Positions 1-64,000 of a stretch of 64,000 nucleotides of DNA are shown here, piece after piece. The notes below the pieces were generated by a model. It was not told where the DNA came from. It saw only the letters and a program-made list of their open reading frames with translations, and did not search any database. Origin of the DNA: Spirochaetia bacterium (GTDB taxonomy: Bacteria > Spirochaetota > Spirochaetia > Treponematales > Rectinemataceae); assembly GCA_029975555.1 (NCBI GenBank), contig JARKOY010000173.1, positions 62,001 through 126,000 of the forward strand. Reading direction: 5' to 3'. Numbering within the stretch: the stretch's first letter is position 1; each line of letters opens with the position of its first letter. The position numbers were made by a program, and so were the translations under genes.

Positions 1-16
1 GTCTTCCTTCCCTCAA

Positions 17-445
17 TCAAAGATCGATCGCCATCGGCATCTGCGCCGCATGCGGATGATTCGGACCGGCGTATACCTTCACATTCTTGAACAGCTTGCG
101 GCCGAGCGGCCCTTTGGGAAGCATGCCGCGGATCGCTATCTCCATGGGAGAAACGGGATTTCGATCAATAAGCTCAGCAAAATTGAAGCCCTTGATGCCG
201 CCAGGGAACCCCGTGTGGTGGTAATACATCTTATTCTGGCGTTTTCGGCCAGTCACCACGACCTTATCGGCGTTGACCACGATGACGTAATCCCCTGTCT
301 CCTGACTCGGGGTGAATGTCGGCTTATTCTTGCCCCTTAAGATCGACGCGACCTTGGCCGCAACACGGCCGAGAGGCTTGCCGGCAGCGTCGATGATGTA
401 CCATTTGCGCTCAGCCGTCGCAGGAGTTACAAATACAGTCTTCAT
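17..445 (-). CDS. rplM: 50S ribosomal protein L13
   Basis: A 142-residue protein with the L13 signature throughout: an N-terminal W-Y-I-I-D-A strand, the G-R-x-A segment near residue 27, the G-D-Y-V-I-V-V-N core and the YYHHTGFPGG turn near residue 75. L13 is an early-assembling large-subunit protein bound to 23S rRNA. The length is normal for the family. The ATG is preceded by GGTGAAGG. The 16 bases left in the window after the stop contain a purine-rich stretch on this strand that would suit a ribosome binding site for rpsI (S9), the usual next gene, but S9 itself lies outside the window. A strong promoter sits about 50 bases upstream. Confidence 0.97.
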   Translation of the reverse strand: MKTVFVTPATAERKWYIIDAAGKPLGRVAAKVASILRGKNKPTFTPSQETGDYVIVVNADKVVVTGRKRQNKMYYHHTGFPGGIKGFNFAELIDRNPVSPMEIAIRGMLPKGPLGRKLFKNVKVYAGPNHPHAAQMPMAIDL

Positions 446-493
446 GTATGTATACCTTCACCTTATTGTGGAGTATTCAAAAAATGCGCGTGC

Positions 494-522
494 ATATTCC
501 CACAGATTGGGAAATCTGTCAA
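494..522 (-). promoter_or_regulatory. Promoter of rplM with a dyad in the spacer
   Basis: On the minus strand TTGACA (517-522) is followed after 17 bases by GAATAT (494-499). The spacer holds a perfect 7-base inverted repeat, ACAGATT/AATCTGT (502-508 and 513-519, 4-base centre), exactly where a repressor would block RNA polymerase. No regulator is known to me for this site. Confidence 0.6.
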
Positions 523-544
523 GCATCTCTATATGATATGCAGG

Positions 545-796
545 TTAGTCCTTCTTTTCCTCATTTCCTTCTTGCCCATTTTCCGATTTTTCTTTTTCCT
601 CTTCTTTCTTCTCTTCAATTTTGTCTTTTATGTCCGCAATGCCGATGAATACTGCCAGAGCACCGATTAACACAGCGAGAACAGGGAGCGCGCCGCGGAG
701 AAAGGCGAGGACATCATTCCACCAACCCAGAATTCCAGGCAGCACCATGAGCACCGCCACGATGATAAGTCCAATACCAACCAGCAACGCAGTCAT
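545..796 (-). CDS. Small two-segment membrane protein with a charged tail
   Basis: An 83-residue protein. Residues 1-22 (MTALLVGIGLIIV and on) and about 31-54 are hydrophobic enough to be membrane helices. The last 28 residues are almost entirely Lys and Glu with a few Asn, Gly and Gln, giving a soluble acidic/basic tail. I do not recognise a family. The start is the ATG at 794-796, because GGAG lies 7 bases upstream; the open frame continues further 5' but only as antisense to the neighbouring ribonuclease gene. It lies between rplM and a divergent exoribonuclease and may be its own unit. A phage-shock-like or envelope-stress role would be a guess. Confidence 0.65.
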   Translation of the reverse strand: MTALLVGIGLIIVAVLMVLPGILGWWNDVLAFLRGALPVLAVLIGALAVFIGIADIKDKIEEKKEEEKEKSENGQEGNEEKKD

Positions 797-911
797 TTCA
801 TTCTCCTTCGTTCGTATCAATTTTTTAGCGTTCGTCCCGAGCAGACGGATTCTTTGCGAATTCACTATACCATACGTGCCAGAGCTCCGCAACGATCTCC
901 GGTATGTGCCC

Positions 912-940
912 TTGCCTCTCGCTACCTTTAAAGCTATAAC
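912..940 (+). promoter_or_regulatory. Promoter of the RNB ribonuclease gene
   Basis: TTGCCT (912-917), a 17-base spacer, then TATAAC (935-940). The expected transcription start falls at about 947, which is the first base of the ATG, so the mRNA would be leaderless. Confidence 0.6.
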
Positions 941-946
941 CAAGGC

Positions 947-2884
947 ATGGTCCCGCTTCATTCCCTGGTTATGTACAAAACGAAACCGGCCATCGTGCTC
1001 TCCTGCGATGCCGACAGGATTTTGATCCGTGGGATCGAGGGAGAAGAGCGGCGCGTCAGGCCCAAGGACCTGATTCTTCTCGGGGCAGGCCCCATCAGCG
1101 CCTTTTCTGAGGGGCAGCCTTCGAATGAAGCGCTGGAGGCTCTCGCATTGCTCCAGGAAGAGCATCCTGAGGGGCTTGCGCTCATCGGCTGGAGAGAATT
1201 CGCAGACCTCGCGTGGGGCGACGCACAGGCTGAGCACATCGTTGCGGCGTGGCGCTCGCTTCTTGGCAATCCGGCAGTGGAAATTCTGGACGAGGGCATC
1301 CGGATCCGCAGCCGAGACGAGCATCAAAAATTGCTCGAAAGAGAGGAAAAAAAGAAAAAGGTCGCCGAGAGCAAGACGGCATTCATCGACGCATTCCGTC
1401 GCGCCTGGAAAAAGCGCGACCCCACGCTCATCGACAAAAATCCGTTGTTCCAGCCTTTTTTCGAGGAGCTTGCCAGGTGCGCGCGCGGCCTCAGCGAGGA
1501 AAGTCCACTCGCCCGAGAGCTCGGAATCAAAACGACGCCTCAGGCGATCCACGAAGCGCTTCTGGCAACGGGCTACTGGAACACCACCTTCAACCCATGG
1601 CCCGAACGCAACGGGTGCATCCTTTCCCCGCCTCCTGCGCCCGAGATCTTCGACGAGAGGTCTGAGCTTGAGCTGGAGAGGCTCGATCTGCGAGGGCTGT
1701 CTTCCTACGCCATCGACAACGCGTGGTCGAACGACCCCGACGACGCGATCTCCTTCGACGGAGAGAGGATATGGATTCACGTCGCCGACCCTGCATCGAT
1801 ACTCTTGCCGACCTCCAAACTCGACGACGAAGCGATGGCGAGGGGCTCCACGCTCTACCTGCCGGAGCGAACGATTCCGATGCTACACAGTTCGCTGGTG
1901 CAGGCCCTTGGCCTCGGACTTACCCCCGAATCTAAGGCGCTGTCCTTCGGCGTAAGGTTGAAGGAAGACGGCAGAATCGCTGATACCCTGATCGTCCCAA
2001 GCGTGGTGAAGGTCGAACGGCTCACCTATGAACAGGCCGACGCCATGCTTGAACGCGACCCCGTCCTGCAGAAACTGCAAGTCTTGGCTGAGATTCGGGC
2101 AGGCCTGCGACGCAGTCAGGGCGCCGTGGACATCGATTTTCCCGAAGTTGCAATCAGGGTCAAGGATGAGGAGCCGATCTTTTTACGCGTACCCCAGACG
2201 CGCTCGGCCCGCCTGGTGCAGGAGTTCATGATCCTTGCAGGCGAGGCCGCTGCGCGCTGGGCCTACGAACGGAAGCTCCCCTTTCCCTTTGCGTCGCAGG
2301 ATGCTCCTGTCTCTGCGAGCCTTGCGGGCTGTGGGCAGGGGCCATCCAAGAGTCTGGCGGAGAACTACGGCCGTCGCCGCGTCATGAAGGCCGCCATCAT
2401 AAGCACCTCCTGCGCCGCCCACGCAGGCCTTGGCTTGTCCTTCTATTCGCAGGTGACGAGTCCCCTGCGGCGCTATCAGGACCTCCTTGCTCACTACCAA
2501 ATCCACGCCATGCTCGCAAAAGAACGAGGGGCAATGCACTCTAGCTGTGCGACGGACCCGGCCGTCCCCCTCGATTCCGAGACTTTGAGCGCGCGCCTCT
2601 ACTGCTCAAGCCAACAAGCTGCGAAAAACCGCCAGGCAGAGAGAGATTCTCGCGTCCACTGGACGCTGGTCTACCTCGGCCGGCACAAGGACTGGAGAGG
2701 CCATGGGCTCGTGCTCGACGCTTCCTCCGAAAACGGCCAGATTTTCATCCCGGAATTCGGCTACGAAGTACAGATGCGCCTTCCGCGGGGAATAAAGCCA
2801 GACGAGACACTCATGCTCGCGCTCCGCCGCGCCTCGATTCCTGAACTATCCGCAAGCTTCGACATTGTGTCAAAAAACGATTAA
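947..2884 (+). CDS. RNB-domain 3'-5' exoribonuclease (RNase II/R family)
   Basis: A 645-residue protein. The RNB catalytic domain starts near residue 246 with DLRGLSSYAIDN. The acidic metal-binding cluster S-N-D-P-D-D-A-I-S lies at about 261-269, and the family's Y-S-Q-V-T-S-P-L-R-R-Y-Q-D motif at about 500-512. The N-terminal 200 residues are divergent and include a lysine-rich helix near 130-140. The protein would degrade RNA processively from the 3' end in the cytoplasm. I chose ATG 947 over ATG 971 because the promoter's predicted +1 coincides with 947 and because residues 6-15 (SLVMYKTKPA) look like the usual start of this subgroup, from memory. There is no Shine-Dalgarno at either ATG. 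It is shorter than E. coli RNase R and lacks an obvious cold-shock-domain signature. Confidence 0.85.
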   Translation: MVPLHSLVMYKTKPAIVLSCDADRILIRGIEGEERRVRPKDLILLGAGPISAFSEGQPSNEALEALALLQEEHPEGLALIGWREFADLAWGDAQAEHIVAAWRSLLGNPAVEILDEGIRIRSRDEHQKLLEREEKKKKVAESKTAFIDAFRRAWKKRDPTLIDKNPLFQPFFEELARCARGLSEESPLARELGIKTTPQAIHEALLATGYWNTTFNPWPERNGCILSPPPAPEIFDERSELELERLDLRGLSSYAIDNAWSNDPDDAISFDGERIWIHVADPASILLPTSKLDDEAMARGSTLYLPERTIPMLHSSLVQALGLGLTPESKALSFGVRLKEDGRIADTLIVPSVVKVERLTYEQADAMLERDPVLQKLQVLAEIRAGLRRSQGAVDIDFPEVAIRVKDEEPIFLRVPQTRSARLVQEFMILAGEAAARWAYERKLPFPFASQDAPVSASLAGCGQGPSKSLAENYGRRRVMKAAIISTSCAAHAGLGLSFYSQVTSPLRRYQDLLAHYQIHAMLAKERGAMHSSCATDPAVPLDSETLSARLYCSSQQAAKNRQAERDSRVHWTLVYLGRHKDWRGHGLVLDASSENGQIFIPEFGYEVQMRLPRGIKPDETLMLALRRASIPELSASFDIVSKND

Positions 2885-2921
2885 TTTGCGGGCTTCGCCT
2901 CTCTTTCCAGACGCTCTCTCC

Positions 2922-2950
2922 TTGACCAAGGAATAGTATCGATATAGCTT
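2922..2950 (+). promoter_or_regulatory. Promoter of the cyclase-like gene
   Basis: TTGACC (2922-2927), 17 bases, TAGCTT (2945-2950). The -10 is weak. The ATG at 2959 follows 8 bases later with no Shine-Dalgarno, which suggests a leaderless or nearly leaderless transcript. Confidence 0.45.
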
Positions 2951-2958
2951 TAATTTAC

Positions 2959-4956
2959 ATGTCGTCTGAAGAAATTCGGCTTTGTGCAATCATGCATGCG
3001 GAGATCGCCAACCCAGATACACTTCTGTCGCGCGGCACGCAAGAGGCGCTCGCCGCCTTTGCCCAGTTCCGCGACGCTGTCCGCGCTGAAAGCGAAGCCA
3101 AGGGCGGCAGATTTCTCGAGTCGCTGCGCGGAGAAGCCATCGCCATCTTCGACACATCGTCTTCCGCCATCAACGCCGCCATCGAGATTCAAAAGAAAAT
3201 AGCCCGACATCTTCAGGCGAAAATAGGCATCAACGTAGGAGAAATCCTCTTCACCCAACATGGCGCGATCGGAAGCGCGGCAGACATTGCGGAAGAGCTG
3301 GTGCGCGCGGTGCCTTCCGGAGGAATCTGCGTATCGAGCACTGCCCTGCACGCATCCCCCTCGATTCAGGGCAGGACAGTCCCCGTGCGGCTTGAATTGC
3401 CCAACGGAGGAAACATAGAAGCGTTCCGCATCGAAGCGTCGGATGCGCCAGAGGCACAGCAGTCCGAAGCCGCCCCGGCGGCAGGGCTGGCTTCAGAAAA
3501 AAATACGGCGTGTGAACACGGAGCCACGCCTGGCCCTTCGTCTTCCAGCGATGCCCCCGCAGGCGCCCCTCCCCCAGTCGAAGTCATAAGGCGCCAAATA
3601 TTCGAGGAAATAAAAAAGACGGGCAGACGCCCATCGGCGGACGAGGCGTGGAAAGCGTTCGGCAACTACGGCCAGGACGCCTGGGATGTCATCTCACGCC
3701 TCACCGAAGCAGGCGTCATCCGCGATACAAATCACAGAAGACACGCGAGACATGAGCACAGGCACGACGAGGTGGCCGCCCACATCGAAGAGGCAATCTC
3801 CCAAAAAATCTCGGCCAGATTCTCCGAGGGCTTTGCTGCGTACAAGGAGGAGCTCTCCAAGACCGCCGAGAAACTCAGCGCATCGATTATCCCTTCGATC
3901 TTCTCCTTCCTGGGAATCAATGGCCTCCTCTGGTACATCAATGTCACGTATGCACAAGAAACCCCATGGGCCGCTCCCGTCACCGCGATGTGGTTTTTCG
4001 GCATGCTGCGTGGCTTTGCACAGGCAGCCCAGTCGCGCCGCATGGCCCGCGAGGCGGCAGGCATCGCCACCCTCGACGCAGACCAGCTGAAAGAGTACAA
4101 GGCCATCAACAAAGAGCGAACAAAGTTCCTGAGCCGCTTTTTCAGCTTTTTCAGCGTCTCTTCGCTCTTGCTCTTCATCAATCTCTTCTTCTCGCCGCAG
4201 TCGCCGTGGTTTCTCGTTCCTGTCGGTTTTCTGGGAGTGAACCTTCTGGCGCGCTCGATCGAGTACAGGGTGAAGATGCCTTCCAGGATCAGGCGCTTCT
4301 TCCATGCCCTTGGACCGTCCATGGGACGAGTTTCAGACACTTCATCGACGGCTGGCGTACATGCTGCGAATACTGTCCCCTTGGGAGCCTACGCCGACAT
4401 TTACGCCCAGGCGGCGAAAGACGCAGAATCCTGCCTCGATGCATTCAAGAAAATCAGCCCAGACGAGATGCCAGAGGCTGAAAAATCGGTGAAGGCAGGC
4501 ATGGACCAGATTCTGCTTTTGGCATCGACGCTCAACGAGCTGGACGGGCTCATCGCAACCATGCCGATCAAGGAACTCGAAAAAGATCGCGCGGCAATCG
4601 AAGTCAAACGACAGAGCGCCTCCCCCACACTCTCGGCCGAGTACGATAAGAATATCGCCGAGATCGACGCGCAGCTGAAGGCCCACCATTCTCTTCTGGA
4701 ACGCAAAGAGGGCCTCGAACTCAAACTCCACTCGCTGTCGAATCAGTTCAGACAGCTCGCCCTCGACCTCGCCTCCGCGCACGCCGCCGACGCCCAGGCA
4801 AAACTCGACCAACGGCACGCCGCCCTCGAAAAACTCAGCAAGAAGGCAGAGGAAATACGTCTCACCATCGAAGACATGCACACGGGGAGCGACGACTGGC
4901 TTTCGACGGAAATAGAAAAACTTTCCCGGAACCAGGTCTCACAGAACGGAGCATAA
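2959..4956 (+). CDS. Degenerate class III cyclase-like domain, tandem 2TM-like segments and coiled coil
   Basis: A 665-residue protein of unusual layout. Residues 1 to about 140 follow the nucleotide-cyclase fold: a GGRFLESLRGEAIAIF strand pair, an A-x-x-A-A-x-x-I-Q-K helix, a K-I-G-I-N-V-G-E-I strand and a G-G-I-C-V-S-S end. Both metal-binding Asp positions look replaced by Glu (H-A-E-I and G-E-A-I-A), so ordinary cyclase activity is doubtful. A low-complexity linker follows to about residue 205. A helical, winged-helix-like segment runs to about 250. Then come two similar hairpin membrane units, near residues 312-355 and 393-437, each like a 2TM domain. The last 180 residues are helical and rich in Glu, Lys and Ala, typical of a coiled coil. 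It could be a membrane-tethered sensor or scaffold; function unknown. Confidence 0.75.
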   Translation: MSSEEIRLCAIMHAEIANPDTLLSRGTQEALAAFAQFRDAVRAESEAKGGRFLESLRGEAIAIFDTSSSAINAAIEIQKKIARHLQAKIGINVGEILFTQHGAIGSAADIAEELVRAVPSGGICVSSTALHASPSIQGRTVPVRLELPNGGNIEAFRIEASDAPEAQQSEAAPAAGLASEKNTACEHGATPGPSSSSDAPAGAPPPVEVIRRQIFEEIKKTGRRPSADEAWKAFGNYGQDAWDVISRLTEAGVIRDTNHRRHARHEHRHDEVAAHIEEAISQKISARFSEGFAAYKEELSKTAEKLSASIIPSIFSFLGINGLLWYINVTYAQETPWAAPVTAMWFFGMLRGFAQAAQSRRMAREAAGIATLDADQLKEYKAINKERTKFLSRFFSFFSVSSLLLFINLFFSPQSPWFLVPVGFLGVNLLARSIEYRVKMPSRIRRFFHALGPSMGRVSDTSSTAGVHAANTVPLGAYADIYAQAAKDAESCLDAFKKISPDEMPEAEKSVKAGMDQILLLASTLNELDGLIATMPIKELEKDRAAIEVKRQSASPTLSAEYDKNIAEIDAQLKAHHSLLERKEGLELKLHSLSNQFRQLALDLASAHAADAQAKLDQRHAALEKLSKKAEEIRLTIEDMHTGSDDWLSTEIEKLSRNQVSQNGA

Positions 4957-4993
4957 GCAGGTATGATCCGCTGCGGATGAAGCCGTCTCATGA

Positions 4994-5860
4994 CTATTTT
5001 ATTGCGCCTGCGACCATTCCCTTGACGATATATTTCTGGGCGAAGAGAAAAAAGATGATCACGGGGACCATCGCCATCAAAATCGCAGTCAGAATCAAAT
5101 CCCACTGCTTCACGAAGGCTCCCGCAAAATTCGACACCGCCAGCGGGATGGTCATGACGTCGTTGCCCTTGCCGAGCACGAGGAGTGGCAGAAGGTAGTC
5201 GTTCCATATCCAGATGCCGTTCAGCACGAGCACCGTGGCCTGAATCGGCTTCAGGATGGGGAAAATGATCTTGAAGAATATCTGGTGCCTGTGGCACCCG
5301 TCGATCGTCGCAGCCTCTTCGAGCTCCAGAGGAACGCTCTTTATAAAGCCGTGGAACATGAAGATCGACAGGGGGGCCCCAAAGCCGATGTAGCTCAGGA
5401 TGATCCCCTGATACGTGCGAAGAAGCCTCACTCCCGTCGCCATCGTCACGGTGCGGAACCAGGACAGAAGGGGGAACATGACGATCTGAAAAGGAATCAC
5501 CATCGAGGCCACGAAGATGAAAAAAATGACCGAAGAGGTCTTCGTCTTCGTGCGCACGAGGGCCCATCCTGCCATCGCTGAGAACAGATTGATGAGGACA
5601 AGAGAAATCACCGTGATGATCACGCTCGAAAGCAACGAGCTCGGATAGCGCACCGATTCGCTCGTCCAGATTTTGACGATGTTGTCGATGATGTTGCCCC
5701 ACCGACTCGGCAACGCGAGCGGATACTGCGTCACCTCGAAGGATGTTTTGGCAGAATTGATGAACACGAGGAGGAAGGGAAACAGAAAAAGAAGGAAAAG
5801 CACTGCCGTGACGATCTCCGCAACGATCGAACCGGGTCTTCTTGGGTGGATGCCCTTCAT
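4994..5860 (-). CDS. Carbohydrate ABC transporter permease, MalG type
   Basis: A 288-residue inner-membrane protein with about six hydrophobic segments. It carries the EAA loop of ABC importers near residue 190 (ELEEAATIDGCHRHQIFFK), which contacts the ATPase subunit. The Asp-Gly and the following aromatic/Pro pattern fit the CUT1 sugar family. Its ATG overlaps the stop of the upstream permease by four bases (ATGA), so the two are translationally coupled. It is the last gene of the binding protein, MalF-type, MalG-type cluster. No ATPase is encoded nearby; CUT1 importers often share one MsmK-type ATPase from elsewhere in the genome. The sugar is not identifiable from sequence. Confidence 0.9.
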   Translation of the reverse strand: MKGIHPRRPGSIVAEIVTAVLFLLFLFPFLLVFINSAKTSFEVTQYPLALPSRWGNIIDNIVKIWTSESVRYPSSLLSSVIITVISLVLINLFSAMAGWALVRTKTKTSSVIFFIFVASMVIPFQIVMFPLLSWFRTVTMATGVRLLRTYQGIILSYIGFGAPLSIFMFHGFIKSVPLELEEAATIDGCHRHQIFFKIIFPILKPIQATVLVLNGIWIWNDYLLPLLVLGKGNDVMTIPLAVSNFAGAFVKQWDLILTAILMAMVPVIIFFLFAQKYIVKGMVAGAIK

Positions 5861-6777
5861 AGTTCGATCTCCCTTCTCTTGTTCACGTAGACCTGGATGA
5901 TCGAAATGATCGCCAGCACTAGGAAGAACACGAAGGCTCTCGCCTGCGCTTCAGAGAGCTTGTTCGAGATGAAGGCCGTATTGTAGATATTCAGCGCGAG
6001 CAACTCCGTACCCAGAATGGGCTTGCCCATCAGCATGGTCGAAGGACCTCCGCTCGTGAGGGAGACGTTGACATCGAACTGCTTGAACGAGTTGACGAGC
6101 GTCAGAAACATGGTCACGGTGAAGGCCTGTGCGCACAGCGGGATGGTGATCGACTTCAGCCTGATCCATTGACTCGCGCCGTCGATCTTGGCAGCCTCGA
6201 TCAGTTCCTGCGGAATGTTCTCGATCGCCGCGACGTAGATCATCATGATGTATCCCGCATACTGCCATGTGCCGACGATGACCATCGCCGCGAGCGCCGA
6301 CGTGTTCTTGCTCAGCAAAAGCTTGTCAGGGTCGGCCAAAAAACCGAGGCCAGGTATCAGCGTGCCCAGCGAAGGGACGGCGTTGTTGAAGATAAATTGC
6401 CAGATATACCCGAGGATGATTCCGCCGATGAGGTTGGGCACGAAAAAGCCCACGCGGTAGACGTTCTTGAACCTGAGATTGCCCGTCACGAGGAGGGCGA
6501 GCGCGAATGCGACCACATTGATCGCGACCATGTTCAGAATCGTATACACAAACGTGATCCCGAAAGAATAAAGAAATGCAGGATCTCTCAGACTATCGAC
6601 AAAATTCTTGAGCCCCACAAAGCGCAGGGCGTTATCGGCCCGCGCTGAAGATGTCCAATTCGTAAATGCATAATAGGATCCCAAAAAGAAGGGGATTACC
6701 ATGACCATGATGAAGGCGAAGAGCGCTGGTGCCAGAAAAATCCAGAAAACAAGGGTAGATTCAGCCTTTTTCGTCAT
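5857..6777 (-). CDS. Carbohydrate ABC transporter permease, MalF type
   Basis: A 306-residue membrane protein with an N-terminal hydrophobic helix (VFWIFLAPALFAF), a further five or so segments, and the EAA loop QELIEAAKIDGASQWIRLK near residue 200. It pairs with the MalG-type permease to form the translocation pore of a CUT1 sugar importer. The start is the ATG at 6775-6777 because GGAG lies 6 bases upstream; the frame is open 11 codons further but without a ribosome site. A strong hairpin with a U-run separates it from the binding-protein gene and probably lowers permease expression relative to binding protein. Confidence 0.9.
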   Translation of the reverse strand: MTKKAESTLVFWIFLAPALFAFIMVMVIPFFLGSYYAFTNWTSSARADNALRFVGLKNFVDSLRDPAFLYSFGITFVYTILNMVAINVVAFALALLVTGNLRFKNVYRVGFFVPNLIGGIILGYIWQFIFNNAVPSLGTLIPGLGFLADPDKLLLSKNTSALAAMVIVGTWQYAGYIMMIYVAAIENIPQELIEAAKIDGASQWIRLKSITIPLCAQAFTVTMFLTLVNSFKQFDVNVSLTSGGPSTMLMGKPILGTELLALNIYNTAFISNKLSEAQARAFVFFLVLAIISIIQVYVNKRREIEL

Positions 6778-6813
6778 ACCCGCTCCTTTTCCCAGCCTGA
6801 GAAGAAACAATAA

Positions 6814-6858
6814 AAAGCTGGGCCGCCTGCATTCTATCGTAGCTGGTGCAGGCGGCCC
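6814..6858 (-). terminator. Intra-operon terminator/attenuator after the sugar-binding protein gene
   Basis: A perfect 12-base-pair stem, GGGCCGCCTGCA (6820-6831) against TGCAGGCGGCCC (6847-6858), with a 15-base loop. On the minus strand it is followed by AGC and TTTTT. It lies between the binding-protein stop and the MalF-type start and fits partial termination, the usual way binding protein is made in excess. Confidence 0.8.
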
Positions 6859-6918
6859 TCATCAAGCGGCGATCGGAACTTTCACGGACTTCACCACAGT
6901 GGATTGCACAGCGCCGGC

Positions 6919-8151
6919 TTATTTCTGTGCGTTGTCCTTGAATGCCTTCGTCATGAGCTCGACGAACTGGGCCTTAGAAATCTTGCCTGCCGCAAACTGG
7001 TTGTAAATCGGCGTGAGCACCTTGTCCCTGAAGTCGCCGGAAAAATAGTACTGGTTCCAGCTGTACACCTTGCCGGCCGCGGCCCACTCCTGGACCGACT
7101 TCGAGAGCTGCCCATCGGGGTTGAGATTGACGCCCGAGAAAGCTGGGATCATCCCCGCCTCCTTCACCATGTACTGGTTCCCCTCGGGGGTGGTCACGAG
7201 GTCATTCAAAAACTTCTTCGCAAGCGCAACATTCTTCGATTCCTTGTTGATGGCATAGAACGATGGAGCCGCGACGAAGATGCCGTCGGTGACCTTCTTC
7301 ATCGAGCCATGGGGGGCGAAGCCCATCTTGAAGGTGGCGTTCGCCGCTTTCAGGTTGGGGTCGACCCAGTTGCCCTGGTGCAGAAAGACGGTCTTTCCTG
7401 TGGCGAAAGCGCCGACCTGGGCATCATAGTTCCCCGTGAGCAAGATCGTCTTGTCCGCATACTTGAAGAGCAGCTCGACCCAGTCTGCATATTCCTGCAG
7501 GCGCTGTGCGTCGACCTTCCCTGCGAGCAGATCGTTCGTGACGGAGAGGTCCCCATAGGGCAGACCATTGGAGAGCAGAGAATTGAAGTTGTGGTGTGCA
7601 GTGACCCAGCCCATCTCCACCGAAGCGGCCATCGAGACCACCGCATTGATACCCAGCTTGTCCTTCATCGAATCGAGCTTCTCGAAAGCCTTCTTGTATG
7701 CGTCGTAGCTGGTGAGCGTCTTGGGATCGATGCCGGCCTTGGCGAGCAGGTCTGCATTGTAGGCCATTCCCCAGCCTTCGACCGCGACGGGGAAGCCATA
7801 CACTTTGCCGTTGTATTTGAACGCCACCGAAGTCTTCGAGACCCATGGCTCCTTCGAAAGGTCGAGGATGAGGCCTTCCCACTCCTTGTAGGACTCAAGC
7901 CCATCGAAGGCGAAGATGTCGGGCATGTCGCCAGCCGCATAGTCGGCCTTGAGCTGAGGCCCCATGCCTCCGGATGTACCACCGATAGACTTGACCACGA
8001 CCGTGACGCCGTTCTTCTGTCCCCAGGCCGCAGCATAGGCCTTGAGCTGGGCATCAATTTCAGGCTTGTTCTGCATCAGGGTGAGTTTCCCCGCACCAAA
8101 AGCTGCCGACACCGTCAGCAGTACCATGAATACCAATGCAATTCGCTTCAT
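6919..8151 (-). CDS. Carbohydrate ABC transporter substrate-binding protein (family 1)
   Basis: A 410-residue protein with a classical signal peptide: MKR, a hydrophobic stretch to about residue 18 and a likely cut near S-A-A-F-G-A. There is no lipobox cysteine. The mature part has the two-lobe family 1 pattern (for example DIFAFDGLESYKEW and the GAFATGKTVFLHQGNW strand-turn). It captures a sugar outside the inner membrane and delivers it to the downstream permeases. Translation starts at the ATG 8149-8151 after GAGGAGG. Transcription starts at a strong promoter overlapped by a LacI-type operator, so the operon is probably induced by its substrate. Confidence 0.92.
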   Translation of the reverse strand: MKRIALVFMVLLTVSAAFGAGKLTLMQNKPEIDAQLKAYAAAWGQKNGVTVVVKSIGGTSGGMGPQLKADYAAGDMPDIFAFDGLESYKEWEGLILDLSKEPWVSKTSVAFKYNGKVYGFPVAVEGWGMAYNADLLAKAGIDPKTLTSYDAYKKAFEKLDSMKDKLGINAVVSMAASVEMGWVTAHHNFNSLLSNGLPYGDLSVTNDLLAGKVDAQRLQEYADWVELLFKYADKTILLTGNYDAQVGAFATGKTVFLHQGNWVDPNLKAANATFKMGFAPHGSMKKVTDGIFVAAPSFYAINKESKNVALAKKFLNDLVTTPEGNQYMVKEAGMIPAFSGVNLNPDGQLSKSVQEWAAAGKVYSWNQYYFSGDFRDKVLTPIYNQFAAGKISKAQFVELMTKAFKDNAQK

Positions 8152-8173
8152 ACTGGATACCTCCTCAAATGCT

Positions 8174-8216
8174 TAACCGGTTTAATTATGGTAGCACAAA
8201 ATGCCGTATTGTCAAG
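8174..8216 (-). promoter_or_regulatory. Promoter and LacI-family operator of the sugar ABC operon
   Basis: On the minus strand a consensus TTGACA (8211-8216) is followed after 16 bases by TACCAT (8189-8194). Just downstream, across the expected start of transcription, lies TTAAACCGGTTAA (8174-8186). Its core AACCGGTT is a perfect palindrome centred on CG, the hallmark of LacI/GalR-family operators. A LacI-family gene is present at 23250-24278, but linkage to this site is only an inference. Confidence 0.7.
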
Positions 8217-8245
8217 GACTGAATGAAAAGAATGGTTTTGGGGTA

Positions 8246-8319
8246 TGGCCCAGGCGCGAGTCGAACGCGCGACCTGCTGCTTAGGAGGCAGCCGCTCTAT
8301 CCTACTGAGCTACTGGGTC
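8246..8319 (-). tRNA. tRNA-Arg (anticodon CCU)
   Basis: A full cloverleaf can be drawn. The acceptor is GACCCAG/CTGGGCC and the D arm GCTC/GAGC. The anticodon stem is GCTGC/GCAGC with loop CTCCTAA (anticodon CCT), and the T arm is GCGCG/CGCGC with loop TTCGACT. The discriminator is A, and CCA is not encoded. Position 2-71 is an A-C mismatch where most relatives would have G-C. It reads AGG codons. A TTGACA promoter lies immediately upstream. Confidence 0.93.
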
Positions 8320-8335
8320 GAAAGAGTACCAGGAA

Positions 8336-8364
8336 CATTAGCTGAAAACCACAGCCTCTGTCAA
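8336..8364 (-). promoter_or_regulatory. Promoter of tRNA-Arg
   Basis: TTGACA (8359-8364), 17 bases, CTAATG (8336-8341) on the minus strand, ending 16 bases before the tRNA 5' end. Confidence 0.5.
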
Positions 8365-8379
8365 TGTACGGTTGCAATA

Positions 8380-8408
8380 TTGACCTAGGTGTGGTGCGGC
8401 GCTATGCT
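8380..8408 (+). promoter_or_regulatory. Promoter of the symporter gene
   Basis: TTGACC (8380-8385), 17 bases, TATGCT (8403-8408). The ATG at 8419 lies ten bases past the -10, giving a leader of only a few bases. The ATG at 8404 lies inside the -10 and so cannot be the start. Confidence 0.5.
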
Positions 8409-8418
8409 TTTTGCCACC

Positions 8419-9648
8419 ATGAAACTCTGGCTGAAATATGCGTTTGGCATCCTCATGGGCGCAATACTGTACATCGCGCTTCCGCCCAGCATGGTGCACG
8501 GAACACCTGCGATATCTTTTCTCGCGGAGATTTCTCTCAACATCGGCGGGTATGCGCTGATTCTGACGCTCGCCGCGGGTATTCCTATCTCGGTATTCAG
8601 GCTCTCGGAGTCGCACCGATTCTCCAAAACACTGTCGTCTGGAGTCGTCTTTTTTGCCGCGAGTCTGGTCGTGGCGGCCGGCCTCGGCCTGGCAGCCGCA
8701 CTGATCTTCAAGCCGGCCCCCCTGCCCCTCATATCGGACAGCGGTGTCATACAGCCGCTCAGCCCCCTCGATATGATCCGTTCCATCTTCCCTGCGAGCA
8801 TCTTTTCCTCTTTTTCTGGCTCCGCAACATGGTTTTTGCCGCTGGCGCTCTTCATGCTGGCGTTCGGGCTCGCGCTCTCCCACGATCCTGTGATGTCGCG
8901 GCCTCTTCTTCCAGTGCTCGATGTCATTTCGCGCGCCGCATACCTCATCAATTCCTTTATTTCAGAAATAGTGGGGGTCCTCCTCATACCCATATCCCTG
9001 TATCGGCTGCTGGAATTGAGAGATGTTGGGAGACTCTCGGAATACAGAGGTATCCTCGTCTACTGCGCTGCGGCCGCCATCGTCCTCCTCCTGCTGGTTT
9101 TTCCGATCATCTATCGGATCCTAGGAGGCAAATCCAACCCCTACGTCCTTCTCTACAGCATGATAGGCCCGCTCCTCGCCGCCGCAGCATCGGGGAGCAT
9201 CTTCTTCTCATCGGGCACTGCGCTCCGACATGTATCCGAAAGTCTGGGAATAAAGCGCGATACCAATGCGGTCATCTTCCCTCTTGCGCTCACAGGAGGA
9301 CGAATAGGGAGCGCGTTTGTCGTCGCATCCTCATTCGTGGGAATGTTTCTGTCTTACTCTAAGGATATGCCCAGCGCCGGACAAATTCTCCTTCTGCTCG
9401 TCATCGTGCCGTTTTCTGTGCTTGTCGGCGCAGCTGGCATCCGGAGCGATATCCTCGTGATGCTCTCGCTCACCTGCATTCTGTTCGGCCAGGGGTTCCA
9501 AAACGGAGCGAGCCTGCTCGTGCCGGTCGGTCTTCCCCTCTCGATGTGCGCGGTGCTGCTCGACGGCGCATGGATGGGCTACTCCACCGCGCTCATCGCC
9601 GAGCATCATGGAGAACGCACTATCAAAAAAGCGAGGAGTTTTATATAA
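8419..9648 (+). CDS. Dicarboxylate/amino acid:cation symporter (DAACS) family protein
   Basis: A 409-residue polytopic membrane protein with eight or more hydrophobic segments. The C-terminal half carries a serine-rich re-entrant loop region: SSGTALRHVSESLG near residue 275 replaces the usual S-S-A-T-L-P, followed by IFPLALTGGRIGSAF. Near the end is the substrate/cation helix with GMxxxGxA-like glycine spacing. It would import an acidic amino acid or dicarboxylate with Na+ or H+. The departure from the canonical serine motif makes the substrate uncertain. The start at 8419 is chosen from the promoter position; no Shine-Dalgarno is visible. It is followed after 63 bases by a PTS IIA gene with its own promoter. 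Confidence 0.75.
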   Translation: MKLWLKYAFGILMGAILYIALPPSMVHGTPAISFLAEISLNIGGYALILTLAAGIPISVFRLSESHRFSKTLSSGVVFFAASLVVAAGLGLAAALIFKPAPLPLISDSGVIQPLSPLDMIRSIFPASIFSSFSGSATWFLPLALFMLAFGLALSHDPVMSRPLLPVLDVISRAAYLINSFISEIVGVLLIPISLYRLLELRDVGRLSEYRGILVYCAAAAIVLLLLVFPIIYRILGGKSNPYVLLYSMIGPLLAAAASGSIFFSSGTALRHVSESLGIKRDTNAVIFPLALTGGRIGSAFVVASSFVGMFLSYSKDMPSAGQILLLLVIVPFSVLVGAAGIRSDILVMLSLTCILFGQGFQNGASLLVPVGLPLSMCAVLLDGAWMGYSTALIAEHHGERTIKKARSFI

Positions 9649-9676
9649 TCTGCGTACATTTGCAACTATAGTACAC

Positions 9677-9705
9677 TTGACGGCAAAGATGCCGCCAATT
9701 AGGAT
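9677..9705 (+). promoter_or_regulatory. Promoter of the PTS IIA gene with a spacer dyad
   Basis: TTGACG (9677-9682), 17 bases, TAGGAT (9700-9705). The predicted +1 coincides with the ATG at 9712. The region 9681-9694 contains CGGCA/TGCCG, a 5-base inverted repeat with a 4-base centre, overlapping the -35 end and the spacer; it could be an operator. Confidence 0.5.
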
Positions 9706-9711
9706 ATACAC

Positions 9712-10164
9712 ATGGACCTCAAAAACTTATTGAAACCTGAATTGGTCACGCTGGACCTTAAAGGCACAAATAAAGAAGAGATCATCAAAGAACTTGTGGA
9801 CCTCGCAGCGCGCAGCGGTAAGGTGTCGGACAAGGAAGAGGCTATACGCAGCGTGTTTGAGCGGGAAAATCGAATGAGCACAGGGATGAAACACGGCATC
9901 GCGATTCCTCACGGCAAGACGACCGCAGTGCGCGAACTCGTCGCGTGCGTCGGGATATCACAACACGAGATCAATTTCGATGCGCTCGACCGCAAGGGCT
10001 GCCGAATTTTCATCATGACGCTGTCTCCAATCGACAAAACCGGCCCTCACCTCCAATTTCTTGCGGAAGTGGGCATGCTCTTCCGAAGCGAAGAGAAGCG
10101 ACAGGCCCTGCTCTCTGCAAAGACGGCCGAAGAAGTGGTCTCGATTCTCCTTGGCAACGCCTGA
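9712..10164 (+). CDS. PTS IIA protein, fructose/nitrogen (PtsN) type
   Basis: A 150-residue single-domain PTS EIIA type 2 protein. The phosphorylated histidine is expected at His67 in H-G-I-A-I-P-H-G-K-T, the family's signature. It accepts phosphate from HPr (or NPr). No IIB, IIC, HPr or EI gene is in the window, so it is an orphan and more likely regulatory, as PtsN is, than part of a sugar permease. Length is typical for PtsN. The AGGA before the ATG looks like a ribosome site but is part of the predicted -10 box. Confidence 0.88.
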   Translation: MDLKNLLKPELVTLDLKGTNKEEIIKELVDLAARSGKVSDKEEAIRSVFERENRMSTGMKHGIAIPHGKTTAVRELVACVGISQHEINFDALDRKGCRIFIMTLSPIDKTGPHLQFLAEVGMLFRSEEKRQALLSAKTAEEVVSILLGNA

Positions 10165-10204
10165 TTCTATCTCCTAATCCTATCTATAATAATCGGTGTA
10201 CAAT

Positions 10205-10231
10205 AAAAAAGGCTGCGGTCGAACCGCAGCC
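10205..10231 (-). terminator. Rho-independent terminator of groES
   Basis: A 9-base-pair stem GGCTGCGGT/ACCGCAGCC (10211-10219 and 10223-10231) with a 3-base loop. On the minus strand it is followed by six T residues. On the plus strand only TTCT follows, so any termination of the PTS IIA transcript would be weaker. Confidence 0.9.
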
Positions 10232-10254
10232 TTCTATGAGAGCCGGCCCTTATC

Positions 10255-10521
10255 CTACTGAAGGATCGCAAGAATATCCGACATTTTTACGATGAGATGC
10301 TCTACCCCATCGATTTTGATCTGCGTGCCAGCATACTTGTCGTACATCACTTCATCGCCGACCTTGACCTTGATGGCATCGGAATCGGTGCCGACCGCAA
10401 CAACGACTCCTGTCTGGGTCTTCTCCTGAGCAGTCTGGGGAATGATGATTCCGCCCGCAGTCTTGGTCTCACTTTCCTTGATCTTGACAAGAACTCTGTC
10501 CCCTATGGGCTTTACATTCAT
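10255..10521 (-). CDS. groS: Co-chaperonin GroES
   Basis: An 88-residue GroES, near the usual 94-97. It begins MNVKPIGDRVLVKIKE and has the mobile-loop region ESETKTAGGIIIPQTAQEK and the C-terminal dome/strand D-I-L-A-I-L. It caps the GroEL cage. The ATG at 10519-10521 is preceded by AGGAGGAG. It stands alone: groL is not adjacent on either side. No CIRCE element (TTAGCACTC inverted repeat) is visible in its leader, so HrcA control is not evident here. Confidence 0.96.
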   Translation of the reverse strand: MNVKPIGDRVLVKIKESETKTAGGIIIPQTAQEKTQTGVVVAVGTDSDAIKVKVGDEVMYDKYAGTQIKIDGVEHLIVKMSDILAILQ

Positions 10522-10579
10522 AGGTATCTCCTCCTGAAAAAATGTGCGAAAGTTTATTTGTGGTAGAGAACCGTGTTGA

Positions 10580-10608
10580 AATATAAAAAAACTATTCCCG
10601 CTGGTCAA
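10580..10608 (-). promoter_or_regulatory. Promoter of groES
   Basis: Minus strand TTGACC (10603-10608), 17 bases, TATATT (10580-10585). It would give a leader of roughly 50 bases, and is a vegetative-type promoter rather than a heat-shock (sigma-32-like) one. Confidence 0.6.
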
Positions 10609-10782
10609 GCACAATTTCGGTTTTTGCCGCAGAGGGCAGCACAGAAAATCTGTTTTAACGGGGCCTGGATGTTCGCCGCCCCACAAGAAAATGGTTATAT
10701 TTTTTATAGATGCAAGTGTGACTGTGCGGAGCTCTCCGAAATCAAGACAGTTCTCTTGCAAATCATTCTTGAGGAGTTCATG

Positions 10783-12810
10783 ATGCCATCAAAAGGCAAG
10801 AATAGCTGGAGCCCGAATCAACAAAAGAAGCCCGACAAAAACTCCGGCGGACCAGACAAAAAGCCGGGAGTGCCGGAAGGATTCCAATTCAGGTTCTCGC
10901 TCGGCTATGTGCTCATCGCACTCATTGCCGTCTCTTTTTTCAATTACTTTCTTTTTAAGACCGACACTTCAGTTATTCCATACTCGACGTTCAAAGATAA
11001 GATTGCGAGTGGCGAAATAAAGCGGGTAGAAATCGACAGCAGTTACTACACCGGATACACGGACGCGAAATCTTCCGAGCCGGCGTCGCCGCTCCCTGCG
11101 ACGGCGAAACCCGGCGTGGTCTACAAGACCGTGCCTGTCTCTGATCCTGAATTTACGGCGCTCCTGGACCAGAAAGGTGTTGTTTACTCAGCATCTCCCC
11201 GCGAGGGAAGCGCGATATTGTCGCTCCTTTTGAACTGGGTGCTTCCGTTTGCCATAATGTTTTTCTTGTGGCGTTCGCTCATGAGCAGATTCATGGGCTC
11301 CAATTCAAACGTCCTCGCCTTCGGCCAAAACAGGGCGACGGTCGTGGCGGAAGGCGACATAAAGACACGGTTCGCCGATGTTGCGGGCGTCGACGAGGCC
11401 AAGGCAGAGCTTGTTGAGGTGGTGGATTTTCTCAAAAATCCCCAGAAATACACTGAGATCGGCGGGAAAATACCCAAAGGGGTGCTGCTGGTCGGTCCCC
11501 CGGGCACGGGCAAGACCCTGCTCGCGCGGGCGGTGGCGGGCGAAGCGAATGTCCCCTTCTTTAAGATGAGCGGCGCCGACTTTGTGGAGATGTTCGTCGG
11601 CGTGGGCGCGGCCCGCGTGCGGGACCTCTTCAAACAGGCGAGAGAAAAGGCCCCCTGCATCATCTTCATCGACGAAATCGATGCGCTTGGTAAGTCGCGT
11701 GTCAGCGGCATCGTCGGCGGCAACGACGAACGCGAACAGACGCTCAATCAGCTGCTCGTCGAAATGGACGGCTTCGATTCGACGAGCGGACTCATCATCC
11801 TTGCGGCGACAAACCGGCCGGACGTGCTCGATCCTGCGCTGCTCAGGCCTGGGCGCTTTGACCGACAGATACTGGTCGACAGGCCCGACATGCGCGGGCG
11901 TGAAGAGATACTCAAGATTCACACCAAGCCCATCAAGATGGACGGTTCTGTCGATCTTTCGAAAATTGCGCGGAGTACGCCCGGCTTTGTGGGCGCTGAC
12001 CTCGCAAACGTCGTGAACGAGGCTGCGCTTCTGGCGGTCCGGGCAGGGCGAAAAAAAGTAAAAGAAGAAGATTTCCAGGCGGCGATCGAGAAAGTGATCG
12101 CTGGTCTTGAGAAGAAGAACCGCATGATCAATCCAAAGGAAAAACGGATCGTGGCCGTCCACGAGACTGGCCACGCGATTACGGCCGCCTTCACGCCAGG
12201 CGCTGACCCAGTACGGAAGATTTCGATCGTTCCCCGCGGCCTTGGTGCGCTCGGCTACACGCTCCAGATGCCGCTCGAGGATCGCTACCTCGTCACCGAA
12301 GAAGAGCTGCTGGGGCAGATCGACGTGCTTCTGGGAGGACGCGCCGCCGAGGAACTCGTGTTTCACTCAATCTCCACCGGCGCTGCAAACGACATCGCTC
12401 GCTCCACGGAGATCGCACGGCGGATGATCACGGACTACGGCATGTCAGAGAAATTCAAGAACGTCGCCTTGACGAAGAGGGGCGCAAGCCTGACAGGATC
12501 GCAGCAAATCGTTGATCCTTTTGCCACCAAGGAGTACAGCGAGGAAACCCAGCGCTACATCGATGAGGAGATAGCCTCGATGGTCGATCGACGCTACAGG
12601 CATGTGCTCGGTCTTCTCCAAGAGAAGCGCGACATGCTCGACCGCATTTCGTCGCTGCTGCTTGAAAAGGAAGTGATCGAAGAATCCGAATTCGCAGCGC
12701 TCATTGGGGAAGATAGTGGAGAAAAGACCTCGACAGGGCCGGCGACCGCCGACGTTCAGGTACCGTCGGACCCGATTGAACCCGTCGGAGCGCGCGCCCA
12801 GAACGTCTGA
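10783..12810 (+). CDS. ftsH: ATP-dependent zinc metalloprotease FtsH
   Basis: A 675-residue protein. It has a lysine/asparagine-rich cytoplasmic N-terminus, a first membrane helix at about 40-57, a periplasmic region to about 143, and a second helix at about 145-165. The AAA module carries Walker A GPPGTGKT at 238-245, Walker B IIFIDEID and the second region of homology ending in R-P-G-R-F-D. The M41 protease has the zinc motif HETGH at about 460-464. It degrades membrane and regulatory proteins. The start at 10783 is chosen because GAGGAG ends 6 bases upstream; the frame is open 70 codons further 5' but that stretch has no protein-like pattern and overlaps the groES promoter. The 10522-10782 gap holds the divergent promoters. 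Confidence 0.96.
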
Positions 12811-12840
12811 ACGCCGAGCACGATTTGTGACATTTTTACT

Positions 12841-12863
12841 ATTATTGTCATATTGACAATAAT
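12841..12863 (+). repeat. Perfect 10-base inverted repeat upstream of the fab operon (candidate operator)
   Basis: ATTATTGTCA (12841-12850) and TGACAATAAT (12854-12863) with a TAT centre, 53 bases before the fabH ATG. It lies where the promoter should be and contains a TTGACA hexamer. Size and symmetry suit a dimeric repressor of MarR/TetR/FapR-like type. The sequence does not match the FapR or FabT sites I know. Confidence 0.55.
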
Positions 12864-12915
12864 GTACTCTCTGTGATTGACTCTATGCATCTCTGACAGA
12901 AAAGGAGAGATGCGT

Positions 12916-13893
12916 ATGTCCGTCGTGATCAGATCCATCGCTTCGTATGTACCTCCTATCCGGATGACGAACGATGAGCTCGCGGCACGGATGGAGACGA
13001 CCGATGAGTGGATTCGCTCCCACACCGGCATAAGGGCTCGGCACATTGCCCCCGACGGTGTGCAGACGAGCGACATGGCCGTACATGCCGCCCGGGGCGC
13101 GCTGGAGAAGGCAAAAATCTCTCCACGCGAGCTCGACTACATTGTCGTCGCGACCGCCACACCAGACTATTTCGGCTTTCCGGCGACTGCCTGCATTGTG
13201 CAGGATAAACTCGGGGCCTATGGAGCGGCAGCCTTCGATGTGACGGCCGGCTGTACTGGCTTTGTCTACGCGCTCAATGTCGTCTCGAGCATGCTCGAGG
13301 CCTCGCATGGAGGTCACGCGCTGGTCATCGGGGCCGATGGTTTGAGCCGAATTACAGACTGGAACGACCGGTCGACCGCCGTGCTCTTCGGCGATGGGGC
13401 AGGCGCAGCGGTACTGTCCCGCATCGATGAGGCTGGCCGAGGATGTCTCTCGTTTATACTCGGCGCCGATGGAAGCGGGGCCAAAGACCTGTACCTCGTT
13501 CAGCCGGAGAGGACCCAAGCCTTCTCTCGGCAGACGCCGACAGTCCCCGTGATTGCGATGAATGGCAAAAAAGTGTATGACTTTGCGGTGAAATCGATCA
13601 CAGTCGTCATAGAGCGGTTGCTCCACAAGACTGCCTATCGCCTCGAAGACTTTTCCTGGATTGTGCCCCATCAGGCGAATGCGCGCATCGTGCAGGCAGC
13701 CGCCAAGCGCTTTTCCATCCCTATGGAAAAAATCTACATGAATATAGAAGAATACGCGAATACTTCCTCCGCGAGCATCCCCATTGCGCTCTCCGAGATG
13801 GATGAAAAGGCTCTTCTGAAACCCAACGATCTGGTGATGCTCGTCGGTTTCGGAGCAGGGCTCACCTATGGTGCGGCCGTTGTCCGTTGGTAA
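12916..13893 (+). CDS. fabH: Beta-ketoacyl-ACP synthase III
   Basis: A 325-residue KAS III. Catalytic residues are Cys113 in T-A-G-C-T-G-F, His252 in V-P-H-Q-A-N and Asn282 in A-N-T-S-S-A-S. It condenses acetyl-CoA (or a branched starter) with malonyl-ACP to begin fatty acid synthesis. The start at 12916 is chosen over the ATG at 12910 because GGAG lies at a proper distance only from 12916. It is the first gene of fabH-fabF-fabZ-fabV-rsmE. Confidence 0.95.
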   Translation: MSVVIRSIASYVPPIRMTNDELAARMETTDEWIRSHTGIRARHIAPDGVQTSDMAVHAARGALEKAKISPRELDYIVVATATPDYFGFPATACIVQDKLGAYGAAAFDVTAGCTGFVYALNVVSSMLEASHGGHALVIGADGLSRITDWNDRSTAVLFGDGAGAAVLSRIDEAGRGCLSFILGADGSGAKDLYLVQPERTQAFSRQTPTVPVIAMNGKKVYDFAVKSITVVIERLLHKTAYRLEDFSWIVPHQANARIVQAAAKRFSIPMEKIYMNIEEYANTSSASIPIALSEMDEKALLKPNDLVMLVGFGAGLTYGAAVVRW

Positions 13894-13916
13894 CGACAGA
13901 ATAGGGAGATACGACC

Positions 13917-15197
13917 ATGAAGATTGACGTGGCAGTCACCGGATTTGGAGTGATAAGCCCCATCGGGAATTCAGTCGATGAGTTCTGGAACAACTGTACC
14001 CGCGGCGTGAGCGGCGTCGGCCCGATCACCCGCTTTGACGCTTCGAGGGTGGAGAGCAAGATCGCGGCAGAGGTGAAGCATTTCGATCCCTCCCGCTGGA
14101 TCGAAAAAAAAGAGGCCAGAAAGATGGCGCTCTTCTCCCAATACGCCGTTGCGGCGGCAGCGCAGGCATGGGAGGATGCAGGGCTTCCTGAGCGCATGGA
14201 TGCACAGCGGCCCTTGGCAAGCGAACACATAGACCCCGACCGCGTGGCGGTCGTCGTGGGGAACGGCATCGGTGGGCTGGAAGTCTTCACCGACTCTCAC
14301 GCCAAGATGCTCCAGGATGGACCGGACAGGATTCCTCCCATGACAATCCCCCTCATGATCGCAAACGAAGCGGCCGCCAATATCGCCATGCGCATCGGCG
14401 TCCACGGGCCAGCATTCACCCAGGTGACGGCCTGCGCGTCGGGCACCGACGCCCTCGGCCAGGCCCTCGACCTCATACGGGCGGGGAGGGCCGACATCGT
14501 CATCGCCGGAGGTTCGGAGGCGGCCATCACCGAATTCGCCGTCGGGGCGTTCTGCAGGCTCAAGGCGCTTTCGACGTCCTACAACGACAGGCCGCAGCTC
14601 GCCTCACGGCCGTTCGACCGCGACCGGGACGGATTCGTTATGGGCGAGGGAGCAGGGATTCTGATCCTCGAGCGACTCGATCACGCGGCGGCCCGCGGCG
14701 CCAGAATTCACGCCATCCTCGCCGGATACGGCGCGAGTTGTGACGCATATCACCTGACCGCCCCACAGCCCGAAGGGACATTCGGCGCGAGGGCCATAGC
14801 GCTCGCCCTCAGAGATGCCGGCATGCGGCCTGAGGACATCGGCTACTACAATGCGCACGGAACCGGCACGGAGCTCAACGACCCCATGGAGAGCAGGATG
14901 CTGAAGGCCGCGTTCGGCGCTCATGTTTCGAGCCTGAAGATCAGCTCGACAAAGAGTATGACGGGCCACTGCATCGCCGCAGCGGGGGCAATCGAAGCGA
15001 TCGTCTGCATCAAGGCGCTGGAGACGGGTATACTGCCACCGACCATTCACCTGGACAATCCCGACGCCGAACACGGCTGCGATCTGGACTATGTCCCCAA
15101 TGTGGCCCAGCACTGCGCCGTAAAGGCTGCAATGTCGGCGAGCCTTGGGTTCGGGGGGCACAACGGCGTGATCATCTTTAAATCCGCCTCTGCATGA
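13917..15197 (+). CDS. fabF: Beta-ketoacyl-ACP synthase II
   Basis: A 426-residue KAS II/I-type condensing enzyme. The Cys-His-His triad is Cys173 (T-A-C-A-S-G), His314 (N-A-H-G-T-G-T) and His351 (S-M-T-G-H). The gatekeeper/glycine loop GFGGHNGVIIF is near the C-terminus. It elongates acyl-ACP. It lies 23 bases after fabH with GGGAGA before the ATG. FabG, FabD and ACP, needed for the same cycle, are not in this cluster. Confidence 0.95.
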   Translation: MKIDVAVTGFGVISPIGNSVDEFWNNCTRGVSGVGPITRFDASRVESKIAAEVKHFDPSRWIEKKEARKMALFSQYAVAAAAQAWEDAGLPERMDAQRPLASEHIDPDRVAVVVGNGIGGLEVFTDSHAKMLQDGPDRIPPMTIPLMIANEAAANIAMRIGVHGPAFTQVTACASGTDALGQALDLIRAGRADIVIAGGSEAAITEFAVGAFCRLKALSTSYNDRPQLASRPFDRDRDGFVMGEGAGILILERLDHAAARGARIHAILAGYGASCDAYHLTAPQPEGTFGARAIALALRDAGMRPEDIGYYNAHGTGTELNDPMESRMLKAAFGAHVSSLKISSTKSMTGHCIAAAGAIEAIVCIKALETGILPPTIHLDNPDAEHGCDLDYVPNVAQHCAVKAAMSASLGFGGHNGVIIFKSASA

Positions 15198-15283
15198 AAC
15201 CCGTTGCAAGCTTTGCGGCAGAAGACTAAAATTGCCCTAATTTGGCATTGTCCGCAGTATTTCCTTCAAAAAGGCGGCCGTCA

Positions 15284-15703
15284 ATGAACGATATTGAATC
15301 CTATCTTCCGCACAGAGCTCCGTTTCTATTCGTAGACGATGTATCTGTCAAGGACGATACTATTTTTGCCGAGCACACCTTCCGGGCCGACGAGTGGTTT
15401 TTTAAAGGGCACTTCCCTTCATTCCCCATCGTGCCGGGAGTGCTGCTCGTGGAGAGCATGGCTCAGGCGGGCGGCGTCGGGGCAAAACTGATGGGCATCT
15501 ACCCCAAGAGCCTCTTCATGTTTGCGAAAATTAAGGATGCCAGGTTCAAACAGCCGGTGCGCCCCGGCGATACGGTGAAGATGGAAATCACGAATGTCAG
15601 GGCATCCAGCGTCTATCTCCATCAAAAGGGAATCGCCAGAGTTGGCGACACAACTGTCGCCGAAGCAGAGTGGATAAGCATCGCCTCAGGAGTACCAGAA
15701 TGA
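15284..15703 (+). CDS. fabZ: 3-hydroxyacyl-ACP dehydratase FabZ
   Basis: A 139-residue hot-dog-fold dehydratase. Catalytic His43 lies in G-H-F-P and Glu57 in V-L-L-V-E-S-M-A-Q, and the N-terminal L-P-H-R-A-P-F-L-F-V-D is characteristic. It removes water from 3-hydroxyacyl-ACP. The ATG 15284 is chosen because MNDIESYLPHR is the family N-terminus; the frame is open 14 codons upstream. Its stop overlaps the fabV start (ATGA), consistent with coupled dehydration and reduction. Confidence 0.95.
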   Translation: MNDIESYLPHRAPFLFVDDVSVKDDTIFAEHTFRADEWFFKGHFPSFPIVPGVLLVESMAQAGGVGAKLMGIYPKSLFMFAKIKDARFKQPVRPGDTVKMEITNVRASSVYLHQKGIARVGDTTVAEAEWISIASGVPE

Positions 15704-16917
15704 TCCTTAAGCCAATGGTCAGAAACAACATCTGCATCAACGCGCACCCCGAGGGTTGCCGCGCCGAAATTCGCCTCCAGGTGGGGCGAGTAAAGGCAGT
15801 TCGGGACAGGTTGACAAATTTAGGCAAAAACGGCCGCGGCACACCGAAGCCGGCGCACGCGCTCGTGATCGGCTGCTCCACGGGCTACGGGCTGGCCTCG
15901 AGATTGGTGGCCGCCTTCGGTTACGGCGCCGACACCGTCGGCTTTTCCTACGAAAAAGAGCCAACGGGCACCAAACCCGGAACCCCAGGATGGTACTTCA
16001 ACAAAGAATTCGATGCGCTCGCTGCCGAAACAGGCCTCTCCGCGCAGACTTTTTCCGACATCGACGCGTTCTCGCGCGCCGCAAAGGAGAAGGCCATCGA
16101 CGCTGCCCGGCAGAAAGGTTTTCAGTACGACCTCGTCATCTATTCGCTCGCGAGCCCTGTGCGCACTGACCCAGAGACCGGCGCTCTCTACCGCTCGGTG
16201 ATAAAGCCCATAGGGAGGCAATATGCAGGGCGCACGCTCGACGTTTTTACAGGTAAAATTGCGGAGGCCACGGTTCAGCCGGCCACGGAAGAAGAAATTG
16301 CGCAGACGATAAAAGTCATGGGCGGCGAAGACTGGGCCCTGTGGATCGATGCGCTCGAGGCGGCCGGCGTGCTCAGCCCGGATGCGATAACCCTCGCCTA
16401 TTCCTACATCGGGCCCTCGTTTTCTTGGCCGATCTACCGCGACGGCACGATCGGGCAAGCGAAACTCCACCTCGAAAAGACGGCGCAGGCGCTCAACGAA
16501 CGATACCGTGCGACAAAAGGGCTGCGCGCCTTCGTCTGCATCAACAAGGCGGTCGTGACGCGGGCGAGCGCGGTCATTCCCGTCATTCCCCTCTATATCT
16601 CAACCTTGTTCAAGGTGATGAAGGAGCGGAACATCCACGAGGACTGCGTCGACCAGATGATACGGTTGTTCTCAGAGCGGCTTTACCGAAAAGGAGATGC
16701 GCAGGTCCCTGTCGATGCAGAGGGACGAATCCGCATCGACGACCTCGAGATGGGGTCTTCGGTCCAGAATGAAGTGAGTGCGCGTCTGGCCAAGATCGAT
16801 GAATCGAACCTCTACAGCCTCGCCGACCCCGACGGTTTCAAAAGCGATTTTCTGAGGGCGCACGGGTTTGAGGTGCCGGGCGTGGATTATGAGCGAGAGG
16901 TCGCATCGTTCGAATGA
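15700..16917 (+). CDS. fabV: Trans-2-enoyl-ACP/CoA reductase, FabV/Ter family
   Basis: A 405-residue NADH-dependent reductase. It has an N-terminal M-V-R-x-N-I-C-x-x-A-H-P-x-G-C signature, the dinucleotide loop G-C-S-T-G-Y-G at about 58-64 and the family's Tyr-x8-Lys pair in PIYRDGTIGQAK. It reduces the trans-2 double bond, the last step of each elongation round. Its place in a fab operon favours the FabV (ACP) role, although the Treponema denticola relative is known as the crotonyl-CoA reductase Ter. No FabI is visible, so this may be the enoyl reductase of the organism; FabV enzymes are typically insensitive to triclosan. Confidence 0.93.
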   Translation: MILKPMVRNNICINAHPEGCRAEIRLQVGRVKAVRDRLTNLGKNGRGTPKPAHALVIGCSTGYGLASRLVAAFGYGADTVGFSYEKEPTGTKPGTPGWYFNKEFDALAAETGLSAQTFSDIDAFSRAAKEKAIDAARQKGFQYDLVIYSLASPVRTDPETGALYRSVIKPIGRQYAGRTLDVFTGKIAEATVQPATEEEIAQTIKVMGGEDWALWIDALEAAGVLSPDAITLAYSYIGPSFSWPIYRDGTIGQAKLHLEKTAQALNERYRATKGLRAFVCINKAVVTRASAVIPVIPLYISTLFKVMKERNIHEDCVDQMIRLFSERLYRKGDAQVPVDAEGRIRIDDLEMGSSVQNEVSARLAKIDESNLYSLADPDGFKSDFLRAHGFEVPGVDYEREVASFE

Positions 16918-17663
16918 ATCTCTGTATGCTCGACTCGTCGGATGTGCTGCAGACACTCCCCGTGGAAGACCGCAGGGCTCAGCACATTCTCAGAGTCCTG
17001 AAAAAGAGAGAGGGCGACCGCCTTCGCGCGGGCAGCCCTGACGGGCTTGTCGGCTGGGCTTGTCTGGAGTCAATATCGGCTGCCCAGCTTGTGCTCAGGT
17101 TTAGTGCGGAAGGCACCGCCCCACCCCTGCGCCCCGTGCGTGTCATGCTCGGCACCGTACGACCGATCCAGGCCGCGCGCATTGTCAAAGAACTGACCAT
17201 CCTGGGAGTGAGCGAGATCGCGTTCTTTCCGACAGAGCTCGGAGAAAAATCCTACACCCAATCCAACTTCTATACACAAAAAGAATACTACGCCCACGCG
17301 CGGGAGGGTGCCGAGCAGGCGGGCAACCCCCGCATCCCACACATAAGCCTCGTGTGGTCTCTCAAGAGAGCGTTGGAACAGGTCAGCACCGCAGAGATTT
17401 CAAAGGACTCGCGGGCCCAAGGCCAGGCGACCAACATCGTGTGCCACCCCGACGACTCGGCTATCCCTTTGAGCCGCATCCCGCTTTCGGCGACGCCGGT
17501 GGTGCTGGCCATCGGCACCGAGCGCGGCTGGACGGCGTCCGAACTTCGACAATTTCAGGAATGCGGCTTTGTGCGCTGTTCCCTCGGCGACCGGATACTG
17601 AAAACCGAGACTGCCGCGGTCGTGGCGGTCTCGCTGGTGCTCGCGGGGCTGGGGTATTTTTGA
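16914..17663 (+). CDS. rsmE: 16S rRNA (uracil-1498-N3)-methyltransferase RsmE
   Basis: A 249-residue SPOUT-class methyltransferase. It has an N-terminal PUA-like part with R-R-A-Q-H-I-L-R-V-L-K and the knot sequence A-I-G-T-E-R-G-W-T followed by LGDRILKTETAAV, the SAM-binding signature of RsmE. It methylates U1498 of 16S rRNA. Its ATG overlaps the fabV stop (ATGA), so it is translated with the fab operon although functionally unrelated. After it there is about 100 bases with a short CGCTGC/GCAGCG hairpin but no U-run. Confidence 0.93.
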   Translation: MNLCMLDSSDVLQTLPVEDRRAQHILRVLKKREGDRLRAGSPDGLVGWACLESISAAQLVLRFSAEGTAPPLRPVRVMLGTVRPIQAARIVKELTILGVSEIAFFPTELGEKSYTQSNFYTQKEYYAHAREGAEQAGNPRIPHISLVWSLKRALEQVSTAEISKDSRAQGQATNIVCHPDDSAIPLSRIPLSATPVVLAIGTERGWTASELRQFQECGFVRCSLGDRILKTETAAVVAVSLVLAGLGYF

Positions 17664-17764
17664 GCCCATCCGTGAAGCGCAAAGAGACGCTGCTTGGCCT
17701 CGCAGCGCATGAAAAGTTCCCCACCATTAAACACACTTAAGAGCCCACTGACAATTGTGCGCTA

Positions 17765-17793
17765 TTGAAAACCCAAGGACTCGGGCATACAAT
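17765..17793 (+). promoter_or_regulatory. Promoter of the amino-acid binding protein gene
   Basis: TTGAAA (17765-17770), 17 bases, TACAAT (17788-17793), leading to a leader of about 45 bases with AAGGAGG before the ATG. Confidence 0.65.
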
Positions 17794-17845
17794 GCATTTC
17801 AGTCAGCAGAGATACGGGTATGAGACTCGCACAAGGAGGAACGTG

Positions 17846-18643
17846 ATGAAGAAAAGCATGCTTTATCTGACGGCTCTCGTTCTCGCTTTTGCGGTGGTGC
17901 TTGCCGCCGGAGCGCAGACGGGCAAACTTCCTGATTTGAAGGGACGGACGATCATCGCGGTGACGGAAAATGCCTACATGCCCCTCAACTTCATCGATCC
18001 GAAAACGGGCAAGGCCATGGGCTGGGAGTACGATGCGGTGAACGAAATCGCCAGGAGACTCAACGCAAAGGTCGTCTGGAAGACCACCTCATGGGACACC
18101 ATGATTCAGGCGGTCCGAGACGGCCAGTTCGACGTCGGCATGGACGGCATCACCATCACTCCTGAGCGTGCGGAACAGGTGGACTTTTCCATACCCTACA
18201 TGGTGAGCCAGCAGTTCATGCTGGTCAGGGCAGACGAAAAGCGCTTCAGCAACGAAAAGGAATTCGCCGCCAACCCCAAGCTCCTCATAGGAGCCCAGGC
18301 AGGCACGACCAATTTCTATGTCGCCGTCTACAACGTCCTCGACGGCAACGAGGCCAACCCTCGCATCAAGCTCTTCGAGACCTTCGGGGCTTCGGTGCAG
18401 GCGCTTCTGGCCGGCGATGTCGACATGGTGCTCATGGATGCGGCCTCCACCAAAGGATATATCGGCGCAAATCCCAACAAGCTGAAAACCGTCGGCGGCC
18501 CCTTGGGCACCGAGGAGTTCGGGTTCATCTTCAAAAAGGGATCGGATTTGGTCGGGCCGTTTAACGCCGCCATCGCAGCGCTGAAGGCCGAGGGCTTTCT
18601 AGACAAGCTGAACACGAAGTGGTTCTTTGAATATAAGCCGTAA
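17846..18643 (+). CDS. Amino-acid ABC transporter substrate-binding protein (family 3)
   Basis: A 265-residue secreted protein with a signal peptide (MKKSMLYLTALVLAFAVVLA) probably cut after A-G-A. The mature part shows the family 3 pattern: AYMPLNFIDPKTGKAMGWEY, then D-V-G-M-D-G-I-T-I-T-P-E-R and a V-D-F-S-I-P-Y strand. It binds a polar amino acid. The start is set by AAGGAGG at 17833-17839. The cognate permease is at 20476; asnB lies between them. No ATPase gene is adjacent. Confidence 0.92.
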   Translation: MKKSMLYLTALVLAFAVVLAAGAQTGKLPDLKGRTIIAVTENAYMPLNFIDPKTGKAMGWEYDAVNEIARRLNAKVVWKTTSWDTMIQAVRDGQFDVGMDGITITPERAEQVDFSIPYMVSQQFMLVRADEKRFSNEKEFAANPKLLIGAQAGTTNFYVAVYNVLDGNEANPRIKLFETFGASVQALLAGDVDMVLMDAASTKGYIGANPNKLKTVGGPLGTEEFGFIFKKGSDLVGPFNAAIAALKAEGFLDKLNTKWFFEYKP

Positions 18644-18664
18644 GAGAAAAGACCGGGCCAGGCC

Positions 18665-18693
18665 TTGACAAAGGGATGTAGATTCGGCTAAAG
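18665..18693 (+). promoter_or_regulatory. Promoter of asnB
   Basis: Consensus TTGACA (18665-18670), 17 bases, CTAAAG (18688-18693). A ribosome site GGAGGA precedes the ATG at 18722. It lies directly after the binding-protein stop, so asnB can be expressed separately. Confidence 0.5.
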
Positions 18694-18721
18694 CGTTCTG
18701 TTACTATACGGAGGAACAATC

Positions 18722-20398
18722 ATGTGCGGCATTTTCACCATCACCGACATCAAGGGCGACCCGGTTACCCTGCGCAAGCGCGCACTTTCCCACGTGAAAC
18801 GTCTCAGGCACAGAGGGCCCGACTGGAGCGGCGTCTATTCGGACAAACGGGGCATCATCTGCCACGAGCGTCTGGCCATCGTGGACGTTACGCACGGGGC
18901 GCAGCCACTCATCGATGCGGGCACGGGCCGTGTGCTCTCCGTCAACGGCGAGATATACAATCACCGCGAGCTGCGCGCCAAGTTCCTCAAAAAACCGCAC
19001 GACTTCAAGACCGAATCTGACTGCGAGCCCATCCTCTACCTCTACGACGAGATGGGCCCAGAGTTTCTCAAACTTTTAAACGGTATTTTTGCCTTCGTCA
19101 TCTACGACCCGCGCGACGGCGATTACTTTATCGCGCGCGACCACATAGGCATCAATCCTCTGTACTGGGGGCGCGATGGCGAGGGCAATCTCTACGTGGC
19201 CTCCGAGATGAAGGCAATCTTCGACCTATGTCCAAAAGTCGAGATATTTCCCCCTGGACATTACTACAAGGGCAGCGAAGGCAAGCTGGTGAAGTGGTAT
19301 GAACCCAAATGGGCGGCTCCTGGCTATATCCCCACAGGGGAGGCCGACCTCGCCACACTTCGCGAAGCCCTCGTCGCCGCAGTCAAGCGCCAGCTCATGT
19401 GCGATGTGCCCTACGGCCTTCTCATCTCAGGCGGCGTGGACTCTTCCATCGTCGCGGCCATCGCAGCCCGTTTTGCAGAGCGCCGCATCGAGACGGACGG
19501 CGCCGAGCAGGCATGGTGGCCGCGCATCCACTCCTTCTCCGTGGGACTCCCCGGTGCACCGGACACCAAGTTCGCCAAGATGGTGGCGGACTATATCGGC
19601 AGCCAGCACCACGAGATCAACTTCACCGTGCAGGAGGCAATCGATGCCCTGCCGGACGTGATCTGGCACCTGGAGACCTTCGATGTCACCACGATTAGGG
19701 CCGGCACGCCGATGTACCTCATGATGCGCAAGATCAAGGCCATGGGCATCAAGATGATTCTCTCAGGCGAGGGCTCGGATGAGATTTTTGGAGGGTACCT
19801 CTACTTCCACAAGGCACCGAACCGCGTGGAGTTCCACGAGGAGCTGGTGCGGAAGCTGTCCTTGCTCCACCTCTACGACTGCCTCAGGGCAAACAAGATG
19901 GCCGCAGCTTGGGGCGTGGAGGCGCGCGTACCTTTCCTGGACCCCGAATTCCTCGATGTGGCGATGAACATCGACCCAGCCTACAAGATGATCCGGAAAG
20001 ACGAAGACCGCATAGAGAAGTATATCCTGCGCAAGGCCTTTGAGGGCTGGATTCCCGACGAAATTCTGTGGCGGCAGAAAGAACAGTTCTCCGACGGCGT
20101 AGGCTACAACTGGATCGACTCTCTGAAGGAATACGCCGAAAAGGAAGTCTCCGATAGCGCCATGGCCAATGCTGCCTACCGCTTCCCCGTCAAGACGCCT
20201 TCTACTAAGGAAGCCTATCTCTACAGGGCGATCTTCGAAGAGCACTTCAAAAACCCGAGCGCCGTAGACCTTGTGCCAGATGGGCCATCCATCGCGTGTT
20301 CCACGCCCACCGCCATCCGCTGGGATGCGGCTTGGGCAAATCAGGCAGACCCTTCAGGCCGCGCGGTGAGGGGAGTACACAACAAGAGCCTAAGATAA
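18722..20398 (+). CDS. asnB: Asparagine synthase (glutamine-hydrolysing), AsnB type
   Basis: A 558-residue enzyme. Cys2 (M-C-G-I-F) is the N-terminal nucleophile of the glutaminase domain, followed by R-H-R-G-P-D near 35 and N-G-E-I-Y-N-H near 78. The synthetase domain has the PP-loop S-G-G-V-D-S-S near 240 and S-G-E-G-S-D-E-I-F-G-G near 350. It makes Asn from Asp, Gln and ATP. The length matches E. coli AsnB. Its position between a family 3 binding protein and a matching permease suggests the transporter handles glutamine, aspartate or asparagine. Confidence 0.95.
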   Translation: MCGIFTITDIKGDPVTLRKRALSHVKRLRHRGPDWSGVYSDKRGIICHERLAIVDVTHGAQPLIDAGTGRVLSVNGEIYNHRELRAKFLKKPHDFKTESDCEPILYLYDEMGPEFLKLLNGIFAFVIYDPRDGDYFIARDHIGINPLYWGRDGEGNLYVASEMKAIFDLCPKVEIFPPGHYYKGSEGKLVKWYEPKWAAPGYIPTGEADLATLREALVAAVKRQLMCDVPYGLLISGGVDSSIVAAIAARFAERRIETDGAEQAWWPRIHSFSVGLPGAPDTKFAKMVADYIGSQHHEINFTVQEAIDALPDVIWHLETFDVTTIRAGTPMYLMMRKIKAMGIKMILSGEGSDEIFGGYLYFHKAPNRVEFHEELVRKLSLLHLYDCLRANKMAAAWGVEARVPFLDPEFLDVAMNIDPAYKMIRKDEDRIEKYILRKAFEGWIPDEILWRQKEQFSDGVGYNWIDSLKEYAEKEVSDSAMANAAYRFPVKTPSTKEAYLYRAIFEEHFKNPSAVDLVPDGPSIACSTPTAIRWDAAWANQADPSGRAVRGVHNKSLR

Positions 20399-20475
20399 GG
20401 CTATAATAGGCACGACATCCGTGCCGGGTACGGCAAGGCATAATTTGGCAGGTCTCTTTGGGGAGGTGTCATCAC

Positions 20476-21273
20476 ATGAAGGAGAGGTTCGCCCGTATTC
20501 CTTGGTGGCTCGTGGCCATTGTGCTCCTCGGCAGTTGGCTGTTGGTCTCGGCCCTCACTTCCGCCGACTACCGCGTGATATTCTCGGCGGTGTCGCATGG
20601 GCTTGGCGTGACGCTCTCCGTGTCGCTCATCGCGTATGCGGCGTCTATCCTGCTTGGACTCTGCCTTGGGCTCATGCGCGCTTCGCACGCCCGCGCGGCG
20701 CGCGAGATATCGACGTTCTACATCGAGCTGGTGCGCGGCCTACCGATGCTCGTCATCCTGTACTACATCGCCTTCGTCGGGGCGCCGGCGCTCGCTCAGG
20801 CACTCAACGCCCTGCTGGCTCCGCTCATCAGGGCGGGGCTCGTCGGCAGCATCGAGCCGCGCAGCTTCGACTTCGCGACTCGCGCCGTCATCGCCCTCAC
20901 CCTCGGCTACGCGGCATTCATCGCCGAGATTTTCCGCGCCGGCATCGAAAGCGTCGACAGAGGTCAGACCGAGGCGGCCGAAGCCCTCGGCATGTCGCAC
21001 TGGCAGGTCATGCACCGCATCGTGCTGCCGCAGGCTGTCCGGAACGTCCTTCCGGCACTCGGCAACGAATTCGTCGCCATAATCAAGGATTCTTCCCTCG
21101 TCTCGGCGCTCGGCGTACAGGACATAACGCAGCTTGGCAAAGTATACGCGGCTTCCACCTTCAAGTTTTTCGAGACCTACAATGCCGTCGCCTTCTTCTA
21201 TCTGTGCCTGACAGTGAGCCTCTCGCTCCTCGTGCGTCGCCTAGAAGCGCGGATGAAACGCAGCAAAAAATAA
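20476..21273 (+). CDS. Polar amino-acid ABC transporter permease (HisM/GlnP type)
   Basis: A 265-residue membrane protein with about five hydrophobic segments. The permease motif is V-R-G-L-P-M-L-V near residue 95 and the EAA loop GQTEAAEALGMSHWQVMHR near 168. It forms the pore for the binding protein encoded at 17846. GGAGGTG lies 8 bases before the ATG at 20476, which decides the start. A consensus TATAAT occurs at 20402-20407 but lacks a -35; a GGCACG/CGTGCC hairpin follows at 20409-20425. No ATP-binding subunit follows; the next gene is convergent. Confidence 0.9.
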   Translation: MKERFARIPWWLVAIVLLGSWLLVSALTSADYRVIFSAVSHGLGVTLSVSLIAYAASILLGLCLGLMRASHARAAREISTFYIELVRGLPMLVILYYIAFVGAPALAQALNALLAPLIRAGLVGSIEPRSFDFATRAVIALTLGYAAFIAEIFRAGIESVDRGQTEAAEALGMSHWQVMHRIVLPQAVRNVLPALGNEFVAIIKDSSLVSALGVQDITQLGKVYAASTFKFFETYNAVAFFYLCLTVSLSLLVRRLEARMKRSKK

Positions 21274-21294
21274 GGAACGACAAGCCCGGCACGG

Positions 21295-21359
21295 GAGGCC
21301 GCCCCGGCGTCCCAGCACCGCCGCAGCGTCCCCAACAGCACAGCCTCTGCGGCGGCCTC
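21295..21359. repeat. Two mutually exclusive hairpins between convergent genes
   Basis: GAGGCCGCC (21295-21303) pairs with GGCGGCCTC (21351-21359). CCGCCGCAG (21318-21326) pairs with CTGCGGCGG (21347-21355). Both are perfect 9-base stems that share GGCGG. There is no U-run on either side, so this is not a standard intrinsic terminator; it lies between the ends of two convergent genes. Confidence 0.45.
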
Positions 21360-21426
21360 AAGGTGGGGCCGGAGTGAAGGCCGCACTGCCGCACTGTCGC
21401 GTCGCACGGCGGCGCGGCGATGATCC

Positions 21427-23229
21427 CTAGTCCCTGTGCAGCAGCACCGCAAGCCTCTCCACGTCCTCGGCAAAACGCCTACATGCGGCCTGCACGGGCT
21501 GCGGGGTCGACATGTCGACCCCGGCGAGCTTCAGCGATTCGATCGGGAACCGGCTGCCGCCCGACTTCAGGAAGTTCAGATATGCATCGCGCTCTTCTTT
21601 TCCACCATGAAGAACCCTCTCGGAGAGGGCGATGCTCGCCGATAGACCCGTGGCATACTTATAGACATAGAAGGCGGTGTAGAAATGCGGAATGCGCAAG
21701 CCCTCCAGGTCGGACACGCGTTCGAGGACCATCTCCGGCCCAAAATACTTCTCTAAGAGTGACCGGTATTCCTTTCTGAGCACATCGACCGTCAACGCTT
21801 CGCCGGATTCGACGATTTCGTGCGCGCGCTTCTCAAACTCGGCGAACATCGTCTGTCGGAAAAGCGTGGCCAACGTGTCGTCGATGCGCGTCGCGACCAA
21901 AAACGCCTTTTCGCGGTCGTCATGGCTGTGGTCATACAGGTAGGAGAAGACCAGCTGCTCGTTGAAGGTGCTCGCAACCTCGGCTTCAAAGATCGTGTAG
22001 TTGTAGCACATGAAGGGGTTGTTTCGGGCCGAATACCAAGAGTGCATCGAATGCCCGCCCTCGTGGGCGATGGTGAAGAGGTCGTGCAGGACCTCGTCTT
22101 TATAGTTCAGAAGGATGTAGGGGTCTCCGACAAACGAACCGGCCGAAAAGGCGCCGGAGCGTTTGCCCTTGTTTTCGTAGCGGTCCACCCATCCGCCTAA
22201 AAGTCCTCTCCTCAGGGTATGGACATACTCGTCGCCGAGCGGCGCAAGGGACTCGATCACGATATCGACCGCTTCTTCGTAGCTGTGCGACGCTTTAACT
22301 TCGGCCACGAGGGGGACATACACGTCGTAGTGGCGCAGACTGTCCAGGCCTAGTATCTCCTTTCTGAGGCTATAATAGCGGTGCAGAATCGGCAGATTCT
22401 CGTTCACGGTGGAGATCAGATTATCGTAGACGGCCTCGGGGACGTTGTCGGGGAAAAGCGCCATTGCGCGGGCGCTCGGGTACTTCCTCACCAGCGCCTG
22501 ATACTTGTCGAGCTTGACCGAACCGGCATAGAGGGCGCCCAAGGTGTTTTGATGCGCTTCAAACTGGGCATAGAACTGGTGGTAGGCCGCCTTGCGCACG
22601 TTCCTATCCTGCATGCGCATGAACGATGCGAAGGTGGACTGTGTGAGCGGCTTTGGTCCTTCCGGCGTCTCGACGGTGCCGAAATCGAGATCGACGTTGG
22701 TGAGGACACTAAAAGCTTCCTGCGCAGTCTGAGCCGATTCGGTTTGGAGGGCGAGGAGGCGCTCCTCAGCCTCGCTCAGCACGTGCGGCTTAAATCTGCG
22801 CAACTTTTTTAGAAAGACGCTGTAGTCTGCAAACTTCGGGCAAGAGAGGCAATGGTCGACGAAGTCGTCGTCGAGCGCCTGGATTGCCGGGCTGAGCCAG
22901 GACCATGAGGCCTGCCCCTGGGACGACAGCCCCACAAAGCGGGCGAACATGCCGCGGGCCACGCTGTTGCCTTCATCCTCAGCGACCCTCAGGTGTGCGT
23001 AGTAGCCAAGCCGCTCCTCCAGGATGAGGTATTGTTCATAGGATTTCAGCGCCTCGAGCAAAACATCGGCGTCCGCGACGAAGCCAGCCTTTTTCTTTTC
23101 AGCCTCAGGGACAAGCTCGCCTAGCAACGCGAAATTTTTCTCCCACTCGGCATCGTCCTCAAAGAGGCTTGCAAGGTTCCACTTGTGTTCAGCGAGGATT
23201 TCCGAACGTTCCGGAATACTCTTTGCCAT
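21427..23229 (-). CDS. pepF: Oligoendopeptidase F (M3 family)
   Basis: A 600-residue cytosolic zinc peptidase. The zinc motif H-E-G-G-H (I-A-H-E-G-G-H-S-M-H-S) lies in the C-terminal third, followed by the helix with the third ligand (Y-T-I-F-E-A-E-V-A-S-T-F-N-E). The N-terminal part (W-N-L-A-S-L-F) is typical of PepF. It trims 7-17-residue peptides. The ATG at 23227-23229 is preceded by GGGAGGAAC; the open frame continues upstream only as antisense to the lacI-like gene. It lies 20 bases after that regulator gene and is probably co-transcribed with it. Confidence 0.93.
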   Translation of the reverse strand: MAKSIPERSEILAEHKWNLASLFEDDAEWEKNFALLGELVPEAEKKKAGFVADADVLLEALKSYEQYLILEERLGYYAHLRVAEDEGNSVARGMFARFVGLSSQGQASWSWLSPAIQALDDDFVDHCLSCPKFADYSVFLKKLRRFKPHVLSEAEERLLALQTESAQTAQEAFSVLTNVDLDFGTVETPEGPKPLTQSTFASFMRMQDRNVRKAAYHQFYAQFEAHQNTLGALYAGSVKLDKYQALVRKYPSARAMALFPDNVPEAVYDNLISTVNENLPILHRYYSLRKEILGLDSLRHYDVYVPLVAEVKASHSYEEAVDIVIESLAPLGDEYVHTLRRGLLGGWVDRYENKGKRSGAFSAGSFVGDPYILLNYKDEVLHDLFTIAHEGGHSMHSWYSARNNPFMCYNYTIFEAEVASTFNEQLVFSYLYDHSHDDREKAFLVATRIDDTLATLFRQTMFAEFEKRAHEIVESGEALTVDVLRKEYRSLLEKYFGPEMVLERVSDLEGLRIPHFYTAFYVYKYATGLSASIALSERVLHGGKEERDAYLNFLKSGGSRFPIESLKLAGVDMSTPQPVQAACRRFAEDVERLAVLLHRD

Positions 23230-23249
23230 TGTTCCTCCCTTCGTATATT

Positions 23250-24278
23250 TCATGGCAGCCGCGTGGACTCGCGCACGATGAGCTGGTATGGCAGTCGAAT
23301 ATGACTGCCGCCCGCGCCGTCGAGCATGCGCATCACCATGCGGGCCGCCTCCATGCCCTTTTCGCGTGCAGGCTGATGGATGGTCGTCAGCCTCGGGGTG
23401 CTGATGATGCTCTCCGGAATGTCGTCGAAGCCCGCCACCGCCACGTCTTGTGGAACCCGCAACCCGAGGTCTTTCGCCGCGAGGAGCACACCGATCGCCA
23501 CAATGTCGGACATCGCCACGATCGCCGTAGGCCGGGTCCCGCGCAAAAGCAAGGATCGGGCGCTCTCGTACCCGGCATCGATGGAGCCCTTGCACGGTTG
23601 CACACACACCTGCGGGGCCTCGAGCGTCAATCCATACTCCCCGAGCGCGCGCTGAAAGCCTTCGAGGCGTCTCTGCACGACAAGGGAGAAGTGGCCGGAC
23701 TCCCTCGGCTTTGTGTCAGGTTCGAGCGAGAGTATCGCAATCCGGCGGAATCCTTGCTCCAGCACGTGCAGCATCAGATCCTTCGCTGCGCCCCTGTCGT
23801 CGATTCCGATGTTAATCGTCGAAGTGGATTCTTCTCCATCGATGGTGACGAAAGGTATGTGATTCTTCTTAAGGAGGCTGACCACCTCGTGGTCGGGGCC
23901 GACGCCTATGGTGACAAGGCCGTCGACGTAGGATTTCCGCGCCGCCTCCACTATTTTCCCACGGACGAGGGGCAGAATGGCGAGCGAAAACTCCTTTTGC
24001 TCGCACTCTTCGCCTATTCCGCTTATGACCTGCGCCATGTGGGAGTTTGCGAATATGTCGCCGATCTTCTGTGGAAGGAGTAGGCCGATCGCGCCGAGGC
24101 GCTTTGTCGTCAGGGTCCTCGCAAAAGGATTGGGCACATAGCCGAGCTCCTCGACAATCGCCATTATTCTCTTGTAGGTCTCTTTCGAGATGCGCTCGGG
24201 ATAATTGAGTGCAAAGGAAACCGTAGTTTTCGATACCCCTGCGCGCAGGGCAATATCGCGTATGGTCACTTTCGACAT
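23250..24278 (-). CDS. LacI-family transcriptional regulator
   Basis: A 342-residue repressor. The N-terminal helix-turn-helix is VTIRDIALRAGVSKTTVSFA (residues 4-23) with the hinge helix near N-P-F-A-R-T-L (52-58), then a periplasmic-binding-protein-like effector domain. It would bind CG-centred palindromes such as the one before the sugar ABC operon at 8174, but its own neighbourhood (pepF, uridine kinase) gives no sugar link. ATG 24278 is chosen because MSKVTIRDIA is the family start and because the promoter's -10 ends only 9 bases before it. There is no Shine-Dalgarno. Confidence 0.93.
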   Translation of the reverse strand: MSKVTIRDIALRAGVSKTTVSFALNYPERISKETYKRIMAIVEELGYVPNPFARTLTTKRLGAIGLLLPQKIGDIFANSHMAQVISGIGEECEQKEFSLAILPLVRGKIVEAARKSYVDGLVTIGVGPDHEVVSLLKKNHIPFVTIDGEESTSTINIGIDDRGAAKDLMLHVLEQGFRRIAILSLEPDTKPRESGHFSLVVQRRLEGFQRALGEYGLTLEAPQVCVQPCKGSIDAGYESARSLLLRGTRPTAIVAMSDIVAIGVLLAAKDLGLRVPQDVAVAGFDDIPESIISTPRLTTIHQPAREKGMEAARMVMRMLDGAGGSHIRLPYQLIVRESTRLP

Positions 24279-24287
24279 TGCGTAGGA

Positions 24288-24316
24288 ATTGTACACAAAA
24301 GGCATATGCTCGTCAA
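24288..24316 (-). promoter_or_regulatory. Promoter of the LacI-family regulator
   Basis: Minus strand TTGACG (24311-24316), 17 bases, TACAAT (24288-24293). Predicted +1 is about 24281, three bases before the ATG, so the message is nearly leaderless. It overlaps the control region of the divergent kinase gene. Confidence 0.6.
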
Positions 24317-24340
24317 AGCAGTCTGTAGTATATTTTCAAA

Positions 24341-26020
24341 ATGCATATGCTGACTGTAAAAATCGACGGCTGTAAGAAAATGTCGGTGCCTGCCGGTTTG
24401 AGTGCGGAAGAAATCTTTGAACGGGCGGGCCTGCACAAAGGATCGAGTGAGGGCAAGGGGGCTTTTGCCCCACTTGCCGCGTTTGTCAACAATGAACTGG
24501 CGGCGTTGGCCTCGCCGATCAATGCGGACTGCACCCTGTCGCCGGTCTACCCCGACTCTCCAATGGGAACCGAGGTCTATCGACATTCTCTGTGTTTTCT
24601 GCTCGCGAAGGCGGCCAGAGAGATCGTACCCAAGCGTCGCCTCATGGTGAGCATGGCCATCGGCAATGGCTATTACCACTACTTCGACGACGACGAACCG
24701 ATCTCGGCGCAGCTGCTTGAAGCCCTCGCGTGCCGCATGCGCAGCGATGTGAATGCGGACCTGCCCATCAGCATTGTCACGCGATCTTGGAGCGACGCGC
24801 TCGAATACTTCAAACAGTCCAACCAGGCCGACACGGTGGCCCTCATAGAGTATATCAATGACCCCTTCGTGCAGCTCAACGAGTGCGACGGCTACCGCGA
24901 CCTGCACATCGCCCCCCTCGTGCCACGCACGGGCCTCTTGAGCGTCTGGGAGCTCATACCCTATCGGCGAGGCATGCTACTCCGCTTTCCCCACACCAAA
25001 AAACCCTACGAACTGGACCCGTTCTCCGACATCCCCGTACTCTACGACATCGCAGAAGAATATGAACAAAAGGCAAAGGTCCTGAATGCAGGTTCCATCG
25101 GCGCCCTCAACCGCATCAACCAGTCGGGAAAGATTCAGGATTTTATCATGGTCGCCGAGGCGCTCCAAAACAAGAAACTTGCGGCGATCGCCGACCTCAT
25201 TGCCGAAAAATCCGACACGGCAAAGGTGATCCTCATCGCAGGTCCTTCGAGCTCTGGCAAGACTACATCGGCGAAGAAACTGTCCATCCAGCTCAGAGCG
25301 CTTGGATTCAAGCCCATTCACATCGAACTCGACAACTATTTTGTCGACAGGAACCGCACACCCCTCGATGAGGACGGCAAGCCGAATTTCGAGTGTCTGG
25401 AGGCGCTCGATATCGAATTCCTCAACCAGCAGCTTTTGGATCTGTTCGATGGCAAGGAAGTGGAGCTTCCGGCCTTCGACTTCAAGAGCGGCACCCGCAA
25501 GGCCTCGGGCATCACCGTAAGCCTCAAAAACAACGAACTGCTTATCCTTGAAGGCATCCACGGCCTCAACGACAAGCTCACTCCCCAGATTCCCGCAGAA
25601 CACAAGCTGAAAATTTACGTCTCTGCGCTCACACAGCTCAACGTCGACGATCACAACCGCGTGCGCACCACCGACTATCGGCTGTTGCGGCGCATGGTCC
25701 GGGATTACAACTTCCGCGGGCACGATGCGCGCGCCACACTCGGCATGTGGTCTTCGGTGCAACGGGGCGAACGACGCTACATTTTCCCCTTCCAGGGATC
25801 GGCGGACATCGCCTTCAACTCCGCGCTCGACTATGAGCTCGGGGTGCTCAAGGTGTTCGCCGAACCGCTCCTGCAGGCCGTGAAGCCTTACCACCCGGAG
25901 TACTCCGACGCCCGCCGGATTCAGGCCTTCATCTCGCGCATATCGCCCATCTCACCTCAGTATGTACCGAGCGATTCTATTCTGCGCGAGTTCATAGGTT
26001 CGAGCGTGTTCGAGTATTGA
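24341..26020 (+). CDS. TGS-domain uridine kinase-like nucleoside kinase
   Basis: A 559-residue protein. The first 60 residues form a TGS-like beta-grasp module. A middle part resembles the threonyl-tRNA synthetase second additional domain (G-N-G-Y-Y-H-Y near 107). The C-terminal half is a phosphoribulokinase/uridine kinase domain with Walker A G-P-S-S-S-G-K-T-T near 303 and the L-D-N-Y-F substrate segment near 328. Such TGS-Udk proteins are widespread in spirochaetes, thermotogae and clostridia and are annotated as nucleoside kinases. It is divergent from the LacI-family gene. A TATATT (24329-24334) ends 6 bases before the ATG with no Shine-Dalgarno, suggesting another leaderless mRNA, although no good -35 is seen. 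Confidence 0.88.
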   Translation: MHMLTVKIDGCKKMSVPAGLSAEEIFERAGLHKGSSEGKGAFAPLAAFVNNELAALASPINADCTLSPVYPDSPMGTEVYRHSLCFLLAKAAREIVPKRRLMVSMAIGNGYYHYFDDDEPISAQLLEALACRMRSDVNADLPISIVTRSWSDALEYFKQSNQADTVALIEYINDPFVQLNECDGYRDLHIAPLVPRTGLLSVWELIPYRRGMLLRFPHTKKPYELDPFSDIPVLYDIAEEYEQKAKVLNAGSIGALNRINQSGKIQDFIMVAEALQNKKLAAIADLIAEKSDTAKVILIAGPSSSGKTTSAKKLSIQLRALGFKPIHIELDNYFVDRNRTPLDEDGKPNFECLEALDIEFLNQQLLDLFDGKEVELPAFDFKSGTRKASGITVSLKNNELLILEGIHGLNDKLTPQIPAEHKLKIYVSALTQLNVDDHNRVRTTDYRLLRRMVRDYNFRGHDARATLGMWSSVQRGERRYIFPFQGSADIAFNSALDYELGVLKVFAEPLLQAVKPYHPEYSDARRIQAFISRISPISPQYVPSDSILREFIGSSVFEY

Positions 26021-26068
26021 AAGGGGCGTCCCTCGAGCGCCTGCGCCTCGCACTTCTCTAATCGTGCC

Positions 26069-28099
26069 CTAGTGATAGGCGGCCCGGCGCTGCTTTTCCC
26101 ACTCCTGGCGATACTGCTCTCGCTCCGCGAGGCTCACCACCTCGCCGCCGACGATGACACCTTTCAGTTTGTACTCGTCGACACCGTACGCTGCACGGGC
26201 GGCGGTATAGGGGATCACGCGGGAAACCAAGAAGGCACCGCCGAACGACATATAAGGAAGCATGATCGCCTCGTCAAGCAGCTGCGCTTCCGCCTCGGCA
26301 AAAAGCCTGAGGCGCTTGGAATAGTCTTCATATTCCGCGTTACCGGCTTCGACCTTCTTCGCATAGTCGTAGAGGCCGATGGCGGTGGCTGCCGCTTTGT
26401 CGCTGCCTTCGTCCACGGGGTCGAGGCCGATCGACGTGAGGAGTGCGCCCACGACAGGCTCGAGAGTCTGGAGAAAGGTGTAAGGATCGCCGTACTCGGG
26501 GCTCCAGCCTGCGGTGCTCCCGATGTCGTAATTGCTCTGGGAGCCGGTCTCCGCGTAGTACGTCGATGCGCCGTAGTTTTCCTCGTCCATCTCGACGAGG
26601 TTCACTGCGACGGTGTCCGTGCCGAAGAGCGCTTCTAGGCCAGACTTGAGGGCTTTTTGCATTTTCATATCTTTGATGGAGGAGGTGTCGGTCGCAACAT
26701 CGAGTTCAATCGGGAACTTCACGCCCTGCGCGGTGAGCTCGGCCTTAGCCTTCGCCATGTAGGCCTTTGCCTTGGATGGGTCGTAGTAAGGATCTTGTGC
26801 GTCATCGATCGTGAAGTCGGCGGGGAAATCGGCAGGGTTGCGGGCTTTGAGCGCATCCTCGAGATATTTGACATAGTCCTTCCCGGCCTTATCGAATGAC
26901 AGCCCTGGAGCGGTATAGGAATTGCGGATGGCCGCATGTTTGTTTTCTTCGCCGCAGCGCTGGGCAAGGATGGCCGGCCTGTCGATGCCGAAGAAGATCG
27001 CCTTGCGGAAATTGCGGTTGAGAATCGCGTGTTTGGTGTCCGCCTTGGCCTGGTTGCTCTTGGGGGATCTGCCTTTTGTGGCATCTGCAGGCGACGCATA
27101 TGCGCCTCGGTCAAAATTGAAAGCATACACAAAAGACGTGGAATCTCGTCGTGCCCTGAAGATGGAGCCCTTGTACTTCTCGTGGGCCCGTACGAAGAGG
27201 GCTCCGTCCTCGGTAGAGATCGGGGCGGCCACATAGACGCCCGCATCGAAGTTGTCGAAGAGGGAATCGGGGTTGCCACCGTCAAAATAGGCATATTTCA
27301 CGTGTTTGATGTACACGCGACCCTTGTCCCAATAGGAGGGATTGGCATCGTATCCGATCACCGACGTGGGCGTATAATTCGAAAGCACATAGGCACCATT
27401 GTAGAGGATGCCATTCTTGTCGACCTTGCCGAAGTCCTTGCCCTTGGAGCGCAGAAACTCTCCATTGACCGGATAGTACGCAAAGGAGGTGAGCATGGTG
27501 TCGAAATAGGGGGTCGGCTTCTCGAGCGTGTACTCGAGGATGTAGTCGCCCTTGGCCTTTACGCCGACTTGGGAAAAATCGGTGATCCTGCCCCGCAGAT
27601 AGGCGCCTGCGTTCTTGACAAAACCATCCACAAGATAGACCAGCGGACTCTTATTGTCGAGCATATATTTCATGGCATCGACCCAGTCCTGGGCCTTGAC
27701 GTCCGCATATGGCTCGAGGTCGGCAGTGACCCACTTTACCCCTTTTCGGAGATTGAAGGTCCAGACCGTGTCATCGTCGTTGACCTTCCAGCTCTCCGCG
27801 AGGGACGGGCGGAGAACGCCGTAGGCGTCGTGCTCTAATAGTCCATCGACGAAGTTGGCGACATGCTGTGTGGTGGCGAGGCGCTGATCGGTGAGGTAAT
27901 TGAAAGAACTCGGATCCTCCGTGAACACATACAGGTAGTCCTCCGACGGCGGCGTCACGGCGCCCACCGCGCCCACCCCCAGCAAGGCCAGCACAAAGAG
28001 CGCGAAAATATGGTTCAACCACCTGTCCCACAAGCGTCGACGATGCCTCATAAGATGTGTCACAAGAAACAGTATAGCCGATTTCTCGAAGCGTCGCAT
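26069..28099 (-). CDS. Peptide/nickel-type ABC substrate-binding protein (family 5)
   Basis: A 676-residue large solute-binding protein, longer than the usual 530-560. An N-terminal hydrophobic stretch at about 29-47 (IFALFVLALLGVGAVGA) acts as signal peptide. The family 5 core follows (Y-V-F-T-E-D-P-S-S-F-N-Y and NLRKGVKWVTA). The start may be the first ATG (28099), 7 bases after the nitrilase stop with GAGG nearby, or Met17 (28051), which gives a more conventional signal peptide. No permease or ATPase genes accompany it. It is the last gene of a run that starts with the DHOD-like gene. Confidence 0.85.
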   Translation of the reverse strand: MRRFEKSAILFLVTHLMRHRRRLWDRWLNHIFALFVLALLGVGAVGAVTPPSEDYLYVFTEDPSSFNYLTDQRLATTQHVANFVDGLLEHDAYGVLRPSLAESWKVNDDDTVWTFNLRKGVKWVTADLEPYADVKAQDWVDAMKYMLDNKSPLVYLVDGFVKNAGAYLRGRITDFSQVGVKAKGDYILEYTLEKPTPYFDTMLTSFAYYPVNGEFLRSKGKDFGKVDKNGILYNGAYVLSNYTPTSVIGYDANPSYWDKGRVYIKHVKYAYFDGGNPDSLFDNFDAGVYVAAPISTEDGALFVRAHEKYKGSIFRARRDSTSFVYAFNFDRGAYASPADATKGRSPKSNQAKADTKHAILNRNFRKAIFFGIDRPAILAQRCGEENKHAAIRNSYTAPGLSFDKAGKDYVKYLEDALKARNPADFPADFTIDDAQDPYYDPSKAKAYMAKAKAELTAQGVKFPIELDVATDTSSIKDMKMQKALKSGLEALFGTDTVAVNLVEMDEENYGASTYYAETGSQSNYDIGSTAGWSPEYGDPYTFLQTLEPVVGALLTSIGLDPVDEGSDKAAATAIGLYDYAKKVEAGNAEYEDYSKRLRLFAEAEAQLLDEAIMLPYMSFGGAFLVSRVIPYTAARAAYGVDEYKLKGVIVGGEVVSLAEREQYRQEWEKQRRAAYH

Positions 28100-28105
28100 C
28101 GAACC

Positions 28106-28891
28106 TCAGAGCGAATACATTTCTGTCCTACGCATCGCGAACACGTTGTTGTACCTATTGAGGGATTTGTCGCGCGCTTGTTCAGGATCGATCTCTGCGA
28201 CCAGTACGGCCTCTCCGTCCACAGGACCGCGCAGTAGGTACTCACCTTTTGGAGAGACGAGCACACTCTCGCCGGTAAACGTAAGCCTCTCGTCCTCGCG
28301 CTGCTCCGATCCCACGCGGTTGGCGGTCGCGATGAATATCCGATTCTGCACCGCAGCGGCGAAATCGGCCCTTTGGCAGTAAGGCATGACGAGGTTGCTG
28401 CAGTGGGCGACGATATCTGCCCCTTTCAGGGCAAGTGTGCGGAAGCTTTCGGGGAAGAACCAGTCAAAGCAGATCGCCAGCCCCAGGCGCGCTCCTCGAA
28501 ACTCAAACACGACAAACCCTGTGTCTCCTGGCGAGAAATACAGGGTTTCCTTGTAAAAGAGGTGTGTCTTCCGGTATAGGTAACTCCGACCGTCGGGCAG
28601 GGCCGCGAGCGATGCGTTGTAGACCGATGCACCTGAGATTTCAGGAAATCCGAAGACGATTGCCGCGTCAAGGTCCCTCGCCGCCGCCCTGAAGGCGCGT
28701 ATCCTCGGGCTTTCCAGACCGTCCGCGAGCGAGCGCGTCTCCTCCGCGCTCACGAACTGGTAGCCCGTGTAGGCGAGCTCTGGCAACACGTATAGATCCG
28801 CCGGATTCTCCCTACACAGCGCTATCAGCCTCTCGACATTTCGGTCGCGTTCTCCAAAGACGGGCTCGAACTGGATAAGCGCGATGCGCAT
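28106..28891 (-). CDS. Carbon-nitrogen hydrolase (nitrilase superfamily)
   Basis: A 261-residue enzyme with the Glu-Lys-Cys triad of the superfamily: Glu in L-P-E-L-A-Y-T-G-Y near 38, Lys in Y-R-K-T-H-L-F near 109 and Cys in A-I-C-F-D-W-F-F-P-E near 142. It hydrolyses an amide or carbamoyl bond; omega-amidase and N-carbamoyl hydrolase are both possible. GGAGAG precedes the ATG by 8 bases. It sits between malic enzyme and a family 5 binding protein, 7 bases from the latter, so the two may serve one imported amide or peptide. Confidence 0.9.
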   Translation of the reverse strand: MRIALIQFEPVFGERDRNVERLIALCRENPADLYVLPELAYTGYQFVSAEETRSLADGLESPRIRAFRAAARDLDAAIVFGFPEISGASVYNASLAALPDGRSYLYRKTHLFYKETLYFSPGDTGFVVFEFRGARLGLAICFDWFFPESFRTLALKGADIVAHCSNLVMPYCQRADFAAAVQNRIFIATANRVGSEQREDERLTFTGESVLVSPKGEYLLRGPVDGEAVLVAEIDPEQARDKSLNRYNNVFAMRRTEMYSL

Positions 28892-28944
28892 GGCTTACTC
28901 TCCGCCCCAGTAAAGCGTGTCGTTTTGTGTTCTCACTTCAGCTA

Positions 28945-30399
28945 TTATTTTTTTACCTCGGCCACCGCGAAGTCCATGGCCTCCTGCAAAAGCTGCTCAG
29001 GAATCGGCGCGATGTGTCCAGCGTCCATAAGATCCTTGGTGAGCGCGCGCGCAGCGAGGATATCCTCTTTTGCCTTCGTGTAGATATGCTCCCAGGTGTC
29101 GGTGATTCTCGCGACTTTTTCCTCTATCGCGGCCATGGCGACGTCTGCCGCCTCGCGCGCGAAGACCTCGGTCTCTTCCATCGTCGCGATGATGTTGTCG
29201 ACGCTGATGCCGCGCGATTTTGCGAAGTCAGCGATCGAGTGGGCGCAGCGGATGGCCATGGTGTCGGTGATCTTGCGGGCGCGCACGAGGAGGGCGCCCT
29301 TCAAAAGACCGGGGAAGCAGATCGAATTGTTCACCTGGTTCGGAAAGTCGCCGCGTCCGGTGGCCACGATGTAGGCCCCTTGCTCTTTCGCCGCGTAGGG
29401 CCAAATCTCGGGCACCGGGTTGGCGCAGGCAAAGACGATTGCCTTGGGCGCCATCGAGCGCACCCATTCGCGCTTGACCGTGTCGGGGCCCGGCGTCGAG
29501 AGCGCGATGAGCACGTCGGCACCCTTGAGCGCCTCCGCCTCTGTCTCGATGCAGCGTGGATTGGTCTGAAGGCAGAGCTCCCACTTGCGGTAATAGCGCC
29601 TGTCCTGCTCGATATCCTTCCGGTTGCGGTGCAAGCCCCCCTTGCTGTCGAAAATGATCATATTCTCGCCCCTGCCGCCGTCGGCGAGAATGAGGCGCGC
29701 GATCGTCGTGTTCGAAGCGCCCGCGCCGAGCAGCACGATTTTCGCCTCGCCGAGCGTTTTTCCGGAGAGCTCGAGTGCGTTGAGGAGCCCCGCCAGGGTC
29801 ACGCATGCGGTGCCCTGCGCATCGTCGTGCCATACAGGCACATCGCAGGCCTCTCGCAAATCATCCAAAACCTTGAAGCAGTTCGGCTGGCTGATGTCCT
29901 CGAGGTTCACCGCTCCCACCGAAGGCTCGAGCATCTTCACAAAATCGATGATCTTTTCGGGGTCGGGCTTGCCGTCCGCGCCGCGTGAATTGACGCAGAG
30001 CGCAATCGCATCGACGCCCCCCAGATACTTCATGAGGAAGGCCTTGCCCTCCATGACGCCGAGTCCCCCGGGAGGCGTGCAGTCGCCATCGCCAAGGACG
30101 CGGGTCGAGTCCGAGACGACCGCCACCAGGTTGCCGCGGTTGGAAAGCGCAAAGGACTGGTCGTTGTTCTCTCGAATGGTCGTGGAAATCTTCGATACAC
30201 CGGGCGTGTACCACACGTTGAACCAGTTAAATCCATAGAGCCCCGCCTTGGGAACGACCTGAATTTTTCCGCCGTAGAAACGGTGGGCCTTCTCCGAGAG
30301 TGTCTTCAGAAAGATCGTCTGAGCGCGGGCGCGCTGGTCTGGCGTCAGGTCTTCAGGAAAAGCTTCTGAAAGATTATCGAGGCTGAGACTGAGATTCAT
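28945..30399 (-). CDS. NAD(P)-dependent malic enzyme
   Basis: A 484-residue malic enzyme of the bacterial type. The malate-binding part has Y-T-P-G-V near 69 and L-G-D-G-D near 103. Metal/catalytic residues lie in VWHDDAQGTACV near 190, and a Rossmann segment LLGAGASNTTIA near 224. It converts malate to pyruvate and CO2 with NAD(P)H. AAGGAAGG precedes the ATG. It lies 31 bases after the DHOD-like gene and 53 bases before the nitrilase gene. The C-terminal extension after about residue 400 is helical. Confidence 0.93.
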   Translation of the reverse strand: MNLSLSLDNLSEAFPEDLTPDQRARAQTIFLKTLSEKAHRFYGGKIQVVPKAGLYGFNWFNVWYTPGVSKISTTIRENNDQSFALSNRGNLVAVVSDSTRVLGDGDCTPPGGLGVMEGKAFLMKYLGGVDAIALCVNSRGADGKPDPEKIIDFVKMLEPSVGAVNLEDISQPNCFKVLDDLREACDVPVWHDDAQGTACVTLAGLLNALELSGKTLGEAKIVLLGAGASNTTIARLILADGGRGENMIIFDSKGGLHRNRKDIEQDRRYYRKWELCLQTNPRCIETEAEALKGADVLIALSTPGPDTVKREWVRSMAPKAIVFACANPVPEIWPYAAKEQGAYIVATGRGDFPNQVNNSICFPGLLKGALLVRARKITDTMAIRCAHSIADFAKSRGISVDNIIATMEETEVFAREAADVAMAAIEEKVARITDTWEHIYTKAKEDILAARALTKDLMDAGHIAPIPEQLLQEAMDFAVAEVKK

Positions 30400-30430
30400 A
30401 GTTTCCTTCCTTAAAAATATTTAACAACAT

Positions 30431-31417
30431 TCAATATATGCCGGTGAGCGCCTTGATGTACTGAAGGCGCAGATACTCTTCTGGTTTCTCGGCGTTGATC
30501 GCCGAGAGCTTGCCTTGAAGGCCGTCTAGAGACGAATATCCCAGTGACTCGACGAGCGAATCCATCTCCTCCAGAATCGAGCCGATGGCCTTCCACCCTT
30601 TCTGGTAAATGATGGAACAGACTTCCACCGCGCTCGCGCCTGCGAGGAGGCACTTGACCGCGGCGTCAGCGCTGTGGATACCTGTCGAAGAGACCAGCTC
30701 GAGTCCTGCGCGCTTGTAGAGAATCGCAGTCCAGCGCAGGCTCTCGTGGTACTCCGTTTCGGAGCTCAGAGGCTGCACGCCTGAGAGCCGCATGGTGCTC
30801 AAATTGAAATCGAAGCGAAAAAAGCGGTTGAAGAGCACGGCGGCATTCGCCCCTTCCTTGGACAGGCCGTGGACAAGATTTGGCAGGCTAGAATAATTGT
30901 TCCCCAGCTTCACCATGATGGGCAGTTTGGTCGCAAGGCGCGCCTCTTTTACGGTCGAATGCACCTTCTGTTCGATCTCGTGGCCCGAAATGTGCGGCGA
31001 GAATGGAACATAGGCGATATTGAGCTCCAGCGCATCGGCGCCGGCCTCTTCTATGCGCTTCGCGAATCCAGCCCAGTTGCCTGGGCCGACACAGTTGATG
31101 CTGGCGATGATCGGCACATTGTCCACTCTTCGTTTCGATTCGTCGATGAGCTTCAAATATTCGTCGGTGCTCTCTTCCCATGCCGTCCTCGACAGAAAAG
31201 CCTCTGCGTCTGGGTAGCTGTCGATATCGAGGCCCGCCATTTCTTCTCCGAGCACCGCAAGTATCTGTTCCTCGAAAAGCGATTTGAGCACAACGGCTCC
31301 GGCGCCGGAATGCGCCGCCTTCTCGACGCCATCGGGAAGACTCGTGAGCCCGCTCGCGCCGACGATGATGGGATTCTTCAGACGAAGCCCCATCAAATAT
31401 GTTCCTAAGTCCGCCAT
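30431..31417 (-). CDS. Dihydroorotate dehydrogenase-like flavoprotein
   Basis: A 328-residue TIM-barrel flavoprotein of the DHOD family (N-P-I-I-V-G-A-S-G-L-T near 15, E-L-N-I-A-Y near 131, S-S-T-G-I-H near 238). The usual N-P-G-N-x-G-N-x-P orotate-binding/active-site pattern is not conserved, and no pyrimidine genes are nearby. It may therefore act on another substrate, as many DHOD-like proteins of gut anaerobes are thought to. AAAGGAGC precedes the ATG. It is the first gene of the run DHOD-like, malic enzyme, nitrilase, binding protein, and is divergent from the AOR module. Confidence 0.85.
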   Translation of the reverse strand: MADLGTYLMGLRLKNPIIVGASGLTSLPDGVEKAAHSGAGAVVLKSLFEEQILAVLGEEMAGLDIDSYPDAEAFLSRTAWEESTDEYLKLIDESKRRVDNVPIIASINCVGPGNWAGFAKRIEEAGADALELNIAYVPFSPHISGHEIEQKVHSTVKEARLATKLPIMVKLGNNYSSLPNLVHGLSKEGANAAVLFNRFFRFDFNLSTMRLSGVQPLSSETEYHESLRWTAILYKRAGLELVSSTGIHSADAAVKCLLAGASAVEVCSIIYQKGWKAIGSILEEMDSLVESLGYSSLDGLQGKLSAINAEKPEEYLRLQYIKALTGIY

Positions 31418-31604
31418 TATTCGCTCCTTTCAGGCCTCAAAGACCAACGACAACATCGGATTCTAAGGCAGGCAAGCCCTTTTCCTCTACCTTAACAGTA
31501 ATGTTGTATCATGTCTTTCTTGCAGCCTCAAGGACCAAAGAGCACAACAGAAAAGCTCCACGGCTGATGCCAAAAGATTTCAAAATTATAGATACAAATT
31601 TATA

Positions 31605-31633
31605 TTGACAGCCTGTTCGTGCCATTTTAGAAT
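31605..31633 (+). promoter_or_regulatory. Promoter of the tungsten oxidoreductase operon
   Basis: Consensus TTGACA (31605-31610), 17 bases, TAGAAT (31628-31633). Expected +1 is about 31640, leaving a leader of about 240 bases before the first gene, long enough for the structured RNA described next. The rest of the 31418-31881 gap shows nothing else gene-like. Confidence 0.75.
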
Positions 31634-31674
31634 CTTGCCGCAGACTGCAGCAGTCTGTATACGCTATCCCTATC

Positions 31675-31806
31675 TTCTCCGAACCGTACCGCCTACAGAA
31701 CCGGTCAAGGCTGGCTCCACGGCGAGCGGTCACAAGGCAGGGCGTTGTTCCGGCCTTACAGGTTGTTCGAGAAATCGGGCAGCCTCCCGTGTTTGGAAAG
31801 GAGAGA
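31675..31806 (+). ncRNA. Candidate Moco/Tuco-family riboswitch in the AOR operon leader
   Basis: The 3' part, GCCTCCCGTGTTTGGAAAGG (31782-31801), closely matches the conserved 3' end of the molybdenum-cofactor RNA motif as I remember it from E. coli moaA (CCTCCCGTATCTGGAAAGG). CACGG (31718-31722) can pair with CCGTG (31787-31791) in the position of P2. A GNRA hairpin, GTTCGA-GAAA-TCGGGC (31765-31780), precedes the core. Between them, CACAAGGCAGGGCG resembles the E. coli core but without its extra P3 arm, the form proposed to sense tungsten cofactor. TTCTCC (31675-31680) with GGAGAG (31800-31805) is one option for P1. Control of translation of the Fe-S/AOR operon is likely, since no terminator follows. 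Recognised from memory only. Confidence 0.6.
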
Positions 31807-31881
31807 CGAAGAGCCGCGACCATTGCGCTGGAGGCGGCGAATCGGATCACCGGGAAAAATCGAAAACTGGAGGCAGAAGCG

Positions 31882-32577
31882 ATGGACGAACTAACCGAGA
31901 AGCGGGAAGGCTTTCTAAGAAAAAAGCAGTCCCGCCGCGACTTCCTCAAGGCCACGGGCATCAGTCTGACTGGCGCATTCGTGGCGCTGACGCTCGGAGG
32001 GGCAACCAGCGTCAAGACGCGTGACGGGAAAGACATCAAAGTGTGGAAGACCCCCACGGGTGTCATCGTGCACGATCCGAACCGCTGCGTCGGATGTCTG
32101 CGGTGTGAAGCCATGTGCACCGCACGGAACGATGGCAAAGTCTCTGCATACCTTGCGCGGCTCAAAGTGACGCGCAACATGAACTACGGCGTCGAGGGCG
32201 CAGGTTCAGCGTATCAAAAAGTTGACGGGCAGATGGGCAATTTCCGCATCGTTGCGGAAACCTGCCGTCAGTGTGAAAAACCGGCGTGCGGCAATGCGTG
32301 CCCGACCGGTGCCATATATGCCGACAAGGTGAACGGAGCCCGGGTGGTCAATGTCAAGGCCTGCATCGGCTGCGGATCTTGCACTCGCGCTTGCCCATGG
32401 CACTTGCCGACCGTGGACCCAGAAGCCGAAGTATCGACCAAGTGTTCACTCTGCGAAGGGGACCCGACCTGTGTAAAGAGCTGTCCGACCGGGGCGCTCC
32501 GGTATCTTCCGTGGGCCGAGGCCGAAAAGCTCCTGTGGGGAACTGACGCGACCAGCGGCGCCAGTCCCGATGCGTGA
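31882..32577 (+). CDS. Tat-signal 4x[4Fe-4S] ferredoxin-type electron-transfer subunit
   Basis: A 231-residue Fe-S protein. Residues 16-24 (Q-S-R-R-D-F-L-K-A) match the twin-arginine motif S-R-R-x-F-L-K, followed by a hydrophobic stretch to about 40. Four cysteine clusters follow: C69/72/75/79, C128/131/136/140, C161/164/167/171 and C188/191/197/201, the DmsB/HycB-like four-cubane pattern. It should pass electrons to or from the AOR encoded 17 bases downstream. The start at 31882 is fixed by GGAGG 8 bases upstream; the frame is open into the riboswitch. E. coli YdhY, next to the AOR-like YdhV, is the closest analogy. The Tat signal would place it outside the cytoplasmic membrane or anchored there. 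Confidence 0.9.
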   Translation: MDELTEKREGFLRKKQSRRDFLKATGISLTGAFVALTLGGATSVKTRDGKDIKVWKTPTGVIVHDPNRCVGCLRCEAMCTARNDGKVSAYLARLKVTRNMNYGVEGAGSAYQKVDGQMGNFRIVAETCRQCEKPACGNACPTGAIYADKVNGARVVNVKACIGCGSCTRACPWHLPTVDPEAEVSTKCSLCEGDPTCVKSCPTGALRYLPWAEAEKLLWGTDATSGASPDA

Positions 32578-32594
32578 ACAAAGGAGGGTTTGAC

Positions 32595-34712
32595 ATGAGC
32601 ACGTATGGATATACCGGCAGAATACTTCGCGTGGATCTGTCGAGTGGCAAAATAGCCATAGATGATACATTAAAATATAAGGACTTCATCGGCGGCGAAG
32701 GCATTGCGATGAAGATCATGTGGGACGAGGTCCCCGCGGGCACCCATCCTTTCGACCCACAGAATAAGCTCATTTTCGGGTCCGGGCCACTGTGTGGGAC
32801 AGGTGTGCCCTGTTCTGGCCGCACGAACATTACCTCGCTTCTGCCGTCGAATCCTTTCTACGGCGTGACGAGTTCGCACATGGGCGGCTACTTTTCGGTT
32901 GCCATGAAGTACGCCGGCTGGGATATGATCGTCATCGAAGGGAAGGCTCCATCTCCCGTGTGGCTGCGGATCGAGGACGACAAGGTCAAAATCGAGGACG
33001 CACGCTGGATGTGGGGTAAGGGCATCTTCGACACCCAGGCGATGGTCGCCTCGTTCATGGGCAAGGACGCTCAGGTCGCGGCGATTGGTCCCGCGGGGGA
33101 GAACATGGTCAACCTTTCGGTCATCAGGACAGGAACCTCGCATTCGGCCGGGGGCCACGGCGGTATCATGGGATCAAAGAATCTCAAGGCGATCGGCGTC
33201 CGCGGGACAGGTGCGGTGAAGATTGCCGTGGACAGCAAGGAGTGGCTGGAGCTCAACCGCTTCATGATGAGCATCATCGGCGCAAACAACCAGCACGTCG
33301 TGCCTTCATCGCCACAGCCGTGGGCGGAGTACACCGACCCGACCTCGCGCTGGACGGCCCGCAAGGGACTGTTCTGGGGCGCGGCGAACCCACCTGTGGA
33401 GACCGGCGAATGCGACCCCCACGACATGCAGTCGGTCGGTCTGCGGACCATGAAGGCCACCTTCGACCTCGGAGCGGGAGCAGAAAAGTACACCGTGCGC
33501 ATGGGCGGATGTGCGCACTGCCCGATCCGCTGTCATTCCCAGCTCAAGGTTCCTCAACTCGAGCGCTACGGAATGGACCCTTATGTCTCCAACACCTGCA
33601 TGGGGTGGTCGTCACCGCGCGGCGTCATGTTCAAGGGCATCAAGGAATTCGACGGCCATGGAGAAGACAGCTCCATCGTGGGCACTGCCATCGGAACCAC
33701 GCTCGCCGACGACCTGGGTGTCTGGTGCAACTACGGCCAGATTGGGCGCGACCTCAACTACTGCTACACCAACGGAGTGTTTAAGCGGGTCCTTCCGGCG
33801 GAAGAATACAGCTCCATCCGCTGGGACCTCCTCGAAAAAGGCGACGCCAATTTCTTCTTCGATTTCTACAACCGAGTGGCCTACAAAAAAGGCGAATTCT
33901 CGCACATCGCAGACGGATCGTACTGGATTGCTCAGCGCTGGAACCTCGGCGATGAGTACTGGAACAACAAGGACATGAAGCTCTGGAGCAGGCTTGGCTA
34001 CCCGGTCCATCACTCCAACGAAGCCGGCGGCCAGGTTGGCGCCCTCATTTCCTGCTTCTCCAACCGCGATGCGCAGAACCATTCGCACATGAATTTCATC
34101 GGGGCGAAACTGCCTGTAAAAATCCTCAAGGAAATCGCAGGCGAGATATGGGGCAGCCCTGCCGCGCTCGATGCGCCGAACAACTACACGCCGATGAATG
34201 AATACAAGGCCCGATTCGTCAAGTGGTCGCTGGTCAGGACGATGCTTCACAACTCACTCACGCTCTGCAACTGGATGTGGCCTATGGCGACGAGCCCGCT
34301 CAAGGAACGCAACTACCGCGGCGACACCTCGCTCGAAGCGAAGTTCTACAGCCTGGCGACGGGCATCAACATCTCCGAGCGCGAGCTCGACGAAGCGGCA
34401 GCGCGCTGCTTCACGCTCATGCGGGCGATCACCGTACGTCAGATGCAAAGCTTCGACCTGCGCAAGGATCATGACCAGACCACCGAGTGGGTGATCCACA
34501 GGGAAAAAGACAAGAGTGGGAATGAACTGCCGCAGTTCACCCCCGGCACGATAGCCATGGAAAAAGAGGACATGGAACTGGGCCGCACGCTCGTGTACCG
34601 CGAATTCGGTTGGGATGAAAAGACCGGTGCGCCCACCAGGGCGTGCCTCGAAAAGTATGGGATGCCGGACGTAGCGGAAGAGCTCGGAAGACGGGGACTT
34701 CTGCCTACATGA
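32595..34712 (+). CDS. Aldehyde:ferredoxin oxidoreductase family tungsten/molybdenum enzyme
   Basis: A 705-residue AOR-family protein. The N-terminal domain begins G-Y-T-G-R-I-L-R-V-D-L-S-S-G-K, typical of the family, with the pterin-binding stretch SHSAGGHGGIMGSKNLKAIG near 188. The [4Fe-4S] site lies in C-A-H-C-P-I-R-C near 312, with a further Cys expected toward the C-terminus. The enzyme should bind two metal-free pterin units around one W (or Mo) and oxidise an aldehyde or reduce an acid, or act on another substrate as YdhV and WOR paralogues may. AGGAGG precedes the ATG. There is no export signal of its own. Tungsten is favoured by the tup genes 4 kb away. Confidence 0.93.
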   Translation: MSTYGYTGRILRVDLSSGKIAIDDTLKYKDFIGGEGIAMKIMWDEVPAGTHPFDPQNKLIFGSGPLCGTGVPCSGRTNITSLLPSNPFYGVTSSHMGGYFSVAMKYAGWDMIVIEGKAPSPVWLRIEDDKVKIEDARWMWGKGIFDTQAMVASFMGKDAQVAAIGPAGENMVNLSVIRTGTSHSAGGHGGIMGSKNLKAIGVRGTGAVKIAVDSKEWLELNRFMMSIIGANNQHVVPSSPQPWAEYTDPTSRWTARKGLFWGAANPPVETGECDPHDMQSVGLRTMKATFDLGAGAEKYTVRMGGCAHCPIRCHSQLKVPQLERYGMDPYVSNTCMGWSSPRGVMFKGIKEFDGHGEDSSIVGTAIGTTLADDLGVWCNYGQIGRDLNYCYTNGVFKRVLPAEEYSSIRWDLLEKGDANFFFDFYNRVAYKKGEFSHIADGSYWIAQRWNLGDEYWNNKDMKLWSRLGYPVHHSNEAGGQVGALISCFSNRDAQNHSHMNFIGAKLPVKILKEIAGEIWGSPAALDAPNNYTPMNEYKARFVKWSLVRTMLHNSLTLCNWMWPMATSPLKERNYRGDTSLEAKFYSLATGINISERELDEAAARCFTLMRAITVRQMQSFDLRKDHDQTTEWVIHREKDKSGNELPQFTPGTIAMEKEDMELGRTLVYREFGWDEKTGAPTRACLEKYGMPDVAEELGRRGLLPT

Positions 34713-34725
34713 GCCGATGAGGCGA

Positions 34726-34772
34726 GGCCAGGCGACTCATAGGAATCACGTGGTTCGTCGCCTGGCCTTTGT
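34726..34772 (+). terminator. Strong hairpin after the AOR gene (attenuator or stabiliser)
   Basis: A perfect 11-base-pair stem, GGCCAGGCGAC (34726-34736) with GTCGCCTGGCC (34757-34767), followed by TTTGT. The U-run is short, so partial termination or 3'-end protection of the Fe-S/AOR message is more likely than a full stop. It would make the downstream 179-residue protein and FdhD-like protein less abundant. Confidence 0.6.
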
Positions 34773-34798
34773 CCTGCATTACGCAAGGAAAATATGAT

Positions 34799-35338
34799 AT
34801 GGAAGAGATGAATGCCCAACAGACCGCCTCCCCTGGAGCGGACATTGTTCGGCTCGTGAGAGAAGATTCCGCGGCGGCTCGCCTTACGCGCTTGTCTGTC
34901 CTGAAGGAACAGTTTCCGGAGATGGATGTCGAAGGAATAATAGCCGAGAGCGGTGTCCCCGATCTCAAGAAAATGCGGGGCAAACGAGACACCTATTTTT
35001 TTAGCGACCAGTCGATGACCGAAGCATATGCGGCGCATCTGTTCAGAATAGAAGAAAAGGACCTCCTCAAGCTGATCGCGGAAACGGTGAGGGATGAATC
35101 GCAGACCTATCCCCGTCCTACGGATGCGAGAGTCTTCCTCGGAGCACCTTTCAACGTTGCCGAACACGACCTGGCCGACACCCTCGAGCGGCTTGCAGCG
35201 TCGCCCGAGTACAACGACATTCGGACCTGCACCGCTTCCAATGGCGCCCTGTACCTCTATTCTTCCAAGTACTTGGGAGAGGCGTATGCGGAATCGCTCG
35301 CTGAATGGATGGAAGTTGGCCAGAAGGAGAATCCGTGA
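34799..35338 (+). CDS. Unrecognised AOR-linked protein of 179 residues
   Basis: I do not recognise the family. The protein is soluble, largely helical, acidic, without cysteines, signal peptide or membrane segment. The C-terminal third (R-V-F-L-G-A-P-F-N-V-A-E-H-D-L, then NDIRTCTASNGALYLYSSKY) looks like a small alpha/beta domain. The start at 34799 has AAGGA 9 bases upstream. Its stop overlaps the GTG start of the FdhD-like gene, so the two are coupled. By position (Fe-S, AOR, this gene) it corresponds to E. coli ydhW after ydhY-ydhV. It could be a chaperone or redox-enzyme maturation protein for AOR, but that is inference. It contains one Cys (T-C-T-A-S) only near the end. Confidence 0.8.
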   Translation: MEEMNAQQTASPGADIVRLVREDSAAARLTRLSVLKEQFPEMDVEGIIAESGVPDLKKMRGKRDTYFFSDQSMTEAYAAHLFRIEEKDLLKLIAETVRDESQTYPRPTDARVFLGAPFNVAEHDLADTLERLAASPEYNDIRTCTASNGALYLYSSKYLGEAYAESLAEWMEVGQKENP

Positions 35339-36015
35339 ACACTGATGTCCCAACACTGCCGCTCGCGCCCGAATACCCCGTGGACCTGGTGGTCGACGGG
35401 ACCAAAGTAACCACCTTGATGTGCACGCCAGCCTCGCTCGAGGAACTTGCGGCAGGGCATCTCTATTGTACTGGGATGATCCGTTCCCGCGCGCAGCTCG
35501 CCAGTATCTCTGTGCTCGCCGACGGCCGTACGGTCATGGTAAAACTCAAGGATTCTGCCGGTCTAGATGACTGCCCCAGGAAGTCTGCCGCTGTGCGCTG
35601 GCCGGTTTCTCTTGCCGACCTGCAGCGCAAGGCGGCCGAAATGTTTTCGATGGCAGAAATGTACCGAAGGACGGGCGGCATGCACTGTGCGGCGCTTTGG
35701 ACGGCCGAAAACACGTTCACGGTGAGGGAAGATGTAGGACGACACAACGCCGTTGACAAAGTAATCGGAAGGGGATTGCTCGACGGCATCGATCTGGAGC
35801 AGGCCATTCTGCTCACGAGCGGAAGGTTCGCGGCCGACATGGTCATAAAAGCCAAGAATGCAGGCATCTGCTTTCTTGTGACGCGGAGCATTCCGACATC
35901 CACCGCGTACAACATCGCAGTGGAGGCAGGCATGACGTTGGTCGGCAGGATCGAACGGGCAGACCCAATTCTTTACAACCGGACCGACAGAATTGCGCTG
36001 ATCGCCCGGCCCTGA
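35335..36015 (+). CDS. FdhD-like sulfurtransferase/accessory protein lacking the CxxC pair
   Basis: A 226-residue FdhD-family protein: E-E-L-A-A-G-H-L near 36, R-T-G-G-M-H-C-A-A-L near 121, V-R-E-D-V-G-R-H-N-A-V-D-K near 138 and TSGRFAADMVIKAKNAGI near 169. FdhD carries sulfur to the bis-pterin cofactor of formate dehydrogenases using a Cys-x2-Cys loop. Here the loop reads D-D-C80-P-R-K83, so the second Cys is missing. GTG at 35335 is the start: AAGGAG lies 5 bases upstream and it overlaps the previous stop (GTGA). It probably acts on the neighbouring AOR. Confidence 0.85.
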   Translation: MNTDVPTLPLAPEYPVDLVVDGTKVTTLMCTPASLEELAAGHLYCTGMIRSRAQLASISVLADGRTVMVKLKDSAGLDDCPRKSAAVRWPVSLADLQRKAAEMFSMAEMYRRTGGMHCAALWTAENTFTVREDVGRHNAVDKVIGRGLLDGIDLEQAILLTSGRFAADMVIKAKNAGICFLVTRSIPTSTAYNIAVEAGMTLVGRIERADPILYNRTDRIALIARP

Positions 36016-36044
36016 GCCGAGAAAACGCAATGCTCCATGAAGGC

Positions 36045-36512
36045 TCAGTGCCCTTCGCCCCGTGCCATGGCAGTGCCGTGTCCGAGGAGCGGGGCTAGCA
36101 ACTCAGCATGAAAGATGGCGCCCTTTACGCTGCCAGGAACATTGACCACATACTGCGTACCGCGCATTCCAGCCACCCCGCGCGAGAATACCGCGAATGG
36201 CGTCTGCTCGAGCGACCTGACGCGCAGGTATTCCGCCAGGCCAGGCACAGTGCGGTCACAGTACCGGAGAGTCGCCTCGGGAGTCTGGTCTCGGGCGGAT
36301 GGACCTGTGCCCCCCGTGGTGATGATCCAGTCGGCATCCGGATGCCGACAGAGCGCATCGTACACGGTCTGCACGCCATCCGGGACGATCTCCCGCTCCC
36401 ATTCGATGCCGGGAAGGAGTCTGTCTAAGGTTTCGATGATGGCCGGTCCTGAACGATCATCGTATTCGCCGCGTGATGCCCGATCAGACACAGTAATGAC
36501 CGCGATCTTCAC
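36045..36512 (-). CDS. moaB: Molybdopterin adenylyltransferase-like protein (MoaB/MogA family)
   Basis: A 155-residue MoaB/MogA fold protein. It has V-S-D-R-A-S-R-G-E-Y-D-D-R-S-G near 7-21 and the pterin/ATP site T-T-G-G-T-G-P-S-A-R-D near 64. It would adenylylate the pterin before metal insertion by MoeA. The start is the GTG at 36510-36512, since GGGAGG lies 7 bases before it; the frame is open further upstream inside the MOSC gene, which it overlaps by 29 bases. It is the last gene of the tup-moe-moa operon and converges with the FdhD-like gene. Confidence 0.9.
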   Translation of the reverse strand: MKIAVITVSDRASRGEYDDRSGPAIIETLDRLLPGIEWEREIVPDGVQTVYDALCRHPDADWIITTGGTGPSARDQTPEATLRYCDRTVPGLAEYLRVRSLEQTPFAVFSRGVAGMRGTQYVVNVPGSVKGAIFHAELLAPLLGHGTAMARGEGH

Positions 36513-37059
36513 GGTGTATCCTCCCTCCCACGAGCACGCGGGCAAAAATGCCCTTGCGAGGCATGACACAGTCTCCTACCAGACGGCGAATTTCGCAGGC
36601 AGTGTGGCATTCCTTTCCAATTTTAGACACTTCGAGCACGGTTTCGCCGATACGCAGCCTTGTGCCGAGCGGTAGCCGGTGCAGTTCGACTCCCTTGGTC
36701 GTGATGTTTTCCGCAAAATCCCCAGGGGAAAGGTGGTCGAGCGCACCAGCCAGCGCACAGCCGGCGCGCATCAGCTCCGACAGCCGTGCGGAAGCCTGCT
36801 CGATCTCCTCCAAGGCCAGGAACGACACTTGCCGATCTTCCAGAATGCCTGCGTGGGCGTCTCCCTCGATGCCCTTTCCCGGCACCAGCAGCGCCTCCTG
36901 GACAGGGCTTTTTCGAGTGCCCGTGCGTTCCGAAACATTGATCGAGACCACCTGGAATTCGCCCTCGGCAGGAATGGCTGGTGCACCGTCAGAAGTGAGA
37001 TTCCCAGCGCTCTGTGGGGCAGCGGTGCCACCCCCGACAGACTCTCTGTCCGTGCTCAT
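36484..37059 (-). CDS. MOSC-domain protein
   Basis: A 191-residue protein: about 35 low-complexity residues, then a MOSC domain with I-N-V-S-E-R-T-G-T-R-K near 41, G-I-E-G-D-A-H-A near 64 and the Cys motif G-K-E-C-H-T-A-C near 148 followed by C-V-M-P-R-K-G-I-F-A-R-V. Free-standing MOSC proteins occur in cofactor operons of anaerobes and are thought to handle metal-sulfur transfer. The ATG overlaps the moaC stop (ATGA) and has GGAGGAG upstream. In some genomes the MoaB/MogA and MOSC domains are fused; here they overlap by 29 bases. Confidence 0.88.
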   Translation of the reverse strand: MSTDRESVGGGTAAPQSAGNLTSDGAPAIPAEGEFQVVSINVSERTGTRKSPVQEALLVPGKGIEGDAHAGILEDRQVSFLALEEIEQASARLSELMRAGCALAGALDHLSPGDFAENITTKGVELHRLPLGTRLRIGETVLEVSKIGKECHTACEIRRLVGDCVMPRKGIFARVLVGGRIHREDRGHYCV

Positions 37060-37520
37060 GCCAGCTCCTCCTTCGTTTTTTCGACAAGCACAATGTCGGT
37101 AATGCACATGTGCCTGTCCACCGCCTTGCACATGTCGTAGATGGTGAGCGCGGCGACCGATACGGCGGTGAGCGCCTCCATCTCTATGCCGGTCTTGTCG
37201 GTGCAGACCGCCCGTGCGCGGACGGCGATGCCGGTCGTTTCGAAGGCAAAGTCGATCTCGACGTGCTCTGTCTCTATCGGGTGGCAGAGAGGGATGAGGT
37301 CGGCAGTCCGTTTGGCCGCCATGATCCCTGCGACTCGTGCGGTAGCGAGGACGTTGCCCTTCGCGATCTGGTTCGACTGTATCTTCGCGAGCGTGTCGGA
37401 TGAGAGCAGAATGCGTCCTTCGGCGGTCGCAGTCCGGCGCACACGGGGTTTTGCCGAGACGTCGACCATCCGGGCGTTGCCCTGGTCGTCGAGGTGGGTA
37501 AACTGCGTCGATTCGTTCAT
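37056..37520 (-). CDS. moaC: Cyclic pyranopterin monophosphate synthase MoaC
   Basis: A 154-residue MoaC. It has the N-terminal M-V-D-V-S-A-K motif, L-I-P-L-C-H-P-I near 75 and the active-site region T-D-K-T-G-I-E-M-E-A-L-T-A near 104. It converts the MoaA product to cyclic pyranopterin monophosphate. AAGGAG lies 9 bases before the ATG. The length is normal (E. coli 161). It is 33 bases after moaA. Confidence 0.95.
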   Translation of the reverse strand: MNESTQFTHLDDQGNARMVDVSAKPRVRRTATAEGRILLSSDTLAKIQSNQIAKGNVLATARVAGIMAAKRTADLIPLCHPIETEHVEIDFAFETTGIAVRARAVCTDKTGIEMEALTAVSVAALTIYDMCKAVDRHMCITDIVLVEKTKEELA

Positions 37521-37553
37521 TGTCCGTTTTCTCCTTCTCATCACATTATCCGA

Positions 37554-38351
37554 TTATCCGCCGATCTGCGCCACGGCGATGGTGGAGCTCACCGTGCCGT
37601 GGGCAGGCTTTGCAAGAATGGCCTGTCTCAGGCTCCCTTCGATATCGCCAAAATCCACAGGAATATCGCGGTCCGAATGCAGGCAAGACCTCAAAACCCC
37701 ATTGGCCAGAAGCCGTATGCGGTTGCAGCAGTCGCATGGAGGAGGCCGATCACAGCCGTGGGCATCTCGTTTTGTTTCGGACAGAGAGTAATGGGCGATG
37801 GTTTGGAACGCCGCCCCCCGCATGATTGCGAACCGGCGCATCCCTTCGATTTCCGAAGGAGTCGTATCTTCGAGCACCACCATGTTGATCTTGACCTTGA
37901 GGCCAGCCTTGAGTGCGGCATCGAGGCCGGCAAGCGCGTCGGAAAGCCGACCGCCTCGCGTGATACAGGCATACCGATCCGGGTCGAGGCTATCGATGGA
38001 GATGTTGACGGACTGCAAACCTGCGGCAGCGAGTTCTTCTGCGAGCGAAGGCAGCATCGTGCCATTTGTCGTTATGGCGAGCGTGCGGAGCCCTTCGATG
38101 CGGCCAAGCTTCCACACCAGGTCTGCAATGCCCTTTCTTACAAGTGGTTCCCCGCCCGTGAGTCGCACCTTGTCGATGCCGAGATGGACCGCTGCGCGCA
38201 CAATGGCTTCGATTTGTTCGAAGCTGAGGATGTCCGCGTGCGGAAGCAGCGGTATCCCCTCTGCAGGCATGCAGTAGATGCAGCGCTGATTGCAGCGGTC
38301 GGTGACCGAAATCCTGAGGTACGTGATCTCACGTCCGAATGAGTCGTACAT
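37554..38351 (-). CDS. moaA: GTP 3',8-cyclase MoaA, shortened form
   Basis: A 265-residue radical SAM protein. The N-terminal cluster is C20/C24/C27 (R-C-N-Q-R-C-I-Y-C), the SAM loop T-G-G-E-P near 65, and the C-terminal cluster C206/C209/C223 (C-D-C-C-N-R-I-R, then R-S-C-L-H). The essential C-terminal Gly-Gly is present. Compared with the usual 320-330 residues, about 55-60 are missing between the barrel's last strands (after V-V-L-E-D-T-T-P-S-E-I) and the second cluster, where R-F-I-E-x-M-P would be. It should still start pterin synthesis from GTP. GGAG lies 9 bases before the ATG. It overlaps the moeA end by 23 bases. Confidence 0.88.
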   Translation of the reverse strand: MYDSFGREITYLRISVTDRCNQRCIYCMPAEGIPLLPHADILSFEQIEAIVRAAVHLGIDKVRLTGGEPLVRKGIADLVWKLGRIEGLRTLAITTNGTMLPSLAEELAAAGLQSVNISIDSLDPDRYACITRGGRLSDALAGLDAALKAGLKVKINMVVLEDTTPSEIEGMRRFAIMRGAAFQTIAHYSLSETKRDAHGCDRPPPCDCCNRIRLLANGVLRSCLHSDRDIPVDFGDIEGSLRQAILAKPAHGTVSSTIAVAQIGG

Positions 38352-39552
38352 TGGTGTACTCTCCTGTGTCGATTTTTTCCTGCCCGAGTTCCATCCTGAA
38401 CAGCACCTGCGCATCCGCGAGCACAGTGATCATGGAAGAGCCGCGGTACGGCAGGGGTTCGGCGAGCATGCCCTGGGGCCCTGGATAAATTATGCCGGGA
38501 AGAAACTCCACGCGATCAGAACCTGTACGTGCGAGGGGTTTTGCGAGGCACACTCTCAGCATGAGGGGGCGGTATGCAAGTCCCATGCACGCAAACAAAA
38601 AGGGCTTCACGAGCACTTCAAAGTTGACGAACGTCGAGACGGGGTTGCCTGGAAGTCCGAACACGGCAGTGTGGGCTGTCCGACCAAAAAAAGTCGGCTT
38701 GCCCGGCCTCATCTTGAGCGTGTGGAATACCGGTTCCACGCCCAGCGCTTCCACCACGCGGGGGACAAGGTCATAATCGCCCATCGAGACGCCGCCAGAG
38801 AGGATGACCAGCGTGCAGCGCTCGAGAGTCCTTCCCAGCGCATCGGTCAGTGCCCTCTCATTGTCCCCCACTATGCCGAACCATTGCACTTCGGCGCCCG
38901 CAGCCCTTGCCATGGCAGCCAGCTGCGGGCCGTTGGAATCGTATATTTTTGCGGGCGGCAGTGGCCGCCCGGCTTCGACGATTTCGTCGCCGGTGGAAAT
39001 GATGCCGACGCGCGGCCTTCTGCGGACTTCGACGGAGGCCACTCCGTCTGCCGCTAAAATTCCGATGTCCTGGGCCTTGAGAACGCGCCGGGACATCAGA
39101 GGCGAGCCTTTTTTCTTGTTTTCTCCGCGCTCGATGATATTGTCCGCCTTTTCGCGCACCGTGAACACCACTCTCGGCAGGCCGTCCGCGCCAGTGCAGG
39201 ACTCTCGCGTCCATTCGATACGCTGTACGCCATTTGCACCTTCGGGAAGAGGCGCGCCGGTCATGATGCGGATCAGCTCGCCTTCGGCAAGCGTCCTCGC
39301 GCTGGAAGAGCCCGCGGGAAGAGCTTCGACCACCGTGTAGTGTTCACGGCTAGGCCCTTTGACGTAAGCATAGCCGTCCATCGCTGCCTTGGCAAAAGGA
39401 GGATGGTCGATGGATGCACAGAGGTCCTGCGCCAGAATTCGTCCTTGCGCCTCCCCGATCGGCACCATCTCGGTTCCAATCTGTGCTTCAATCGAAGAAG
39501 CAGTCTCCAATACAAGGCGCAGGGCTTCGTCAGGATGAAGGTTGGTGTACAC
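38329..39552 (-). CDS. moeA: Molybdopterin molybdenum(tungsten)transferase MoeA
   Basis: A 407-residue MoeA: P-P-F-A-K-A-A-M-D-G-Y-A near 52, I-M-T-G-A-P-L-P-E-G-A near 91, the linker G-I-I-S-T-G-D-E-I near 184 and S-G-G-V-S-M-G-D-Y near 251. It inserts the oxyanion into adenylylated pterin. In this neighbourhood the metal is likely tungstate. The start is a GTG (39550-39552) with AGGAGG 7 bases upstream. It overlaps the tupC end by 23 bases. Confidence 0.94.
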   Translation of the reverse strand: MYTNLHPDEALRLVLETASSIEAQIGTEMVPIGEAQGRILAQDLCASIDHPPFAKAAMDGYAYVKGPSREHYTVVEALPAGSSSARTLAEGELIRIMTGAPLPEGANGVQRIEWTRESCTGADGLPRVVFTVREKADNIIERGENKKKGSPLMSRRVLKAQDIGILAADGVASVEVRRRPRVGIISTGDEIVEAGRPLPPAKIYDSNGPQLAAMARAAGAEVQWFGIVGDNERALTDALGRTLERCTLVILSGGVSMGDYDLVPRVVEALGVEPVFHTLKMRPGKPTFFGRTAHTAVFGLPGNPVSTFVNFEVLVKPFLFACMGLAYRPLMLRVCLAKPLARTGSDRVEFLPGIIYPGPQGMLAEPLPYRGSSMITVLADAQVLFRMELGQEKIDTGEYTNVRLIRT

Positions 39553-40234
39553 TGTCGTTCCTCCTGTCGTGCAGTATAGTCCCGCTTCTAAGTTCGATTA
39601 TTCGCTCTGCCAGGTCTTCTGCCAAGCGGCGCTGATGGGTGCTGAAGAAAATCGTTCTCTGCGACCTCAGCGATCTAAGCAAGTCTCTGATGCGCGCTGC
39701 GGATGCCGAGTCGGCGCTTGCCGTCGGTTCGTCCAAGAGGAGGATGTCCCTGCCGGAAGCAATCGCACGGACGAGGGCAAGGCGCTGCGCTTCCCCGCCA
39801 GACAGCGATTTGGCGAGACTGTCGGATTTATCTGCCAGCGCCACGCTCCTGAGCATTTCTTTCAAAACTTCTCTGGAGACAGCCTGTATGTCGAGATTTG
39901 AGCTGGCGCACACCTCCAGGTTCTGAAGCACGGTCCCCGGCAGCATGTACGGATGCTGGTGCAGATACACCGTATGTCGTCGTGCGAGCATCCGGTTGTA
40001 CGGTGTACCACGAAACTTCACCAGCCCGCGGAAAAGCTTCGGATCATCCTGCCCTTCCAAGAGATGATTCAGCAGTTTGAGTAAGGTGGTCTTGCCGGAA
40101 CCGTTTGGACCGACAAATGCGACACATTCCCCCTCGCGGAGCGTCAGACCGTCTACAGTGAGTACGGGCGACGAGCCCCATGCATACGCGTATTTCACCT
40201 CTGAAAGCTCGAAAAGGGGCCTCCCTTCCTTCAC
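39530..40234 (-). CDS. tupC: Tungstate ABC transporter ATP-binding protein
   Basis: A 234-residue ABC ATPase. Walker A is G-P-N-G-S-G-K-T-T near 41, the signature L-S-G-G-E-A-Q-R near 145, Walker B I-L-L-L-D-E-P-T near 165 and the switch His in F-S-T-H-Q near 200. It powers the TupB pore. It starts at a GTG overlapping the tupB stop (GTGA), with AGGAGG 8 bases upstream. The tungstate assignment comes from the TupA partner. Confidence 0.88.
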   Translation of the reverse strand: MKEGRPLFELSEVKYAYAWGSSPVLTVDGLTLREGECVAFVGPNGSGKTTLLKLLNHLLEGQDDPKLFRGLVKFRGTPYNRMLARRHTVYLHQHPYMLPGTVLQNLEVCASSNLDIQAVSREVLKEMLRSVALADKSDSLAKSLSGGEAQRLALVRAIASGRDILLLDEPTASADSASAARIRDLLRSLRSQRTIFFSTHQRRLAEDLAERIIELRSGTILHDRRNDSVHQPSS

Positions 40235-40911
40235 GTTTTCCGCCTCCTTCCGCCCACCCGTGAATTGATGAAGAAGTTCATCGCCAGCGCGATGGCCAAA
40301 AGCACAATGCCGAGGGACACTGCCTCCTCGAATTCCCCCCTGGATGTCTCGAGTGCAATCGCAGTGGTCATGGTTCGCGTCGCCCCGCGGATGTTGCCGC
40401 CGAGCATCATCGCGACGCCCACCTCTCCGATGACTCGGGAAAACGCCATGGCAATCGCCGCAGCGATGATAGAGCTTCCCTCCTTGAGCGCCAGCGCGAA
40501 GGCCTTTTCTGGCCTGACTGCATGGGTTTCGAGCGTCTCGCGAAAGCGTGGATCGATCTTCGAAAAGCCGCTGGCGACAAACGAAACAAGAAGAGGAAGC
40601 GCCAGGAAAAACTGCCCTGTCACGACTGCGGCAGGTGTGTAGAGCATGCCCAAAAAACCGAGCGGCCCCGACCGAGAGATGAAACCGTACACCACGAGGC
40701 CAATCACCACGGTGGGCAGGGCGGACAGCGCATGGACCACCGATGCAAGCCATCGTCGGATTCCTGCCGGCTTCCATCCGATCGCGACACCTGCCGGAAT
40801 GCCAGGAAGGGCCGAAAGCAGCACCGCTGCCGCAGAGAATGCGAGGCTCCGCACAATGATTCCCCACAGCTCAGAATCCCCTGACATAATCAGAAAAAAA
40901 GCATCGTGCAT
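40231..40911 (-). CDS. tupB: Tungstate ABC transporter permease
   Basis: A 226-residue membrane protein with five to six hydrophobic segments and a TupB/ModB-type cytoplasmic loop (FRETLETHAVRPEKAFALAL near 125, then R-V-I-G-E-V-G-V-A near 160). The G-G-N-I-R-G-A-T-R-T-M-T-T-A-I stretch near 172 is characteristic of the tungstate/sulfate subfamily. It follows tupA after 9 bases. Confidence 0.9.
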   Translation of the reverse strand: MHDAFFLIMSGDSELWGIIVRSLAFSAAAVLLSALPGIPAGVAIGWKPAGIRRWLASVVHALSALPTVVIGLVVYGFISRSGPLGFLGMLYTPAAVVTGQFFLALPLLVSFVASGFSKIDPRFRETLETHAVRPEKAFALALKEGSSIIAAAIAMAFSRVIGEVGVAMMLGGNIRGATRTMTTAIALETSRGEFEEAVSLGIVLLAIALAMNFFINSRVGGRRRKT

Positions 40912-40920
40912 GTGCGTGCC

Positions 40921-41736
40921 CTATGTGCGCGAAGGAAAAAACACCTGCTCGCCGCCAGCCCTGAACAAGCGCATGAGCTCGGCAGCCTCCTGGCCTGCAA
41001 GGAAATCGGCAAGCGCCTTGGCCGCATCTGACGAAGTCGGAAGGATGATGCTGTACTGATTGCGGAGCGCCTGATCCCCCTGAAAAAGAATGCGGAGCCG
41101 GGGCAGACCTCCGCAAAGGACGAGGAAGGTGGCACGGTCGCTGAGCGCATAGGCTGCGCGCTGATCCGCAATCCTGAGCGTTTCGGCCATCCCCTGACCG
41201 GCCTCAAGGTACCACGCCCCATGGGCAGCGCCTTTCACAAGAGACCAGAGCTCTTTTTCTTTCTGATGGGTTCCCGAACCGTCGCCTCGCGAGACAAAGA
41301 GCGCCTTGCGTTCTGCAATCTTACGAAAGGCTTCCTGGGCGCTGGCGGCGTGGGAAACCTCCGCAGGGTCCTCTAGAGGTCCGACCACGACAAAGTCGCT
41401 GTACATGAAAGGTATCCGGAGGCTGCCGGCATGCTGCGCCACGAATGTCGCCTCCAAGGATGGCGCATGCGAAATGACGATGTCGCAGTCCCCCCGCGCC
41501 GCGAGCTCGAGCGCGGCCCCGGATCCGACCGCGATGACATTCACTTTGATGCCAGTCTTTCTGGTGAATGCAGGCAGGAGCGCCTCCAGCAGCCCCGACT
41601 GTTCCACGCTGGTGGTGGTCGCAAGACGGATCGACCGTGATCCCGTGGCCGCCCCCGCAGAGACAGTGACAGCGGCACACCACAGAACGAGCAGCAGAAC
41701 TTGGAACGACACCAGAGAATAGCGATGAGCCCTCAT
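40921..41736 (-). CDS. tupA: Tungstate-binding protein TupA
   Basis: A 271-residue secreted binding protein with a signal peptide (hydrophobic residues 9-28, likely cut after S-A-G-A-A). The mature N-terminus has L-A-T-T-T-S-V-E-Q-S-G and later S-R-G-D-G-S-G-T-H-Q-K-E, the two TupA hallmarks that distinguish it from ModA. It captures tungstate with very high affinity. GGAG precedes the ATG. A TACAAT (41758-41763, minus strand) in the 58-base gap after thrS could be the operon's own -10, although its -35 is poor; read-through from thrS is possible. Confidence 0.93.
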   Translation of the reverse strand: MRAHRYSLVSFQVLLLVLWCAAVTVSAGAATGSRSIRLATTTSVEQSGLLEALLPAFTRKTGIKVNVIAVGSGAALELAARGDCDIVISHAPSLEATFVAQHAGSLRIPFMYSDFVVVGPLEDPAEVSHAASAQEAFRKIAERKALFVSRGDGSGTHQKEKELWSLVKGAAHGAWYLEAGQGMAETLRIADQRAAYALSDRATFLVLCGGLPRLRILFQGDQALRNQYSIILPTSSDAAKALADFLAGQEAAELMRLFRAGGEQVFFPSRT

Positions 41737-41794
41737 GGATACTCCTCTCCTTCGACCATTGTAGCGGAGGAATCAAAGTTTAAGAAGGACAAGC

Positions 41795-43531
41795 TTACAA
41801 ATCCAGAGCCTTTGTCTCGATTTTTTCGAGCACGCGGGCGACAAACGCGTCGAGTGCGATGCCGTTTTCCTGCCCGCCTGTCCTGAGTCGGACCGAGACG
41901 GTGCGATCGTCCTTCTCTCGCTGGCCGAGGATGACCATGTAGGGAATCTTCTGGTTCTGCGCGTCGCGGATCTTGGCGTTCATACGCTCCTCGGAGAGCA
42001 TGGCCGTCGCCCTGATCCCTTTTCCTTTTAGAATGGCGGTCACTTCCTTCACGTACTCGTCGAACAAGGGTGCGACGGGAATCACGGCCACTTGCTCGGG
42101 GCTCAGCCACAGGGGAAAGGCACCCGCGGTGTGCTCGAGGTAGACGCCGAAGAAGCGCTCGATCGAACCCAGGAGCGCGCGGTGCACCATGTAGGGACGT
42201 TTGCGTTGGCCGTCCGAGTCGATGTACTCGATCTGGAACCGCTCCGACATGTTGAAGTCGAATTGGATCGTGGTCAATTGCCACTCGCGGCCTATGGCGT
42301 CCTTCACCTTGAGGTCGATCTTGGGCCCGTAAAAGGCGCCGCCGCCTTCGTCGATCTCGTAGGCCAGTCCTTCCTTCTCGATGGCCTTCCGCAGAGACTC
42401 GGTGGCCTGCTCCCAGCGGGCCGGGTCGCCCACCGCACCGTCTCCCTTGGGCTTGGTCGCGAGGTAAGCTTTGATTTCCTTAAAGCCCAGGGTCTTGTGC
42501 ATGGAGAGGGAGAAGCGCAGGACCTCCTCGATCTCGCCCTCGATCTGCTCGGGCGTGCAGAAGATGTGCGCGTCGTCCTGGGTGAAGCCACGCACGCGCA
42601 TGAGGCCGTGCAGAGCCCCCGCGCGCTCGTAGCGGTACACGGTGCCGAGCTCCGCCCAGCGCAGGGGCAGGTCGCGGTAGGAGCGGGTCTGGCTTTTGTA
42701 GATCATAATGTGGAAGGGACAGTTCATCGGCTTGATGTAGTAGTTGTCCTCGTCGATCTTCATGGGCGAGTACATGTTCTCCTTATAAAAGCCAAGGTGT
42801 CCCGAGGTTTCCCAGAGCCAACTCTTGCCGATGTGCGGCGTGAAAAGTATCTCGTAGCCGTTTTTGTAGTGCTCCTCACGCCACCAATCCTCGAGGGCGA
42901 CGCGGAAACGCCCCCCCTTGGGATGCCAGTAGATGAGGCCAGCGCCCGCCTCTTCGTGGGTCGAGAAGAGGTCGAGTTCCTTGCCGAGCCTGCGGTTGTC
43001 GCGCTTTTCAGCCTCCTCGAGCATCTTGAGGTAGGCCTCCAATTCGGCCTTACTCGCAAAGGCGTAGGCGTAGATGCGAGTGAGCATGGGGCGAGTCTCG
43101 TCGCCCCGCCAGTAGGCGCCGGCGAGGGTCTTCAGGGTGAAGGCGTCGGGCTTCAGTTCCCTGGTCGATTCGACGTGGGGGCCGCGGCAGAGATCGACAA
43201 AATCTCCTTGCCTGTAGATCGAGATGGTCCCCTCCTCAAGCCCTTCGATGAGCTCGAGCTTGAAGGGCTGATCGCGAAAAAGCTCCTTCGCCTGTTCCTT
43301 GGTCACTTCTTCGCGGACGAAAATCTGATCCTGCGCGATGATCCGACGCATTTCCTTTTCTATCGCGCGCAGGTCTTCCTCCGCCACGGGTTTGGGAAAC
43401 AGAAAATCGTAATAAAAGCCGTCTTGAATCGCAGGGCCTATACCGAACTTCACTCCGCCGTAGAGATGCTGCACCGCCTCGGCCATCACGTGGGCGAAGG
43501 AATGTCGTATCCTCTCAATATCAGCCGCCAT
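41795..43531 (-). CDS. thrS: Threonyl-tRNA synthetase without TGS domain
   Basis: A 578-residue class II synthetase. It starts directly at the second additional domain (R-H-S-F-A-H-V-M-A-E-A); the first 60 or so residues (TGS) found in most bacterial ThrRS are absent, as in Borrelia-type enzymes. The editing site Y-Y-D-F and HVESTRE region are present. The catalytic core has M-N-C-P-F-H near 272 (zinc Cys), R-Y-E-R-A-G near 316, and the H-R-A-L-L-G-S motif near 464. It charges tRNA-Thr. Expression is controlled by a T-box leader. Confidence 0.96.
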   Translation of the reverse strand: MAADIERIRHSFAHVMAEAVQHLYGGVKFGIGPAIQDGFYYDFLFPKPVAEEDLRAIEKEMRRIIAQDQIFVREEVTKEQAKELFRDQPFKLELIEGLEEGTISIYRQGDFVDLCRGPHVESTRELKPDAFTLKTLAGAYWRGDETRPMLTRIYAYAFASKAELEAYLKMLEEAEKRDNRRLGKELDLFSTHEEAGAGLIYWHPKGGRFRVALEDWWREEHYKNGYEILFTPHIGKSWLWETSGHLGFYKENMYSPMKIDEDNYYIKPMNCPFHIMIYKSQTRSYRDLPLRWAELGTVYRYERAGALHGLMRVRGFTQDDAHIFCTPEQIEGEIEEVLRFSLSMHKTLGFKEIKAYLATKPKGDGAVGDPARWEQATESLRKAIEKEGLAYEIDEGGGAFYGPKIDLKVKDAIGREWQLTTIQFDFNMSERFQIEYIDSDGQRKRPYMVHRALLGSIERFFGVYLEHTAGAFPLWLSPEQVAVIPVAPLFDEYVKEVTAILKGKGIRATAMLSEERMNAKIRDAQNQKIPYMVILGQREKDDRTVSVRLRTGGQENGIALDAFVARVLEKIETKALDL

Positions 43532-43558
43532 ATCGTTCTCCTTTCTCTTTCAAGACAT

Positions 43559-43864
43559 AAAAAAAAGCTCCATGGAACACGCCCGCACGTGAAACATGTC
43601 ACGTAAGGACGAATTCCGTGGAGCCCTCTTGCTCTCGGTAATCCGCGGTACCACCTTACTTCGGCTCCCCGCGACGGGGGCCGCTCTCTTCGCCAATAAC
43701 GCATGGCAGACGGTCTGCATTACTGCTGCGCGACAAGCAGGTTCACACAGACTGCTCGGGAGTGGTTTTCGCTGGAGCCCGGCAGGATCCTTCCACCCGC
43801 GACGCGCGGGATCCCTCTCTGTGCGCGAAAGCGTACCAACTACTCTTCTCCGTCAACGCATTTT
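43559..43864 (-). ncRNA. T-box riboswitch with Thr (ACC) specifier and terminator
   Basis: All main T-box elements are visible on the minus strand. Stem I starts with GACGGAGAAGAGTA (43841-43854), which holds the AGTA half of the loop E motif. The specifier loop GAAAACCACTCCCGAG gives codon ACC (43764-43766), a threonine codon. The T-box itself is GTAAGGTGGTACCGCGG (43643-43659), and CGTCCTTAC about 45 bases later can pair with GTAAGG to form the antiterminator. The competing terminator is GCTCCACGGAA/TTCCATGGAGC (43614-43624 and 43567-43577) with one mismatch, ending in eight T (43559-43566). Uncharged tRNA-Thr should stabilise the antiterminator and allow thrS transcription. The leader fills most of the 43532-43971 gap. 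Confidence 0.95.
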
Positions 43865-43869
43865 TTGTT

Positions 43870-43898
43870 ATTTTCCATATGATGCAAAGTGATGTCAA
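43870..43898 (-). promoter_or_regulatory. Promoter of the thrS T-box leader
   Basis: Minus strand consensus TTGACA (43893-43898), 17 bases, GAAAAT (43870-43875). The predicted +1 at about 43863 agrees with the start of the T-box stem I. Confidence 0.6.
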
Positions 43899-43933
43899 GT
43901 GCTCATGTGCGCAAGAAAGACCGTGGAGGTCTC

Positions 43934-43962
43934 TTGTTAAAGTCGCGCGCAATGAGTATTTT
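43934..43962 (+). promoter_or_regulatory. Promoter of clpS-clpA-aat
   Basis: TTGTTA (43934-43939), 17 bases, TATTTT (43957-43962). The ATG at 43972 lies 9 bases further with no Shine-Dalgarno, so a leader of about three bases is predicted. A TATAAT at 43964-43969 is a better hexamer but is only 2 bases from the ATG and has no -35. Confidence 0.4.
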
Positions 43963-43971
43963 TTATAATGT

Positions 43972-44289
43972 ATGGGAACGAAACTCACAGAGACGACGGA
44001 TACGCAGGAGCTGACGCGGGACGACCTTGAGGCGAAGGAGCCCGAAGAATACCGCGTCTATCTCATCAACGACGATTTCACGACGATGGAATTTGTGATA
44101 TCGATTCTCATGACGGTCTTCCACAAGAGCCTTCCGGAAGCGTCGAAGCTCACGTTGGAAGTTCACAGGAGAGGTCGTGGTATGGCAGGATTATACTCCT
44201 ACGACATCGCGATCACCAAAATCCAGCAAGTCCACGCAATGGCCAGACAGCGGGGATTTCCGCTCCGCTGTACAATGGAGAAGGCATGA
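43972..44289 (+). CDS. clpS: ClpS adaptor protein
   Basis: A 105-residue N-recognin. The fold begins Y-R-V-Y-L-I-N-D-D-F-T-T-M-E-F-V near 28, the binding pocket for N-terminal Leu, Phe, Trp or Tyr. A long variable N-terminal tail (residues 1-26) can enter ClpA. It delivers N-degron substrates to ClpAP. Its stop overlaps the clpA start (ATGA). No Shine-Dalgarno is seen. Confidence 0.94.
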   Translation: MGTKLTETTDTQELTRDDLEAKEPEEYRVYLINDDFTTMEFVISILMTVFHKSLPEASKLTLEVHRRGRGMAGLYSYDIAITKIQQVHAMARQRGFPLRCTMEKA

Positions 44290-46568
44290 AAGTAAGCCCT
44301 GAAGTACAGGCGATTTTCAACGCTGCATACAACGAAGCCAAGCTCCGGAGCCACGAATATCTCATGCCGGAGCATATACTCTTTGCAAGCCTCTCGTTCG
44401 AAAAGGTGCGCAATATTTTCGAAAACTGTGACGCCGACCTTGAGCAGATGAAGCGGAGCATCGAGGCGTACTTCGAACAGAAGATGCCCATCGTGCGCAA
44501 TGCCGAACCAATTCAGAGCGCAGGCTTTCAGGCGGTGATCGAGCGCGCAGTGATGCAGTCCCAATCCGCCGGCAAAGAAGAAGTGCAGATTCCTGACCTC
44601 GTCGTCTCGCTCTACGACGAGGAGCGCACCTATGCAGGCTATCTCCTTCGCAAACTCGGCATCAAGCGGCTCCAGCTGCTTGAAGTGCTCTCCCACGGGA
44701 TGAGCGACGAAGACATGGAAGCAGATTCGCTCCCCGAGGAAGAGACCGAAGAGCGCACCGAAGAGGGCGGCAGGGAGAAACACGCGGCAAAGCCTGGCGT
44801 GCTCGAACGCTTTGCGACCGATCTCACCGCGCTGGCCGCAGCCGGAAAACTCGAACCCGTCATCGGCCGCGAGGCCGAAATCGAGCGCACCATCCAGGTG
44901 CTCTCTCGGAGGCTCAAAAATAATCCTATCCACGTCGGAGATGCAGGTGTAGGAAAGACTGCCATCACCGAGGGTCTCGCGCAGCGCATTGCGGCCGGCG
45001 ATGTACCTCCCAAGCTTAAAGGCTACACGATTTGGTCTCTCGATATGGGCGCCCTGCTCGCGGGAACAAAATTCCGCGGCGACTTCGAAGAGCGCGTCAA
45101 AAAGGTCATCGACCTGCTCCTAAAAAAAGAGAAAGCGATCCTCTTCATCGACGAAATCCACACCATCGTCGGTGCGGGGGCCGTCACCGGCAGTACCCTC
45201 GATGCATCAAACCTGCTCAAACCAGCACTCACGTCGGGCAAACTGCGCTGCATCGGGTCGACCACCTACGACGAGTACAATAAGATCTTCGAAAAAGACC
45301 GGGCGCTCTCCCGGCGCTTCCAGAAGATCGACATCGTGGAGCCCTCCATCCCCGAAACCGTCGAAATTCTCAAAGGCCTCCGCTCCAAGTACGAGGAGTA
45401 CCACGATGTGCGCTACAGCGACGAGACGCTCGAAACCGCCGCCAAGCTCGCCGCACAGTTCATCACCGAACGCAAGCTTCCGGACAAGGCCATCGACGTC
45501 ATCGACGAGGCGGGAGCGCTCGCACGGATTCGTGCATACAAAGAGAACCGCGAATCAGAGGTCAAGACGATCGACATCACGCCACACGACATCGAGGTGG
45601 TCATCGCCAAAATTGCGCGGATCCCCGAACGCACGGTCACGTCCTCCGAAAAGGACAGACTCGCCACACTCGAAGGCTCGCTCAAGCAAGAAGTGTTTGG
45701 GCAGGATCATGCCATCGAGGTCGTCGTCAAGGCGGTCAAACGCTCGCGCGCCGGATTCAGGGCTCCCGACAAGCCCATCGCGAACTTCCTCTTCGTCGGC
45801 CCCACGGGCGTCGGCAAGACGGAGCTCGCGCGGCAGCTCTCCAAGCACCTGGGGATCGCGCTGCACCGCTTTGACATGAGCGAATATCAGGAAAAACATA
45901 CGGTGTCGAGACTGATCGGCTCCCCTCCGGGGTATGTCGGCTATGAGGAAGGCGGCCTTCTTACAGATGCCATCCGAAAAACCCCCAACGCGGTGGTTCT
46001 CCTCGATGAGATCGAGAAGGCGCATCCCGACATCTACAACATTCTGCTTCAGATCATGGACTACGCGACGTTGACGGACAATCAGGGCAGAAAGGCCGAC
46101 TTCCGCAACGTCATACTCATCATGACGAGCAACGCAGGCGCCCGCGATATCGGCAAGCCACTCATCGGCTTCGGAGACCAGAAGATCAGCGACTCCGCCC
46201 TCGACGAGGCCGTGGAGCGCGCCTTCAGTCCCGAGTTCCGCAACAGGCTCGATGCGGTGGTGCACTTCAACAATCTGCCCATGGACATCATCGAGCGCAT
46301 CGTCAAAAAAGCCATCGACGAATTCAGCGCCCAGCTCGCCGAGAAGCATGTCACGCTGAAGGTGGAAGACAGCGTAATTCGATTCCTCGCGGAGCGAGGC
46401 TATTCCCGCGAATTTGGTGCGCGCAACATCAGCCGCCTCGTCGAAGACCAGATCAAGACCGTGTTCGTCGACGAAGTGCTCTTCGGCAGACTGGAACACG
46501 GCGGCACCGCGGTGGCCCGCCTCGAAAACGACAAGATAGTCTTCGATATTTCGCCTCGGAATTTCTAA
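44286..46568 (+). CDS. clpA: ATP-dependent Clp protease ATP-binding subunit ClpA
   Basis: A 760-residue two-ring AAA+ unfoldase, the length of E. coli ClpA. An N-terminal repeat domain that docks ClpS (1-145) is followed by an acidic linker. The first ATPase has Walker A G-D-A-G-V-G-K-T near 217 and I-L-F-I-D-E-I-H. The second has G-P-T-G-V-G-K-T near 504 and V-V-L-L-D-E-I-E. The I-G-F tripeptide loop for ClpP docking is present in P-L-I-G-F-G-D-Q near 625. clpP is not in the window. No middle coiled coil, so it is ClpA and not ClpB/ClpC. Confidence 0.96.
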   Translation: MKVSPEVQAIFNAAYNEAKLRSHEYLMPEHILFASLSFEKVRNIFENCDADLEQMKRSIEAYFEQKMPIVRNAEPIQSAGFQAVIERAVMQSQSAGKEEVQIPDLVVSLYDEERTYAGYLLRKLGIKRLQLLEVLSHGMSDEDMEADSLPEEETEERTEEGGREKHAAKPGVLERFATDLTALAAAGKLEPVIGREAEIERTIQVLSRRLKNNPIHVGDAGVGKTAITEGLAQRIAAGDVPPKLKGYTIWSLDMGALLAGTKFRGDFEERVKKVIDLLLKKEKAILFIDEIHTIVGAGAVTGSTLDASNLLKPALTSGKLRCIGSTTYDEYNKIFEKDRALSRRFQKIDIVEPSIPETVEILKGLRSKYEEYHDVRYSDETLETAAKLAAQFITERKLPDKAIDVIDEAGALARIRAYKENRESEVKTIDITPHDIEVVIAKIARIPERTVTSSEKDRLATLEGSLKQEVFGQDHAIEVVVKAVKRSRAGFRAPDKPIANFLFVGPTGVGKTELARQLSKHLGIALHRFDMSEYQEKHTVSRLIGSPPGYVGYEEGGLLTDAIRKTPNAVVLLDEIEKAHPDIYNILLQIMDYATLTDNQGRKADFRNVILIMTSNAGARDIGKPLIGFGDQKISDSALDEAVERAFSPEFRNRLDAVVHFNNLPMDIIERIVKKAIDEFSAQLAEKHVTLKVEDSVIRFLAERGYSREFGARNISRLVEDQIKTVFVDEVLFGRLEHGGTAVARLENDKIVFDISPRNF

Positions 46569-46585
46569 AGCATGGAGTTGCGCCG

Positions 46586-47374
46586 ATGCGATGGTTGACC
46601 ATGCCCGAATACCTCGACGAGACGGAGGACTACCGCTTTCCGCCGGCAGCGAGCGCGACGCAGCGCGGCGTCGTCGCCTATGGCGGGAACCTCTCTCCGG
46701 GTGCTCTTCTGTCCGCGTATCGACAGGGCATCTTTCCGTGGCCTTCCACGCCCGCGCTGCTGCAGTGGTGCAGCCCGGACCCCCGTTGCATCATTCTGCC
46801 AGAGACTCTCTCCATCACGGAGTCTGCGCAGAAGGCCCTGAAAAAGGCGCTGCGGCAGGGGTCCCCCTACAGGCTCACCCTGGATGCGGCCTTCTCCGAG
46901 GTCATCGGCAATTGTGCAAGCGTCCCTCGGCCGGGGCAGCCCGGCACATGGATTTTTCCCAATCTGATACGGGGATACACCGAACTACACAAGCTGGGGT
47001 ACGCCCATTCGGTCGAAGTCTGGAAGGGGGGCTCCCTTGTCGGAGGCCTCTACGGCGTGAGCATCGGCACGGCCTTTTTCGGAGAATCGATGTTCAGCCT
47101 CGAGAGCAACGCATCCAAAATCGGCTTTCTCTCGTTGGCCACGACGCTCTTTGCCCGCGGGTTCGCCTTTATCGACTGCCAGGTCTATACGCCATACCTC
47201 GCGCTGATGGGAGGCATCGACGTGCCGCGGCCGCGCTATCTCTCCATGCTTAGGCGGGCGCTGGCTTCTCCGACGCTGAAAGGCAACTGGGCTGAAACCT
47301 TCCCCGACTTTCCGAATACCGAGCTTATCCTCTCTTTCAAAAAGATGTCGAAAACAATACCATATCACACGTAG
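46586..47374 (+). CDS. aat: Leucyl/phenylalanyl-tRNA-protein transferase
   Basis: A 262-residue L/F-transferase: V-A-Y-G-G-N-L-S-P near 29, A-Y-R-Q-G-I-F-P-W near 44, W-C-S-P-D-P-R near 61 and V-E-V-W-K-G-G-S-L-V-G-G-L-Y-G near 144, with F-G-E-S-M-F-S near 165. It adds Leu or Phe to N-terminal Lys/Arg, creating the degron read by ClpS. With clpS-clpA upstream (17-base gap) it completes an N-end rule operon. Confidence 0.95.
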   Translation: MRWLTMPEYLDETEDYRFPPAASATQRGVVAYGGNLSPGALLSAYRQGIFPWPSTPALLQWCSPDPRCIILPETLSITESAQKALKKALRQGSPYRLTLDAAFSEVIGNCASVPRPGQPGTWIFPNLIRGYTELHKLGYAHSVEVWKGGSLVGGLYGVSIGTAFFGESMFSLESNASKIGFLSLATTLFARGFAFIDCQVYTPYLALMGGIDVPRPRYLSMLRRALASPTLKGNWAETFPDFPNTELILSFKKMSKTIPYHT

Positions 47375-47392
47375 TAAACGAATGGGGAACAG

Positions 47393-49207
47393 ATGAAACT
47401 GCTTTTTGTACAACTGCCTTCGCAGATGCCCGACTGGAGTTCGGCCCCGGCAAACGTTCCTCTCGCGGCGGGGTACTTGGCTTCCTACGCCGAATCGAAG
47501 GGCCTGCTCGCTCGCCGAGAATGGACAATTCTGGAGCCCGAAATTGCGAATTTCGGCTCTGACGCTTCGATCATCTCATCGATCAGCGCCCGTGAACCCG
47601 ACATCGTCGCCTTCACGCTCTATTCATGGAACCTCGAGCGCAGCCTCTTCATCGCAGAGAAGCTCACTTCTCTCCTCCCCCGCGCGCGCCTGATCGCGGG
47701 GGGCCCCGAAGTCGTCGAACACATGCCCATCTCCGTCAGAAGCCCCTTCCACAGCCTCGTCTACGGCGAAGGGGAAGATGCCTTTGCGGCGGTGCTGCAG
47801 GATATTCAGGAACATCGCCCCCTCTCGCCATCCTATCATTCCGAGACCCTCATCGATCTGTCGGAGCTGCCCAACCCGTACTTGAGCGGCGCCCTCCGCT
47901 TCGATCCAAACGTCCAGGTCCACCTCGAGACCATGCGCGGCTGCAACGCCAGATGCTCCTATTGTTATTATGGAAAGAATTACAAAGTAATCCGCCGTTT
48001 TCCTCACGAGCAGGCAATCGAGGTGATCCGCGCAGCCTCAGAGGCTGGGGTCTCCGAGATCTACATCATGGACCCCAATTTTCAGAGCGGCCCCGATTTT
48101 GCCGGCAGATTGAGGGACATCGCCTACGCAAACCATGCGCACACGCCGATCCACACCGAGCTCAGGCTCGAAGGGATCAACGAGGAGATCGCCGGTCTCT
48201 TGAAAGAAGCGGGCGTCGCCTCCGTGGAGGTCGGCCTTCAGAGCGTCAACCCCAAGGCGCTTGAGGCAGTCCACCGCAGCTTCGACAGGAAGGCGTTCGA
48301 ACGCGGCGCAGAGCTGTTGCAGAAGCACAAGATCATGATAAAGACCGGACTCATTCTGGGGCTGCCCTACGACGGCTACGAGCAGGTAATAGAGACCTTC
48401 GACTTCCTCGGCATGCAGGGGCTCGGCCAGGAGGCAGAACTGTATCCGCTCTCGCTGCTTCCCGGAACGGAGATCAGAGAACGGGCGGACGAATACGGTA
48501 TGAGCTCGATGGAGATTCCGCCCTACCTCGTGACCAGCACCCACTGGATATCCTACGACGATATGGTCGATGCAATCGCGACATTCGAGGAGAGCTTCGA
48601 CGTCGAGTGGGCGATGCCCCCGGCTCCTCACTTTCAGCTCTTCAAAGAAGGGTTCGTCTCTTTCATCGACACGCGGAAGCCGGAGAACATAGACTGGATG
48701 CGCCTCAACCCCGAAAAGCTCTCGAATTCGATCACGCTGTTGGTCGACGCCGACGACCCGGAAACCCTCGCCAGAATCGTCCGTGCGGCCAGAGACCTAC
48801 GGAAGGACAACCCCTACACGTTGTACCAGATCGTACTCACGAGCGAAACCAGAATCCCCTCAGAAAAACTGGTGGACAGGATCAGAGATGCCTTCCTCAA
48901 TCCAGAACATTATTACGAGCTTGCGAACTCTTTCTCGCCAGATCCACAGACGAGCTATCAGGCGAGAATGTTTTTTGCGACCAAGAACTTCAGCCTCGCC
49001 TACCGGGCCCTCGAAGAGGCACAGGACATGGAGACGATGGTCGTCCTCAACGGCCGCGGCGGGTACAACGCCGATCGGCTGGCAGAACTCTTGCCCTACG
49101 TGATCTTCGACAAGCAGACTCTCCCCTTCGACCGGCTGTATGAGCTCATTTCGATCTACGCCGATTTTCCTCACATGCTCATCGAGGCCCCCGAAGGGCT
49201 CCTCTAG
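47393..49207 (+). CDS. B12-binding-domain radical SAM protein
   Basis: A 604-residue protein. Residues 1 to about 140 form a cobalamin-binding-like Rossmann domain (P-L-A-A-G-Y-L-A-S-Y and G-G-P-E-V-V). The radical SAM domain carries C184/C188/C191 (C-N-A-R-C-S-Y-C) and the L-P-G-T-E-I-R-E-R segment near 357. The last 200 residues are unassigned. The DxHxxG cobalamin ligand motif is not evident, so B12 may not bind by the usual His. It belongs to the large family next to methylthiotransferases and BchE-type enzymes; substrate unknown. GGGGA precedes the ATG. Confidence 0.88.
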   Translation: MKLLFVQLPSQMPDWSSAPANVPLAAGYLASYAESKGLLARREWTILEPEIANFGSDASIISSISAREPDIVAFTLYSWNLERSLFIAEKLTSLLPRARLIAGGPEVVEHMPISVRSPFHSLVYGEGEDAFAAVLQDIQEHRPLSPSYHSETLIDLSELPNPYLSGALRFDPNVQVHLETMRGCNARCSYCYYGKNYKVIRRFPHEQAIEVIRAASEAGVSEIYIMDPNFQSGPDFAGRLRDIAYANHAHTPIHTELRLEGINEEIAGLLKEAGVASVEVGLQSVNPKALEAVHRSFDRKAFERGAELLQKHKIMIKTGLILGLPYDGYEQVIETFDFLGMQGLGQEAELYPLSLLPGTEIRERADEYGMSSMEIPPYLVTSTHWISYDDMVDAIATFEESFDVEWAMPPAPHFQLFKEGFVSFIDTRKPENIDWMRLNPEKLSNSITLLVDADDPETLARIVRAARDLRKDNPYTLYQIVLTSETRIPSEKLVDRIRDAFLNPEHYYELANSFSPDPQTSYQARMFFATKNFSLAYRALEEAQDMETMVVLNGRGGYNADRLAELLPYVIFDKQTLPFDRLYELISIYADFPHMLIEAPEGLL

Positions 49208-49219
49208 CTCACCTCTCGA

Positions 49220-50197
49220 TCAGTACATCCTCCTCGGATCGGCCTTCCAGATTCCATTGCCGGTCTGCAGATAAGCCCTGATGTTCCGCATCGTATCCTG
49301 CACCGATTTGGCCGTGGCTTGGTTTGTGGAGCCCCCTACGTGCGGTGAAAGAACCACATTGGGCAGGGTGTGGATCGGATACCTCGACGGTGCACCTACG
49401 ACGCCGGTGGTGGGGTAGGTGTACCAGGTGTCCACCGCCGCACCTTTAAGCACGCCGCTCTTGAGCGCCTCGTACAAGCCTTCTTCGTCCACGATTGAAC
49501 CGCGTCCCACGTTGACCAAAAATTTGCCCTTCATGCTCATGATAAGATCTTTGGAGATGAGGCCCTCGGTCTCACGCGTGGCCGGCAAGGTGATAAACAC
49601 TATCTCCCCGAGGTCCAAGGCCTCTTTCAGGCCCGGAAGCACCGCATCGAAGTGTTGTGGGACCTCAGCGCCTTTCGTCCTGCGCCAGCCGTACACCTTG
49701 CAGTCGAAGGCCTTGAGCAGCTTCGCCAGCTCCTTGCCGATGGCACCGGTTCCCAGGATGCTGCAGCTTCGTCCATAGAGGCTGTCCCAGTTGTCTTCGG
49801 CGCCGCGATTTACCCAGAAACCATGCCAGACTTCATTCTTAAGGTCATTGTGGTATTCGATGATCCTTCCATAGAAAGCGAGCGTCATGGCCAGAGCGTG
49901 CTCGGCGACATCGAAGGCGTTAGAGTGCACGTTGTAGACTTCGATCCCTCGCTCAATGAGCAACTCCGCAGGCAGATGATTCAGCCCCGTGAAAGGCTGA
50001 AAGATGGCCTTCAGCCTGACTGCCTCGGAAATGACGCGGTGAGGTATGCGCCCGGCGATGATGAGGTCCAGAGAGGCGATCTCGGGAGCGTCGGCGCCAA
50101 GCCCCTCGTACCACGTGTGCTCGGCAAATTCTTGTCGCAGTTGTGCGATGGCCGGACCCCACACGGAGTGCAGCGGCATGAATGAACCTATATGCAT
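49220..50197 (-). CDS. D-isomer-specific 2-hydroxyacid dehydrogenase family protein
   Basis: A 325-residue NAD-dependent dehydrogenase. The Rossmann loop is L-G-T-G-A-I-G-K near 149, the catalytic Arg lies in V-N-V-G-R-G-S-I near 235, and the catalytic His in L-S-P-H-V-G-G near 291. The usual D-V-F-x-x-E-P segment is replaced by D-T-W-Y-T-Y-P-T-T-G, so the acid partner of His is not the standard Glu. This resembles the formate dehydrogenase-like branch. GGGAGG precedes the ATG at 50197; the frame extends upstream without protein character. Substrate unknown. Confidence 0.88.
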   Translation of the reverse strand: MHIGSFMPLHSVWGPAIAQLRQEFAEHTWYEGLGADAPEIASLDLIIAGRIPHRVISEAVRLKAIFQPFTGLNHLPAELLIERGIEVYNVHSNAFDVAEHALAMTLAFYGRIIEYHNDLKNEVWHGFWVNRGAEDNWDSLYGRSCSILGTGAIGKELAKLLKAFDCKVYGWRRTKGAEVPQHFDAVLPGLKEALDLGEIVFITLPATRETEGLISKDLIMSMKGKFLVNVGRGSIVDEEGLYEALKSGVLKGAAVDTWYTYPTTGVVGAPSRYPIHTLPNVVLSPHVGGSTNQATAKSVQDTMRNIRAYLQTGNGIWKADPRRMY

Positions 50198-50366
50198 TGT
50201 CGCGACCTCCCTTGAAAAAAATAGAATGTCGTATATATATGCAAGCATATTTTTTGCTCCCGGCGCAAGAGGCATCATGAAATTCTTATGCCTTTGCGAT
50301 ATAGATTGAGAAGGCTGCGAACTTCCTCGAAACATGCCGATATTAAGAAAGGGAGAGTTATAAACG

Positions 50367-53168
50367 ATGCAGGAGCGAACATTGAAAAGCGCACGACTTT
50401 TCTGCCTCACCATGCTCATCGCGCTGTCGTTGGGGGGCTGTGCGACCACCCTTGCGGCAAAGAATGAAGTGACCCTCAACGATCTCGTCATCAAAGGCGA
50501 TTTCGAAGGTATACGCAAATTTTATTCGAACCAAGAAGAATTGAACAAACCTTCCACCAAAGAGCCTTATGTGGGACTGTATCCTCTTCACATCGCAGTG
50601 ATCCGGGGCGATGTGAAGATCGCCGAAATTTTGATCGTGCTCGGCGCCAAGGTGGACAACAAGGATATCTCCGGGAAGACCGCCCTGAGATACGCGGTGG
50701 ACAGAAAGCAGGCCGACATGGTGAAGATGCTCGTCGACAGAGGCGCCGATCCCTTCGTCGCCGACGTGGGAGGAACTTCGCCTGCTCAAGTGGCGCTTCA
50801 GTCGGACATCAACATCCTCGATGCCATGTTCAATTCAAAGAACATCAACAACACGGGCCCCGACGGACGAACGATCCTCCACTACGCGGCCGACGCGCTC
50901 ATGCCCAAGGAAGTGGACATGCTCCTCTCCAAGGGCGCTTCGGTTCAGATAAAGGATAAGGCCGACAGAACCGCCCTCGACCTCGTGCTCCTCTACCCCG
51001 ACAAAATCGAAGCAGCTCAGATCGCCGAGAAGCTCATCCTTAAGGGCGCAAACCCTTCATTCCCCGAATTCTCCTGGTTTGCCGCCACGGTGAGAGCGCC
51101 CGACTACAACGCCGTCCGCTTTTCCAACGGGAACACCCCTCTCCACGAGGCGATATCCCGCTACCAGTCAGGCTTCGCCCTATTTCTTCTCCTCAACAAA
51201 ATCGACCCCGACCTCAAGAACCTCAACGGCGAGGCACCTCTCCACCTGGCAGTCAAATCCGGCTACGTCGAGGGGGCACGGCTGCTTTTGCAAAACAGGG
51301 CGAACCCCGACATTCTCGACACAAATCAGAACACACCCTTGCACCTGACCATTCCGCCTGCGCGGCGCCTGGAAATGGTGAAGCTGCTCTTGAGCTACAA
51401 GGCCAACCCTGCGCTCATGGACAACCAGGGGAATACGCCGCTCCACAAGGCCGTCATGCAATTCTATGCGCCTGAAATCGTCGACACCCTGATTCAGGCA
51501 GGCGCGCCCGTCAATGCTCAGAATGCAAAGGGAGATACGGCCCTCATTCTCTGCGCGAGGACGGAACACTACGAATATGCGAAATCGCTCATCGAGGCAA
51601 AGGCCGAGATATTCAAGATGAATCTGGCGGGCGAAAATGCGCTCAAGATCGCCCTTTCGAAGGGGTACAAGGCCGTCGACAATATCGTGCTTCCGTCGAA
51701 CGTCAACCAGAGCGACGACAACTCAAACAGCGTGCTCATGACCGCCGTGTCGCTCAAGGCCCCGGCCGACGTCCTCAAGCTCATTCTCTCCAAGGGGGCT
51801 GACCCCAACGCGAGGAACAAGGCGCAGGACAGTGCACTGCACATCGCGGTGAGACAGAACTATGCGGAACAGGGTGTGGTGCTGCTGGACGCAAACGCCG
51901 ACATCTTTCAGTACAACGCACAACAGGAGAATCCTCTCTTCCTCGCCCTCACGGCAAAGCCTGCGCCGCTCGAGTGGTTCTTCAGGCCGAACGTCATCGC
52001 GGCCAGAGACGCAAACGGCGACTCCGTGGTGCACCACGCGGCCCGGAAGAACCTGCCCGAGGGCATCGCGTACCTGATCAAGAATGGAGCATCCCTCGAT
52101 GTGCTCAACAATGCGCTCGAGACCCCGCTGCACACTGCCGCGAAGTACGATGCGACCGAGGCGATCCAGTACCTTGTGGGCGCTGGTTCCTCACTGAAGG
52201 CCGTCGACATAAAAGGCGATATTCCGCTCCAGAGTGCGGTCCTGGCTGGTGCAGCGAAGGCGACCGAGCAGCTCATCGCTGCAGGCTCTCCAGTGAACAG
52301 CCAAAACTACTCCGGAGAAACAGCCCTGCATCAGGCAGCCAAAAACAACAATTCGCCCATTGTGCGACTGCTCACCGCCAAGGGAGCCCAGACGGAAATT
52401 CAGGACAGCCGAGGCTTTACCCCACTGGCAGACGCCGCCGCATACGGTGCCTACGACGCCGCAAGCGACCTGTTGAAGGCGGGCTCGCTCATCGACACTC
52501 GCGACAATTCAGGCTCGACCCCCCTCTATCAGGCGGTCAGCGGCGAGCACATTGCGCTCGTCCGGCTCCTGCTGGTGAACAACGCGGACATCCATGCCCT
52601 CAACGCTCGCGGTCTGTCGCCCTTTAAGCTCTCGCTCATGAAGAATTCTCAGATTGCCGCCGAGTTCTATACGGACAAACTGATCAATAAGCCCGATTCA
52701 AACGGCGATTGTGTGCTCCACATTCTCCTCAACGGCGGCATGAGTCAGGACCTTCTGCTCGCCGCGCTCAAAAATGGAGCCAACCCGAACGCACGGAACG
52801 CGAAAGGGGATACGCCGCTCATGCTCGCGCTGAGGAAGAATGACCTGAACGCGGCCATCGCGCTGATCAACGGAGGAGCGTCGCTGTTTATGTCGAACGC
52901 GGACAATATCTCGCCGCTCTCCACCATATTCTCGATGGATGTCGGCGCTAGGAACAAACTCTTGTCAGCGGTAGGCGTGAACGAAGCGGACTACAACGGG
53001 GAGACGCTCCTGCACTATGCCGTGCGCGCCAACAATAAGGATGTGGCCCTCGATCTGATCTCGCTCGGCGCAGACAGGGGAGCAAAGAACCGCAGAGGAG
53101 AAACGCCGCTGGACCTGGCTCAGACGAAGGGATACCAAGAGATCGCCGCACTGCTCGCGAACAAATGA
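50367..53168 (+). CDS. Ankyrin-repeat lipoprotein (about 26 repeats)
   Basis: A 933-residue protein. A lipoprotein signal peptide ends in L-S-L-G-G-C at residue 27, so the mature protein would be lipid-anchored, periplasmic or on the surface. The rest is ankyrin repeats almost end to end; I count about 26 units with the x-T-P-L-H-x-A turn (clear examples start at 51190, 52100 and 53095). Several repeats are degenerate. It should form a long solenoid for protein binding. Treponema pallidum has an ankyrin-repeat protein of similar size. AAAGGGAGAG precedes the ATG. Neighbours give no partner. Confidence 0.93.
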   Translation: MQERTLKSARLFCLTMLIALSLGGCATTLAAKNEVTLNDLVIKGDFEGIRKFYSNQEELNKPSTKEPYVGLYPLHIAVIRGDVKIAEILIVLGAKVDNKDISGKTALRYAVDRKQADMVKMLVDRGADPFVADVGGTSPAQVALQSDINILDAMFNSKNINNTGPDGRTILHYAADALMPKEVDMLLSKGASVQIKDKADRTALDLVLLYPDKIEAAQIAEKLILKGANPSFPEFSWFAATVRAPDYNAVRFSNGNTPLHEAISRYQSGFALFLLLNKIDPDLKNLNGEAPLHLAVKSGYVEGARLLLQNRANPDILDTNQNTPLHLTIPPARRLEMVKLLLSYKANPALMDNQGNTPLHKAVMQFYAPEIVDTLIQAGAPVNAQNAKGDTALILCARTEHYEYAKSLIEAKAEIFKMNLAGENALKIALSKGYKAVDNIVLPSNVNQSDDNSNSVLMTAVSLKAPADVLKLILSKGADPNARNKAQDSALHIAVRQNYAEQGVVLLDANADIFQYNAQQENPLFLALTAKPAPLEWFFRPNVIAARDANGDSVVHHAARKNLPEGIAYLIKNGASLDVLNNALETPLHTAAKYDATEAIQYLVGAGSSLKAVDIKGDIPLQSAVLAGAAKATEQLIAAGSPVNSQNYSGETALHQAAKNNNSPIVRLLTAKGAQTEIQDSRGFTPLADAAAYGAYDAASDLLKAGSLIDTRDNSGSTPLYQAVSGEHIALVRLLLVNNADIHALNARGLSPFKLSLMKNSQIAAEFYTDKLINKPDSNGDCVLHILLNGGMSQDLLLAALKNGANPNARNAKGDTPLMLALRKNDLNAAIALINGGASLFMSNADNISPLSTIFSMDVGARNKLLSAVGVNEADYNGETLLHYAVRANNKDVALDLISLGADRGAKNRRGETPLDLAQTKGYQEIAALLANK

Positions 53169-53183
53169 ACGGTGGGAAATGAA

Positions 53184-54170
53184 TTACAGAAGACCGTCCG
53201 CAAGTTCTTGGCGCTGTTTTATCTTCTCGAGCGCTTGTTCTTGAATCTGGCGGACCCGCTCGCGGGTAATGCCGAGGGCCCGCCCGGTCTCCTCGAGCGT
53301 CTTGGGGCCTTCGCCGTTTAGACCGTACCTCAGCTGCAGGACAATCTGCTCGCGCTCCGACAGAGAGCGCATGACGTAGCGCAGCAGCTCCTGCATCGTG
53401 GCAGCAAAGGCTTGGCTGAAAGGATCGGGACTATTCTCGTCTCTGACGCTCTCTGCGAGGCTTCCGTTCTTCTCTTCGTCTATACTGAGGTCGAGACTGG
53501 AGGTGCCCTGCGCGAGCTGCATCGCGCTCGTGACTTTACTCTGGGGAATGCCGGACTTTTCCGCGACCTCGGCCTCATTCGGGTCCCTGCCGAGCTCCTG
53601 AACGAGTTCCTTCGCGGAGGCGTAGCACCGCCGTATCGTGTTCAACATATGAATCGGCAGACGTATGATGCGGCTCTGGTCCACGAGGCACTTGATGATC
53701 GCCTGACGTATCCACCAGCTCGCGTAGGTGGAAAAACGATATCCCCGACGATAATCGAAGCGGTTCACCGCCTCGATGAGTCCGATATTGCCCTCGTCGA
53801 TGAGGTCGAGGAGATTCACCCCGCGCATCTGATACCCTTTTGCAATCGACACCACCAGGCGCAGATTGGAGGTTATGAGCAATTCCCTTGTAGTCCGCAG
53901 CTCTTCTGCGATACGCGTGCGATTCTCTGCACGAAGGTGGTCGTGGGGATTCTCTGCAAGGGCCGCATCGGACTGCTGCAAGGAACTGGCGAGCTCACTG
54001 AGTTTGGCTCCCAGCGCTTTTTCCTGTTCGGCATCGAGCAGAGGATATTTCGAAATCTGGCGAAGATAGAGGCTGAGCGGATCGAGTTCGCCCTTAAGGC
54101 CTTCGCCCGAATTTTTCCGCGTGGGCCGCCTGGAGTTGCCCTCTATATTGCAGTCCACCTGATCGCTCAT
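53184..54170 (-). CDS. RNA polymerase sigma factor, RpoD/RpoS (sigma-70 group 2-like)
   Basis: A 328-residue sigma factor. Region 1.2 begins D-P-L-S-L-Y-L-R-Q-I near 31, region 2 has N-L-R-L-V-V-S-I-A near 100 and the -10 recognition helix Y-R-F-S-T-Y-A-S-W-W-I-R-Q-A near 143, region 3 follows, and region 4 ends with G-I-T-R-E-R-V-R-Q-I near 300. It lacks the long acidic region 1.1 and the non-conserved insert of housekeeping sigma-70, and its length matches RpoS. It lies directly after an NlpD-like gene, as rpoS does in gammaproteobacteria. The ATG has only a weak ribosome site. Confidence 0.92.
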   Translation of the reverse strand: MSDQVDCNIEGNSRRPTRKNSGEGLKGELDPLSLYLRQISKYPLLDAEQEKALGAKLSELASSLQQSDAALAENPHDHLRAENRTRIAEELRTTRELLITSNLRLVVSIAKGYQMRGVNLLDLIDEGNIGLIEAVNRFDYRRGYRFSTYASWWIRQAIIKCLVDQSRIIRLPIHMLNTIRRCYASAKELVQELGRDPNEAEVAEKSGIPQSKVTSAMQLAQGTSSLDLSIDEEKNGSLAESVRDENSPDPFSQAFAATMQELLRYVMRSLSEREQIVLQLRYGLNGEGPKTLEETGRALGITRERVRQIQEQALEKIKQRQELADGLL

Positions 54171-54229
54171 GTCTTTTCAATGTATAACGCTATTCTGCAA
54201 AAAACAAGAGGCGGATACCCGGAGAAAAT

Positions 54230-55240
54230 TTATTCCCGAGGCGCAAGCGATGGATCGACGGGCTGTCCATTGCGAAATACAAAGAAATATGCGATGGGGT
54301 TCCCTTCCTTTGCATCGATGCCCACCCTCGCAATAGTCTTGCCGGGCTCAACAGCCTCCCCCGTTTTGACAAGTATCGACTCGTTCCCTCCGTAGACGTA
54401 GACAAAGCCCGCCTTGGACTGAATGAAGACCACCTCGCCAAAGCCGCGAGAGGGCCCTGCCGAGACAACCGTACCCGACGCCACAGCCTTGACCGCTGCG
54501 CCCCGGCTCGTCTGAAACATGATCCCCTCGAGTTTGCCGCTCATGTACTGACCCTTACCCTCGACCGGCCAGCGCACGAGCTTGTCGACCGACTGCGGAG
54601 GTGGGGTTTCGGCCTTGGCATTTGTATTCGGCGCCGCACCCGAGGCGCCTGTACTCGAGGCGCTTGTGGATGAAGCGGGAGGCGGCGAGAGGGGTGTCGT
54701 AGCCGGTCCAGGAGCAGGCGCTGAGGGCGTCGTTGGAGCGACAGACTGGGCAGGTGCAGCAGCTACGGGGGCCGGCGACGAGGGCGTCGGTGGTGGTACC
54801 GTGGTCGTCGCGACGGATGGCTGGGCGGCTGAACCAGCTGGAGGTTGGGAGGACGTCGCTGTTGAGGCGGAGCTTCCCTTTTCGGGGATGATGAGCACGT
54901 CGCCGACCTTGAGTATGTAGGAATCGGACAGATTGTTTGCCGACTTCAAATCTTGAATCGAAACATCGTATTTCTTCGATATGCCGTAATACGTTTCCCC
55001 CTTTGCCACGACATGGACCTGAGGGATGAGGAGGACTATTCCCGGACGTATCTTTGCAGGGTCCGTGATGCCGTTGAGCGCGGCGAGCATGTCATAGGGT
55101 ATGGAGTAACTCTTCGCGATTGAATAGAGCGTTTCACCCGTCTGGACGACGTGGTATTCCTGCGCCGCTCCGCACAAGAGTAAGGGCGTGCTGAGAAGAG
55201 AAAGCAGGAGTATTGATGTCACGCAAACTCGTCTTGCCAT
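54230..55240 (-). CDS. NlpD-like protein: two LysM domains and a degenerate M23 (LytM) domain
   Basis: A 336-residue exported protein with a signal peptide (MARRVCV, hydrophobic to about 25, G-A-A-Q). Two LysM modules follow (Y-H-V-V-Q-T-G-E-T-L-Y-S-I and H-V-V-A-K-G-E-T-Y-Y-G-I, residues 28-120), then an 85-residue Ala/Pro/Ser/Thr linker and a C-terminal M23 fold. The zinc ligands are lost: the H-x3-D strand reads E-G-I-M-F-Q-T-S-R-G and the H-x-H strand I-A-Y-F-F-V-F. This is the pattern of NlpD/EnvC amidase activators rather than active peptidases. The start is uncertain among 55240, 55252 (ATG) and 55267 (GTG); none has a good ribosome site. Confidence 0.88.
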   Translation of the reverse strand: MARRVCVTSILLLSLLSTPLLLCGAAQEYHVVQTGETLYSIAKSYSIPYDMLAALNGITDPAKIRPGIVLLIPQVHVVAKGETYYGISKKYDVSIQDLKSANNLSDSYILKVGDVLIIPEKGSSASTATSSQPPAGSAAQPSVATTTVPPPTPSSPAPVAAAPAQSVAPTTPSAPAPGPATTPLSPPPASSTSASSTGASGAAPNTNAKAETPPPQSVDKLVRWPVEGKGQYMSGKLEGIMFQTSRGAAVKAVASGTVVSAGPSRGFGEVVFIQSKAGFVYVYGGNESILVKTGEAVEPGKTIARVGIDAKEGNPIAYFFVFRNGQPVDPSLAPRE

Positions 55241-55345
55241 ATACGATACCATTGTATGTATCGGCACGCTCCAACGGCGAGTGAAGAGAGAATTTAGAAG
55301 CTCCCAAAAGCACCGCCTTTTTCCCCTCCTACTCTTTTCAATGGA

Positions 55346-55373
55346 TTGTCAAATCAGTAGAATTGTGTAAGAT
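55346..55373 (+). promoter_or_regulatory. Promoter of pfp
   Basis: TTGTCA (55346-55351), 16 bases, TAAGAT (55368-55373). The leader would be about 17 bases and GAGG lies 10 bases before the ATG at 55397. Confidence 0.55.
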
Positions 55374-55396
55374 TTTTTTGTAAAGAGGTATGACAG

Positions 55397-57058
55397 ATGC
55401 TCGAACAATCTCCACTGCACGCGGCACGGTATGCCTATGTCCCCAAAGTACCAGAAATCTTTCTCGAACCGATACAGAACATAAGGCCGCTTCCGACAGA
55501 GAAGGTCGAACCAGAAAAAGACCGTGAATCTCTGAAGAAGCTTTTCCCCAACAGCTACGCCAGGCCGGCGATAAAATTCGTCAAAGGCGAAGCTGCCATG
55601 GAAGAGAAGGCCTTGACCGTCGGCGTCATTCTTTCGGGAGGCCCCGCCGCTGGGGGGCACAACGTCATCGCCGGCCTCTTCGATGCCCTCAAAAAGGCAA
55701 ACCCTCAATCGAGGCTCATCGGCTTCAGAGGGGGCCCTTCCGGCCTCATCGAAGGCAAGTACACAGAACTGACATCGGATGTCGTCGACCAGTACCGCAA
55801 CACCGGGGGCTTCGACATCATTGGCTCTGGCAGGACCAAGATCGAGACGGCGGAACAACTGGAAAAATCGTTTAAAACCGCCGAGCAGCTCAATCTGGAT
55901 GCCCTCGTCGTGATCGGTGGAGACGACTCCAACACAAACGCCGCACTCTTATCCGAGTACTTCATCCAAAAAGGGGCTCCGCTCACGGTGGTCGGCGTGC
56001 CGAAAACCATCGACGGAGACCTGAAAAACGAGTGGATCGAGACTTCTTTCGGGTTCGACACGGCGACCAAGGTATACTCCGAGCTCATCGGCAACATATG
56101 CAGGGACGCCGCCTCGGGGCGGAAATACTGGCATTTCATCAAGCTGATGGGAAGGTCCGCCTCGCACATCGCCCTCGAATGCGCCTTCCAGACGAGGCCG
56201 AACATCGCCCTCATCTCTGAAGAGGTGGAAGCCAGGCAGATGAGCCTCTCCCAGATCGTCGGGACGATCGCGGACGCCATTTCCGCCCGCGCAGCCAAAG
56301 GCGAAAACTTCGGCGTCATCATCGTGCCCGAAGGCCTCATCGAGTTCATTCCCGAAATCAAGCTGCTCATCGCCCAAATCAACGACATCATCGCGGCCGC
56401 TGGAGCCGAGTACGAAAGCCTTTCCAGGGGAGAAGCGCAGAGGACCTTCATTCTCTCTCGCCTTCCGGCAGAAAGTGGCCGGCTATTCTCGAGCCTTCCG
56501 GAATCGATACAGACGCAGCTCTGCTGGGACAGAGATCCTCACGGCAACGTCCAGGTCTCGAGAATCGAAACCGAAAAACTGCTCGTCGAGATGACGGCGC
56601 GGAAACTGCAAGAGATGGCCGCGGCCGGCATCTATAAGGGAAAATTCGATTATCAGACCCACTTCTTCGGCTATGAGGGGCGATGCGCCTTTCCTTCGAA
56701 TTTCGACGCCGATTACTGCTATTCGCTGGGCTACGATGCCTGCCTCCTTATTCTCCACAGGCTCACCGGCTATATCGCCGCAATCAGGAACCTCACCGCA
56801 CAGCCCAAGGACTGGTTGCCGGGAGGCATTCCCATCGTTTCCATGATGAACATCGAGCACAGGCATGGAAAGGAAAAACCAGTGATAAAGAAAGCGCTCG
56901 TCGACCTCGAAGGGAGAGCGTTCAAGGCCTTCGCGGCGGTGCGCGACAAGTGGGCACTCTCCTCGGACTATCGGATTCCCGGCAGCATCCAGTACTTCGG
57001 CCCTCCTGCGATCACTGATGCGCCAGCCATCATTTTACAATTGGAGCGACATTCGTGA
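55397..57058 (+). CDS. pfp: Diphosphate--fructose-6-phosphate 1-phosphotransferase (long, beta type)
   Basis: A 553-residue PPi-PFK of the long clade found in Borrelia, Treponema and plants. The N-terminal [15 protein letters not shown] stretch near 74 has the PPi-specific G-G-D-D near 175 ([11 protein letters not shown]) in place of the ATP-PFK G-G-D-G. The F6P site P-K-T-I-D-G-D-L near 203 and M-G-R-S-A-S-H near 253 are clear. It makes fructose 1,6-bisphosphate with PPi, reversibly, and saves ATP in glycolysis. It is the first gene of pfp-lolA-rodZ. Confidence 0.95.
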
Positions 57059-57741
57059 AACGAACACAACTCGCGATCATGGCGTGGCTCGTCGTCGGTC
57101 TTGTGGCTGCGACGAGACCATGGGCGCAGGAGATGCTGACGGCAGACCAGTTCTTTGCCCGGCTCGCCGAAAAATATGCTTCAGTGTCCGATTATGCGGC
57201 AGATGTGCAGATCACCGCCGGCCACCAGCCCATGAGGGGCAGCCTTCTGTTTAAATCGCCGACCCTCCTGCGCATCGACTTTTCTCAGCCTGCCGACCAG
57301 GTCATTGTATTCGACGGCAAGACGCTCCTCGTCTATCTTCCTCAATACAGAGCAGTGCTCCGCCAGGATGCGGGCGATCAGGGCGTCTCCATGGGGAGTG
57401 CGACGCTGGCATCTAAAGAGGGGCTGTCGCTGCTCCGGCGCAACTACACCATAGGTTGGGAGCACAGCCCAAACCAAGAACCCATCGACCCAGGTTCGGA
57501 TGAGCAGGTATACCGCCTGATGCTGTCCAGAAAAAGCGTGTCCGAGGGGTACAAGAACATCAGGCTCTCGGTGAGTCCTGGCACGATGCTGATCCGCAGG
57601 CTGGAGGGATGGACCGTCTCGAACGACAAGATTGTCTTCGATTTTCAGAATATCAGGGTGAACCAGGGGATCAGTGCGGACAAGTTTGCCTACGATGCAC
57701 CTGCAAGCGCGAATGTGTACAATAATTTTCTGTTCCAGTAA
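57055..57741 (+). CDS. LolA-like outer-membrane lipoprotein carrier protein
   Basis: A 228-residue exported protein with a signal peptide ([19 protein letters not shown], cut near W-A-Q). The mature part has the LolA/LolB-type strands ([24 protein letters not shown] and [11 protein letters not shown]). It would carry lipoproteins across the periplasm. It starts at a GTG overlapping the pfp stop (GTGA). The fit to periplasmic lipoproteins such as the ankyrin protein is natural in a lipoprotein-rich spirochaete. Confidence 0.85.
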
Positions 57742-57765
57742 GGAAAAGGGTAGGCGCAGGGGGCG

Positions 57766-59214
57766 ATGATGGGAAAGGTTGGCGGCATATTCCGGGATGC
57801 TCGTCTGGGAAAAGGCCTCACGTTGGAGCAGGTCTCGGATGAGACGAACATCAGCAGGCGCTTTCTTCAGGGCATCGAAACCGACAATTTCGAAGGCTTC
57901 CCCGGCGAAGTGTACATCCTCGGCTTTCTGAGGAACTACGCTGAATTCCTCGGCCTCGACGCAGCCCGAATCGTAGAGCTCTACCGGAAGAGCGATGCGG
58001 AATCCGAACAAGCTTCTGGGAAGCCTCTTTCTGCTGGCGCTGGCGGATCGGACCTTGGCGAAAAGGATGAGGAGGCACCTGTTCCGGAACCTCTCCCCTC
58101 GCCTGCGCTCGAAACGACAGAAAAAAGCCACAAGGAAGAGGCTCCGGCGCAGCCAGGGGCCCAAGAACCTTCGCTTTTCTCCGAGACGGAAGAGCAAGAG
58201 AGCCCCCACGCCGCGCCCTCTGACTCGTCGAAAAAAAGGAAGACCTCGGCGAACAGAAAGCCGCGGGTAAAGGCCGAGCCTCACGAAGATAAGAGAAAAG
58301 ACCAAGGCGAGCCCCAAGAGAGCACCATCAAAGAACCTTCACCTCCGACGCAGACTCGGCAGACCCCCGAGCCTCCTTCTTCCCCCGTCCACAGAATCGC
58401 CTTCGTCCAGACCGGAAGATTGCTGCTCTTCTTTCTCCTTGGCCTTGTGCTCCTGATCGCTGCAATCAGCATCATCCCTACGCTCAAGTTGCCTTCCGGG
58501 ACAAGCCGCGCTCCGTCGGAGTACCGGGCAGAGGGCTTGCCGTTCGAGCAGCGCCTGTATCCTCAGGATAAAGTCTACCTGCCTTTGGGAGACGACTTCA
58601 TATCGATCACTCTCAAGAGCATCAAGGACAAGGTCACCTTTGACACTCCTTATGGGGCTCTGACCACTGGGTTGAATGAGGATGCCGTGATAACCCCTTC
58701 GGCCGACCACGAACGGCTCGTCGCCACCGTGACGGACTATTCTCCGAACGAACCTAAGAACGGCGCCTTGGTGCACTTCGACGTCAAAGAAGCGCTCTCT
58801 CAGGCCGAATCTTCTGGCGATATCACCGTGCCGGGAGGAACCAGCCAGGCCGCCGCACCGCAGACCGCGCAGGGACAGCAGACGCCGCCCGTAGTGCTCT
58901 TCAGAAGCCCTGGGGGACCTCATCCATTCTATGTCAACGTCAGTTTTATGTCGCCGGTGTTGTTCCGCTATGAAGCCGACAGAAAAGAGTGGGTGGAAAA
59001 ATATTACCGGAAGGGGGAGTCTATCACCATCAACGCTTCAAACAGCATCACCTTCTGGACGGCGAACGCACAGGCGGTAAAGGTGAACGTCTTTCAATCC
59101 GCAGGCAAATCCACGGAGCTGGTGATGGGCGGTCCCGGAGAAATCGCCGTGCAGCGCCTGTCGTGGTCGAACGCACAAGGCGGCTGGGCAATGGTCGCTG
59201 CGCCTCTGGACTGA
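57766..59214 (+). CDS. RodZ-like helix-turn-helix membrane protein
   Basis: A 482-residue protein. The N-terminal Cro-type helix-turn-helix (I-F-R-D-A-R-L-G-K-G-L-T-L-E-Q-V near 9-24, then the G-F-L-R-N-Y-A-E-F-L-G-L helix) is typical of RodZ, where it binds MreB. A 130-residue charged linker rich in Glu, Pro, Ser and Lys follows. One membrane helix lies at about 221-243 (L-L-F-F-L-L-G-L-V-L-L-I-A), and the periplasmic part ends in a DUF4115-like domain. It likely shapes the cell by linking MreB to the wall machinery. The linker is longer than in E. coli RodZ. The first or second Met is the start. Confidence 0.85.
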   Translation: MMGKVGGIFRDARLGKGLTLEQVSDETNISRRFLQGIETDNFEGFPGEVYILGFLRNYAEFLGLDAARIVELYRKSDAESEQASGKPLSAGAGGSDLGEKDEEAPVPEPLPSPALETTEKSHKEEAPAQPGAQEPSLFSETEEQESPHAAPSDSSKKRKTSANRKPRVKAEPHEDKRKDQGEPQESTIKEPSPPTQTRQTPEPPSSPVHRIAFVQTGRLLLFFLLGLVLLIAAISIIPTLKLPSGTSRAPSEYRAEGLPFEQRLYPQDKVYLPLGDDFISITLKSIKDKVTFDTPYGALTTGLNEDAVITPSADHERLVATVTDYSPNEPKNGALVHFDVKEALSQAESSGDITVPGGTSQAAAPQTAQGQQTPPVVLFRSPGGPHPFYVNVSFMSPVLFRYEADRKEWVEKYYRKGESITINASNSITFWTANAQAVKVNVFQSAGKSTELVMGGPGEIAVQRLSWSNAQGGWAMVAAPLD

Positions 59215-59277
59215 TTAGGCCACAGGACAGCGCTGCGCCACTCCTTGAACGCGAAGCTCAGCAAACAAGGATTTTCT

Positions 59278-60612
59278 ATGCCCACATTCTACATCGATCA
59301 ACACGGCTGCGCCAAAAATCAGGTGGACGGCGAGGAGATCAGCGCTCGCCTCATCGACGCAGGATTTTCCGCCGCAAGCTCCCCAGAAGACGCCGATGTC
59401 ATCATCGTCAACACGTGCGGCTTCATCGAAGAGGCGAAAAAAGAATCGATCGGGGCCATCGTCGACCTCAAAAGGCGCTGGCCGGAGAAAAAAGTGATTG
59501 CGGCAGGCTGCCTCTCTCAGCGCTATTCCGAGGCGCTCTTCAGCGATCTACCGGAGGCGGACGGCGTGTTCGGCAACGGCGATCTGTCGCTGATACCGGA
59601 GGCAGTCGAAAAAATCGCGCATGGTGCCGGGCGAATACTCCTCGCGCCACCTCAGCAGAGGGTCATGCCCCCTTCCTATTATCCACGCAGGATATTCTTC
59701 GACTATCCTGGCACAGCACACATAAAAATCACGGAGGGCTGCTCGAACCACTGCAGCTACTGCGCAATCCCCCTCATACGCGGCGAATTGCGCTCGAGGG
59801 ACCGCAAGGATATTGTGGCCGAAGCGAGGGCCCTGATCGACAAGGGAATCTACGAGCTTGTCCTCGTAGGACAGGACCTCGGCAACTACGGCAAGGACAT
59901 TGCAGGGCGATGTATGCTCCCCGAGCTGTTGAGCTCTCTCGCAGAAATCCACGAGAACTTCCGCCTGCGCGTGCTCTACATCCATCCCGATCACTTCCCC
60001 TACGAAATACTGCCGATCATCAAGGCCGACAGCCGCTTTGCCCCCTACTTCGACCTGCCCTTCCAGCATGCCTCTCGCGCCGTGCTTCAGCGCATGAACC
60101 GGCAGGGTTCGGCAGAGCGCTACCTCGAACTGATTCAGCGGATACGGGCGGAACTGCCCATGTCTATGATCCGGTCCACCTTCCTCGTCGGCTTTCCAGG
60201 AGAGACGGAGGCCGACTTTGCCGCACTCTTGGACTTTCAGAGCGCGGCCCAGCTCGATTGGCTCGGCACATTTGCGTATTCGCGCGAAGAGAATACTCCC
60301 GCCTACAGTATGAAGAATCGGGTGCCCAAGGCCGTCGCCCAAAAGAGAAAGACCCTCGTCGAAGAGGCGCAGGTAGCGATCACCGCCGCGAGGCTCAAGC
60401 GCTTTGTCGGCACACACGACCATTTCATCGTCGAAGAGAGCTTCGACCACGACGAGCTCAGCATCGGACGGGGCTGGATGCAGGCGCCGGAGGTGGACGG
60501 CGTCACCCTCATCGACGCTGCGCTGAAGCCGGGTTCTGTCGTGGAGGCCCGCATAACTTCCGTCAACGGAGTCGATTTTGGCGCGACTTTAGAGTATACT
60601 CCAGCACCATGA
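59278..60612 (+). CDS. rimO: Ribosomal protein S12 methylthiotransferase RimO
   Basis: A 444-residue MTTase. The UPF0004 cluster cysteines are in H-G-C-A-K-N near 9, N-T-C-G-F-I-E-E-A near 45 and A-G-C-L-S-Q-R near 79. The radical SAM site is C-S-N-H-C-S-Y-C near 152, and a TRAM domain ends the protein. It methylthiolates Asp of S12. A-K-N-Q-V-D-G-E replaces the more common P-K-N-x-V-D-S-E. The ATG 59278 is chosen because M-P-T-F-Y-I-D-Q-H-G-C is the family start and AAGGA lies 7 bases before it. Its stop overlaps the next gene (ATGA). Confidence 0.93.
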   Translation: MPTFYIDQHGCAKNQVDGEEISARLIDAGFSAASSPEDADVIIVNTCGFIEEAKKESIGAIVDLKRRWPEKKVIAAGCLSQRYSEALFSDLPEADGVFGNGDLSLIPEAVEKIAHGAGRILLAPPQQRVMPPSYYPRRIFFDYPGTAHIKITEGCSNHCSYCAIPLIRGELRSRDRKDIVAEARALIDKGIYELVLVGQDLGNYGKDIAGRCMLPELLSSLAEIHENFRLRVLYIHPDHFPYEILPIIKADSRFAPYFDLPFQHASRAVLQRMNRQGSAERYLELIQRIRAELPMSMIRSTFLVGFPGETEADFAALLDFQSAAQLDWLGTFAYSREENTPAYSMKNRVPKAVAQKRKTLVEEAQVAITAARLKRFVGTHDHFIVEESFDHDELSIGRGWMQAPEVDGVTLIDAALKPGSVVEARITSVNGVDFGATLEYTPAP

Positions 60613-62786
60613 CATTCGGTCAAAGACCTGCGTATCTTCAGGGGCTCAATCCGGAACAGCTCGAAGCGGTCTGCTACGATGGCACGCGTCTGCTCATCCT
60701 CGCTGGCGCAGGCACAGGCAAGACGAGAGTCATCACGACGAAGATCGCCTACCTCGTACGAGAAAAGCACATCCCGCCGGAATCGATCCTCGCGGTGACC
60801 TTCACGAACAAGGCCGCGAACGAGATGCGCGAGCGTGCCATGGACATAGAACCTTCCTGCGAGCGGGCCGTCATCCGGACATTTCATTCCTTCGGCGCCT
60901 GGTTTCTGCGGCGCAATGCACAGCTCTTTGGCCTAAAGCGTGAGTTCACCATCTACGACGACGAGGATTCCGCAGAACTTGTGCACTCCATCTTCCCGAC
61001 ATTCTCGAAGAGGGACTGCAGCGACTACGCCTTTCTGATCGCAAAGGCGAAGGACTATGGGCTGTCTCCGGATGCCCCGAACCTCGGCTTCATAAGCCGG
61101 CACCCCGAATTCCGGCGCATCTACGCGGCGTACGAAGAACGGCTTCGGGCCACCGGCAACGTCGATTTCGGCGATCTTATCCTGATGCCCGCGCAGTTCC
61201 TCGAGAAGGACGACGCAGTGCGCTCTCGCACGCGGCAGCGCTTCCGCGTCATCCTTGTCGACGAATACCAAGATTCGAACGTCGCCCAGTTCAGGCTCCT
61301 GCAGCAGCTCGCGGGCGCCGAGACCATGCTCTGCGTCGTCGGCGACGACGACCAGTCGATCTACCGTTTTCGGGGGGCCGAGGTTCGGAACATCCTCAAT
61401 TTTCAAACCGTATTTCCAGAGACAAAACTGATCAAGCTTGAACGCAATTATAGATCACATCAGAAGATACTAGATTTAGCCCACAGCATCGTCGAGCACA
61501 ACGCCTCGAGGCTCGGAAAGAAACTTCTGGCCACGCGCACAGGAGGTACAAAACCGAAACTCGCCATCCTCGACGACCAGGATCAGGAAATCGAATACTG
61601 CGCATATATCGTCCAGCAACACCTGAGGGACGGAGGCCGTTGGCGGGACATCGCCATTCTGTACCGGACAAATGCGCAGTCGCTCGGCTTTGAGCGCCTT
61701 TTCCCTCGTTACGACATTCCATACAGGATCGTCGGCGCCCTCCGCTTTTACGAACGCGAAGAGGTCAAGGATATGCTTGCGTTCCTGGCCTTCCTCGCCA
61801 ACCCGAGAGATGAGATATCCTTCAAGCGCATCGTGAACAAGCCTTCAAGGGGAATCGGGGCCGCCTCCATCGAGAAAATCGTCGCTTCGGCGCTCCAGAC
61901 AGGCTCTGATCTGCTGGGAGCCTCGAAGAAAGTGCTCCGGGACATCCACGGAAAAGGAAAAGATGGCCTCAGGCAGTTCATTGCGCTCATCGACGAGGCG
62001 CGGACCTCGCTCGAGAGAGGAACGAGCGATGAAGGGCGCACGCTCGGCACCCTCGTCGCCGACTTCGCCCAAAATAGCGGCCTCATTGATTTCTACCGTG
62101 GCAAGGACAAAATTGCCGGCACACAAAAAGAAGAAAACATTGAAGAGCTCATCAACGCCGCCTCAGATTCTCCGCTCTCCGAAGACGGGCTTTTGGAATT
62201 TCTGGACTCGGTGATGCTCGACCAATCCCGGCAGGCCAACGATACGAATGCCGATGCGGTGACCCTGATCACGATGCACAACACCAAAGGCCTCGAGTTT
62301 CCCACCGTGATCGTCACCGGACTTGAACAGGGCCTCTTCCCGCGGAACGACGAAGAGGGTGAAGACCTCGAAGAACAGAGGCGCCTCTTCTACGTCGCAG
62401 TGACGCGCGCCAAAGACCAGCTCTACCTGACGGCCTGCCGCTGGCGCCGACTCCACGGCAAGCTGTTCGAGACCATGCCCAGCCGCTTCCTCACGGAGAT
62501 CGACCCCGAGCTGTACGAACTGTGGGGAGCCTCCAGGTGGCCGCCGCAGCCCACCTATCGCCATGCGGATTCCCGAAGCGCGGCCGGCGGCACCGAAGGG
62601 GCCGCGACAAAGGCCGAATGGGCGCCCGGGATGACAGTCTACCACGACGAATACGGCAACGGGACTATCATCAAGGTGACGACCTCGCAGAGCGCGGGTC
62701 CTCTCGTCGTGGTGAAGTTCGATAGCGGAAAGGTGGCGCAATTTTTTCCAAAGTATACCAAGAAGTTGGAAAGAGTTGAGCACTGA
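60609..62786 (+). CDS. UvrD/PcrA/Rep-family DNA helicase
   Basis: A 725-residue SF1A helicase with all motifs: Q-motif L-N-P-E-Q near 13, Walker A A-G-A-G-T-G-K-T near 32, T-F-T-N-K-A-A near 63, the D-E-Y-Q box (L-V-D-E-Y-Q-D-S-N near 216), D-D-D-Q-S-I-Y-R-F-R-G-A near 245, E-R-N-Y-R-S near 277, T-M-H-N-T-K-G-L-E-F near 555 and Y-V-A-V-T-R-A near 595. A C-terminal module (V-Y-H-D-E-Y-G-N-G-T-I) matches the PcrA/UvrD tail that contacts RNA polymerase. It acts in repair and clearing of protein from DNA. It is coupled to rimO by a 4-base overlap. Confidence 0.94.
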   Translation: MTFGQRPAYLQGLNPEQLEAVCYDGTRLLILAGAGTGKTRVITTKIAYLVREKHIPPESILAVTFTNKAANEMRERAMDIEPSCERAVIRTFHSFGAWFLRRNAQLFGLKREFTIYDDEDSAELVHSIFPTFSKRDCSDYAFLIAKAKDYGLSPDAPNLGFISRHPEFRRIYAAYEERLRATGNVDFGDLILMPAQFLEKDDAVRSRTRQRFRVILVDEYQDSNVAQFRLLQQLAGAETMLCVVGDDDQSIYRFRGAEVRNILNFQTVFPETKLIKLERNYRSHQKILDLAHSIVEHNASRLGKKLLATRTGGTKPKLAILDDQDQEIEYCAYIVQQHLRDGGRWRDIAILYRTNAQSLGFERLFPRYDIPYRIVGALRFYEREEVKDMLAFLAFLANPRDEISFKRIVNKPSRGIGAASIEKIVASALQTGSDLLGASKKVLRDIHGKGKDGLRQFIALIDEARTSLERGTSDEGRTLGTLVADFAQNSGLIDFYRGKDKIAGTQKEENIEELINAASDSPLSEDGLLEFLDSVMLDQSRQANDTNADAVTLITMHNTKGLEFPTVIVTGLEQGLFPRNDEEGEDLEEQRRLFYVAVTRAKDQLYLTACRWRRLHGKLFETMPSRFLTEIDPELYELWGASRWPPQPTYRHADSRSAAGGTEGAATKAEWAPGMTVYHDEYGNGTIIKVTTSQSAGPLVVVKFDSGKVAQFFPKYTKKLERVEH

Positions 62787-62798
62787 CCGTATGGCGCC

Positions 62799-63758
62799 TC
62801 AGGGTTCAGCGGCGACCTTTCTCTGGGAAGCGTAACTCTTGAGGTTCAGTACAATGACGCCTGCGAGGATGAGGCTGCCGCCGAGGATGCGCCTGCCCGT
62901 CATGAGCTCGCCGAACAACATCGTCGAGAAAATATTGGTGCACACAGGCTCTACCGTGCTGATTATGGAAGTATCCCGCGCCCCGATGCGCTGCATCGCC
63001 ACAAACAGTGTGACGATGGGGAGGACGGTCGCAAGGAGGGCGATGCAGAACAAAAGTATAACCTGCCGAAGAGAGGCTGGCACGATGAAGGTCCCGCCTC
63101 CTATCGAGATACACAGGTATACCAATGCCGCGGCGGTCATGATCACTGCGGTGGCCCACAAGGAGTCGACGTGGCGCAAGATGTTCTCTCCCGCCACAAG
63201 GTACAGCGCGTAGGAAATCGCGACCACGATTCCCAGCGCCATACCAACAACGGGGTATGAACCCGCTTGCCAGAACGTGAGCACAGAGCCAGCAAGCGAG
63301 AGAAGAAGCGCAAAGGACTGAACTCGGCCAGGCTTTTGGCGCTTGAGCAGAAAACTGATGAGAAAGACGAAGGACGGATAGAGATACAGAAGGAGACTTG
63401 TAATCCCTGGATCCAGAATCTTCACTGTGAGAAAGAAGAGGCCGGCCTGCGGCGAAAAACCCAAAAGTCCGAGCAAAAAAACGCGAAAAAACCTTGCACG
63501 CGCCGTCGAATCATGCGCCGTCCTTCCTGCTCCTCCGAGCTGCGCGCAAGGTTTTTGAACGCGCCCCCGGATACATACGACGATCCAAAGAAAGGTGGCT
63601 GCAATGACAAAACGCCAGGCCAGGGCGCTCGTCACCGAAAAACCCACTGCGTAGAGCATCTTGGCGAAGATTCCCAGCATAGAAAAGCTGATCGCAGAGA
63701 TGAGCGCCATAATGAAGCCGAACTGCGCGGTCCCCGAGCGTTGCATATGATGATTCAT
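62799..63758 (-). CDS. EamA/DMT-family transporter
   Basis: A 319-residue membrane protein of two repeated five-helix halves (10 hydrophobic segments), the drug/metabolite transporter pattern. E-x-x-x-x-x-x-x-x-x-G-E (V-E-P-V-C-T-N-I-F-S-T-M-L-F-G-E near 278) is the typical ninth-helix motif. It may export an amino acid or other metabolite; substrate unknown. It follows the truncated gene at the window end by 10 bases on the same strand, so an operon is likely. Confidence 0.88.
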   Translation of the reverse strand: MNHHMQRSGTAQFGFIMALISAISFSMLGIFAKMLYAVGFSVTSALAWRFVIAATFLWIVVCIRGRVQKPCAQLGGAGRTAHDSTARARFFRVFLLGLLGFSPQAGLFFLTVKILDPGITSLLLYLYPSFVFLISFLLKRQKPGRVQSFALLLSLAGSVLTFWQAGSYPVVGMALGIVVAISYALYLVAGENILRHVDSLWATAVIMTAAALVYLCISIGGGTFIVPASLRQVILLFCIALLATVLPIVTLFVAMQRIGARDTSIISTVEPVCTNIFSTMLFGELMTGRRILGGSLILAGVIVLNLKSYASQRKVAAEP

Positions 63759-63767
63759 CGAAGCCGC

Positions 63768-64000
63768 CTATACCTTCGCATCGGTGTCGAAGACTGTCTT
63801 TTGAGGTGCATAGTCGGCCTCTCGGACGGATGCGCGCACCCGCTCCGCCTCCCGTTGGGTGAACTCGACTTCCTTGAACGTCCACGTGCCTTCCGCGCTT
63901 ATTTCGCCGCCCCCCCAGGCGGCGAGGTGCCGCACCTCTTCCTGCAGCGCCTCTGGCCTTGAAGGCCTCACTTCCTCAGAAGGCAGGCCAAGCACCCGGG
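63768..64000 (-). CDS. C-terminal part of an unrecognised protein (5' end outside the window)
   Basis: At least 77 codons are open to the window edge and end at TAG 63768-63770. The visible part is soluble, charged and helical (Q-R-E-A-E-R-V-R-A-S-V-R-E-A) with a W-G-G-G-E-I-S strand. A GTG occurs at 63993-63995, but the frame remains open beyond it and there is no ribosome site, so the true start is probably outside. No family is recognised. It is 9 bases upstream of the DMT transporter gene. Confidence 0.6.
   Translation of the reverse strand, partial: RVLGLPSEEVRPSRPEALQEEVRHLAAWGGGEISAEGTWTFKEVEFTQREAERVRASVREADYAPQKTVFDTDAKV

Follow-up and report, generated by a model that had tools for sequence, protein, structure and literature searches.

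The window, a 64,000-nucleotide stretch of spirochaete DNA, encodes a 665-residue protein whose N-terminus resembles a nucleotide cyclase and is followed by membrane hairpins and a coiled coil. Is this protein a working enzyme, a cyclase that lost its activity and was kept for another role, or a remnant? The gene lies on the + strand at positions 2959–4956, in a frame that is open for 665 codons. Its parts follow each other on the same strand as a degenerate class III cyclase domain (residues 1–158, the end being approximate; 2959–3432), a variable linker (residues 159–204; 3433–3570), a conserved three-helix domain (residues 205–258; 3571–3732), a first 2TM hairpin (approximately residues 306–358; 3874–4032), a second 2TM hairpin (approximately residues 391–436; 4129–4266) and a long C-terminal coiled coil (approximately residues 475–659; 4381–4935). 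No whole-length model for the protein was found in Pfam or NCBIfam. An earlier reading made from the sequence only had stated that no described protein is known to have this order of parts; this holds for the families named in these two databases, although the order itself proved to be widespread in Spirochaetota. A search of plasmids gave no match.

To place the N-terminal domain, we used sequence searches together with structure prediction. Residues 3–128 matched the PDB chain 3mr7_A in phmmer at E 4.1e-10; with a profile built from 27 family members the same chain was matched at E 2e-39. An AF2 model of residues 1–160 was built on an alignment of five Rectinema sequences; its mean pLDDT of 63.6 is modest, and residues 121–160 are poorly placed, with values below 50. 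Nucleotide cyclases accounted for all 50 of the 50 matches listed when this model was searched with Foldseek, the best of them at E 1.6e-7. The TM score was about 0.5 for most of the matches and the rmsd was high at about 13 to 15, which may be put down to the poorly predicted tail of the model. In the full-length model, based on four sequences and thus on fewer than the domain model, the cyclase fold is not visible, and the mean pLDDT is only 44.8. The Pfam profile Guanylate_cyc (PF00211) matched the window domain neither at E 10 nor at 0.01, which leaves it below the gathering cut-off of this family; in the same alignment, 22 of the 27 family members were matched at E 0.01. By the phmmer, profile and Foldseek results the domain belongs to the class III cyclases as a fold superfamily, and the computations establish its common ancestry with cyclases. 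The cyclase-like N-terminus proposed earlier is therefore confirmed, and the domain model does contain a cyclase fold within residues 1–140.

Class III cyclases bind metal with two Asp, specify adenine with a Lys/Asp pair and stabilise the transition state with an Asn and an Arg, as described for Rv1625c (PMC4174876). At these six columns intact relatives of the window protein read DKDDNR. The window protein reads EEGGDE, with E15 at the first metal-ligand column (3001–3003, + strand; Asp in intact relatives), E54 at the base-specifying Lys column (3118–3120, +), G58 at the second metal-ligand column (3130–3132, +; Asp in intact relatives), G102 at the base-specifying Asp column (3262–3264, +), D109 at the transition-state Asn column (3283–3285, +) and E113 at the transition-state Arg column (3295–3297, +). 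Judged as an enzyme, the domain thus has neither the two metal-binding Asp, nor the adenylate-type Lys/Asp pair, nor the transition-state Asn and Arg, and the loss at all six positions follows directly from the alignment. The same EEGGDE is common to five Rectinema sequences (G000, which is the genome of the window, G002, G003, G007 and G008). The sequence-only reading had taken both metal ligands to be Glu. This was right for the first, E15; the second is Gly58, with Glu59 one residue later, and the four further replacements (K to E54, D to G102, N to D109 and R to E113) had not been noticed. G58 aligns to the second metal column without any gap, the segment G50–F64 being 15 residues long in either form. 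A Glu/Glu metal site is thereby ruled out, and the idea that two Glu could still hold Mn2+ is weak because the second ligand is not Glu. Since both metal sites and the Asn/Arg pair are gone, nucleotide cyclisation by the Rectinema protein appears very unlikely, and its cyclase domain is very probably catalytically dead.

The membrane part was matched by PF13239 (2TM) in two stretches at E 2.5e-8, with 34.3 bits against a gathering cut-off of 24.8; the second hairpin was matched at residues 385–434. A profile-profile comparison of hairpin against hairpin, run without an unrelated-hairpin control, gave a probability of 98 and E 1.5e-13. Both results support the suggestion that the two membrane units are duplicates of each other. 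Of the two domains that had been proposed for searching, PF13239 was therefore detected and Guanylate_cyc was not. A hydropathy scan missed one of the four membrane helices expected, namely the second helix of the first hairpin, which lies below the threshold. Net charge is positive between and after the hairpins (Lys/Arg to Asp/Glu 8 to 5 and 5 to 0) and neutral on their N-terminal flank (3 to 3). The three-helix domain has helices at 207–221, 227–237 and 239–250 with pLDDT of about 70, is conserved across the family and looks winged-helix-like by eye. Only two parts of the full-length model reach fair confidence. One is this three-helix domain (residues 205–258); the other is the C-terminal helical part, with block pLDDT of 56–82 over residues 501–660, in agreement with the predicted long coiled coil. 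Compared with PDB sequences, the C-terminal module gave only a chance-level match at E 0.74. Matches of the coiled coil to NEMO (E 0.12–0.77) were taken as coiled-coil chance.

We then asked how widely the protein occurs. It was matched in 49 of the 98 related genomes searched, its own genome included. A single-sequence scan of genome contigs gave 4 close relatives only; the profile search covered Spirochaetota, where the C-terminal profile was found in 35 of 392 genomes at E 1e-6, the weakest being short hairpin-region matches. PF13239 was matched by 24 of 25 C-terminal rows, and DKDDNR is present in all eight far members whose N-terminus could be read. Directly upstream of the gene in the window lies an RNase II-family (RNB) gene (947–2884, + strand; PF00773, E 2.2e-58), which is the usual neighbour of the family: of 21 regions, 17 have it immediately upstream on the same strand and one has it 3.8 kb off, and in the other three it was not found. 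In these regions the neighbour is defined as a BLAST cluster, Pfam having been run on the window copy only. The window copy combines RNB with HTH_RNase_II and scores well below the NCBIfam cut-offs for RNase R and RNase II. Domain order, C-terminal homology and locus all place the protein in a spirochaete cyclase-2TM-2TM-coiled-coil family that we define here. That the protein is a paralogue was ruled out by the single match in its own genome and by the conserved upstream RNB gene.

Within this family, the state of the catalytic site goes along with the presence of flagellar genes. Of 30 Rectinemataceae genomes, 19 lack both FlhA (PF00771) and flagellin (PF00669), among them all ten of the genus of the window. 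Where the site could be read in FlhA-lacking genomes it was altered in every case (11/11), with 0 to 4 of the six residues kept; the transition-state Arg was lost in all 11, and metal ligands were retained in some. In addition to EEGGDE, the clade contains AHETDQ (G006), ERDSDI (G028 and G021), DQDDTS (G014), (D)KDEDL (G022) and DKDANA (G020), each of them without the Arg. Both metal Asp are retained in G014, in G020 and, with the first one read by eye, in G022; for G022 and G068 the profile placed no residue in the first metal column, where Asp was read by eye from the sequences. Among the FlhA-bearing genomes 38 of 41 readable sites are complete; the other three are those of G010 and G068, each with one change, and of G056, with two (DKDDVN). 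The rows counted are 49 matched related genomes and 8 far genomes with a readable N-terminus, G080 being included in the 41. Left out were G013, G017 and G092, which lie at or near a contig end and whose N-terminus falls outside the frame read, as well as G046 and G089, where the stretch read showed no cyclase domain. Also omitted from the far matches were G185 and G123, which are truncated by contig ends, G423, which lacks the cyclase domain, and short matches to the hairpins only.

Trees of the C-terminal module were used to count the losses. A tree of 45 rows places the 9 rows labelled as degenerate together on one side of a branch with support 100/99, and one change was found in 100% of 200 bootstrap trees; the long branches G351, G423 and G166 were flagged. 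A larger tree had 57 rows and carried labels for G002, G021 and G056 as well. In it, the 11 degenerate rows that lack FlhA form one set with the unread G017, at support 100/100; one change is required if G056 is not counted and two if it is. As all 11 readable FlhA-lacking genomes with an altered site fall in one clade, the loss in this clade is one event, and its single origin is computed directly from the trees. G056 (L098) is an FlhA-bearing relative outside the flagella-less clade, and with two residues lost it reads on the tree as a second, independent origin of catalytic loss.

The association with the flagella-less clade is likewise a computed result, and the link to flagella as such is a lead, not proof, because the tree shows a single main event, in one clade. 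FlhA is absent in 45 of the 392 genomes of the phylum sample. Among the 28 genomes with a C-terminal profile match above 100 bits, only G000, G006 and G021 are without FlhA. A separate lineage, family f13, has 16 members without FlhA among the genomes listed and no C-terminal profile match; 25 further FlhA-lacking genomes are not listed by name. Flagellated genomes without a gene of the cyclase-2TM family are common, none being matched in family f3 for example, which indicates that the gene is not needed for flagella. Among the 19 FlhA-lacking Rectinemataceae genomes 7 gave no match, 5 of these being less than 90% complete. A general change in lifestyle is an alternative to the flagella link, as the groups differ in genome size and lifestyle too. 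Rectinema cohabitans has been described as rod-shaped (PMC6052044).

Next, we analysed whether selection still acts on the degenerate domain. Nei-Gojobori dN/dS was calculated for the pairs window/L031, window/L032 and L031/L032, in this order below. Pairs with L033 were left out as dS was saturated in several regions; for window/L032, dS exceeds 1 in several regions. The cyclase domain gave values of 0.088, 0.107 and 0.130 and the coiled coil 0.104, 0.075 and 0.099, followed by the three-helix domain (0.255, 0.171 and 0.120), the TM region (0.300, 0.185 and 0.176) and the linker (0.56, 0.68 and 0.24). The former active-site segments, picked by the analyst from the catalytic columns as residues 12–20, 50–60 and 100–116, are invariant at 29 of 37 positions, compared with 46 of 93 elsewhere in residues 1–130 (p 0.003, 5 sequences). 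The cyclase domain is under purifying selection as computed here and is not decaying; frame decay to a pseudogene is ruled out by dN/dS. Low dN/dS and segment invariance together indicate that a dead domain has been kept, most tightly at its old active site.

Based on these observations, the 665-residue protein is probably a catalytically dead orthologue, a pseudocyclase, of a spirochaete membrane-bound class III adenylate cyclase family. It had been suggested to be a pseudo-cyclase sensor or membrane scaffold; the first part of this suggestion has become better supported, by the six lost positions and by purifying selection, and the role as a sensor or scaffold is one that we infer. We lean, with less assurance, towards a retained role of the pseudocyclase domain in dimerisation or partner binding. 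The N-terminal domain would then be cytoplasmic and would pair or bind a partner via its reshaped active-site face, the two 2TM hairpins would anchor the protein with both termini inside, and the coiled coil would dimerise or receive a signal. Flagellated relatives would use this scaffold to switch cAMP synthesis. In Rectinema, where the cAMP output would be gone, possibly together with motility, a signal may be passed, or a complex held, by protein contact alone. As a bolder and less probable history, an ancient membrane adenylate cyclase may have served flagellar motility and been shut off stepwise upon loss of flagella in part of the Rectinemataceae. Its domain would have been re-used: in Rectinema the lost site would have been rebuilt to the invariant EEGGDE, once more under strong selection, and would serve a membrane scaffold for signalling as a surface for binding without catalysis.

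The same genome contains two further PF00211 proteins, one of CHASE2 type and a second one, both on other contigs, as well as two cNMP_binding proteins. In the CHASE2-type cyclase both Asp, the Lys, the Asn and the Arg are in place by eye, with Thr at the base column, so the catalytic loss is specific to the 665-residue protein. Given these four proteins, cAMP signalling as such would not need to be lost. They also allow a different role, in which the pseudocyclase domain is a regulatory subunit that activates or blocks a true cyclase, e.g. the CHASE2 type, by pairing with it; class III cyclases are indeed dimers with composite sites (PMC4174876). We consider this unlikely, as a domain with six positions lost can supply neither half of a composite catalytic site and both candidate partners are encoded on other contigs. 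The strong conservation of the former site would also suit a sensor that binds a nucleotide without turnover, perhaps a guanine nucleotide, since the base columns read E and G. Glu and Gly at these columns favour guanine, and Ma1120 mutants 'KDA to EGY', whose K and D we take to be the base-specifying columns, are among the titles of the Foldseek matches. However, neither the metal ligands nor the phosphate-binding Arg remain (E15, G58 and E113 stand in their place), the acidic residues gained in the site would repel a triphosphate, and the base columns read H/T, R/S, K/A, Q/D or K/E in other members of the clade, which makes such a sensor distinctly improbable. An active cyclase that uses Glu for Asp and Mn2+ could draw on the Glu at the first metal column and on Glu59, which adjoins G58; it is very hard to uphold, because Gly stands at the second metal column in 5 of 5 Rectinema sequences, Glu59 is Gly in R. 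subterraneum and hence not invariant, and the Asn and Arg are lost as well. Least credible is a decaying remnant without function, which the differing degrees of residue loss in the clade, the unmatched (though mostly incomplete) FlhA-lacking genomes and the R. subterraneum copy without its middle third would fit, but not the cyclase domain dN/dS of 0.09–0.13 or the full-length open frames in G000, G007 and G008.

The preferred reading, a pseudocyclase kept for its contacts, builds on parts that are familiar. Inactive cyclases are known, and so are the cyclase fold and the 2TM domain. In Panoptes, the words '2TM domain' and cyclase reportedly both occur; we do not take it as related. The N-terminal domain is homologous to, and matches the fold of, the class III cyclases of Silicibacter (3mr7) and Mycobacterium (Ma1120, Rv1900c (LipJ) and Rv1625c), from which the Rectinema protein differs in that all six catalytic positions are replaced and the window domain has no PF00211 match. 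Both hairpins resemble 2TM proteins (PF13239), whereas here two fused, diverged copies lie between a cyclase domain and a coiled coil. A precedent for a link between cyclase and motility in spirochaetes is LprA of Leptospira kobayashii, an adenylate cyclase described as controlling motility via cAMP (PMC9043183); unlike the Rectinema protein it is active and light-driven, and the likeness drawn here is one of function. In open-licence PMC papers we found no description of a spirochaete cyclase-2TM family, nor of graded loss with re-fixation. The series presented here runs from intact to partly lost to wholly lost and re-fixed, mostly at one conserved locus, and so records a class III cyclase becoming a pseudoenzyme. 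It points to an uncharacterised spirochaete membrane cyclase family whose output may be tied to motility, and suggests that Rectinema has put a former enzyme domain to a new use other than catalysis.

Several family members depart from the full domain order. In R. subterraneum the gene is split (L034:4438–5582), with residues 1–163 and 436–659 encoded in adjacent DNA and the linker and membrane part missing; this may be an assembly fault, since the genome was set aside for contamination (PMC12236494, preprint). The cyclase domain is missing in G046 (L053) and G423 (L086), which keep the 2TM-2TM-coiled-coil part, and G089 (L105; genome 72% complete) keeps the module too, the stretch that was read showing no cyclase domain. 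The module without a cyclase domain in these three genomes, for G089 within the stretch read, indicates that the domain is dispensable in some lineages. Finally, a 127-residue protein of another spirochaete (L088:1235–1615) consists of little beyond two tandem 2TM hairpins, so that the membrane module also occurs alone.

Follow-up and report, generated by a model that had tools for sequence, protein, structure and literature searches.

The window (the whole stretch of 64,000 nucleotides analysed here, from a Spirochaetia bacterium) carries on its minus strand a thrS gene preceded by a structured leader. The encoded protein contains 578 residues organised in SAD, catalytic core and anticodon-binding domains, and a TGS domain was not found by the Pfam search. 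Divergently from thrS, clpS-clpA-like genes (43972-46568, plus strand, from the reading of open reading frames) adjoin the promoter of this leader. At a distance, the window also contains a Moco RNA (molybdenum cofactor) riboswitch (31665-31820, plus strand, 60.4 bits for a cut-off of 36), and the open reading frames, read by eye, suggest molybdopterin-type genes around 35-40 kb. The features of the thrS locus, in the direction of transcription, are:

43870..43898, minus strand: promoter, with -35 TTGACA (43898-43893), a 17-nt spacer and -10 GAAAAT (43875-43870) (consensus scan 10/12; conservation in the genus)
43602..43865, minus strand: T-box leader (RF00230), full length (cmscan, 102 bits; whole-genome search)
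43764..43766, minus strand: specifier codon ACC (Thr), followed by A43763 and flanked by GAAA and CUCCCGAG (model and genus alignments)
43679..43755, minus strand: Stem II with S-turn (GAA...AGUA), F-box-like IIA/B element GCGUUA and the purine string AAGAG before Stem III (model alignment)
43660..43687, minus strand: Stem III, then AA (model alignment; fold; positions)
43603..43659, minus strand: antiterminator, with helix A1 GUAAGG/CCUUAC, the 7-nt bulge UGGUACC (43653-43647) and helix A2 starting with a G-U wobble (fold)
43559..43628, minus strand: intrinsic terminator hairpin, which absorbs the antiterminator 3' strand, then U8 (43566-43559) (fold; covariation)
41795..43531, minus strand: thrS, with Shine-Dalgarno (SD) sequence AAAGGAG (open reading frame list; Pfam)

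T-boxes are tRNA-sensing RNAs that are best known from Gram-positive bacteria. An earlier note, made from the sequence alone, had described such an element in control of thrS at 43559-43864, a span that correctly covers the leader and its terminator. The Infernal search that it had suggested matched RF00230 over the full length of the model (1-219) at 43865-43602, directly upstream of thrS, with an E-value of 2.3e-21 and a score above the curated gathering cut-off of 93 bits. At the scale of the genome (3.27 Mb, a draft assembly of 179 contigs), exactly one T-box was found, at this same place, and none elsewhere, where the note had advised looking.

All the elements that the note had listed, including the loop E half-motif, were recovered on the minus strand. 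The ACC triplet occupies the specifier position of the RF00230 model, as had been read, and is invariant in an alignment of nine members of the genus. The distal part of Stem I presents the AGAGA and GGUGGAA loop motifs (43822-43816 and 43798-43789), and the T-box core AGGUGGUACCGCGG lies at 43656-43643, the sequence GGTGGTACCGCG occurring only once in the whole window. Stem III is flanked by AAGAG and AA, which correspond to the RRRxG purine string and the trailing AA that, together with a G-U wobble at the base of A2, are features of T-boxes (PMC7583486). Finally, the TTGACA box indeed stands at the right distance from GAAAAT. The consensus score of this promoter is by itself near chance (1 found vs 0.5 expected); in the nine members of the genus that were compared, TTGACA never changes, whereas the spacer drifts.

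Downstream of the core, the antiterminator partner UUCGUCCUUAC (43613-43603) and the terminator with its eight U, both announced by the note, were retrieved by computed folds, the hairpin spanning about 43628-43567. Without the 3' arm of the terminator, the RNA folds as a canonical antiterminator (-20.5 kcal/mol), and when this arm is present the terminator hairpin (-39.3 kcal/mol) takes over; the UGGN-ACC bulge thus belongs, as in T-boxes, to an antiterminator in competition with a terminator. Both folds are conserved among the nine genus members: 98.3% of cells are paired in the antiterminator, with two pairs changed on both sides, and five pairs are changed on both sides in the terminator, where 0 of 500 shuffles scored as high, these covariation counts being inflated by the relatedness of the sequences. 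The A2 G-U wobble is invariant in the same nine sequences, and sliding the helix partners in this alignment destroys antiterminator and terminator alike.

The RF00230 match directly upstream of the gene, the ACC specifier and the competing folds support T-box control of thrS. We therefore propose, with high confidence, that a Thr-specific class I (transcriptional) T-box riboswitch controls thrS in a spirochaete, and that it was inherited within the class rather than newly acquired. In the predicted mechanism, RNA polymerase would start near 43862 and transcribe Stem I, whose ACC would read the GGU anticodon of tRNA-Thr, for which the same genome contains one gene. The 3' end of an uncharged tRNA-Thr would dock on the UGGU bulge and hold the antiterminator, allowing read-through into thrS, whereas with charged tRNA the more stable terminator would form and transcription would end at the U8 run. 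Judging from sequence, tRNA binding is expected, and readthrough would follow threonine starvation.

One feature of the element departs from the usual scheme. The window bulge, UGGU, faces U73 of tRNA-Thr(GGU), a U-U apposition that does not pair, and the usual pairing between bulge and discriminator base is consequently missing. According to TBDB, the variable base (N) of the bulge pairs with the discriminator in most T-boxes, Trp and His being named exceptions (PMC7778990). As this is a majority rule with exceptions, discriminator pairing is not a defining feature and membership in the T-box family stands; no report of a Thr exception in spirochaetes was found within the searchable papers. 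The discriminator of tRNA-Thr(GGU) is U73 in all the 34 spirochaete genomes read with ARAGORN, and also in two named MAGs. Where the tRNA was also read, the bulges were UGGU in 21 cases (the window's included), UGGC in 2, UGGA in 8 and UGGG in 3, and only UGGA and UGGG are able to pair with U73. Most spirochaete thrS T-boxes thus share the UGGU bulge of the window, and a member of its own genus (G003) has UGGA. The related thrS T-boxes of Chloroflexi and Bacillota have UGGA, with U73 wherever their tRNA-Thr(GGU) was read.

This mismatch is the point in favour of considering the leader as a degenerate and non-functional T-box relic, a reading to which we give very little credit, since the promoter, the specifier and the bulge have been conserved, as have the two alternative helices, in which compensatory changes are seen. 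It might also mean that the element senses another tRNA, such as tRNA-Pro(UGG), whose A73 would pair with UGGU and which would be read through CCA, the +1 triplet. The tRNA-Pro(UGG) of this genome does have A73, and CC(A/G/C) occurs within the same loop, but it is ACC, not CCA, that the model aligns with its specifier; moreover, ACC is invariant and the base after it varies, the downstream gene is thrS, and spirochaetes with a UGGA bulge retain the same ACC. We consider recognition of tRNA-Pro highly improbable. The Thr-specific riboswitch would, in our reading, function in spite of the U-U apposition, and the conserved U73 mismatch offers a natural test of how much T-boxes need the discriminator pair.

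A possible reason for the fixed U was sought at the SD sequence of thrS. GGUAC or GUACC, complementary to the bulge, is found there in 22 of 48 genomes with UGGU and in 0 of 32 others, for a background of 7 out of 318 when other genes of six genomes are taken. In families f4 and f5 (nine and five members), every member read has a bulge-complementary SD, in two different forms. Tree-aware pairs were not significant for this association, the independent changes being too few, and one Anaerolineae leader with a UGGA bulge also carries GGUAC at its SD. For these two reasons the complementarity remains a lead, and relatedness explains much of the association. The thrS SD of the window itself shows no complementarity to the bulge. 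In a scenario that we regard as unlikely, many spirochaetes would have given up the discriminator pair, U having been fixed at N for its part in a second pairing, between the bulge GGUACC and the thrS SD (GGAGGUAC or GGAGUACC). The ribosome binding site would then be masked by the T-box itself, with the SD and the tRNA end as competitors for one bulge. The genus of the window would represent a lineage in which U persisted although the SD pairing disappeared, and in which control depends on the terminator.

Two observations in relatives touch on the same subject. Six thrS T-boxes of f5 (L008, L019, L020, L184, L214 and L215) have a SD including GGUAC, complementary to the bulge, and are candidates for translational control, with no good terminator detected by a simple finder that misses long hairpins with short T-runs. 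At locus L192 (genome G022), the bulge is UGGC and the sequence before thrS contains UUGCC, in place of the UGGU and GUACC of related genomes, possibly through one compensatory change.

Considering the host, the spirochaete affiliation assumed by the note is supported by the nearest named ThrS proteins, which come from four Spirochaetota MAGs (62-73%), and by the ThrS tree. In this phylogeny, another analysis that the note had called for, the window ThrS lies inside a clade of Spirochaetota MAGs (SH-aLRT 100 for 16 rows, 99 for 22). FlaA (PF04620), a protein of the periplasmic flagellum, points in the same direction, as it is carried by relatives of the family and order and by 0 of 14 control genomes. 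FlaA was not found in the window's own genome (G000), in its genus (g1), or in G021 and G022; copy numbers of three to four were found in five further genomes of the family, and a loss of periplasmic flagella in the genus of the window is possible.

The note had regarded a T-box in a spirochaete as unusual and possibly acquired by transfer. The T-box is real, but the surprise is smaller than supposed, since T-boxes are widespread in the class. Of the 10 congeners sampled, 9 have one at thrS; overall, T-boxes were found in 39 of 59 relatives and, at the scale of the phylum, in 72 of the 393 genomes sampled, those 72 being almost all from one class and from many of its families. These counts are lower bounds, because weak matches can be lost. 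Most of the T-box loci read precede thrS, and the specifier of the thrS leaders is ACC wherever the motif scan could read it; the T-box core also precedes thrS in L021 and L023, two named MAGs of Spirochaetota, and most genomes of family f3 have no T-box. As the same switch lies ahead of thrS in many other spirochaetes, we consider it as an old feature of the class and not a recent acquisition.

That this genome, or its genus, took up T-box and thrS recently from Firmicutes or Chloroflexi could be imagined from the T-boxes that Chloroflexi and Bacillota have before related thrS genes (ThrS 57-59% identical). The distribution in congeners, relatives and many families, and the position of the window ThrS deep in the spirochaete clade, contradict it and make its probability minimal; recent transfer was rejected for practical purposes. 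An ancient transfer, by which the ancestor of the class would have gained the thrS T-box, with later losses (e.g. in most f3 genomes), is a proposal that we hold at slightly less than an even chance. Indeed, the ThrS proteins of the class form clades of their own, and T-boxes occur in each of the two, T-boxes are almost absent from the Spirochaetota sampled outside the class, whose ThrS proteins are different, and Chloroflexi ThrS with T-boxes are placed just across the midpoint root of the tree. This tree is however unrooted, its key branches have SH-aLRT values of 86-87, and its 13 label changes fit gain or loss, which are not separable from them. Ancient transfer concerns the origin only and is compatible with the thrS T-box riboswitch proposed here.

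Some of the T-boxes found precede other genes. In family f10, nine loci (L101-L104, L159-L161, L210 and L211) have a specifier read by eye as UAC (Tyr) and precede a sodium/solute symporter, an acyl-CoA ligase or a tryptophanase/tyrosine phenol-lyase-type enzyme, perhaps for the control of tyrosine salvage. Four loci of family f13 (L109, L176, L196 and L199) have a GAGUGG core, and their specifiers appear on visual reading to be GUC (Val) or AUC (Ile). The gene that follows encodes an acyl-CoA ligase extended at its N terminus by a stretch of XRE-like appearance; the best match of L176 is MbcS, below its cut-off, and salvage of branched-chain acids into Val/Ile would fit. Finally, a T-box lies directly upstream of trpB in another genome of the same order (L015, G036). 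In this class, the T-box appears as an old trait of patchy distribution that is in most cases attached to a single gene.

In Bacillus subtilis too, the specifier of the thrS T-box is ACC. T-box control of thrS is found in most Firmicutes, and a 2008 survey reported T-boxes in 0 of 6 spirochaete genomes (PMC2494555); tRNA-sensing control is here extended to a class of diderm bacteria where that survey had none. Spirochaetes are not named in the main text of the 2020 T-box database paper, nor in the parts seen of a 2020 review, and no description of spirochaete T-boxes was found in the full-text literature, the search covering papers available without subscription. Such elements may well have entries in the T-box database and in Rfam, and we make no claim of first discovery. 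The window element resembles the thrS leaders of Firmicutes (RF00230) by its architecture, its competition between antiterminator and terminator and its target gene, and differs from them by its host phylum, by a bulge N that is U despite U73 of tRNA-Thr, and by being the sole T-box of its genome. It also resembles the Chloroflexi and Bacillota MAG loci L025-L029 and L031, which have a T-box upstream of related thrS genes (57-59% identity), but those whose bulges were read (L025-L029) carry UGGA, matching U73. Translational T-boxes are known in Actinobacteria (ileS; PMC1262725), and some spirochaete relatives (f5), in which no good terminator was found, possibly share with them the masking of the SD; the element of the window differs in having a terminator and in lacking an SD that could pair with the bulge.
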